Shown one piece after another: positions 1 through 64,000 of a stretch of 64,000 nucleotides of DNA. This DNA is from Pempheris klunzingeri (lineage: Eukaryota; Chordata; Actinopteri; Acropomatiformes; Pempheridae). The notes below the pieces were generated by a model, which saw nothing but the letters and a program-made list of their open reading frames with translations, had not been told where the DNA came from and did not search any database. The stretch lies in NCBI RefSeq assembly GCF_042242105.1, contig NC_092016.1, positions 10,926,501 to 10,990,500 on the forward strand. Reading direction: 5' to 3'. The position numbers and the translations under genes were made by a program. The first letter of the stretch is position 1, and every line of letters starts with the position of its first letter.

Positions 1-64
1 ACAGACGTCCTCTTTTTTACTTGTGTGACAAATCATGTCTGACACGTTCCACATTCAATGGCAG

Positions 65-3000
65 GATACTGGAAAATCACCAGAGGGAGCAGAAGGAAAG
101 CTATGAGACCCAAGTGGAGGGCCTGACACTGAAAATGGACCACCTTCAAAATGAGAGCAGCAAATTGCAAAACCTGTTCCAAGAGAAAAGTAATGTACAC
201 GAGAATATTCGCCAAGAAGTGTCCAGGCTTAACAGTGAGAACTCAGTGCGTTATGGCATTTTTTTAATTCCATATTTCACCTGTTGGGACACATGAGGTG
301 CAGAACACACCATGATTTATGCTTTCTCTTATTCGATGTAATCTACAGGTTATACCAGAGCTTAAACTACAGATTTCAGAGCTGCAGAGACAAAAGCACG
401 AATTGGAGGCCCATGCAGAGGAGCAGAGCAGAGAGTTGGCAGGTATATTTGAGTATTTCTTTTTTAATTGTTTCACTATGAAGCTCTTTTCCGGATTTGT
501 ACTTTACTTCTTCTTTTCTTTATTTTCCATCTGTATCATTTTAAAGAAAAAACTGAGGAGATCACTAACGTTCTGCAGAGGAAGATTAAAGAAGAGAGCT
601 CACAACGCAGGTAAAGTACTCTAAGACTCTTGACTCAAATCGCCAGTTTCTTGATTAAAGAAGTGATGGTGGTTTCTTGAGCCGTTCTGATTTTTGGTGC
701 TGTTTTAGGCACTTTGAGGAGAAAGCTGAGGAGCTGGAGGAGTTGAAGAGGGAGCTTCACAGCCGAGTAGAGGAGGTGGAAGAGGAAAATGATCACTTTA
801 AGCGGCAGCAGCTGATGGAGAGCGAGGCCAAGAACAAACTGCGACAGGAGACTTCACGGTTGACTGCTGAGAATATGGTGGGTGTGTGGATGAACGGAGT
901 GTGTGAATGCATGCCCTGTGTCTGCGTGAGAGTCAGTAACAAATTCTACTTTGCTTTCAGGACCTTGAAGAGCAGCTCGACCAGAAAGACAGATTAATAA
1001 AAAAACTCCTGAGTCAAATAAAGAGCCTTGAAACATCACAGAAAGGTAGCACTGGCGCTTGTACATGTGCATTGTAAAATAAAACCAACTCCTCCATGTT
1101 CATCACGTTAATGTTTCTCACACAGCGAAGCAAACGTCTGCGCCTGCCATTCCCAAAGACTACCTTGGCATGTTGGAGTACAAGAGAGAGGATGAATCCA
1201 GACTCATTCAAAACATCATTCTGGGTATTTTTTTATCAGTTTTATTTCTATTAGTCTGATATTGTCACATTTAAACCATTAATTCTGTAAGTTTGTCTGC
1301 CTTCCTCTACAAATATTGGAATTAATTAGATCAAACTTACTACATTCTGCTCACAGACCTGAAGACCAGAGGGGTGGCGGTCAGTATGATCCCCATTCTG
1401 CCAGCGTACATCCTCTTCATGTGTATCCGCCATGCTGACTACCTGAACGATGAAGCCAAACTTAAGTCTTTTATGAACGCAACCATCGGTGCTGTCAAAA
1501 AGGTCATCATGGTGAGGTTGAATCTCAGTCTAACAGCCTTTATCTCTACTGTTGAGCCGCTAAATAAATAACAGGTATAATCCAAAAACTATTATTCACA
1601 CGCACATCAAAGATTAGCTTGCTAGTGTGTTGGCAGCAGTTTAGTTTCCTCTAATTACTTCACCAAATGATATCTATGATCTGAAAAAGATAAACTGTCA
1701 CGTCTCTGAATATAACTGAGTTGCTGGAAACAAATGTAAGCAAAATGCAGCTGATGTTGTTTTTTTGTTTCAGAGTCACCCCAAAGATTTGGAGTTGTTG
1801 TCATTCTGGCTGTCAAACACGTATCAGCTGCTTAACTGTCTGAAGCAGTACAGTGGGGAGGAGGTCTGGATTTACTGTGTTTACCATGTTTGCTCTGTCA
1901 TGGTTTTTGTCCATCAGGTGTCAGACATGTTTTGACATTTTCTTGTTTTGCTTTGCTTTGTCGCCAAAAGGAGTTTATGAAACAAAGTACTTCTCGCCAG
2001 AAAAAGAACTGCTTGCAGAATTTTGATTTGTCAGAGCACAGACAGATTCTCAGCGACCTGGCCATCCACATCTACCATCAGTTTATCACGATCATGGAAA
2101 AAACCCTTGCTCCTGCAATTGGTATTTTAACTTCATCATTGTAGCATGCAGATTTTGACTGTGGTCAGCATTTATAAGCAACCTAAAATGTGCTGCTTTA
2201 CTCCCTCGTCCAACAGTACCCGGTATGTTGGAGCACGAGAGCTTACAGGGGATTTCTAGCATGAAACCGACCGGCTTCAGGAAGCGTACAAACAGCATCT
2301 ACGAGGACTCAGAGACACACACCATCTCCTCCATCATTCAGCAGCTCAGTGTCTTCCTCTCCACCATGAGCCAGCATGGCATGGAGCAGGGCCTCGTCAA
2401 ACAGGTCGTCAAGCAACTGTTCTTCCTGGTCGGCGCGACCACGCTCAACAACATCATGCTCCGCAAAGACATGTGTTCCTGCAGGAAAGGAATGCAAATT
2501 AGGTCTGTGGCTGTTTTTATGAGCGCAAAGGAGTATTTGTTTGGAGACTAAAAGTAGCTCATGGCGTCTCTGTGTGTTTAGGTGCAACATCAGTTACCTG
2601 GAGGAATGGCTGAAGGAGAAGGAGCTGCAAAGCTCTAATGCTATCGACACTTTGAGGCCGTTGTCTCAGGCCGCCTGGCTGCTGCAAGTCAACAAGTCCA
2701 CTGATGACGACGCCAAGGAGATCGCTGAAAAATGCACTGAACTCAACCCCGTTCAGGTACTTCATTCATGGAGTATTTGGTTTTTTTATATTAAAAATCC
2801 AGCTTCACTCTGATATGAAGCATAACTCACACTCGCATTTATAGATTGTCAAGATTTTGAACTCCTACACACCCATTGATGATTTTGAGAAAAGAGTGAC
2901 GTCCTCATTTGTCCGTAAAGTTCAGGTGAGCTCTGTTGTTCATTTAAAATACAGAGCTATATCATGAAATACTTCTACACCTGCTATACTTGCGCTTCCC

Positions 3001-3185
3001 TAAATATACCAATGTGCTCCAATGTGTTGCAGTCATTACTACAAGACCGCGAAGGGTCCACACAGCTGATGCTGGACTCAGACTACCGTTTCCAGGTCAC
3101 GTTTCCTTTCTGTCCGTCGTCGCAGGCCCTGGAGCAGCTGCAGGTCCCGAGCAGCCTTCATCTGGATTTCCTAACCAGGATCTGA
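65..3185 (+). CDS. myo5c: Unconventional myosin-Vc, C-terminal part (5' end outside window)
   Basis: Thirteen exons: 65-245, 349-442, 547-610, 709-877, 961-1045, 1126-1224, 1357-1511, 1774-1863, 1971-2121, 2217-2502, 2582-2756, 2845-2925, 3033-3185; all junctions are GT-AG with matching phases and the reading ends at TGA. About 594 residues are visible. The first five exons encode a charged coiled coil that dimerises the heavy chain; the rest is the DIL (dilute) cargo-binding globular tail, with [24 protein letters not shown] and [14 protein letters not shown]. The ending ([14 protein letters not shown], then [13 protein letters not shown]) resembles MYO5C rather than MYO5A or MYO5B, and adjacency to gnb5 agrees with the human MYO5C-GNB5 order. 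The family moves secretory and membrane vesicles along actin in epithelial cells. Motor head and IQ repeats lie before the window. I see no damage to the frame. Confidence 0.95.
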
Positions 3186-3311
3186 TCTTTCACTCCTCAT
3201 CACTGATTCATACTCCAGTGGCCTATAGCTGTTTTTTTATTGTATATATAAATATTTACACCACTTTTAATGAACAATTTACACCGTCTATTTAAAATTC
3301 AGGGCTGTTGA

Positions 3312-3317
3312 AATAAA
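3312..3317 (+). terminator. myo5c polyadenylation signal
   Basis: AATAAA lies 127 bases after the myo5c stop, with GT-rich sequence following. It is the first canonical hexamer downstream, so it is the likely 3' end signal. Confidence 0.6.
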
Positions 3318-4049
3318 GCTCAAGCACAGAACTCACAGAAACTTCAGCCTCCCCAACATGAGGATTTGCTGTTTTTCTCTGTTTTATATCACTGTGGTGA
3401 ATGTCATTAGGGTTTATTTGGGCTGTTGGTCAAAATAGTCTAACAGCCCTAAATTTTATTCCTGATGATCAAACATCACATTATTTAAATGCTGTTTCAG
3501 AGCCTTCCTTGTGCTGCTAGGAATAAAAATTCTAGATGGGGAAAAAATGAGTGATTTCTTGTTGTGTGGTGTCTAAAAATACTGAGAAATGAGCCAAGCA
3601 AATATCCACCATGTATGTTTTATTTTACAGTAACTGGAGAATGTAAATTTCCACCAGGTTTTTTAAAAAAAAGGACATGACCTCAGTGTTAAAATGCAAA
3701 AGTGGAATCAATAAATCTCAACAGTATTTTTAATCACTCACTCAAAACAGATTATTATTTAAATCTGTATTATATTTCTCATATACTTGTATCAACACCT
3801 ATTCAATATGATACTCTCTGTGAACAATATTTGCTTCCAGTGAAATAAATCGGTTTAATGTTTTAAAATGCTGCATTCATATGCTGCATTTTTGCATTAC
3901 AGACAAACAGCCTTGCGTTTAAATGCATTATTTAGCCGTAGAGTAGCGAGGCCGTGTCCTGTGTGGAGCAGCAGCATCACCAGTATGCAGGATCCTCCTC
4001 CTCCTCCTCTTCCTCCTCCTCTGGAAACTGGAGGAGCATCTTCTCCCTC

Positions 4050-4057
4050 TGACGTCA
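4050..4057 (+). promoter_or_regulatory. CRE (TGACGTCA) upstream of gnb5
   Basis: A perfect palindromic cAMP-response element lies about 100 bases before the gnb5 start codon, in a GC-rich stretch. The motif is seen directly; binding by CREB/ATF proteins is inference. Confidence 0.45.
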
Positions 4058-4154
4058 TGACAGCAGCATCAGCTGTTAGCTCCGCTTTAAGCCTTTTCGC
4101 TGCCGATCGCTGCCTGCACAAAGGAAATATATGAGATCCCCTCTAATCCCTGAA

Positions 4155-7615
<3,461 letters not shown>

Positions 7616-7937
7616 GGATGAAGACAGAGCAGATTCACCATTAAACAAACCTACTGAAGACACACCGATGTTTCTGTTTGCTAGAGTACAATCACAGACA
7701 TAGATTCTCAGTTTTGGTTGTACATAGGGCATATCAATAGCATTGTATATACTCCAGTCTCATGGTCAGGGTAGATTGACAGATTTCAGAGAATAATTAA
7801 ACCAACAGGCACGCTTGTATTACAGTATGAAAGAAAATTGCACTGAAGTACTTATGGTTACAACTTAAGATTTAAAATGTATATTGCAGAAAACAATATT
7901 GGTAGTGACTAGCATCAGTCTAAGATAGAAGTGACAC

Positions 7938-7943
7938 AATAAA
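7938..7943 (+). terminator. gnb5 polyadenylation signal
   Basis: AATAAA about 320 bases after the gnb5 stop, followed by GT-rich sequence. Further AATAAA copies occur downstream, so alternative 3' ends are possible. Confidence 0.5.
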
Positions 7944-8671
7944 GTGATGTATTGTATGTGCCCACAAAAAGGACATTACTTATTTATTTGTTTTCTTTGC
8001 ACAAATAGTATTGATGGAATGCAATTTTTGAAGAAAATGGGATGTAAGGACCAAAACGCATTAGCAAGAGATGATATGATATATTATGATATGAAGGAAC
8101 ACTGGCATAAAATATTATGAATAAAAGTACACATTTGTGGTTTATTAAAGTTGGAAATAGACAGCAAATTTGTGTATTTTCAATCCCACTCTCTGTGTGC
8201 CCGACAAACCAATATTACTCTATTATAACGAAAGCACATTTTCAGGTAAACTTAAAATACATATTGTAGATTTTCCATCCCCATAAAACATGGTTTACCT
8301 CTCATCTCTGTGCACATTCAGTCATTGCAGACACCCTGAACCTGTGGTCCCCCACTAGATATCTAAATACTAATATATAAAAACATGTTTAAATTCCTAG
8401 AATGTACTCCTTTTCATGCAGTGGTCCAATGGCTGTAATTTCATATTTACTGTAATTATTTTGTTGTAGTTTAGTGTACAGTTATACAAGGGACTGTTTA
8501 TCAAAGTATTATAAACATAATAAACGGAGTTTTGAATATCATCACTTTCTCATAATTGCTCCTCACCGTATGTTATTGTTTTACAGTTATTTTCTTATCA
8601 ACCTACTGAGATATTTAGACCTGACAGCCACTGTTTTTACCGAAGGTTTCTAATAAAGTTTCCCAAATACA

Positions 8672-8686
8672 ACCGGAAGTGACGTC
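8672..8686 (+). promoter_or_regulatory. ETS-CRE composite site upstream of ap4e1
   Basis: ACCGGAAGTGACGTC joins a GABPA/ETS site to a CRE half with no spacer, a known arrangement in housekeeping promoters. It lies about 180 bases before the ap4e1 start codon. The motif is seen; its function is inferred. Confidence 0.55.
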
Positions 8687-8866
8687 CTCCACAAGCCTTG
8701 ACTGCAGAACCAAAACAATGGCCGCCTGCATGCCAGCATCTTACCTGTTGGGATCTTTTTAAAGGTTTAACACGTAACTTCCACAGCCTCTGTTCAATAA
8801 ACTCTTACTGGGATGGATAGATGATCTAATAGGTGTGATTTGAAAGGGAAAAAAACAGCTGCCAAA

Positions 8867-11800
8867 ATGAGCGATGTTGTTGAGAAGACCCTGACAGCTC
8901 TGCCGAGCCTCCTGTCTTTAGACTCTCAGCCTGGATCCGCAAAACTGTCCTCCACCTCAAAACTAGGAAACCTCATCCGAGGGATCACTGAGCTGACGTC
9001 CAAACATGTGAGTGTGTCCTTAAACAGCTTATTATTTTAGGAGCTCATTTCAGGAGAAACAGGGTGTGTGAGTAAATGTTCTAATGTTAGCTTGCTAAGC
9101 TGCCTATGCTAACCCAAAAAAGTGTGTATATTTATTGCTATATGCTAATATTCCCACACAGAATAGTGCTAAGTTTCACAGACACCCTCTCGCCTCTGTT
9201 ACAGTACTATACTGTGGTAATTAAGCTAAAATCAGAGCTGAGACCATTTTAAATACTTGTCCTTGTTGGTGCGTTCATGTGCTTTTGATATCATCAGATG
9301 TGATGTTGGAGTCAGTTGCTAACATGCTTTGCATCCATAAACTGTGACGCACGACCTGGTAGGTTGAACATGGACGCTGTGAAAAACTGTTGCTGCCATT
9401 TCTCAAATATTTGATTTTGTGATATCCCACAAACACATGAATGCACTAATCAGCAATGGGTTACAGTTAGTGGTATAGGCTAAATACAGCTAATGTTCAC
9501 TGTGATGCCCTGACTATCTGAAGCAAGTCTTTATAACATGATTTTAATTGTGTGCTGGTATAGTACTTTGCTTTGAAGCAGCCATTGTTTAGCATTAAAT
9601 GTAGGAGGGTTTGCCATAATTAAAGGAGGAGGTTGTTCCATAGCATCAGCACAGTGTAAAGAAATGCTTACACATTGTCTTTAATCTATACAGTTTTAAA
9701 TTTGCTCCTCTGGCTCTGGTATTATGAAGTATTATGAAATAATTGGTGAATTAAGTACCTGGTGGCATCCGTCCCTGATATGTAGGACATTGGTTAAAGT
9801 ATGAACTTTTCACCTTACTTGATTAATGACAGCAAACAGAACACGATAGTGCCAACCCTGGCAGCAATTTCCTCTGTATTTGATTTTCTTGTCCTTATTT
9901 GTGTTTCCCCTCTTCAGGAGGAGGAAAAACTTATTCAGCGTGAACTAACATCCATCAAAGAACAAGTGTCCTCACCCAACACCTCCATGGTACAATCCTC
10001 CTGACTTCCCTTTTTGGTTTTGCACAAGTTAGTGTATTATGCAAAAGGAGTGTGGTGATGCCAAAAAGTATTGACGTGTTTGCTTCCTCCTTGTGTAATG
10101 TGATTCAGAGGCAGATGAAGGAGCTCATGGTGAGAGCAATCTACTGTGAAATGCTCGGTTATGAGGCTTCGTTCAGCTATATTCATGCCATTAAACTGGC
10201 TCAACAAGGCACTGTTCTGGAGAAAAGAGTCGGTACGTTCTTTTGTAGTCAGTTGAAAAGCTGACTCATTGCTCACCATCCTTAGCCAAAGGCTCTGCAA
10301 TGATCATGTTGTCTCATGATCAGCACATTGCCGCACATCATTTGTCATCACAACAAATGTATTCATTCAACAATAAAACAACTGCACCACATCTTCCTAC
10401 CCTGTTTTGGGCAAAAAAATTGTTTTGTGTGTGTCTTGCAGGTTATCTTGCTGTGTCTTTGTTTCTGAATGAAAATCACGAGCTGCTTCTTCTCCTTGTG
10501 AACACTGTATTAAAGGTGGGTATTAAGTTTTCACAGTAGGCTATTTGTCATCTGGTGTCTGAATAACGGATGTTGATTTTTTTTATTGTTTGTTTTCAGG
10601 ATCTTCAGAGCACAAACCTTATTGAAGTGTGCATGGCTCTAACTGTTGTCAGCCAGATGTTCCCCAAAGATATGATCCCTGCAATCCTTCCTCTGGTCGA
10701 GGAGAAACTTAATCACCCAAAGTAAGAAATGTTCTTTGCCCTTCTAGTCTGATCAAGTTTAAGTTTATTCATTCACATGATGAAGCAGAGCATGAAAAAT
10801 ATGCTTGAATATCATGATTTATCAGGGTTTCTCCTAAAAATTTGTAGAGAAATCATTCGACGAAAAGCAGTCCTGGCACTGTATAAATTCTACCTAATAG
10901 CCCCGAATCAAGTTCAACACATCCACAACAAGTTTCGCAAAGCTCTGTGTGACAAGGATCCCGGTGTCATGACAGCTTCATTACACATCTACCTACAGAT
11001 GATCCAGGTAATTTGTTTTTCTGGACTCTAGCAAACTGCATTTCTGGCCATAACAGCATCATACGCACATCTAGGTTGGGTCTACTGTGGTGTAATCCAG
11101 TCATGCCATGTATTTTCTACCATTATAGGAGAATCCAGAAGGTTACAAGGACCTGACAGCAAGTTTTGTCACCATACTGAAGCAAGTGGTGGGAGGAAAA
11201 CTACCCATGGATTTTAACTATCATAGTGTCCCTGCTCCATGGTTGCAAATTCAGCTTCTCAGAATACTGTCCTTACTTGGGAAAAACGACCAGAGGTAAT
11301 TATTACTTATTTTGTCCCTCAATCAAGTGAACGTTGATGCTGTCGCTTCACTCAAGTCCTTGCAAGTTGTGAGTCTGTTGTTTGTTGACAGCACAAGTGA
11401 GATCATGTATGATGTCCTGGATGAGTCATTACGGAGAGCAGAGATGAATCATAACATCACCTATGGTAAATAAAGTTTAAAATACTGGCATTTGTATTTT
11501 GTAAATCATTTATGTGCTGTCTTCAACCACTTGCTGAAATCTGTCTGTATTTCCAGCAATATTATACGAATGTGTAAGATGTATTTACACAATTCATCCC
11601 AAATCTGAACTTTTGGAAAAAGCTGCAAAGTGCATCGGCAACTTTGTTCTGTCTCCGAAGATTAATCTCAAATATCTTGGTAAGATCCAAAGAAAGCCTT
11701 TGATTTAAGTTATTTTTTTTCATTGGCACATGCGATTTTACATGTTCACTGTAGCAAATGGGTTTATTTGCTGTAGGTTTGAAAGCCCTCACCTACGTCG

Positions 11801-14800
11801 TCCAGCAGGATCCTAAACTGGCTCTGCAGCATCAGATGACAGTCATTGAATGTCTCGATCACCCTGACCTCATCATCAAGCGTGAGGTGGGGCAGATTAT
11901 GTTGTAATCTGGATTTTGGTGACAGAACTGTAGGTTTACTGCATTATGGGCCTTCTTTCTGTTTTCTTGTAGACGCTGGAGTTGCTTTTTCGCATCACTA
12001 ACGCCCAAAATGTCAGGGTGATTGTGGAGAAGATGCTGGAGTTTCTGCGCATCAGTAACGATGACTACACAACCATTGACCTAGTGGGGAAGGTGGCAGA
12101 ACTGGCAGAAAAATATCCTTCTGAGTGTGCTGAGCATACGATAAGAAAGAGACAGCACTCAGTGTTAAATGTAGTTTTATTATTTGGCCCACTGCACCTG
12201 GAAAAATGGAAAACCCTCACAAATATAAACCTCAGTCATATAATAAATATAAGCTGATTATAAAGTCTTCACTGATCCAAGAAGCAAATCATCACCAAAT
12301 ACATTGAAACTTGCTGTACCCCTTTGTTGCAGCTTTTCACTAGACTTAAACACAGACCAAAAGGGCAGTTGTTGAGGCCTTAAAAACACAAAATAAACTT
12401 TGTTTTATATCATTGGAAACTCACAGTTTTGACAAACAAGCTCATTGGTTCTAACAATTAAAATTATCACAAACTTTGCTTTTTGTAAAGATGAATTTAC
12501 TGTAATTTGCACAACTTTTAGCCTCTGACACAGCTGCAGTAAGACAATACAATGTAGTAGAAAGCATGGTTTGCAACTCTATTTTTATCAGTGGAACATA
12601 GTTTCTGACTCTCCTGTAGACGTGTACTGCTGGTTCAAGGCCTAAATTAATAAAAATGATAACCCTGTTGGACTGTGCTGAAGCCAAGTGATCTGCAGCT
12701 GAGTCTCTCTTTGTGTCTTACTACCAAATATATTGGTAAAGTTGTGTTAAACAAAACATTCAAATTAGTTCTGCAGAACTCCAATCCTTTAATAACATGC
12801 CCTTGTATATTTCTACCTTGTTTATTCCTATTTGTTGTGCTGATTGCTTTTCCTATACACAGTTGTACATATGCACCAGACAATGAATGGTTCATTGAGA
12901 CCATGAACACAGTGTTTTCACTGGGTGGAGACATGATGCAGCTTGACATCCCAAACAGTTTCCTTAAACTGCTGTCTGAGGGTGAGACAATCACACACTC
13001 AACTTATCCTGTAGTGCTGCTGTGTTGTGACATTTCGGCTCAGTGGTTCGACATTGATATTGATTAGAATGCAATGCTAATTTCTCTTTAATGGTCCAGG
13101 ATTTGAGAGCGAGGAGGAAGACAGGAAGCTGAGGCTGTTTGCTGTGGACTCATATGTTTCTCTGCTGCAAGGAGAGCCAGGCAAACTGCCACAGCGCTTC
13201 CTCCAAGTCATCAGCTGGGTGGGTGCCGTTTCAACAATGAGCTCTTTGAGCAATTTGTGTAATATTTATGTGATGATGGTAATGAGAACAAGAAGCAGAA
13301 AAAGGAAAATGAATATGTTGTTTGGAAAAAGTATACTTTAACTGACAGTATAGTATAACAAAACTAACAGTATAGTAGTGCATTTCAATAAAAGTTGGTC
13401 TCTTTAAAAGCAGAAGTGTTTTAAAAGATAGTTGTTAAAATAAAATGAGATACAAGTATGAATTTAGGTTTTCTAAATCTTTTGCAAATAAAATCCTAAG
13501 GATATTTAATGGCATACTAGTCCATACTATGCAGTGACATTCATGGCACAGTACGTTGACTTTTTACTGAATTTCCGCCTGCTCTGCCACACACAGGTCC
13601 TCGGTGAGTACTCCTACTTGAGGGAGGAACTTGAACCGGCCACAGTCCTGAGGCTCCTGGCCAAACTGTTAGACATGAAGAACACCAGCAGTGAGACCAA
13701 GAGCTGGGTCCTCATGGCAATGACCAAGCTCTGTGAGGGCGGGGCAGCTGTTTCTGTGGCCCAGGAGGTTTCTGAAACATACAGCAACTCAATGGACACA
13801 GTGCTGAGACAGAGGGCTCAGGAGCTGGAGCACCTCAGCCAAGACTCTGAACTACGAGCCAGGGTGCTACCTCGGGACGGTGGCCAGGAACCCCTGGAGG
13901 TAACATACGGGCATACATCCAATCAATACTCATAGAAATCTGGTTTAGTGACTCACTTTGTCGTTGTTCCTCTCTGGCAGAATACATGCTCATTATCTGG
14001 TGGTTGAAAGAAAAAACCTGAATACACATTCACTCCATGACACACATTTAGCCTCGTGACAGTATTTATCATCATCATCACTGTGGCTGTTACAACTTGT
14101 CTAGAGTAGCCTGGGGGTTTATCACCGAACTCCATTCAGTATCGAATGTAATGTCAATCAAGTAGAGAACAAGAATAATGTGCTAAATATACACATGCGT
14201 CCTCTGTTTGTTTAAAATTTCACCTACTCATATTGTCTTTTGTGGCAAAAAAGTCTAAACATGATATGTATGATATGAGATACACCTGCAAGCAATCACA
14301 TATTACACTTTAGTTCTAAATTGTCTGGAATTTTTCAAATGATTTTCTCATCCCCATTAAAGGAGAAGTTTGAACTTCCAGTTGTTGTGGGTTTTCAGGT
14401 GGATTCTTCTCTGTCGTTCCTGGATGGTTTCGTGTCGGAGGCGTTGGCCGCCGGCGCTGCTCCTTACAAGCCTCCCCATCAACGCCAGGAGGAGCTAGCT
14501 CAGGCAAAAGGTAAACACATTAAAATATTTGGGCTGTGGTGTGTTTGGCAGCATGTATGCTGCCGTTATTTCATTTGTTCTAACTTGGTTGTTTGTCTCA
14601 GCGTTGAGCCTGGAGCCATACAGCCTGTCCCTGCCCATTAGCGTGTCCTCCTGCAGCATCGCTGACAGACAGTCTCCTACACTGTTGTCCATGAGCTCTG
14701 GTCTGTCAGGCGATAGCACCGACATCTCACACAAAGGAGGGTATGTAGACAGAGTGCACATGCTTGTGCTGTCTGATTCAAAATATCTTACACAAACGCA

Positions 14801-17170
14801 TGGCTGGTTTAGAACTCACACTTTGAGATTTTTGTTTCAGCGCTACGACTCTGAAGCTCGATGGTGTGAAGAGAGTGTGGGGAAGGGAGGGCTACCTGGC
14901 GCAGAAGGAACCTGTGGAGGAAGCTGCCCATGTTGAGGTCCCAAGTCCCCTTCGGTCACCCAGCCAGCAGGGGGAGGCTGACAATTCACACAGCCAGACT
15001 CCCACTCCGACACCGACCTCTGAGCCTGAACAAGAGAAACAGCAGCTGGCATCTTCGCTGTTTGTCGGCCTGGGCTCTCAGAGCTCTGTGTGTCTGGTGA
15101 GCTTTGAATCCTTGGTGTGAAATAAGGCTGCCTGGTGTGATAAATTAAAAATATGAATCTTGTTGATTGATTTAAGATAAAACAATTGAAGTTACCTTTT
15201 TATCTATACCTATATTTTATCTTTCTATACAAAGACATTTATGTTATTTTCACATAAGACAGACAGTAAATCCTCATAATTTGAGATTTTAGATGGAAAA
15301 GCTGGAACCACAAAATGTTTGGTATTTTGGTTTGAAAATGGTTTAAATGAGTAATCAGTTGTGAAAATAAGTTGATTAATCGTTTCAGCTCTACCTAAGA
15401 TCTACAGACTCTTCTTGGCCATTTATGGTGTGATATTGCAACCCTTTGCTGTGTTTATTGTGAAAATTCACCCTGTAACAATGACAAAAATATGATACAT
15501 CATGCATTACTACAAATGCATCTGTTACAACTAAAACCTTTCCTTTGAACAGATGGAAAAATGTGAGCCAACAGCCCAGCGATTCAGAAGAAAAGCCAAA
15601 AGTCAAGGCCCGTCCTCAGGTGCCAGCGAGCAAACATCCAACTCCCTCGTCTCCACTTCGAACACAGTCGATAACTTGCTATGTGACAACGTTCTGGACA
15701 CCAACATTTCTTCAGAGCCGGCTATTTCTTCACCCAAACAGACATCCCCACTCTCTCAGCGCCAGAAGGGCTTGGGGTTATGTGACATTAAGGGAAGAAA
15801 CCCCTCTCTCAGTAAGGATAATTGTGTGGCAGCTAATGATCACGCTCCACATGAAGATCCAGACAGACCTAAAGACTTGTGCCTCAGTTCTCATCTTCCT
15901 GCAGAGCTCTCTGGACTCCCCCACTCAGAAATCACTCCACTGTCCTCCAACCAAAGCCTGGATCTCTCAGCCTGTCACGTGCAGAAAGAAGACTCTTTAG
16001 TGCTAGTTGTTTTCATTTACAACTCCTGTGACTCTGACATTCAGCAGATACTACTCAGGCTTGACTCAGATGAACTTGAGGTACAGTAATTAGTGAGTGG
16101 AAAACTGTGACATCCTATAAACTCCTTATTAGTCTTTTGTATTAAAGTGCGTTTCATTGTAATGTTTCTTTCAGGTGTCCTGTGTGTGTGACAGCCCCAT
16201 GCAGGAGGTGAGAAGCCACAGTGTAGCAGCCTGTCAGTATTCCCTGACTGTGAAGAGGCCTTCGGTCCATGTAGAAGTGGGTGGGACGGTATCTTACCAG
16301 CTGACTGTTGGGACGCTTCAGTCAGTACAGTTCTCATACAAACTGCCTCTAACCAGCTTCATCAGGTGAAATAATTTCTTCTTTTTTCCAAGTATGGCCG
16401 TGCAGAGACGACTAGTTACTTACTGCTGATTTCACATGTGTCCTTCAGACCTTTGACTGTGTCCACAGAGGAGTACGGGACCATGTGGCTGGCCTTCTCT
16501 CACGATACAAAGCAGAACCTGACACTGATAAGTGACGGCCAGGAGTCTCTCACCGCCACTCTGAATGTGCTGAAGAAGAAACTTCAGCTTCATGTCGTGG
16601 AAATCATAGGTGGACAGACATTTATTACTGTTATGTCAAGTTTGAGCTGTTAGACTTTTACCAACACTACTGAGTGCACTATTTTAAGCCTGATATATGT
16701 AATAACCAGCAGTGGCTAAATGTGTTACTCTGTGTTATATATATTTATTGTGGTAGCTTATAACTATCCCTCTCAATTTAAGGGCCACTTAATCACTATA
16801 TATGTAATAAAAAATCAAGTTCAAGTCATTAGTTTTGTTACTAATATTTTAGGGCATGTCACAGCATGATGTATGCATGTTACAACTGATACATATGTGA
16901 AAGGTGCAGTGGAACAGTATTAGACCGGTAGCTTGATAGTCGTTAAATGTATTACGCTTCCCATGTATTTTACAGTATTGATAAGTAACCTTTATTATTC
17001 TCCCTGCAGGCATGGAAGGTATAGTAGCTTGCCAGCTCCTCCAGGATCAGCCATGTCTGATGCACTGCCGTGTGCATGTGGGAACGCTGGCGGTGTGGCT
17101 GCGCTCTCCAGTCCCCGACCTGCCCGACTGCCTGATCTACCACTGTCAGAGAGCCTTACAGGAGCACTGA
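8867..17170 (+). CDS. ap4e1: AP-4 adaptor complex subunit epsilon-1
   Basis: Twenty-one exons: 8867-9007, 9918-9989, 10109-10232, 10442-10515, 10600-10721, 10848-11007, 11129-11295, 11392-11465, 11557-11679, 11777-11886, 11973-12112, 12869-12981, 13100-13218, 13597-13899, 14399-14510, 14602-14740, 14841-15096, 15553-16080, 16175-16365, 16449-16609, 17010-17170. They total 1,129 residues (human about 1,137). Residues 1-600 are the armadillo-like adaptin trunk, with SFSYIHAIKLAQQG, IIRRKAVLALYKF and PAPWLQIQLLRI. A Ser-rich hinge follows (exons 16-18), then a C-terminal ear. AP-4 forms vesicles at the trans-Golgi that carry, among others, ATG9. Start at MSDVVEKTLTALPSL by homology; an in-frame ATG lies nine codons upstream (8840). 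Intron 11 is of AT-AC type. The hinge exon 15553-16080 is the least conserved part. Confidence 0.97.
12113..12868 (+). other. U12-type AT-AC intron in ap4e1
   Basis: Exon 11 ends in GAA AA and is followed directly by ATATCCTT, the exact minor-spliceosome AT-AC donor. The next exon begins A TAT GCA CCA GAC after ...TTGTAC, restoring AELAEKYAPDNEWF as in mammalian AP4E1. TTCCTATAC, close to the U12 branch-point consensus, lies about 12 bases before the AC acceptor. No GT-AG pair restores the frame at this junction. Confidence 0.88.
15340..15395. mobile_element. Fragment of the ATTAATCG-type dispersed fish element
   Basis: TTGATTAATCGTTTCAGCTC in ap4e1 intron 17 matches the end of a common fish non-autonomous repeat whose ends read ATTAATCGATTA...GTTGCAGC. 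A longer copy is at 60105-60375. Confidence 0.4.
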
Positions 17171-19311
17171 GCCCCGACTGCAGCACCGCCACCGCCACCA
17201 CTGAGCAACATGACCACCTGACCACTGAGGAGGAAGGTACACAGAACAATAGTGCAGAACGAAACACGAGACGGAACATCAGATGTTGTGCATTCCCATC
17301 TTTATATTACAGTGTTTACCATCTGTTGATCTCTACCACTATGAGTTACAGAGTAGGATTTGATTATTTTTCGGCCACAAATCATTTCTTTTTTAAAAGC
17401 TGAAGTGCTATTTAAAGTCATGAGTGTAATAACCTCAGGGCCAAAGGACTGTGTTTGATGTTTCAGAGTGACACAAATGTCTTAAGATGATCACTTGGTT
17501 CCATAATGACTTGAAAATGTCAGTGTCTGAAAGATTGTTTGTGAGTGAAATGAATACCAAATATGATATTCTTGATATAAGGAGACGTGACGTGCTTTTT
17601 ACATGACATCATCACACAAAAACATTAAGGTTTATCTCAAAATGTATGTTAATAACTAAAAATTTCTATTCTTTTTCAAGTGCATGAATACTGATTGAAG
17701 CAACATTGAATGAAATGGAAAGAAAAAAAACAAAGTCTTGCATTGGATCGGCGCAGGGCAGATATTGTTATCTTTTAGTACCAAATTACTTGATCATTAT
17801 CTAAGGCATGGACTTGGACAAACAATAGGAGAGTTTAGAATACTCTGAAGTCTAAAACAAATATTTATAAAGAGCTGCTTTAAAGAAGAACCTGCTCATC
17901 TTCACTGTTGAAGTTTCAATGCAGCAAAAAAAGGTTTACATCCCTGTTTGTCTAAAGGATTAAGTTATGCTGAAATTAACCTCTGACTGTGGAATTTACA
18001 CATATTTCTTACATCGATGTTAAATGTAGCTATTAACATGTCACTCTACGATGTCCACGCTGTCAGTCTATCATTAGGATGAGGAGCATTTCAGTTTTCC
18101 GTCATGTTTTGCAGATGCTGTGTGATTATCTATGCACTCATGTTTCTGGTTTGTCAGTTTTGGTGAGAGGTGGATTTTAATGGTTTTTGATTATTATATT
18201 TTTGTATCAATGCAGTATTAAAAACATATTTATTGGATTTATATTCTTACAGAAAATATTTTTATTGGTTTCTGAAAGAAAAAAAAGTCATTGTGCTTCA
18301 TGTACTGTTTGATGGTGCTGTGCCAGATTTGATGCGTGTCAGCCTGTTTTATTTAATTCAACCTAAAGGGAAAGTGTACCATTGTTCTTTTTTTTTTGTG
18401 CCTGTTTTGTGATTTTAAGCACAGAGTGAAGCTAACAGTGTGTCTAAAACTGACCTTTAACCCAACGCCTTATGTTCTAATGCCAAGGTGGCGTGTTTGA
18501 TTTGTGCCTGTGGTACAGAGAAAATCATTGTTTCTGCTAACTTATGAATAAATTCAACACGTTAACTAGCTTGATTTTGGCTCAGTGATTATTCGTTACA
18601 TAGATGATATTTTATCGAGATCTAATAGCCATGAAACAGATTTGCTGGACTTGAAGAGAGAAGAGAAGAGAAGAACATTAATGCAGTAAAGAGAATATTT
18701 TCCTCTCATGTGATATTTGCTACATGGAAAAAACATTTAAGATATTTATTGAATGTTTATTATCAACTTAAAGCATACATCAAATGTAAAAAATATTAGT
18801 GACATTTGACTTGCTACCTGTGTCACATAGGACACATTTCAATTCACTGAGACCCTGAAAAGAAATAAACTCAGCCCATTAGAGAGTAATGGGTTTTACC
18901 TTCTACTAATGTTAGCACACCGAACATTTTCTAGTTCTACTGAATTTAACATGATGATGTTTACATCTAACACTACTGACTATATCATGTTTTAAATTTG
19001 CTAATGTTAAATGTGGTAGCTCTTCTAATGCTTAAGGTAACATAACAGTGTCTTAACAAAATAAAAACTATGTATGTTTCGCTCAGTCCAGGTCTTAAAC
19101 AAAAGCAAGCTGGCAACATATTTGTCACAGTAATTATTTTTGTGGTCTCTCAATTCAGCAAAACAAAAACCTATCAAAGAAATGTAAAATTACAAAAACT
19201 CAGAGTAGAGGGTTGTTGGGAGTTGCACATTTGTACAATCTTGTCTTCATTGCACCGATTGTATAGTTGAGTATATGCAATGCTGAGTAGTTTAAGTGCA
19301 ACCTCTGTGTC
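17171..19311. other. ap4e1 3' UTR facing the cyp19a1a 3' end
   Basis: Convergent intergenic region without coding exons. The ap4e1 3' UTR may run to the AATAAA at 18547. On the minus strand AATAAA (TTTATT at 18745-18750 and 18756-18761) could end cyp19a1a. TNFAIP8L3, which lies between these genes in human (from memory), is not seen. Confidence 0.6.
18547..18552 (+). terminator. Candidate ap4e1 polyadenylation signal
   Basis: AATAAA followed within about 60 bases by GT/T-rich sequence. It would give a 3' UTR of about 1.4 kb; earlier weaker hexamers exist. Confidence 0.4.
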
Positions 19312-22011
19312 TCAGTGCTGACTGTGTTGGCGTTGTGTCATTCGGGGGATAAAGCGCATGGCCAGGCTGTGCTCGTCCTCCACAGGCTGCTGCGACAGGT
19401 TGTTGGTCTGCCTGATGCTGTTGAGGGTGCAGCCTTGGCGAGGACACACAGTGTAACGAGATAACAGAGTGACCAGGATGGCCTTCATCATCACCATGGC
19501 GATGTGTTTGCCCACGCAGGAACGAGGCCCGCAGCCGAAGGGCTGGAAGAAACGACTGGGCACCTGCTGGGCAGAGGAGGTAATGACTCAACTTCCTTTT
19601 TCCAGAGCATCATATTGTTGAACAGTCAGCTGACTTACTGTTTTGTCAAAGTTCATCAGGCTGAACTCTTTGGGTTTGGGGAAGAACTCAGTCTTATGCA
19701 TGAGCCCAATGTTGAGAATGATGTTGGTTCCTTTTGTAATTTTCGTGCCTTCGATGTTGTCGTCTTCCAGAGCTTTTCGCATCGTGAAATCTACCACAGG
19801 ATGAAACCTTAAAGACTCATTGATGAAACTCTCCAGCACTTTCAAGCTTTGATAATTGATGTTCTCAGCACCTTTTTCACCTGGAATTGAAAATGCAGCA
19901 TTTCTGGATTGCTGGATCATTTTTATCTGTCATAGAGTGAAACTGAGATTAATACAGAACGAATGCACTTACTCAAGACAGTGTTCATCTCCTCCACTAT
20001 CCTCAGCTCTACGTCTGGGTTCTGTTTCAGCAGCATCAGCATGAAGAAGAGGCTGATGGAAAGTGTGTCTGGTGCTGCAATCACCATCTCCAGCAAGCAC
20101 TGCCTGACGTTATCTGCTGAAAGCTCCCCGAAGTTCTGTTAAAAAGGAATACAAAGGTATGCAGAACAAATACATGGCATTATCAGGATAGTAACTCTGA
20201 GACACAGGGAGTAGAGATTAATCAGACCTGAGCAAAGATGAGCTCAGTTGCAAAGTCAAGATCATCATCCAGCTTCTCTGACTCATTTATAGATTTTCTT
20301 TTCATTTCCAGAAGGCTCTCCATCACATCTTGCAGCTCTTGGCTAATAGCAGAAAAGGAAACACAAATATTAGATGTGTTAGCAAGGGTTAAATTGGGCT
20401 GGGGCAGACCGGGGCTCCGGCACATGGATGTATATTCTTATATGTCATCTGGGTCGTAATATTGCTTGTCCTCTGCAGTGTATTTTTTATTTTTTTTTTT
20501 TTTACAATTTTCTTGGTCTTAATAATTCAAACAATGACTGAAACACATTATCTTACGTTATGAAACCTTCTGTGACTATGTGTTGGGGCAAAATCATCAC
20601 CAATTCATGTGGAAACCCAGTTTTGCTTTCCTGTGAACACCCATGGAAACCACAGAGCCGCCCCACATAACAGATCTTACGCTGCTTTCTTATGTTTGTT
20701 GTAAAGCCATCCAATCTTGAAGAACACATCCGGCTTTATTAGAACTGTTTGCCAGGTCTCAAAGTAGTTTTGAATTTTCATCAGCAAGTCCTTTTCTGAG
20801 TTGTGAGGAACAACAAAAAGGAGTCAGTAGCAGCAGAACTGTTAATATTATTCACTGGTAGAAGATACACAGTTTGAGTGAACAAGACAGTGAACATGCA
20901 GCTGACCATTTAGCTGCACCCTGAGGAAAAGCCTGTTGGAGATGTCCACCACTATGGCTCTCAGCAGATTGAGAGCATCCACATGTCTGGAGGGGTCGGT
21001 CATCTCCTGCAGGCAGTCCAGGTGTTTGGCAGTGGAGCTCACACAGATTTCCTCTGTCTTCTGGAGGGTGGGGCCTGTCAGAGCTGTTAAACAACCACGA
21101 AACAGTGCAGTAATTAAAATACAGTGGCACAGTGTTTGTAAAAGTGAAATAAGACGCCACTATACTTTCTTACTGTAAGGTAGTTGCTCACCTTTAGAGA
21201 AATATGTCCTCACTTTTTTCCAGAGTGTGACATCACTGTTGAAAATGATACCCCTCCCTTCCATCCCAATACACTCCAGTCCCGCTTTGCTCCCAAATCT
21301 AGCCGTGTAGTGGGCGCTCCTCAGGACATGATACACAGCTGAAGACCTACAAGAGTACTCAGGATTTGACTTATTTCAGAGGCATGTGATAAAGTTTAAA
21401 AATGTCAAAAGACTTGCCTGCTCAAAATGAGGGTCTCCTCTCCATTAATCCAGACCCGGACAATGTTGCCATATTTGTTGTTGTAGTAGTTACTCGCTGT
21501 TCCTATCCCGGTCCAAATGAACCTGCTGTAGGAGAGGATGGGGCCGAGTCCTGCCATGAAGGACGGACCTGGCAGAAATAAACAGGTAATGACTGAAGGC
21601 ATAATAGATCTCAGGTCAGTTTCCCGTCTTAGCAATCAGCTAAGCTGTCTGCTTAGTAGATATCTCTGCTCTGCTCTAACATGCTCTAATGTCCATCTGG
21701 TTTGGGGCAAAGTGAAAACAGAGGACCTCCTGTACTGAAATCAGTAAACTATTATGTTGTTTTATCAATAATGTGATGCAGAAACATTTACTTTTGGTGC
21801 AATATTCCTTATCTCTATTATGAAAATTTGCTCTCACTATTCAAAGATCAAAGCACACAGAAGCTGAAGCCTCGCCTGGTATATGTGACCGGTTTGTCCG
21901 ACTCCAGGCAGTGAAGAGCAGCAGTAGCAGCAGTAGGAGCAGAAGAGTGGTGACTTCGGACACTGCATCAAACATGATGGGGCCGATGGTGAGTGCCTCC
22001 AGCTGCAGCAT
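19312..22011 (-). CDS. cyp19a1a: Cytochrome P450 aromatase, gonadal type
   Basis: Nine exons in gene order: 22011-21876, 21568-21418, 21346-21192, 21083-20907, 20795-20681, 20342-20228, 20135-19973, 19880-19639, 19563-19312. They sum exactly to 501 residues. Aromatase converts androgens to estrogens in the endoplasmic reticulum with P450 reductase. Seen: N-terminal membrane segment rich in Leu (residues about 20-35), [19 protein letters not shown]-helix [21 protein letters not shown] (K helix) and the heme loop [15 protein letters not shown] with its Cys ligand. The C-terminus ([29 protein letters not shown]) resembles zebrafish cyp19a1a more than cyp19a1b. Start at 22011 is the only ATG after an in-frame stop; a second ATG lies 12 codons in. 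Introns 1 and 2 both begin with GC. Paralogue assignment is from remembered sequences. Confidence 0.95.
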
Positions 22012-22137
22012 CCTCTTTGTAGCTCCAGCCAGGAATACGCACCTGAGCAGGCTGACTCCTGCTTAAAAAGCCTCTGAATCCTTAAACCAACATGCAAACT
22101 GAGCTCATCCATTTGTCAAAACAACATAGAACTCTGT

Positions 22138-22199
22138 GGACGAGAGAATTACAAAGGATGAAAAGGAAGGTTCCTTCTCATCCTTTAATTCTCTCGTCC
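22138..22199. repeat. Near-perfect inverted repeat (hairpin) upstream of cyp19a1a
   Basis: Left arm 22138-22168 and right arm 22171-22199 pair over about 28 bases with one mismatch and a 2-base bulge. The outer stem is GGACGAGAGAATTA against TAATTCTCTCGTCC, and the two-base centre is GG. It begins 127 bases upstream of the aromatase start codon. No flanking target-site duplication is evident. Confidence 0.85.
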
Positions 22200-22280
22200 T
22201 TCAGTGCCGGGAGGTAACACAGCACCGGTGCACATTAAAACCAAAATACACCCACATAAAGCTTCATGATGAACTGTTTG

Positions 22281-22287
22281 TATTTGT
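22281..22287 (-). promoter_or_regulatory. Candidate forkhead (Foxl2-like) site of cyp19a1a
   Basis: On the gene's strand this reads ACAAATA, the motif reported for Foxl2 activation of the tilapia cyp19a1a promoter. It sits about 270 bases before the start codon inside TGTAACAAATACAAACA. A 7-base match is weak on its own; the position is what makes it plausible. Confidence 0.35.
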
Positions 22288-22313
22288 TACAGATCATTGC
22301 CAAATAGAAACAT

Positions 22314-22338
22314 GAGAGAGAGAGAGAGAGAGAGAGAG
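22314..22338. repeat. (GA)12 microsatellite
   Basis: Uninterrupted GA dinucleotides, about 300 bases upstream of the cyp19a1a start codon. Confidence 0.9.
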
Positions 22339-23808
22339 TTAAAAGTCAAGGTGGGTTAACGTTTGATGATTTCATATTTTAACATCTTAACATAAATATC
22401 TTTTCTGTCTTCTAAGCATTTTGATTCTTCATTAACAAATGAGCAAAGATTAATACTTACTGCTCTTGTTCTTTCCTCCTCCTGACAAGTCGTAGTGCAG
22501 TTTGAAGAGATGCGGTTCTTCCTCCACTGCTTTTAAAGACGATCAACAGTCTTCCACCAAATAAATTGTAGTGATTCAAGTGTTTATAAATCCTCAGTTA
22601 AAGCCTTCACTTTTCTGGTTGCTTAGAAACACTGCCACTTTGGGGTTACAAGTACCATTACATGGCAGGCCAGATAACACTGCACGTCTAAACCACAAAG
22701 AACAGAAAAAAGGTGTTTTTCAATTCACAAGAATGCAAAGCCAGCAGGTGTTTCATCAATTGTGCTCTGCATAATTCTTTTAGATGGGGCTTGCTTCACA
22801 TTTAGCTCTGTTCAAAAGAAAGAAACCCCACTATTCAATTCATCAAGCGAGGAGGCTTTTCAAGGGGAAATTAAGCAGCTGGGTCAGACTGACCTGTGTC
22901 AAAGGGAGCAGGGATTTAACCAGCAGTTCAAAAAAGGAATACGGAAAGAGACAATAACACAATCACACAAGTCATCTGTGTGATTAAAAAGCCTTCAAGT
23001 CTTCAAAATTTCATTAAGAAATGGTTGTCTGTGCTCCATTACTTTAAAATAACGAACACGGATACAGTATAAAAACAAGAAAACAGTGTTCGTGCAGAGG
23101 TTGTGTGTTTATAATGAGCTGTCCCTCAAGCTCAGGAGTTTGGGGCTTTTATCCCAAGTTAAATGAAAAACCTGCTTTCCTCAACTTAACTGGATAATTA
23201 GAACTTTTGGAAATGGAGAAACTGTAATGTTACTTGTTTAGCAACACAAGTGGAGAAAAATGATGTAACTTCGACATGCATAATGCAATAAACACAAAAA
23301 AAACTTGAAAATGCATTTATTGAAAGGAGATTTCAGTACACACACACATCCACACAACCACAGTCTTTTACTGAAAGTGCTCTGAAAGCTCTTTTGTAGA
23401 GGAGAAGAATGTTCCCCTTGTTCACAACTTATTTATCCCACTTTCATGTAATTTTATGTGGGACGGACTGATGGCAATTTTGAGAGGAAAAGCACCAGAA
23501 TGATGAGAAGCATTTAACTGTCTGCATTGTATGTCATTCTGGAAATATGTCCATTAGCTGCTTCTAAATCAAGCAAGGCTTTTAAGTTTTAACTGTTTGC
23601 CAGATGCTTGCTGTTGCACAATACATCACGTGGTCCTCCCTGTAGTAACAGTCAGATTTTGACATGTTTATTCCTCTCCAGCAGCTTGAGCGTAGTTTCC
23701 CTCTGACGTCTCATCTGTTGGCAGGTGTTCAGAAATGTGCTGTATATGCTTGTGTGTTTCAGAACCCAGATCACTCTGCAGAGGAGGACCAGGAAAGAGG
23801 GCACAGAC

Positions 23809-26800
23809 ATGAAGGAGAGGAGTGGAGATTTTCTCGCGTGGAAAGTGCTGCTGGGGGGAATGTGTGTGCTGCTGCTCCTGAGCTCAGCGGGTTTTGTGTT
23901 CCTGCTGGTTCAACAGAAGGAGCTGACAGAGGAGCTGGCCAGGTTGGACGCCCAGATGCAGGTGCTGTCACAGAGCTGCGGGCTGAAGGCAGGAGTCCTC
24001 CCCACGGACCCCGGACACACTGGAGAGCTGAAGAAGCTCTACCGCAGCAGAAGAAACCAGAAGGGAGAACCAACAGAAAGCCAAGACGAGAAAGATATGC
24101 TGATGCTAATGACTTACTCCATGGTTCCTGTAAGACACTGAAGAGCTTGAATGTGGGCTCTTTTTATTACAAATATTGCTGTTTACTGTATTTCTATAAA
24201 AATCTAAAGAAATTTATGATTCTTTTTCTGTTCGCTATTATGAGCGAGACCAGGGGAGCAATCAACAAGTCTTTACTGTCATCTTTAGAAGAACCCTTTC
24301 CTCTCTTTTCCCTTTTGGGACAAGAAGCATGTCTGTGTAATGCAAAGAATCCAGGAGTCTGTTGCAGTGATTAAGAAGAAGTTTTCTACTGAATGTTTCT
24401 TACATGGAGCGTGACTGTTTCCTGCTCCTCCCGCAACTGTAATCACACCAGCTGGGAACTGGCATTTCATCAGAGGGTGCTACTGTATTTCTATTGACAG
24501 CATACTTTTCAGTGAAACACAAGTATTCCACCAAAGTAAAGCCTGGTTTAATCTGTGGCCTCATCCATTAATGGTTACCAGTAATAATTCTGCAACTAAT
24601 GATTCTTTTCATTGTCAATCAAGCTTCTGATTATGTATACAGAATATAGTAATACAGTCTCCAGAGCACAAGGAGACACCTTCAGACTGCTTGGTTTATA
24701 TAAATGAAATTAAACCAAAATAGTTGTAATCTTCCCTCAAATCTTGAGGGCAAATGACACAGTTACATTTGACAAGATGTCTCAGGAGAAAAGCAACAGT
24801 GTTTGTATCCAAGTGATTTAAAAACTAAAATGTGTTGCATTAGAAAGCCTCCAGATATATTTACTTATATTTATTTATTTTTTTATAACATTACCTTCAT
24901 CTGCTGCCTCTTTCTGTTTTTCTGTATTTCAGGTCAAAGCCTTCGTAGATCTGTGTAACAGCACCAGAGGAATTTGTTTAACAGGTGAACTTCATAAATA
25001 TTCTCCATGTGGTTTTTATAGTTTCTGGTGCTTCTACTGTATTTAATTTGTTCAGTAATTTGTTTTCAGGACCACCAGGTAAAAACAGACACTTCAGTTA
25101 ACAGCTTAAATGAAGCTGAATTTGTTACTACAGTTACAGTTACTTTTGCCTATTAGGTTTACCTGGTAGAGCTGGTTCACCAGGACCACGGGGAGTGCCT
25201 GGGCCGGAGGGGAGACGAGGAAAAAGAGGTGAGGATAGATTTATCGAGTCTTAAAAGCCTAATTACCACTCCTTGGAGACTAACCCCAGATGAACTGTGC
25301 ACCAGAACAGACATAAAATGGCTGCAGCTTTATGTGTGTGTCCAGTGTTGGCCACCGTGTTGGAACAATGTTTTGCTCATCTGGTCTCTGCACAGGTAAC
25401 ATGACTGAAAATAATTTTTTTTATACCTGGATGAGAATAGCCAGATGGCAGCTGTTTGGCTAACAACACTCAGAGTCCACACAGGGAGGATGATGTGATG
25501 AGTGAATGGGTCAAACACAGGACTTTCACAGAGGGGACTGGGGTCTTAGTCCCATGTCAAACCAATGTCAGTGTTGACTTTTCATTTTTTGTTTTTTACT
25601 ATTTTCATTTTTCAGTTGCAGTTTGGTTAGATTTAAGCACCAAAACTACTTAGCTAGCTTTCACAAAACACCTTGAGACGCGAACAATGGCTTTCTGGCA
25701 GAAAGCCCTAAAAGCAAACACACGCTAGGTGCATGCCTCAACAGCACAGCAAGCATAAAAGGTAAACACAAAATTTGCCCTTTTCATCATACACCTGGCT
25801 GTAAATCGCATCTACCAACAAACAAACTCAGAAACAGTCAGTCACAAGTTTCAAACAGTCCCCCCTGCGGTAAGATGACATGAAAATCCCACTCACTGCC
25901 AACAAGAGACTTTGTGTTTGGCTGCCACGTGAGCACTACACTTATTTATTTGAAAAATGGTTACTAGACCGTTCACACTTGAATCACACTTGTTTGTTAT
26001 TGTTGCTGTTTGAGCTGTAGAGAAACACCGTGGACCTTTTTATCTTTCGCTCATTCACTGGAACATTTCAGTGACTCTTGATGGCATCACAGATCCACTC
26101 AGCTATACTGATTTAACACTAAGAGAAAATAGTTCATGTTTAAAAACATCTACAATCATTTGTTGACAGGTTCACAGTCATCACCTGTTTTTAGTTTGGA
26201 TTTACATTTTCAACTCTGGGGTTTAAACTAATGACGACACCTGTCAATGACTAGGACCCCCTGGTGAAAGAGGAGAACCAGTACCTAAAGGAGACCCTGG
26301 GCCTCCGCGACTGAAAGGCGAGACCTATAATGACATTCTCATTGAGGTTGAGAGATGACAACATGTTTAAAACCTGATATGAATAATGTGATTAACAGAG
26401 AGAGAGATATCACTTCTCACAAAGTCACTCAGGCTGCATCCAGTGTTTACTCAAGATTCAAAAAGCTGTCGCTTAATTTTTCTGAGTTTCTGTCAACCAA
26501 CGGACGAGGATCTAAGAATAGCAAGACGGCTGCTATGTTATGTTCAACACTTTATTCTTTTGTGGGAAGTAATAAACAAACAGAACTACTCCTGTTTATT
26601 ATTATCATTATTATTATTAGTAGTAGTAGTAAACATTAAATTTTTTTTTACATTTTAAGTTTGGCTTAAAAGTCACGGTACAATATTTAACAATATTATA
26701 TCAAGAATTCACGTAGTAGCTCACATTACTCTCCAGTTTTTCTTTTGTTGTTGTTGTAAAGGGCCTGTCATTAATTAGCAGTAATGATTAGTAGGTCAGT

Positions 26801-29800
26801 TTTACATGTCTGACTCGTACTGTCTGTATATATTTAAAGGTAATCCTGGCCCACCTTGTCCACCTTGTCCACCTGGTCCACCTGGTCCACCTGGTCCACC
26901 TGGCCCACCTGGTCCACCTGGTCCATCCTGTCCTGCTTGGTATTGTGAGAAAATGAGAAATAAAACTGAGAGAGAACACTTCCATAAAACCAACATGTTG
27001 ATGGGTGAGAGCATATCTACAGAATCATTACAATAAATCAGCATGTTTCATTTTCAGCATGACATGTTTATGGTACATGATACGCTATTAATTGAACTGT
27101 TACATATATTATGTGGAAAAACAAATATAATCCCAAAATATGGATGACATGACCTCTGTGTCCCCGATCACATACAGCACAAATATTATAATAGTTTATT
27201 ATTTCTGGGCTATTGGTGTTGTCATTGACTTTTCATATGGGCCTAAGAATCTCTCAATATGATAAATAATGGAAGTTTAAAGTAAAAACAATCCCAAAAG
27301 TTAACCTTCCCTCTACTCCTATTCCTCATATTTAGATTCATCTCCTTCTCCGACCAGGGAGCCATTCAGTGAAGCCGACACAGAAAACATCAGCAGCTCG
27401 ACAGTTAACAAGACCAGTAGGACGAAATTCAGAGTTTACATGTTGTGAACATCACTTATATGAGTTAATAATTTAGATTATGGGTTGTTTGTGACTAAGG
27501 GACATGATGTCTGTACCAACTCCTCTATTTAAAATGCTTATTTCTGTAGAAGCACCAACCTCACATCCAGCTGATGATCGCAGAGATGTACTGAATGTCA
27601 CTGACTCTGAAAACCTTCTAGACACAAGCAAGGGATCTGGTAAGCATCCGCTTTTAGTGGAGGGGAGACGTCATTGTGAGACCTTTGAATTATGAGTAAA
27701 GTGAGTGACCATAACTTTATATAATAAATTATATATAATGTTTAATTTCATTCTACAGCCCCATTTTCTGTGGACCAAAGTAGTGACGCCTTCAATAATA
27801 GTGAAATATTTCTTAATGGACACATGGAAAGTGGTAAGAAAACTTCTATTGTGCAACAACATCCAGGCTCTGGCTAAAGTATATTCAAAACAGATGTTAG
27901 ACTACAGTTACTGACATTATGTCTCCTAAAAAATCTTTCATAAAGGAGAAAATGTGAATTAATCTTTTTAATTATGTGTTCAGACTCTTCATATTCACCC
28001 CAGAACAACAACAACAAGCTAAATCTGACTGGCAGCGAGAGACGGGAAAACACTGGTGAGTAAACTTTGTGAATTAAAGTTCAGAAAAGAGGCACACACA
28101 GTAAGAAATTATGTCAGTTAATGACATTTATGAATTCATGATATGCTGTTTGTGAATTAAAACTTTTGATAATATTGAATATCTTTACTATGTGTTATCT
28201 TTTTGTCCACAGAATCACCAACATCACATCCAGCCAGTGACAGCAGAGATGTACTTAATGTCTTTGAACCTAAAAGACATATAAACACAAGCGGTAAGCA
28301 TTCGTTTTGAGTGGCAGGAAGACTTTGTTGTCAGACCTAATGTTGATTACATAAAAACATGTCTTATTCTCATCACTTCATTTTTTTTCTTTTCTTTTTC
28401 AGTGTCTGTATCAGTTCATCCAGAGTTCAGCTACGTCACACTGAACGATGCAAACACAGAGAATGTTACAGAGGCACCGATTAAATCGTTAACAGGTAAT
28501 AATAGTATTTTTAATTAATTAAAGTAAAAGTCTCTTGTTTCTTAATTAAAGATGGCATTAGTGTTTGTAAACGTTACATAATGTCTCATTTTATGCTACA
28601 GCCCTACTTCCTACAGACCTGATTCAAAACAGGGACACCTTCAATGGCAGCGTAGACATTAATGATACACCTGTAACAACTGGTAAGAAACTGTTATGTT
28701 TTATAAACTGTATTTGGTATCAGTACAGGCACAAATATGATATATAGATATACAGTTAACAACCATTTTGAGTGTCAGGAAGACATAACTGATAGATTTC
28801 TTTACTGATTTTGATTTATTCGACTGTTGTTTCAGAGCAATCTCAAACCATAAGGAGTTCTACAGAGTTAGTATCACCTCGTCCAGTTTACAGACATGAC
28901 ACGTGGACTGAAACCAGCACAGAGGATGTTACCGAGGCATCAATTAACTCAGTCACAGGTTGTAGATCCTGGTGACTCATTTAATGAATTGTTTGTACAC
29001 ACAGATTTGATCTTAACCTTGAACTGTGGTCACCTTATTAAATCTCTCCTGTCTTTCCAGTGTTACCAACACCACATCCAGCCCATGAAGCCAGAGATGT
29101 TTTTCATTTCACTGACTCTGAGGAACTTCCAGACACAGATAAGGAACCTGGTAAAGCAACCGTTTGAGTGGCTAAAGACTTATGTAAAATCTTATGTGAA
29201 ACGTCTAGAGGGGAAATACATTCATGTATGTTTTTTATGTAAAATCTTCTTTTTTTTTTTTAAACTGCAACTTTAGTTGTCAAATACATGTGGAGTAAGA
29301 AGTACAGTGTGTTCCTCTTGAATGCAGTCAAGTAGAGGTATAAAGTAACATAAAATGGGTGTAACAAGTACCTCAAAAGAGCACTTCAGTTCAGTACTTG
29401 GGTAAATGTACTTACTTGCTTTCCACCACTGGAATCAATACATTTTAGTATTAGTACTCTAGAACTCTGGATGACTCTGATTTTGATTTATTCGACTGTT
29501 GTTTCAGAGCAATCTCAAACCATAAGGAGTTCTACAGAGTTAGTATCATCTCGTCCAGACTACAGACATGACACGTGGACTGAAACCAGCACAGAGGATG
29601 TTACCGAGGCATCAATTAACTCAGTCACAGGTTGTAGATCCTGGTGACTCATTTAATGAATTGTTTGTACACACAGATTTGATCTTAACCTTGAACTGTG
29701 GTCACCTCATTAAATCTCTCCTGTCTTTCCAGTGTTACCAACACCACATCCAGCCCATGAAGCCAGAGATGTTTTTCATTTCACTGACTCTGAGGAACTT

Positions 29801-32800
29801 CCAGACACAGATAAGGAACCTGGTAAAGCAACCGTTTGAGTGGCTAAAGACTTATGTAAAATCTTATGTGAAACGTCTAGAGGGGAAATACATTCATGTA
29901 TGTTTTTTTATGTAAAATCTTTTTTTTTTTTTTTAAACTGCAACTTTAGTTGTCAAATACATGTGGAGTAAGAAGTACAGTGTGTTCCTCTTGAATGCAG
30001 TCAAGTAGAGGTATAAAGTAACATAAAATGGGTGTAACAAGTACCTCAAAAGAGCACTTCAGTTCAGTACTTGGGTAAATGTACTTACTTGCTTTCCACC
30101 ACTGGAATCAATACATTTTAGTATTAGTACTCTAGAACTCTGGATGACTCTGATTTTGATTTATTCGACTGTTGTTTCAGAGCAATCTCAAACCATAAGG
30201 AGTTCTACAGAGTTAGTATCACCTCGTCCAGTTTACAGACATGACACGTGGACTGAAACCAGCACAGAGGATGTTACCGAGGCATCAATTAACTCAGTCA
30301 CAGGTTGTAGATCCTGGTGACTCATTTAATGAATTGTTTGTACACACAGATTTGATCTTAACCTCGAACTGTGGTCACCTCATTAAATCTCTCCTTTCTT
30401 TCCAGTGTTACCAACACCACATCCAGCCCATGAAGCCAGAGATGTTTTTCATTTCACTGACTCTGAGGAACTTCCAGACACAGATAAGGAACCTGGTAAA
30501 GCAACCGTTTGAGTGGCTAAAGACTTATGTAAAATCTTATGTGAAACGTCTAGAGGGGAAATACATTCATGTATGTTTTTTTATGTAAAATCTTTTTTTT
30601 TTTTTTTAAACTGCAACTTTAGTTGTCAAATACATGTGGAGTAAGAAGTACAGTGTGTTCCTCTTGAATGCAGTCAAGTAGAGGTATAAAGTAACATAAA
30701 ATGGGTGTAACAAGTACCTCAAAAGAGCACTTCAGTTCAGTACTTGGGTAAATGTACTTACTTGCTTTCCACCACTGGAATCAATACATTTTAGTATTAG
30801 TACTCTAGCACTCTGGATGACTCTGATTTTGATTTATTCGACTGTTGTTTCAGAACAATCTCAAACCATAAGGAGTTCTACAGAGTTAGTATCACCTCGT
30901 CCAGTTTACAGACATGACACGTGGACTGAAACCAGCGCACAGGATGTTACCGAGGCATCAATTAACTCAGTCACAGGTTGTAGATCCTGGTGACTCATTT
31001 AATGAATTGTTTGTACACACAGATTTGATCTTAACCTCGAACTGTGGTCACCTTATTAAATCTCTCCTGTCTTTCCAGTGTTACCAACACCACATCCAGC
31101 CCATGAAGCCAGAGATGTTTTTCATTTCACTGACTCTGAGGAACTTCCAGACACAGATAAGGAACCTGGTAAAGCAACCGTTTGAGTGGCTAAAGACTTA
31201 TGTAAAATCTTATGTGAAACGTCTAGAGGGGAAATACATTCATGTATGTTTTTTTATGTAAAATCTTTTTTTTTTTTTTAAACTGCAACTTTAGTTGTCA
31301 AATACATGTGGAGTAAGAAGTACAGTGTGTTCCTCTTGAATGCAGTCAAGTAGAGGTATAAAGTAACATAAAATGGGTGTAACAAGTACCTCAAAAGAGC
31401 ACTTCAGTTCAGTACTTGGGTAAATGTACTTACTTGCTTTCCACCACTGGAATCAATACATTTTAGTATTAGTACTCTAGCACTCTGGATGACTCTGATT
31501 TTGATTTATTCGACTGTTGTTTCAGAACAATCTCAAACCATAAGGAGTTCTACAGAGTTAGTATCACCTCGTCCAGTTTACAGACATGACACGTGGACTG
31601 AAACCAGCACAGAGGATGTTACCGAGGCATCAATTAACTCAGTCACAGGTTGTAGATCCTGGTGACTCATTTAATGAATTGTTTGTACACACAGATTTGA
31701 TCTTAACCTCGAACTGTGGTCACCTTATTAAATCTCTGTCTTTCCAGTGTTACCAACACCACATCCAGCCCATGAAGCCAGAGATGTTTTTCATTTCACT
31801 GACTCTGAGGAACTTCCAGACACAGATAAGGAACCTGGTAAAGCAACCGTTTGAGTGGCTAAAGACTTATGTAAAATCTTATGTGAAACGTCTAGAGGGG
31901 AAATACATTCATGTATGTTTTTTTATGTAAAATCTTTTTTTTTTTTTTAAACTGCAACTTTAGTTGTCAAATACATGTGGAGTAAGAAGTACGGTGTGTT
32001 CCTCTTGAATGCAGTCAAGTAGAGGTATAAAGTAACATAAAATGGGTGTAACAAGTACCTCAAAAGAGCACTTCAGTTCAGTACTTGGGTAAATGTACTT
32101 ACTTGCTTTCCACCACTGGAATCAATACATTTTAGTATTAGTACTCTAGCACTCTGGATGACTCTGATTTTGATTTATTCGACTGTTGTTTCAGAGCAAT
32201 CTCAAACCATAAGGAGTTCTACAGAGTTAGTATCACCTCGTCCAGTTTACAGACATGACACATGGACTGAAACCAGCACAGAGGATGTTACCGAGGCATC
32301 AATTAACTCAGTCACAGGTTGTAGATCCTGGTGACTCATTTAATGAATTGTTTGTACACACAGATTTGATCTTAACCTCGAACTGTGGTCACCTTATTAA
32401 ATCTCTCCTGTCTTTCCAGTGTTACCAACACCACATCCAGCCCATGAAGCCAGAGATGTTTTTCATTTCACTGACTCTGAGGAACTTCCAGACACAGATA
32501 AGGAACCTGGTAAAGCAACCGTTTGAGTGGCTAAAGACTTATGTAAAATCTTATGTGAAACGTCTAGAGGGGAAATACATTCATGTATGTTTTTTTATGT
32601 AAAATCTTTTTTTTTTTTTTAAACTGCAACTTTAGTTGTCAAATACATGTGGAGTAAGAAGTACAGTGTGTTCCTCTTGAATGCAGTCAAGTAGAGGTAT
32701 AAAGTAACATAAAATGGGTGTAACAAGTACCTCAAAAGAGCACTTCAGTTCAGTACTTGGGTAAATGTACTTACTTGCTTTCCACCACTGGAATCAATAC

Positions 32801-34976
32801 ATTTTAGTATTAGTACTCTAGCACTCTGGATGACTCTGATTTTGATTTATTCGACTGTTGTTTCAGAACAATCTCAAACCATAAGGAGTTCTACAGAGTT
32901 AGTATCACCTCGTCCAGTTTACAGACATGACACGTGGACTGAAACCAGCACAGAGGATGTTACCGAGGCATCAATTAACTCAGTCACAGGTTGTAGATCC
33001 TGGTGACTCATTTAATGAATTGTTTGTACACACAGATTTGATCTTAACCTCGAACTGTGGTCACCTCATTAAATCTCTGTCTTTCCAGTGTTACCAACAC
33101 CACATCCAGCCCATGAAGCCAGAGATGTTTTTCATTTCACTGACTCTGAGGAACTTCCAGACACAGATAAGGAACCTGGTAAAGCAACCGTTTGAGTGGC
33201 TAAAGACTTATGTAAAATTTTATGTGAAAAGTCTAGAGGGGAAATACATTCATGTATGTTTTTTTATGTAAAATCTTTTTTTTTTTTTTTAAACTGCGAC
33301 TTTAGTTGTCAAATACATGTGGAGTAAGAAGTACAGTGTGTTCCTCTTGAACGCAGTCAAGTAGAGGTATAAAGTAACATAAAATGGAAGTTCAGATTAG
33401 AGGCAATCAAGTAATTAATTATTTGAGTTAATGACTTTCTGTTTGCTGTTTGTGAATCCAAACTAGTTTTGATTATATTGAATATCTGTTCTATACATCA
33501 TCTTTATCTCCACAGAATCACCAACATCACATCTAGCTGACGATAGCTGGAATGAAATGAATTTCTCTGACACCAAAAAACTTGTAAACACAAATGTGGA
33601 ATCTGGTAAGCGTCCGTTTTGAGTGGTGGGAAGAAGCTGTTGCCCAACCTAATTTTGATTATGTAAAAGCATGTTTATCACAGAATTTTTTTCTTTTCTT
33701 TTCCAGAGTCTGTATCAGTTCATCTAGAGTTCAGCTACGACACACCAAATGATACCAACACAAAGGATGTTACAGAAGCACCACTTGAGTTACTAACAGG
33801 TATTAACTGTGTTTTTAATTATAAGTAAAAAAAATCTCTTGTTTACTAACTAAAGGTGCCATTAGTATTTTTCTAAATGTTACATAATATCTCGTTTCAT
33901 TTTACAGCCCTGCTTCCTCCAGGCCTAAGCAATGGGTATATTAATGATACAACCATGAAACGTGGTTAAACGTGTCATATTTTTATAAACTGTATCAGTA
34001 TTCACATGTACTGTATGCCTGGCTACGTGAAGGCACAAATATAAAATCTAGTTTGAGTGGAAGAAAGACTTAATTGACAGACCTCTTTACTGATTTTGAT
34101 TTATTCCACAGATGTTTCAGGACAACCTCATACCGCACCATTAACCTGTTCAGTATGATCTGGTAAACGGCCATGTGAAGACAAACCTAACCACTTTTTT
34201 CATTCTCTAGAGTCAGATCATAAAGATGACAGCCATGGCACATCCATGGATACCAGAAGAGAAAGTGCCACAGAGGCACCAACTAAATTATTAACAGGTA
34301 GGAAACACTCTGTTTTTAATTATATGTAAAAGTGGCCTAAAATGCTTGTTTTTGTGTTTTGTGTGATTTATGATGCTGCAGTATAACACCATTAGTGTAA
34401 AAGAGTGTTTGAGTTTGAGTCTCAGGATAGAGGATGCTGTACACTGTACAGATTGTAAATCACCCTGAGGCAGTTTGTGACTTTTGTTTGTGGCCTTTAT
34501 AAATAGTATGACTTGATATATTCATCTATTCAATATATATCTAATCCTTGGCTCACTTTCTGTAGACCTGGCTCAAGAGATGGACGCCTCCAATAATAGT
34601 GGAAACATTTTCAATACACCCATGAAAAGTGGTAAGGAAGTGGTCTTACATAAAATATTTGTTTTTAGTTCTGGCTTATTTATTGATTTAAAGATTTATT
34701 TTACTCCAAGGTTCAGTGAAATACATTTAATTTAAAATAATCACTGATAGCATGTTATATAGGCTACAAACAGATAAAACATCCACAATAATTTTGAAAT
34801 ACGCATTCGATAAACCTTTTTCTTCTTCTTTCTTGTTCTTTAGCCTCTTCATACCCACTCCAGACCAACAACAAGATCAATGTGACTGCCAGTGAGAGAT
34901 GGACAAAAAGTGGTTAGATCATTTTAGTAAATTACACTTAAAATAATGAAATTGTGTAGTCTATCTATCTACTGCA

Positions 34977-35007
<31 letters not shown>

Positions 35008-35992
35008 CAAATACTGAACAACACTTTTTCATTCATTTAGAATGTGAGATCAAAACTGTTAGGTGCTCGGAGAAAGCCACCAAAATGCAAAGCACTTTTG
35101 GGTCGTGGATGTCAGATGCGTCCCAGCTGGATGGAGGCCGATACTGGCTGGCTGAGCATTTTTCAGGTGATTTACCTTTCAGCCTACCATTCATCACAGA
35201 TAATTACGAGTCATTGTTGATTTAACACAGAAACATTTCCCCAGGTCGAAGTTTGATGGAGCACAGGGACATTTCGCCATTTCAGAACACAAGCGACAAA
35301 ATTATAGACGTCGGGAAGTTTTACCAGGGCTGCGGTCATGTTGTTTACAAGCAGTCATTTTACTTTCACAATGGAGGAACAAACAAACTTAGAAAGTAAG
35401 TGTTTGTGTCAAATATGTATGTATTTCTTTTTTCCTTATTAACTTACCCATACTGTCATTTTTGATGCCAGTCATGTGATGCCAGTGACTTTTGTATTTC
35501 TTAACTTACCCACTATCAATATTTTACAGATTTAACTTGAACACCGGGAAAAGAAACACTCTGATCATGGAAAACAGCAGATATCACAACCTGACGTATC
35601 TTTTCCGCAACTCAAAGACGTATTTCAAGTTTGCTGTGGATGAAAATGGACTGTGGGTCATTTTTGCATCAGACACAGATGATAAATTGATGGTTGCGAA
35701 GCTTAATCCTGACAGATTCACGGTGGAGTCAATCATTAACACTCACTACCCTACAACCAAAGCAGGAAATGCTTTCATTGTGTGTGGGATGATATATTTT
35801 ACAGATGACAAGGACAGAAGAGTCACATATGCCTTTGATTTAATGAAAGAGAGGCCTCGGGATGCAAATTTTGATTTAAGGCCAGCGAATGGCATCTTGG
35901 CTATGCTGTCTTATTATCCCAACAAAAAGCTTTTGTACATGTGGGACAACAGCAGTGTGAAAATCTGCAAAGTTAAACTCAAACTGGCCTAA
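23809..35992 (+). CDS. gldn: Gliomedin with a greatly expanded modular stalk
   Basis: Type II membrane protein: TM about residues 11-35, furin-like RSRR at 79-82, then MLMLMTYSMVP and DLCNSTRGICLTGPPG as in human gliomedin. Anchor and collagen exons: 23809-24129, 24933-24984, 25070-25078 (9 nt), 25157-25228, 26255-about 26346, 26840-27004. Stalk exons: 27336-27416, 27550-27639, 27759-27833, 27984-28055, 28213-28293, 28403-28495, 28602-28682, the 14-exon tandem array, 33516-33605, 33707-33799, 33908-33964, 34211-34297, 34566-34631, 34844-34912. Olfactomedin domain: 35041-35166, 35245-35395, 35530-35992, with GCGHVVYKQSFYFHNGG and ANFDLRPANGILAMLSYYP. The family sits on Schwann-cell microvilli and clusters neurofascin and NrCAM at nodes of Ranvier. 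The junction between 26346 and 26840 has mismatched phase and is unresolved. An upstream in-frame ATG exists at 23725. Confidence 0.93.
24588..24640. mobile_element. Fragment of the ATTAATCG-type dispersed fish element
   Basis: CTGCAACTAATGATTCTTTT followed by CATTGTCAATCAAGC, in gldn intron 1, matches one end of the same family as 60105-60375. Identification is from memory of the family. Confidence 0.45.
26851..26925 (+). repeat. (CCACCTGGT)n minisatellite coding Gly-Pro-Pro
   Basis: About eight 9-base units inside the gldn collagen exon code Gly-Pro-Pro triplets. The first two units carry TGT in place of GGT, so Cys replaces Gly; a further Cys at the 3' end lies in PSCPAWYC. Confidence 0.85.
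28806..33387 (+). repeat. Seven-copy ~672 bp tandem array carrying duplicated gldn exon pairs
   Basis: Exon A (123 nt, 41 codons) starts at 28836, 29508, 30181, 30854, 31526, 32195 and 32867; spacings are 672, 673, 673, 672, 669 and 672. Exon B (90 nt) lies at 29061-29150, 29733-29822, 30406-30495, 31079-31168, 31748-31837, 32420-32509 and 33089-33178. All fourteen exons are phase 1-1 with intact AG and GT sites and open frames. A encodes a Ser/Thr-rich peptide beginning QSQTIRSSTELVSPRP; B begins LPTPHPAHEARDVFHF. Units differ at only a few bases and small indels (for example a CTC loss in two A-B introns, SSRPD in unit 2, TSAQD in unit 4). The last unit stops early, inside the intronic element. 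The array adds 497 residues. Confidence 0.97.
29272..29431. mobile_element. Fragment of a dispersed fish DNA element, amplified with the gldn array
   Basis: The intron after each B exon contains ATGTGGAGTAAGAAGTACAG, TAAAGTAACATAAAATGG and a terminal TTCCACCACTGG. This resembles a very common fish non-autonomous element whose end reads CAGTGGTGGAA (hAT-like, from memory). Copies recur at each ~672 bp step in units 1-6; the seventh (about 33294-33387) is cut off at AAAATGG. Confidence 0.5.
34121..34162 (+). pseudogene. Decayed A-type stalk exon in gldn
   Basis: GACAACCTCATACC after TTGATTTATTCCACAGATGT aligns with the start of array exon A and its upstream intron (TTGATTTATTCGACTG). The exon is shortened and reads into TGA in the stalk phase, so it is probably skipped: the flanking exons 33908-33964 and 34211-34297 join in phase without it. 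Confidence 0.6.
34957..35008. repeat. (CTAT)n/(TCTG)n microsatellite in gldn
   Basis: A short CTAT run followed by about seven TCTG units, just before the first olfactomedin exon at 35041. Confidence 0.85.
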
Positions 35993-36269
35993 AACTAATC
36001 AAAAACATTGAACAAAGAGCAATGAAGGTATTTTTAAGACCTTATTGGTATTTGAAATTATATGAAATCATGACTACTGATGTACATGTTTTGATTGCAA
36101 ATGCCACAGTACTGGATTTACGTGTTATTGCATGATGAATGGAAACGTGTCTGACATTGTATTACAGAGGAAAACAATTTTGTTGTGATTCACAGAGCTC
36201 CAGCACTCTGCTTTTAGGTTTGGCAAAAACCTAAATTGTCACAATATTGATTTTTTGGATTTCTCGTAT

Positions 36270-36350
36270 TCATGTACATCCATCCATCCATCCATCGTCT
36301 ATACTGCTTACCCTTAAGGGTCACAGGGGTGCTGGAGCCAATCCCAGCTG
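36270..36350. mobile_element. Tail of a dispersed fish repeat
   Basis: (CATC)n followed by GTCTATACTGCTTACCCTTA and GGTGCTGGAGCCAATCCCAG is a widespread fish repeat signature, probably a LINE 3' tail. Assigned from memory. Confidence 0.5.
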
Positions 36351-36782
36351 ACAATAACAGAGACAAACAGCCACTGCTGTGCAGCTCAAAAGAGCAACCT
36401 GACCATGAGGCCTCACTGTGGTGGTTGTTAACATGTACTAGAAAAATGTATGAGGCCCCCGCTGTAGACGCAGAGCTCAGAGCTTCTCTCTGGGGACAGA
36501 AAATATAGTTTAAATTACTTGAAATGTACACTTAAGTGGATTATGTGTGTTACCACTCTGACCACAAAGCCACAGAGAAGTCACATCCTCTTTTTGAATC
36601 AAACAAGACAGCCTGTCTCTTATTTCTTACTTGTTGTTTATGTTATTTGTTTTTTTGCACTCCTGGCTTGTTTTTGTTCACCAGATCTGGTCCTGCACAC
36701 AGCCAGTGAGCTACAGGGATCAGAAAGCTGAGGTGCCCTGAAATCTAATCATGTGTGTTGTTCAAAGGTGAAAGGCATTCAT

Positions 36783-36788
36783 AATAAA
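36783..36788 (+). terminator. Candidate gldn polyadenylation signal
   Basis: AATAAA about 790 bases after the gldn stop; a moderately long 3' UTR is implied. Confidence 0.4.
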
Positions 36789-38478
36789 GACAAAACCAGC
36801 GGGACAACATTCTCTGAGGAAAAGTATGGTACAAGTGTTTCTTTATTTCAGTTATTATGTGCAACTGTGAAAGGAATTCTTTTTGAATGCCATCACGATA
36901 ATGGTGATACTGAATACTGATTTATTTGAAGAGGGAACTGTGCCCAGAGACCAAGTGGCAAAGTCTGACTGATAGGATTGTTACAGAATATGGTCCGTAG
37001 TCCTGGAAGACCTGGTTTTCCTCTCTTGATTGTGATTATCTGGGGGTAAAGAGTTGACTGCTTACTAAGCATGACTTTTTTTTTGGCCGTAAACTACAAG
37101 GACAAGATGAGAGGACAAGATTTGGTCAACAGCAAAACTTTACATGTAGATTATTATTGCCATGGTTTAGTCAAGAACAACAGGTTTCTGAGACTTCTCA
37201 CTTATTTATTGTAATATCTCTGTTAATTGTTTGTATTGTTTATGCTTCCCTACACTAATGTCGGGCCCAAGTACATTATAATTGGTCAGGTAACTAGATC
37301 ATTTTATATCCCCTTGGTTTGTACTTTAAGATAATTACAGACCACTCTATACTATTCAATGAGCAGCTAAGGCTATAAATATGAACTATGACACGGTATT
37401 GTTACATTTGCAACCTCAATGGTCCTCAATCTTCGCTATTTATTTATAGTATTTATGAGGATCACTTAAACGCAACACAGTTTTACCAAAGCTTTGTCAC
37501 TGCACATCACGAGGTCAGTGAACGCATCAGCAGAAACGCCTCCTGTGGATTAGCAACACTAGATCTCCAAAGATCTGGATGGCTCTGAGCCACACAGACA
37601 CAGGACCGGCCTCCATATTACTTTCACTGGTTGCACCGATTGACGCACATCTGCTAGCTCCTTAGTAGAGGGAATATGGGAGGCCAGCTAGCTAGCGGGT
37701 AACCGACCTAGTGCATAACAGAAAGCGTTATCGTTACATCACTTTGGGTCCTGTCCCATCTGGGAAACTGCGGCCTGACAAAGCCAGCGCTGCCCACTGC
37801 ATGCACCAGGCTGTGTGACACTAAGTTTGACACACACTGATCTGTCAAACTACAACAAGAGAACTCAAGCTTCAGTGACTTAGCAAAATTTAGTTTTCCC
37901 CAAGGGGCTGTCAAGACGTGACTGGTTTCATCGTGCTCTGTGAGTAAAACTGGCACACTTGTTTACATATTCCCATTTTGCCGTTTTAAGCTAGCATTTA
38001 GCTCGTCACGTTAACTTGCAGGCCTGACTGATAGCTGCTTATTTGTGTCCACACAGCAGCGTAAAGCCACCCAGCTTAAGCACCGTGTAGCTCTGGCTTG
38101 GGCCTAGCTTAAGTAGCTAACTATTCATTTATTTAGCTAGCTATAGTATTTGTTTCGCCATCTGCGGTTGTCATTAGACAACAGGAGGCGTTTAGCTTAG
38201 CTAGCCCAATCAATCAATACGTTTCAGGTGGTTTAAAAACGGTTAACGTGAATGTCGTCAGCGGTAAGCAGCACTGGCGACCACCTTCATCAGTGAGTGA
38301 CCTGCCTTGCTAATGCTAACAGTGACGTTGGGGTTATGAAATGTGTTACGCTAACCGGCCTCTCCTGTCCGCCCCTGCTGTTTGTTAGCCGTCTGCTAAT
38401 TTAGCCACCCCCCTCTACCTTCACACCACCGCGTTAACTTTATGTCTATTTTCAGGACTTTGAGCCAAAAGAACAGTG

Positions 38479-46543
<8,065 letters not shown>

Positions 46544-48744
46544 ACCACATGTCACTCATTTAACGTAAAGACAGTGTCTGAAATCATTAGATCACTATGA
46601 ACCTTTGGATACCAACTGTGGGTTTTATGATAGCCCCCTGGACTTTATAGTAGAGGTGACGAAGGCTGCTGATTCTCACTGAGAAGTGGTTTCATGATGA
46701 ACAAGTTAAGAGTGTAACAACCCTTGGTCCTGTGCATCAGATGTTAATTCTCTAGTGGTGCACTCGCAGGGTGGACCTTTTATAAAATACTTCAATCTCT
46801 GGGGATTGTTAACATTTTATCTATATAAAGATAATGCAATTTTATTCATGAAAGGATTTGTAGCTAGTTAATTTGTTTTCTCTTTTTGTGGTGATGGGCG
46901 GTCATGGCAAGGGAAGCAAATGGGAATTATGGGATCATACTGTACACTTGAAAACGTGGGGCGCTGAGAAAGTGTAGATGTGATGTTACCATGTCAAGCA
47001 ATGCCTTAATATCATAAGGGCATAATATTCCATTAGCACGTCAATATTTTGATGTTTTCTTCTTTACCACCATTGTGATAATGGTGTCCACAGTAAAATC
47101 GGGCTGTAAATGTTGAGCTACTCTGCTTGGGTAGCATTGTAAGCAGTTTGTATGACATGACCTCTAATTAGGAGAACACATTGTGACATGTAATGCACCA
47201 GCACACTAAACAGGTCAAAAATGATGGTGACCTTTTAAACAGCCGGAATGGTTATTTTTCAGTGTTTTGCTTCCTCCTTCTAGTCCACTCTTTAGGGAAT
47301 GTATATGTGTTTACTTTCAGACCTCTGTATCACAGGCTGTCTCACAAAGCAGGATTAGCAGCTTAGCCAGGTAACTCACAAACATTGATAAAATATATTT
47401 TTAATTTTGTTTTGGAGTAGTCGTCCTCCACTATACATGACAGAATCATACTAAACGTGACATTCAAGCTTCATGATCCAGATTGAAATCATCAGACAGA
47501 TAATCTGTTAGGCAGTTAGCCGGACGCTGCTCTAAACCTGCTTTGTCAGTCATTCCGTAGAACAACACCGGTATTTTTGTTTTTTTTTGTGTGTGCCCCA
47601 GCGTTGGAAACTCACCTCACCTCACCTTTAGTGATGTAATATCCTGTTACTAAACGGTAATCAAGCCTCTACCTAAATGCTCTCCTCTGACTGAACAAAG
47701 CCGCGCTGCTATACTCTTTAAATTGCTGTTTGTGCTATAAAATGAGATTAAACTAGAACTCTGTTCTCCTTTTTGTTTTAAGTTTCCTTTTCTTTCAGTA
47801 AAGTTTAAAAACTGCTTTTCTGTTTTCAGAGGTCTGTTACAGAACCTGTAAACTCCCCCCAAGTTTGTGAATCTTACATTTATTGTGATTGTTTAAAATA
47901 TATAAATAAAATGTATATCTCTGTACAGACTTTTAATTGTTATTGTCTGTAAACTTGACTGCAGATCAGACTGTAAACTTTGTGTATTTTTTTAACCTAA
48001 GTTAGTGTGAGGATTGAGGATGTTTTCTCTGATATTCTCAACACATAGATCAATGAAACGGTAGATTAATGCAATACACATCACAGCGTTCCACAGTGCT
48101 ACACTACCACACCTTTGTGTAATCGGTTAATCTCTGGAAAGTATCATGCTGCTCTGTTTCCCAGTACCTCAGCATTTCCCTAATCCCCACCCCCCACCCC
48201 CCAAATCCACATTGAAATGACAAAGTCACGCTGTCTGAAATGTGGCTTTGAATGGAGATGGAAAAGCTGTAGTGAACAAAAAAATAAAATAAAAAAAATA
48301 TTGAGGTAAAATGAAAATGTCTTATACTGTTGATGTATTAATAGTAAAACGTAAATACTTGGACATATATAATTAGATATTTTTGAATGATTTTGATATT
48401 AGTCTAGACTATATTTCTATGTATATATATTAAATAAACCATTATTTGCGCTGTACCTCTGCAGGAAGAGTTTGTACAGGCGTCTGGACTATTATTGGTA
48501 AACAACTCATGTGATGTCAGAGGCTTAGTGATGAAGAGGTTTATCACGTACCACGATGTGTGTTCGTCATTTACTCCAAACACCTGTCAATCCCTCAGAG
48601 GGCTGTGTGTAGTCCACAGAGAGAACACCTGACAAAGGCAAGTATTGATGAAACTGCAATGAAAGTCTGGTTCCGCAATTTAAAACTTAATAACTGTATG
48701 TTTGTTCTCTGATGCAGTTTATTTGTTGGAGCATTTTGGTGGAG
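46544..48744. other. clpx 3' UTR and ubap1l upstream region
   Basis: No coding exon found. A clpx AATAAA lies at 47905-47910, allowing a 3' UTR of about 1.4 kb. There is a C-rich patch (CCCCACCCCCCACCCCCC) at 48185-48202 and A-rich sequence around 48280-48300. Some of the last kilobase is probably the ubap1l 5' UTR. Confidence 0.55.
47905..47910 (+). terminator. Candidate clpx polyadenylation signal
   Basis: AATAAA followed by T/GT-rich sequence, about 1.36 kb after the stop codon. Confidence 0.45.
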
Positions 48745-51442
<2,698 letters not shown>

Positions 51443-52087
51443 AAGCAACATCTTCCCATTTCTAGTCTGCATAGAGAAAGGATTATTTTCACATCTACCA
51501 CAAATGAAATGCACTAAAGATTGAGTATGTGGTCAAATGGATTACTTTACAGATGCTGCCTTTTGACTTGGAGCTGACATAAAAGCTGTGCAACCAGAAG
51601 GGCTAGAATGAAAACATACAGGTATAATTAAAAATCACAAGATAATAAGTGGATACACTTAGTAAGGATGAGCATTTATTTACAGCTTGATTTTAAAAAA
51701 GCACTCACAATATTTAGTTTCTGAAGAGCAAATTTAATTTCTTTCCAGCTGGAGGAAGAAACTCACTGTACACTGGCTACCTGATACATTGCTAATAGTA
51801 GTGCTCGAATGTTAATAGTATGTCACTTAAAAGGCTGTACATCCAGAAGAGAAATGTCAAATAAAAAGCCACAACAGCCTTGGTACACACATCATTAAAT
51901 TGCCACAAAATACATAGAGCAGAGAAAACTGCTCCAGCAGTTACCCTGAAATGAAATCTTACAAAAATAGGATCAAAAGGAGACTCAAAATGTTTGCAGA
52001 TAACTATTTACATTTTTTGTAAGAATTTTACATTGTCCACTATGACAAAACCACACCAAACTACCACGGAGCTGGCGCTTTGAGCCG
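51443..52087. other. Converging 3' ends of ubap1l and prc1
   Basis: AATAAA on the plus strand at 51860-51865 (ubap1l) and on the minus strand at 51675-51680 (prc1). The two signals are crossed, so the mature 3' UTRs would overlap by about 200 bases. Confidence 0.45.
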
Positions 52088-55000
52088 TCACTGATGGCTG
52101 ACGGTGGAGTTCAGCAGTCCAGACTTCACATTTGATTTAGAAGCCTTCGAGAGGTCTCTCTGTAAAGAAAAGTCACAGTTAACTGTCAGTATCTTTGTTC
52201 ATATACAAGGAGTAAAAATGTCAAAGTTAAATGAAATGCTAATGTATATATTCATTTTGAAAAAACATTTTGTCATGACATCCAGATTTAGAAAATTCAG
52301 TAGTAATGTGGTGGAAAGTTAAACTGTGGCCCAGGGAACAAGCACATTTTTTAAAAAGGAATTACAGGATTACACTTTTTCCACTGTTTTCTCAAGACGT
52401 ACTGCCCTAATCGAATAAAGAGAATCTGGTATATGTAGTCATTGTATTTGTTTATTGTTTACTACCATGTGATTTAATACTTCAAGTCTGTTTTAAGTAC
52501 ATCTGCACCATGACCACTAGAGTTTCCCTATCTGGGATAATGAAATTTATCTAGCCTACCTTTGTTTTTAATGCAGATTAGCAGTTTCCTAACATTTCTT
52601 CTAATATATTGAGGCACAGATTCAGTTTATCATGCACTCTTGCATGGCTGTTTTTTTAGTTGCCCCATCTGATAGTTACTGAAGTCGTACAGCCGACAAA
52701 ATACCAACACATTAAAATCAGGTCACGTCATCATGCTAATGTTCTCTTTTGTCATTTTACAGACAGTTGATCCTCCGTCTTGTTTCAAAGTTGTACAAAG
52801 TTACACAAGTCAGGGAATTTTGTCTGCAAAACAAGTGTAAGACAATATTTTAAAGAAGTGAAAAACTTCAGGTGTTAACTGAAATTCAGCTTTGGCTCAA
52901 CAGTGATGCCTGATGGCATTTACATGGCAAGCCATAACTTTACTGGATTAACTGTATAATCCCACAAATTTAAAGAACAGATTATATATTGGTATATTGC
53001 TGTTAGTTTGTAGTTAGGAAATGAACAGATGTAAAACTGCCATTTACCGCAAAGTCCGAATAGGAGCCAGCAACAGAGTTAAAGGTGAAGGTGTTATCGT
53101 GAGTATCCTGAGACCTTAGTGTGCCACTTGGAGTATTTCTACTAAGGTGGGAGATGTTTTCCTTGTTTCGGTCTAGTGCACGCGGAGTCCTTCCATGTCC
53201 AGGGGTGCGCAGGCCAAGACCCTACAACAAGACCAACCAGAATGAGAAAGAATGTGTTTGTCAGTTCTTTCATTTAAACATTCAGGCTGCAGAACCACAA
53301 AAACAGTGAAAAAAAAACACAACTGTAAACACGCAAACACACTGTAACTTGCAATATAATGAAAATGTCCATCATGCTTTATCAGTACACTCCTGCAAAG
53401 CCTGAAATGCATGAAATTTACATAAATGAATCCCCTTGAACAAAAACAATGAGTATACAGCATATTTACAATATAATCCCTTTCAACACAACTATCCTCA
53501 AGTAGAATTGAGGAGCATATTGTCCATCCTCTCTGAATCCCACTATCATTGTGGCCTAAAAGCCATGAGAGTGGACTCAGATTGATTCACTCTGTGTCTG
53601 ACTCTCTTGTTCTAACTCTCAAGGTCTGACAGGCTGTCAAACACATAATGTGAATTCTGTCAGTGAGATGAATCCAAAGGAAGACAGTGAACATACCTTG
53701 CTGGCAGACAGAGGTGGTTTCTGGATGGACGACTGGCACATGGTTCCACCGAGGCCTGAACTAAGGAAGCTGTTAGGAGTGGAGATGGTCGAGGTGCCAT
53801 TGAGCTGAAAGGACAGCAGAAAAAATTGGGTCAACTTTTGATTATTCACTCACCCAGAAACAGTCAGTTAGTGTCACTGCAAATGCAATAAATCTGCAGC
53901 ACCATCTTACCTTTCTTACTTTCCCAGGAGTGGGCGTCCCTGCTATCCGCCTTTTGGATGGTGTCCTCATTGTAGTTCCATACAGCATGTCCTCCTGTGT
54001 CTGTTTAGTTTTCTTCAGTTGCTATTCAAAACAAAAATGATTAAGTCATATTGACAACACTTCAGTGACAGGGAAAGATTAGAGTTAAAGTAGTGTTTAA
54101 TGAGTAAACAAGTAATGACAAACCCTTTCCAGTTTCTCCTTCTCCTTCTCGGTGTGGTGGTGATCCCACTCCTGCTGCACATACTCAAGAAATTTCTGTC
54201 CATTGACGAGGAATTCTTTGCCTTGCTCCTGCTCCCAAACATCAATTTGGGCCTTCAGACTCTTTTCCAGCTGGAACAAACAGGAAACAAAGAAAGACTA
54301 ATTGTACCCTATTGCCATATTATCAGATATAACATTGACAGACAGTCAATGTAACTTGACAGTAGTCCAATTTCTAAAAGCCCCTTATGTTAAAATAAAG
54401 TCCACAATAATGGACTGCACAGGAACTACAGGCTGAGGTGACTTATGTCTCAATATCCCCATCTGTTGGCCAAAACTGGTAAGGCACCAACACCCTCTCA
54501 ACCATTCCCACCCTCTTCACATATGGTTGGCTTGAGCTCATTTGTTTTACTGCCAATTAAACAAATCTGTTTTGAATCCTCACCAACACTCTTACAAGCA
54601 TAAAAACCATTTAAATAGCAATCCTGTTGTGTTTGACAGAACATGTCAACAAGCATTACTTTTAACCATTTCCTCACCTTGGGCAAACTTTTCTGCAGGT
54701 CAGTTCTCTGCTTCTCCTCTTTCAGAAGGTTCCCACCTCTGTTGTTGAACCTTGCAGGGTCATTAGCCTTTTTCTAAGATGGAAGAAACATTATTCACAC
54801 ACACACGTTGCCTCAGAGAGAAGTCTGAGAAGTTAAATGTGTCCCCACTAAATTCACGAGGATAGTACTTACATCAAGTTCCAAGTACACGGTCCAGTTG
54901 TCCTTCCATTTTGTGACTCCCTCAAAGAGTTCTTTGTGGTCCTCGTAATACTTCTTCAGGGTCCTGACCTCCGCTTCGTGCAGGTTGAGAAGGTCTTCAG

Positions 55001-56911
55001 TGAAGTCATCTGTAGCAAGAAAACATGCACTCAGACCCACACTCCCTTTGTGCTGATCAACTGCATATACTCATTATATAAAAGTTATTCACCAGCATGA
55101 TATGGAACAAAAGCTTGCTGCTGTTCTTGGCTGTAGAAGCTTTTCTCCCAGAGGAGGCCGATCTCAGCTCTGATGGCCTCAATGACACTTTTCATGCTCT
55201 GCATTTTCAACACCTCTAGACGGTGGAGGTCAGCCTGGAGCTGGAAAGACAGACCACAATTGTGTTACACAGGTGCACTACTGCATTGTGTGATATCACT
55301 TATTCATTTATGTACACTTACTGCCTCAATGTTTCTCTTAGTTGACTTGACCATATGCTCAGAGAGGGTGTCCCTTTCCTCTTGGGGAATCTGAAGTCTC
55401 TCCCACAGCTCCTGGATTTTTGTGCGCAAAGCTGAACAGCGGCTCTCATTGTCAGTCTTGCGTTTTTGCAACTGGAAGGAGGCACCGATCATACATTCAT
55501 TATAATGGGATATAATACAAGACATTTGTTTAATCATAGTGTCAGATTAACAAAGATATAGATGCAAATATCACTAAATCACCTGACTAAGGAGTAGTTT
55601 AAGAGCATCAATGTTGTCATTTGACAGACAAAATGCCTCCTCATCCTCACACATCACATCCATCTCAAAGCTCGTCTCTGGGTGCTGCTCCAGATCATCC
55701 ATGCATACATTGATCTCCTTTTTGATGCTCACAAATTCATCATGACGACGCTCCTGAAAAGACAAGCCAGGTTACAACCCTAATAAGAAAAACCACTTGA
55801 GTCATTATGAAAAGCAGCAAGTCAGTAACACCTTCTCTTTTGTCAGATCATCCAGGTAGGCATGATAGGTCTCTAGTTGCTTCAGTGATGGGATGGCGCT
55901 CTGGTCGATGCAAAATGGGGTGGTGCACAGAATACCACACAGCTCATTGTCTTTGCTAATGAGGCCCTTAAGCTCTTCCATTCTTTGCCTTTTGTGCTCT
56001 TTCATCATCTCCAGACGTGTGCGGCTATTCTTCTCCATCTGCAACATGGTGCAGCCCTCCTCCTCCTTCAAGGAAACCAAGAAAATTAGTCTAACGTGTT
56101 ATACAGATTTAGAAAAACAACCACATATTCCTAAATGACACCGTACCTCAAAGGGGGGCAGCTGAAGTTCAGCGCACAAATTATTAAGTTCCTTAATACA
56201 GGACTCTATTCCTTTTAGTAACCTCTTCTTGAGTTGCTCTTCTTCGGCAATCATGAGGTCCAGCAAACCCTACAGGACGTGGGAAACGAAACAAAAGCGT
56301 TAGTTTGTCTCTGTTAGGTCACCAACCAGACTAACTATTTAAACTGTCCTGGGACTCACTTTAATGTGCTTGTGAACATCATTGGTTCTCTGCAGGCGCT
56401 GCTCCTCTGGAATCCCGATTTCCTCCCAAATATCCTGCAACCTGGCCTGTGCTCTGTTGAGGTACGCAACAGACTCTGCTGCGTGGACTTCACTGGAAGA
56501 AAAGCCGGTCCAGTATCAACGTTAGCACTGTAGCTTCAATTTAAACCAAGTAGCAGACTGTTAGTAGCAAAGAGCTAACATTAGCTAGCTTGCGGCGCTG
56601 TATTGTAGCATTAGCCACTTGTAGCGTTAAACAATACCAGCTCAGGTTTCAGGAATGACATCGGATTAACAGGAAAAAAATAGTTAAATTACCATTCAAA
56701 ATTACTCATTGCAGCACACACAGACAGCTACTGCGTCCCGCCGTGATAACCTACAAGCTGTGTGGGTGCGCTCACAGCAGAGCTAGTTAGCTTTATCTGA
56801 AAACCAACAGGCTAATCAGGAAGTACGTTTGCTAACTGAATGTACCATTATTAACGTAAGCAATTAAGGCTCCAATTAATAAAAGTATTAAGTTACTAAC
56901 CTGACTCTCAT
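52088..56911 (-). CDS. prc1: Protein regulator of cytokinesis 1
   Basis: Fourteen exons in gene order: 56911-56901, 56492-56360, 56269-56147, 56065-55832, 55753-55583, 55471-55322, 55240-55093, 55009-54873, 54773-54678, 54270-54124, 54021-53911, 53804-53697, 53221-53048, 52159-52088; 604 residues (human 620). The first exon codes only MRV plus two bases, as the human start MRR does. Residues to about 340 form the dimerising rod; the spectrin-like microtubule-binding domain follows (RFNNRGGNLLKEEKQR, FLVNGQKFLEYVQQEW). The C-terminal tail is basic and holds TMRTPSKRR, a CDK-type site with an NLS-like patch. PRC1 crosslinks antiparallel microtubules in the spindle midzone with KIF4A. The C-terminus (SKASKSN, GLLNST) matches human. 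Which fish co-orthologue (prc1a or prc1b) this is was not resolved. Confidence 0.95.
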
Positions 56912-57030
56912 GTTGCCACCGCCGACAGCTAAAATGAATTTAAAAATAAAAAACTATCTTCCTTTACGCGATTAGTTTTTCACGTAGAGAGACGTTGACG
57001 GAGCGCCGTCTGTTTGTCGAATGGACGGCG

Positions 57031-57088
57031 TTTGAAATTTGCACCGAAACAATTTCTGCGCTCTGATTGGCTGAACAACGTGACGTCA
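57031..57088 (-). promoter_or_regulatory. Cell-cycle promoter elements of prc1 (CRE, CCAAT, CHR)
   Basis: Upstream of the prc1 first exon lie TGACGTCA (57081-57088), CCAAT on the gene strand (ATTGG at 57066-57070) and TTTGAA (57031-57036), a CHR hexamer. CCAAT plus CHR is the usual set for G2/M genes controlled by NF-Y and DREAM/MuvB, which fits PRC1. Motifs are seen; use is inferred. Confidence 0.55.
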
Positions 57089-57450
57089 TCTGTGATGTAG
57101 CGCTTTATATTGTGATGCGGTTCAACTGAATAAAATTCATAGATTAAGTTTGAGCCACAAGGAAGTAACTGATTATCATAATATTATATTTATTATTATA
57201 TTTATGATGGATACTGTTACACAAGTTACTTCTCAACAAGATTAGTTAGTGAATGTGACCATTTGAGCTGCTGTATCAGTATGAGGTTTTTTTTACCGTC
57301 CGACTGGAAACTTCCATCAAAGCGGAACTAAAGTGCTTCATAATATAATCTGACTAAAATAATCTGACGGTTGACCATTATGGTCTGTTAACGTCAGACT
57401 GGATCCGTTGGTCTTTTCAATTTCTCTTTATCAGAAAGAACATTTAAACA

Positions 57451-58056
57451 AATATCCACAGTGGTATTCATTGTAGGACAAATGATGCACTTTTGCCATT
57501 CATATGACTTTCAAGTTCTTATTGGAAAAACTTCCAAAAAATATCACAAAAAAAAAAAAACATTCCAGTAATTTTGAAAATCCAAAATATATTTAACTGG
57601 GAAAAGGTCATTACAGATATCCACAATTGGCATTATGTTTAGTAAAAATTTAATTTCAAATATCCACAAATGTAATATAATGTTTTTACAAGTAAGAATG
57701 CAATTCTGGATAACTAACCAAATAATACAGGCAAAAATGGCTCACTTCAGTCATGACTAGTAACAAATGGATATAGTGAGAATATCCACAATGTTCATTC
57801 TAGATACTAAAAATAAATGTAGTTTCCGATATCCACAAAAAAAGTGAGGTAATTTGTCCATAGAAAAATATCACTGTGGATATCTGAGATGATCTTTTTG
57901 ACAAGGAAGAAGTGAATTACAGATATGTGCATTATTTATATACAGTTTAGATATGAAATGGCCACTTTTACTTTTTTTGTGTTTTGTGTAGTACAATCAA
58001 AGTTGTAGATATCTTGAAAAACTATTTCTACTGGTAAGAATATTATTGTGGATATT
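57451..58056. repeat. Degenerate repeat cluster with ATATCCACA core
   Basis: Exact ATATCCACA occurs at 57452, 57617, 57660, 57782 and 57829, and its complement TGTGGATAT at 57875 and 58048, with more degenerate forms between them (GTAGATATCTTG, GATATAGTGAGAATATC). TGACTAGTAA and AGTAAGAATG recur between the cores. It looks like an old, decayed short-period repeat with both orientations present. Confidence 0.7.
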
Positions 58057-59094
58057 ATTAATTGTCTGACTAGCGAGAATACATTTTTGATCAGGAGAAA
58101 TGCTATTATGGAGTGTGCTATGAGTAAATGTTAAATGACTGTTGTCTGTGTTTCCCAGTCGACTGATCTGGGTTTTCACCCTCCTGGAGTCTCAGCCAGT
58201 GTTTGCTCTGTAGTTGGTCATATCTGTAGTTGCATCACGTGTGATCTAAGGTCTCTGATATGATTTCCCTTCTCCCTCTGTGTGAATGGTATACTTGATT
58301 TTTGCCTTTATATGTATCCAGGGCACCAAATTAGCACCCGCCACCAGTCTTCTTTCTAGACCTGCATGACACACTGCAGATTTTGTGGTCATGGCCCTGC
58401 CAGTTGCCGGATGTCTTTTCATGGTGACAGATTCATTCCCCACACCTGCTTGCAACTGCATGTAAAGATTCTTAGAAACACCTGTAAATGAAGTGCTCAG
58501 TTGAATTTCTATTCTGTTATTTTCTATCTGCATCTTGAAATCCTTTAACATGCCTCTCTGCTACTTTGTCTTTCTTGCTTGTATGCTGTAATTCTTTCTG
58601 TCTTGTAATTACTACTAACTACTACAGCTGTCTACTATCTCCAAAATGTTGCCCACTCACATTTCCCTGGACTGAATTAGAAATAGGCTACAAATGCTCT
58701 GAAATATACACACATACACTTGTGGGCCCACGCATGTTTTATGCTTGTTTAAAGGTGGATTCAGTTCATTTGAGTAATTTGGCAAAAAGAATAGAACATA
58801 ATATTCATTTTGACACATTCTTGACAAAAGGTCATTTAAAACACTTTTTTAGGTGTCCCTGGTGATTAACCATCATTTAATCCCTGTACACAGACATACA
58901 CATACAAACTTAATTTGGGTCTAAAATGAAGCTCTTCATATGGAAGCAAATGCCGTAGAGAATTTACACTGGCATCACAAATAAATATATAAGACACTTG
59001 GTAGAAAACACAAAGTGAAGTTGCGAACAGGTTAAACAAAATCTTGGCTAGTTCAGTGATTTAAGCATAAAGAAAGACAACCTTTGTTCCCTCA

Positions 59095-61677
59095 TCAGTG
59101 AGGATGCTGACGCACATAGAGGTTCCGCAGCACTAAATCACTGAACTGATATGTTAACTTCTTCTTTATTTTTTTAATCTCTCCAGTTTTACCATAGTTC
59201 CTCAGAGCTCGAGCCATCTTTTGGTAGGTCATTTTTTTGCGGTTTCCTTTCTGAATCCCCCAGTGGCTGGCCAGAGCTTCTTTGTGTTTTGTGGAGAACT
59301 GGAAGATGCCTTTGTCCTGGTCCACCCACCAGATACTGTCGCTCATGTCACCATTTCGTAGCAAGTCCAGGAGGAACTGGTACAAGCGGATTTTCTTCTT
59401 GTCTGGTTTGGAAAAAATGATACTCGTTCAAGCAATTTTGTTTGGCGGTTATCAGTTTTTGCAGGCTTTGATGTGACTTTCAGTAGATTAGGATCAGAAA
59501 TACTCACTAGTGTCTTTCCTGAAGGAGGAGTGGTTGTGCTCTTCAAATTCAGCCTCCCCTTCTGATACCTCCAGTGGGGGACTGATTCCTCTCTGTTCCT
59601 CTTCTGAGTAGTAATGGCCAGGCGAGGCAGAGGGCTGATACTGGTAGCACAGGGACGGGGTGTAATATGGGATCTTTAGGAAAAATTCAAAGCATGTCAT
59701 AGTTCAGGTTGACACAAAGGACTGATAGAGCTGCAAATTTTTGTTTTGCAATTATTCACTGTCTGACATTTTCGTTTAAACACTGCCATTGTGCCAAAAG
59801 AGGAAGTAACTCTGCCAAAATAGAATTCAATGCTCAGCAAAACCACGTGGTGCAGATGACATTTCAGTGAAAATATCCCCAACTGTCCACATAATGTACT
59901 GTATCAGTAGAGATGAAATAGATTTAATCTTAAGCTTTCAAACAAACTAAATCCGTGATGTTTCCTTGAGAGTATTCCTGAAAATATGTTGTGTTGTTAT
60001 ATGGTGGCAGCAACAGATTTAGTCCAAAGGACCCTTTCTGTTTGATTTAGTATTCAGCTCTGGAGCACATCCTGTATATCCACACATTTACGTACAATAA
60101 CATTAGAGCTGAAATGATTAGTTGATGAGCTGATCAGTCGATTGACCGATGATTCCTCAGCAACAATGTTGTTAATTGATTGTTTCTCCGGTTCCACCTT
60201 CTTATTTGTGAATGTTTTTTTTTTCAGGTCTTCTATGATAGTAAACTGATTTGACTGTGGGTTTGATAAGTCGAACAATTTGAATGAGTCATCTGCAAAT
60301 CTTCTGACATTTTATGGACTGAACAATTAATCGAAAAACAATCAACAGATTAATTGACGATTAGTGGCCAGTGGCAGACCCTGATAAAATATTCAAATAA
60401 AAAAATCCCATCATTTTCAATTAAAAAGGGGAAAAGGCTGTTTTGAATTACTACCAAAGTTTTTTTCCTTGGGAGTGTTATTTTTATGCTTTAGCGCCTG
60501 TTCTAATCCTTCAGTGTACAGCAGGTAAATGTGTCTTCACTCAGTAGTGATAGTGTGTTGCATGACTTGTGTGAATCACATGGTGTAATAGTAGTAGTGA
60601 TGCTTTTTGATCAGTGCAAATCAGTGCTGCTGCATGCAAATCTGTATAATCAAGCCAAACATGTTGTTATTTATATGCTTGTGTGGCCTTATTTCAAACT
60701 ACACGTGTACAGTAGAGAATGTGTCTTTTCACACTAGTGCCATCATTAATATCCACATACGATCTTACTTGTGGTGACAAAGAGAGAGGTCCAAGTGGTG
60801 GTTCCAGGTGAAGGGGCAGAGACTCGCTGCTGTAGCGATAGGGCTGTATCAGCTGTTGAGGGGACACAGACTGAAGCTCCGTGAGGTGATTCACTGGAGA
60901 ATTCTCAAAGTCTGTCGGCTGGATGCGCTCAGAGTGGAAGGTCCACCTGTTGTCTGAAAATTAAAGGAGGTAAAGGTTGTGTAGAGATTTGGGCTCTTTT
61001 CAACAGTTAAACCCTCCTCTTCTCACCTTCATAGATCTCCCCTACATTAGCGAGGTAGGGGTACAGCTCCGCAGGTGGTCGGTAGTCCTCTGATTCATTT
61101 GGGAGGATTTCCTGTGAGGCCTTTGGAGAGGAAAACATAGATCTTGTTAAGAGAATGTGAAAGTTTGAGTCTCTTTGTCCTGCTCAGATTAAGTCAAATA
61201 TGACTATTAGGTAATGCACTTGAATTCGTTTTATTTATGTATTTTACTTTATTTTTCATTACTTTTAAAAGAAAATAAGGACAAAAAATGAGTAGAATAA
61301 AGTAACCGAACAGATCAGGTGACCAGTGACATGGCATATTTACACACATACATGTATGTTGAGGGTGATTTCCCCTGTTTTCACATAGAAATCAAACACA
61401 CATGCCCTTTTAAACACAAACACAACTCCAAAAGTAAGTTTTTTTCAAATATTAATGTTAATACATAAATGTAATTCCCTGTAAGTCCCATTTAGGACAC
61501 TAAACACCTTTTTTTTTTTTTAAGAAACAGCCATAGAAACACACAGAATGACCCGTAGAACAAACAGTAAAACACCCTCGTAATGTCACAAAGCATGATC
61601 AAATACTGTTTTGTAAAAGGTCCAATGTTAAACAACAAAGCAGAAACACTTACAGACGATATGACATAGCCATCCAT
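59095..61677 (-). CDS. spi1: PU.1/Spi-1 ETS-family transcription factor
   Basis: Five exons in gene order: 61677-61654, 61120-61027, 60953-60769, 59673-59508, 59402-59095; 258 residues (human 270, also five exons). Acidic and Gln-rich activation region ([31 protein letters not shown]). A PEST-like segment follows ([19 protein letters not shown]). The ETS DNA-binding domain (about 170-255) carries [30 protein letters not shown] and the recognition helix [15 protein letters not shown].1 controls myeloid and B-cell genes through GGAA sites. The middle region matches SPI1 rather than SPIB or SPIC. The start is KMDGY, as in the human ACKMEGF start; the frame is open upstream to an ATG at 61788. 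The paralogue (spi1a or spi1b) is not resolved; the C-terminal tail differs from human. Confidence 0.93.
60105..60375. mobile_element. ATTAATCG-type dispersed fish element (non-autonomous)
   Basis: Within spi1 intron 3. It begins AGAGCTGAAATGATTAGTTG and ends with AACAATTAATCG, AACAGATTAATTGACGATTA, with TTCTATGATAGTAAACTGAT inside. The layout matches a high-copy fish element with roughly inverted ends. It is diverged from the form I remember, so probably old. No coding capacity. Confidence 0.6.
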
Positions 61678-63497
61678 CTTGTAAACAAGGCAGCATGAGA
61701 GTCTTGGTCCTTCAGACTTGTGATGTATGTTAACTTTTTCTTGTTGCTTAACCAAGCAACACGCAATGTCGCTGAGTACTGACTTCACCAGACAAATGGG
61801 AAATGAGAGTGTGAAATAAGCTCGACCCTGTGTGGTCTACGCTCATCATCCAGTTGTCAAATTCATATGATCAGCTAGTTCCTGATGGCCGAGGGTAATG
61901 TACAGTGTGAGCCAATCAGATTTACATGCATTTCCTGCATGTTTAAGAGGTATAATTCTACAATAATTCATAATGATTCCTCTTTTTTGAGAGGAGATCA
62001 TAATCTATTATTATTCAAAATATCTATATCATAGTGCCTATATTATAGGTGCTGTGCTGTTTAATAGTTATTTTCTCCCCAAACTATATTATAAATGCAT
62101 ATGTGTTTGTATCCATTTTGTGTGATTTAGACGCATGTATAAAAAACACTAATGTTATTTGTGCAATGCGTCACACTGTTAAACAGGCTTTATTTGTTAC
62201 CACACATACTCAGTGTTGTGCCCTTGTATTAGTCAACTTCCTCGCCAGTTCCAGTGCTGCAGTGATGTGACCTTAGAGCAACATTAACGCTAATCCTGCA
62301 CTCATTCCTGACATAAGAAGAAACCTGAACAAAATGACATTGTTATTTACTTCAACTCCTCATAATTAAGTAGAAAAATCAAGCTTTCCTACGTTGGCTG
62401 TGCAGGAAAATATGATTTATTTGTTCTGAATCACAACAAATCCCCGTAAGAGAGGAATTTTTTAAAGAGTTACTGAACACAGGAGACGAAACCAAAACTG
62501 AAGTTTGGAATCGGGCTTGTTCCTCTTTTAGTTTGGCATTATGGTCTCATTTGAGGAAGTATTGACCAAGAGAAAGAAACTGGTATAAACATGAGTGAGA
62601 TGTCCGCAACCACTGCGTCCATTTGATTTGTTTGTTTTGTAAGATTTTCCCCCAAAAAAGTGGAGAATAAAACCCAGATGCACGTACATGCATCTGTTTT
62701 GCCCCTAAATCCTGCTAGACATTATTACCTAAAAACAAATACTTGAACCATAATGTATAATGCTGTTTGAGGCTTAACGACCAGCTTTTTCTTTTAAATA
62801 TATATTTTTAAGACTTCATTCAAAATCATACAGTTGACCAAACGGTATTTAGTGTATTTTTATAATAATATATATGCATTTTATTTAATTGTTTGGCTGT
62901 ATTATCGATGGAAAGTTACCAGAGACAGTCTGTTGGATGTGATGAAATCATTTCCTGTATGCAGACAGAGAGACTGGGGACCTCTGTGGGGTTTAATATG
63001 GCCTCTCTTTCATGCCTGAACATTTTAGACAGCAGCAGCTGAGGTGATACAGGAGATGGTATAAAAACCTGAGGGAGGGCACTTCCTCTGGCATGACTGT
63101 CAAACTTTGTCCATCTTTTCCAGCAGGTCATGATCTGCTGTAAGTGCAGGCCTGGGGCTGATTGTGCTTTCAAATATTTGCTCTGTCTCCATCTACTGGA
63201 AAGAAATGTTGGACTGACCAGTATCTAGGCTAGACTGAGTTCAGAGGCAGAGAGGAGACAACCAAAATAGCTCATCGAGGCCCAAATTTATTTATCCGCT
63301 GCCTCGGAATTTGGCTTTTTTTTCCGGCTGTGGTTGACAAATCAGAGAAATGAGTTCTTTGGGGATTTCTTTGTATTTCAGATTTCCATGCATTGCTGAA
63401 TTCCCTCCCCACCTCTCACACTGACAGCAGCAGCCAGGAGCGGAGTCCCGCTGTCCCGTGGAATTATCACGGCACCGAGACGAGATACGCATGGAAC
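61678..63497. other. Divergent spi1 and tmem178b-like upstream region
   Basis: AT-rich with no coding exon recognised, apart from a possible N-terminal extension of spi1 to 61788. A TATA-like TATAAAAA at 63060-63067 lies 430 bases before the tmem178b-like start. The last 150 bases are GC-richer and probably 5' UTR. Confidence 0.5.
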
Positions 63498-63900
63498 ATG
63501 GCTGCTATGAGGACTTTAACCGTGGCAGGTCTCTTTTTGGCATTTTGCGCGTTGGGACTGATAGCGATAGCGATCAGCACTGACAACTGGTACGAGACTG
63601 ACGCGAGGAGGCACCGGGAACGCTGCAAGAATTATTCAAACAAAGTAAACGACCGTGGCTACATTTACATCTCCAACAACAACCTTCCTCTTCGCATGTT
63701 GCCAAAGGAGAAAAATGTGGAGAGGAGGGGCTCCGGTGTCAGCGGCAAAATGCTGCTGCGGGCTAAGCGGCACGTCTTGCCTCCTGCTCCGGCCATGGAG
63801 TCCCTCTGCAGTCGGCAGTACAACTCCACCGTCACCGGACTGTGGAGAAAGTGCCACCGGGAGGGATTTGACTTGGGGATGGAGGATTTGATCTTTAAAG
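63498..63900 (+). CDS. tmem178b: Transmembrane protein 178B-like, first coding exon (gene continues past window)
   Basis: One 403-nt exon encodes 134 residues and ends in phase 1 at AAAG|GTTTGG. It starts with a membrane segment (residues about 6-28, ending AIAISTDNWYETDARRHR), the claudin-like first helix of the TMEM178 family. Conserved family pieces follow: YIYISNNNLPLR, LLRAKRH, and CSRQYNSTVTGLWRKCHREG with a W-x-C element of the first extracellular loop. NYS and NST are possible glycosylation sites. The NNNLPLR and SRQYNST text resembles TMEM178B more than TMEM178A. TMEM178A dampens calcium signalling at the ER; the role of the B form is little known. The other three membrane segments lie beyond the window. 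An overlapping ATG at 63491 is in another frame. Confidence 0.85.
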
Positions 63901-64000
63901 GTTTGGTTTTTGGGGGTCATATTGTGCGCTATAATGTCTTTGTTTTGGATATCTGTGGTGCGTTTGTGCGTGAGGCGCTGCCTTTAAATACTTTGTGCGC

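Follow-up and report, generated by a model that had tools for sequence, protein, structure and literature searches.

Our analysis places a tandem array of coding exon pairs inside a gliomedin gene, at positions 28806..33387 (+ strand) of the window, the whole 64,000-nucleotide stretch of Pempheris klunzingeri DNA that was analysed. The reading that we favour, with moderate confidence, is that of a faster-diverging gliomedin whose linker, between the collagen-like and olfactomedin (OLF) regions, has grown by exon duplication and now includes a recently amplified spacer module.

A tandem exon-pair array

Self-BLAST, unit alignment and a genome search defined seven units, each with one A and one B exon; six are complete (669-673 bp) and the last is truncated. 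In order, the units measure 672, 673, 673, 672, 669 and 672 bp, followed by the truncated unit of 551 bp, and shifted copies are 97.8-99.0% identical in self-BLAST of the window. The first A exon (28836..28958, + strand, 123 nt) ends at the donor CAG|gttgta, and copies 2-7, also of 123 nt each, start at 29508, 30181, 30854, 31526, 32195 and 32867. The first B exon (29061..29150, + strand, 90 nt) ends at the donor CTG|gtaaag; copies 2-7, of 90 nt each, start at 29733, 30406, 31079, 31748, 32420 and 33089. AG/GT borders and an open phase 1-1 frame were found in 14/14 array exons (7 A and 7 B), which total 497 codons, or 71 residues per unit. These are near-identical tandem units holding whole symmetric exons, a feature of coding exon-pair repeats of the LPA kringle IV-2 kind. 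An initial annotation had described such an array with fourteen exons, and the unit alignment and self-BLAST showed it to be real, exactly placed and of the geometry proposed. The array is absent from the Tandem Repeats Finder list, in which the longest period is 500. Pfam matches of the repeat unit were judged to be due to chance: tRNA-synt_2d reached 19.4 bits (cut-off 19.8, E 0.00079), and Inhibitor_I66 and DUF5852 stayed far below their cut-offs.

Part of the B-to-A intron (29269..29445, + strand, about query 464-640 of unit 1) matches a dispersed repeat; this stretch is present in all six full units, and the last unit stops inside it. The search of the 645.9-Mb genome with the unit scored 40 of 159 candidates, so that all its counts are lower bounds. 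It gave at least 46 matches: the array accounts for seven and an older stalk exon of the window for one, and at least 38 lie elsewhere, cover the intron stretch only and represent the dispersed element. No eighth unit was seen among the 40 of 159 candidates scored in that genome.

The host gene and its neighbours

The gene model, assembled exon by exon, begins with the ATG at 23809 and ends with the stop codon at 35992. Its first coding exon (23809..24129, + strand) encodes a putative N-terminal hydrophobic segment and a furin-like RSRR motif, both recognized by eye in the model. Collagen-like exons were modelled at 25070-25078, 25157-25228 and 26840-27004 (25070..27004, + strand); a further one at 26255-26346 is uncertain and was excluded. 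The OLF domain, located by PDB match and Pfam, occupies three exons at 35041-35166, 35245-35395 and 35530-35992 (35041..35992, + strand). When the last OLF exon was compared with PDB, three gliomedin sequences scored 139-144 bits and the next family 72 bits, and both Pfam OLF (205.7 bits, cut-off 23.9) and Pfam Collagen (34.9 bits, cut-off 27.2) exceeded their cut-offs. The gene is therefore gliomedin, as had been proposed, and the exon model with the two Pfam domains confirmed the placement of the array between collagen and OLF. The account of an array inside gliomedin stood in this respect, while it had omitted the diverged exons of the same families that flank the array and a second gliomedin in the genome, both described below.

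In the excluded exon 26255-26346 the expected donor reads TT where the second gliomedin has GT, and use of the nearest GT, one base upstream, would break the frame. Exon borders in the second gene suggest that 26255-26346 is symmetric, so that skipping it would keep the frame. At 26845-26930, a nine-base tandem repeat (9.4 copies) codes for Gly-Pro-Pro and begins with two Cys-Pro-Pro triplets.

Aromatase, with Pfam p450 above cut-off, adjoins the window gliomedin on the minus strand. Beyond it lies an Adaptin_N match below cut-off (27 vs 37 bits, E 2.2e-6), and ap4e1 is a likely neighbour. The other neighbours are GNB5-like and CLPX-like by peptide reading, the former with a Pfam WD40 match; Pfam on six neighbourhood open frames gave one weak match (AAA_2, in the CLPX-like frame).

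A second, compact gliomedin

Searching the genome with the OLF domain returned 27 matches (30/30 candidates scored). The best match outside the window, at 56% identity, belongs to a second, compact gliomedin on contig C1 (C1:8720070-8723722, - strand); the other 25 were at 35% or less. This copy has the gliomedin exon series and domains, with a 43-residue linker, and a furin-like RNKR was read by eye in its exon 1. A second cyp19a1 adjoins it, at 67-78% to the window's aromatase. The 30 kb around it yielded no stalk exons (best tblastn E 0.03). Its OLF domain scores 196-201 bits against PDB, compared with 139-144 bits for that of the window, and is 61% identical to chain 5yby, which we take to be mammalian gliomedin, compared with 47%. 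On these comparisons the window gene appears to be the faster-diverging of two gliomedins in the genome, each beside a cyp19a1.

A published synteny account places gldn beside cyp19a1a and ap4e1 beside cyp19a1b, a pair derived from the teleost genome duplication, and its section 2.2 makes no mention of gldn beside cyp19a1b (PMC9141715). Given its ap4e1-like neighbour, the window gliomedin looks like the one on the cyp19a1b side. The existence of a second gliomedin that is more mammal-like and has a short linker makes a nodal role for the window gene less secure. While the gene's identity held, the accompanying statement that it organises nodes of Ranvier was weakened by the 61% vs 47% OLF identities and the 43-residue linker, and the mammal-like copy seems the likelier keeper of nodal function.

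An older stalk around the array

The array is flanked on both sides by 13 modelled, diverged exons of families A, B, C and D, which we call the older stalk. Upstream (27336..28682, + strand) these are A 27336-27416, B 27550-27639, C 27759-27833, D 27984-28055, B 28213-28293, A 28403-28495 and C 28602-28682; downstream (33516..34912, + strand) they are B 33516-33605, A 33707-33799, C 33908-33964, A 34211-34297, C 34566-34631 and D 34844-34912. Assignment to families is secure for B and most A exons, less so for some C exons and for A 27336, which shares 12-30% residue identity with the other A exons. A larger duplicated block at 28077..28620 (+ strand) is 76% identical to 33388-33926, and the array lies between its two copies. 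The stalk exons were found nowhere else in the genome (21/21 candidates scored; four matches, all within the window).

The presence of diverged family members to either side of the array indicates that duplication of small symmetric exons has a long history at this locus, and on the evidence of these flanks the array is a recent burst within an already repeated stalk. The linker of the window model amounts to 371 residues without the array, 581 with the B exons only and 868 with A and B exons. A decayed A-like exon was also noticed; it starts at 34121, has an in-frame stop at 34156 and is preceded by a 5' intron that is 82-87% like the array's. Some stalk exons have weak donors by the two measures described below, among them the exons 33908-33964 and 34844-34912, whose gtt- donors may mean that they are being lost.

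Splice donors and constraint

Donors were scored with a donor matrix and ranked by U1 pairing among the GT sites of the window. The two measures conflict on the A donor, which stands at the 1.1 percentile by the matrix yet in the top 2.8% of window GT sites by U1 pairing, and we regard this donor as marginal. The B donor stands at the 19.7 percentile by the matrix and only in the top 8.6% of window GT sites by U1 pairing. The donor threshold caused the A exons to drop out of the automatic exon chain, and they were then placed by hand in the gene model. Another candidate, 13 nt further downstream than the A donor, was rejected, being better by the matrix (2.4) and worse by U1 pairing (-5.1 vs -7.2 kcal/mol); read by hand, its use would put the exon out of frame. 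In simulations, neutral copies of the array remained free of stops in 52% of cases at 1% divergence and in 73% at 0.5%, and as the actual copies are about 1% apart, their open frames prove little. The observation that splice sites and frame are intact was upheld for 14/14 exons, while the conclusion drawn from it, that the array looks functional, was not supported, given these 52-73% and the marginal A donor. In the reading that we favour the array exons would be included in mRNA, those of the A type less surely.

The seven copies of the B exon are identical (0/90 variable sites). The A exons vary at 7/123 sites, where five of the seven changes alter residues, giving four residue changes in all, and the introns of the units carry 10 substitutions in 460 sites, indels not counted. 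The corresponding p values are 0.06 for A vs introns, 0.38 for B vs introns and 0.02 for A vs B. The A exons are at least as variable as the introns and so give no sign of constraint.

The older duplicated block gave a similar picture, as 174/231 exon sites are identical vs 266/351 in three introns (p 0.92); when the fourth intron, after C (97/153), is included, the introns reach 363/504 and the exons are slightly better kept (p 0.37). By this comparison of exon and intron identity, residue-level constraint was undetected in the stalk. Both exon indels of the block (9 and 24 nt) keep the frame, and 5/7 intron indels are not multiples of three. There is no stop in its 165 codons, but since this has a neutral probability of 0.12, frame preservation in the block is weak evidence. 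For the 13 old exons, which were picked for openness, the neutral probability of having no stop is 0.04 to 0.002 at 10-20% change.

Codon-position differences between the OLF exon and that of the compact copy are 52/37/100, and the OLF exon is, by this pattern, constrained. Four stalk pairs, hand-picked from 23, gave 25/24/32 (p 0.047 vs OLF), and dN/dS among stalk exon copies ranged from 0.27 to 1.99 in the 23 pairs, too noisy for a firm claim. The pattern would fit a spacer in which the frame is kept and residues are free, or a stalk under little constraint.

The second of these possibilities leads to the strongest alternative to our reading, namely that the unit was amplified as a neutral passenger in a tolerant stalk and that its exons are mostly skipped or without effect. 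All exons are symmetric, so skipping would cost nothing, and constraint on the window gene could be relaxed because the compact copy does the ancestral work. The variability of the A exons, the divergence of the stalk exons at about the rate of introns, the marginal A donor by the matrix, the collagen exon whose expected donor has no GT and the faster divergence of the OLF domain (47% vs 61% to the mammalian chain) all point this way. Against it, the B exons are invariant in seven copies (though not significantly so relative to introns), the OLF exons are open, the last one with a third-position excess relative to the compact copy, and all 13 exons modelled in the older stalk have open frames, although they were picked for this. 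We consider a neutral passenger a genuine possibility, at less than an even chance.

Composition and possible role of the linker

The array peptide contains 26.8% Ser+Thr, 9.7% Pro and 21.1% Asp+Glu and no Cys; Ser+Thr in the older stalk is 25.3%, and the stalk too is without cysteine. With such Ser+Thr and Pro contents, the label "mucin-like", previously applied to this segment, fits only loosely. N-glycosylation sequons number 15 in 360 old-stalk residues (27336-34912) and 0 in 497 array residues, a contrast that carries borderline weight, as the array consists of copies of a single 71-residue unit. In a charge-hydropathy plot the unit and the older stalk fall on the disordered side and OLF on the folded side, which suggests that the linker is probably disordered.

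Mammalian gliomedin is described as cleaved by furin and BMP-1, forming trimers via its collagen parts and entering the matrix, and its OLF domain as binding neurofascin-186 and NrCAM (PMC3810605, PMC4206993, PMC4488277). A peptide scan of the model found no RXXR-kind furin motif in the stalk or array; release at the RSRR of exon 1 would therefore yield a product that retains the collagen region, the stalk and OLF.

In the reading that we favour, of a linker extended by duplication, successive duplications of small symmetric exons would have lengthened the stretch between collagen and OLF. In a recent step, one A-B pair together with its introns and the piece of dispersed repeat that they contain would have multiplied to seven units, for which unequal crossing-over is the simplest mechanism. 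Each unit that is spliced in would leave the frame intact and add 71 residues (A+B) or 30 (B only). The result would be a long spacer, rich in Ser/Thr and acidic residues and probably disordered, and its simplest role would be to set the reach of the OLF heads from the collagen-like stem. Symmetric phase 1-1 exons would in this way let a gene grow by repeated local duplication. A bolder version, which strikes us as rather improbable, is that, once gliomedin had been duplicated in fishes, one copy left the compact mammalian layout behind and turned into a tethered adhesion protein that evolves in length, the array being a live, polymorphic setting of the distance from stem to OLF.

Near-identical tandem units are prone to unequal crossing-over, and symmetric exons mean that any number of units would be tolerated; polymorphism in the number of array units, which were counted here in one assembly, is plausible. 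The same two properties would permit the alternative that the length polymorphism is itself under selection, with unit number varying and the length of a glycosylated stalk tuning reach or matrix retention in nerve. This we find unlikely, as the array is only moderately Ser/Thr-rich, has 0 sequons vs 15 in the older stalk, and the genome holds a more mammal-like gliomedin elsewhere. Finally, assemblies typically fail at near-identical repeats, but stacking of haplotypes or reads into false tandem units is very improbable here: no two units are identical (units 2 and 4 carry residue changes found in no other copy, units 5 and 7 share a 3-bp deletion, and poly-T runs vary in length), so that every unit is distinguishable, which favours real copies, and the window contains zero N and lies on a 29.8-Mb contig.

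If the units are translated and vary in number, they would provide a natural length series of one linker, for which the genome's own short-linker paralogue would serve as a control. The question whether linker length matters in gliomedin-type adhesion could then be asked directly.

Comparison with known systems

Like the window gene, mammalian GLDN has a collagen-like region, an OLF domain and an aromatase neighbour, the latter from an account of vertebrate synteny (PMC9141715); its N-terminal hydrophobic segment may have a counterpart in the one read by eye in the window model. The mouse gliomedin OLF construct is given as residues 279-549 (PMC4488277), which leaves 278 residues for everything before OLF, whereas the linker of the window model alone has 371-868. 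The compact gliomedin of the same genome resembles the window gene in exon series, domains, cyp19a1 neighbour and the furin-like motif in exon 1, and differs from it in its 43-residue linker, in lacking stalk exons within 30 kb and in its OLF identity to the mammalian chain (61% vs 47%). An array in gliomedin was described in none of the listed open-access literature matches, judged by titles and the beginnings of abstracts.

Outside this family, the closest likeness is to LPA kringle IV-2, which also consists of tandem near-identical units, with two exons per kringle (PMC11201333); these units are reported to be 5.6 kb long and to number 1-40 per allele. They encode a folded kringle, whereas the 0.67-kb units described here, from one assembly, would encode a probably disordered spacer. 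Intragenic tandem amplification of coding units is described for NEB and DMBT1 too, which are different proteins, studied in people (PMC11201333). Coding exon-pair repeats are thus known, LPA kringle IV-2 being the best example, and the present array would extend them to a new gene, with smaller units and a predicted product that is probably disordered.
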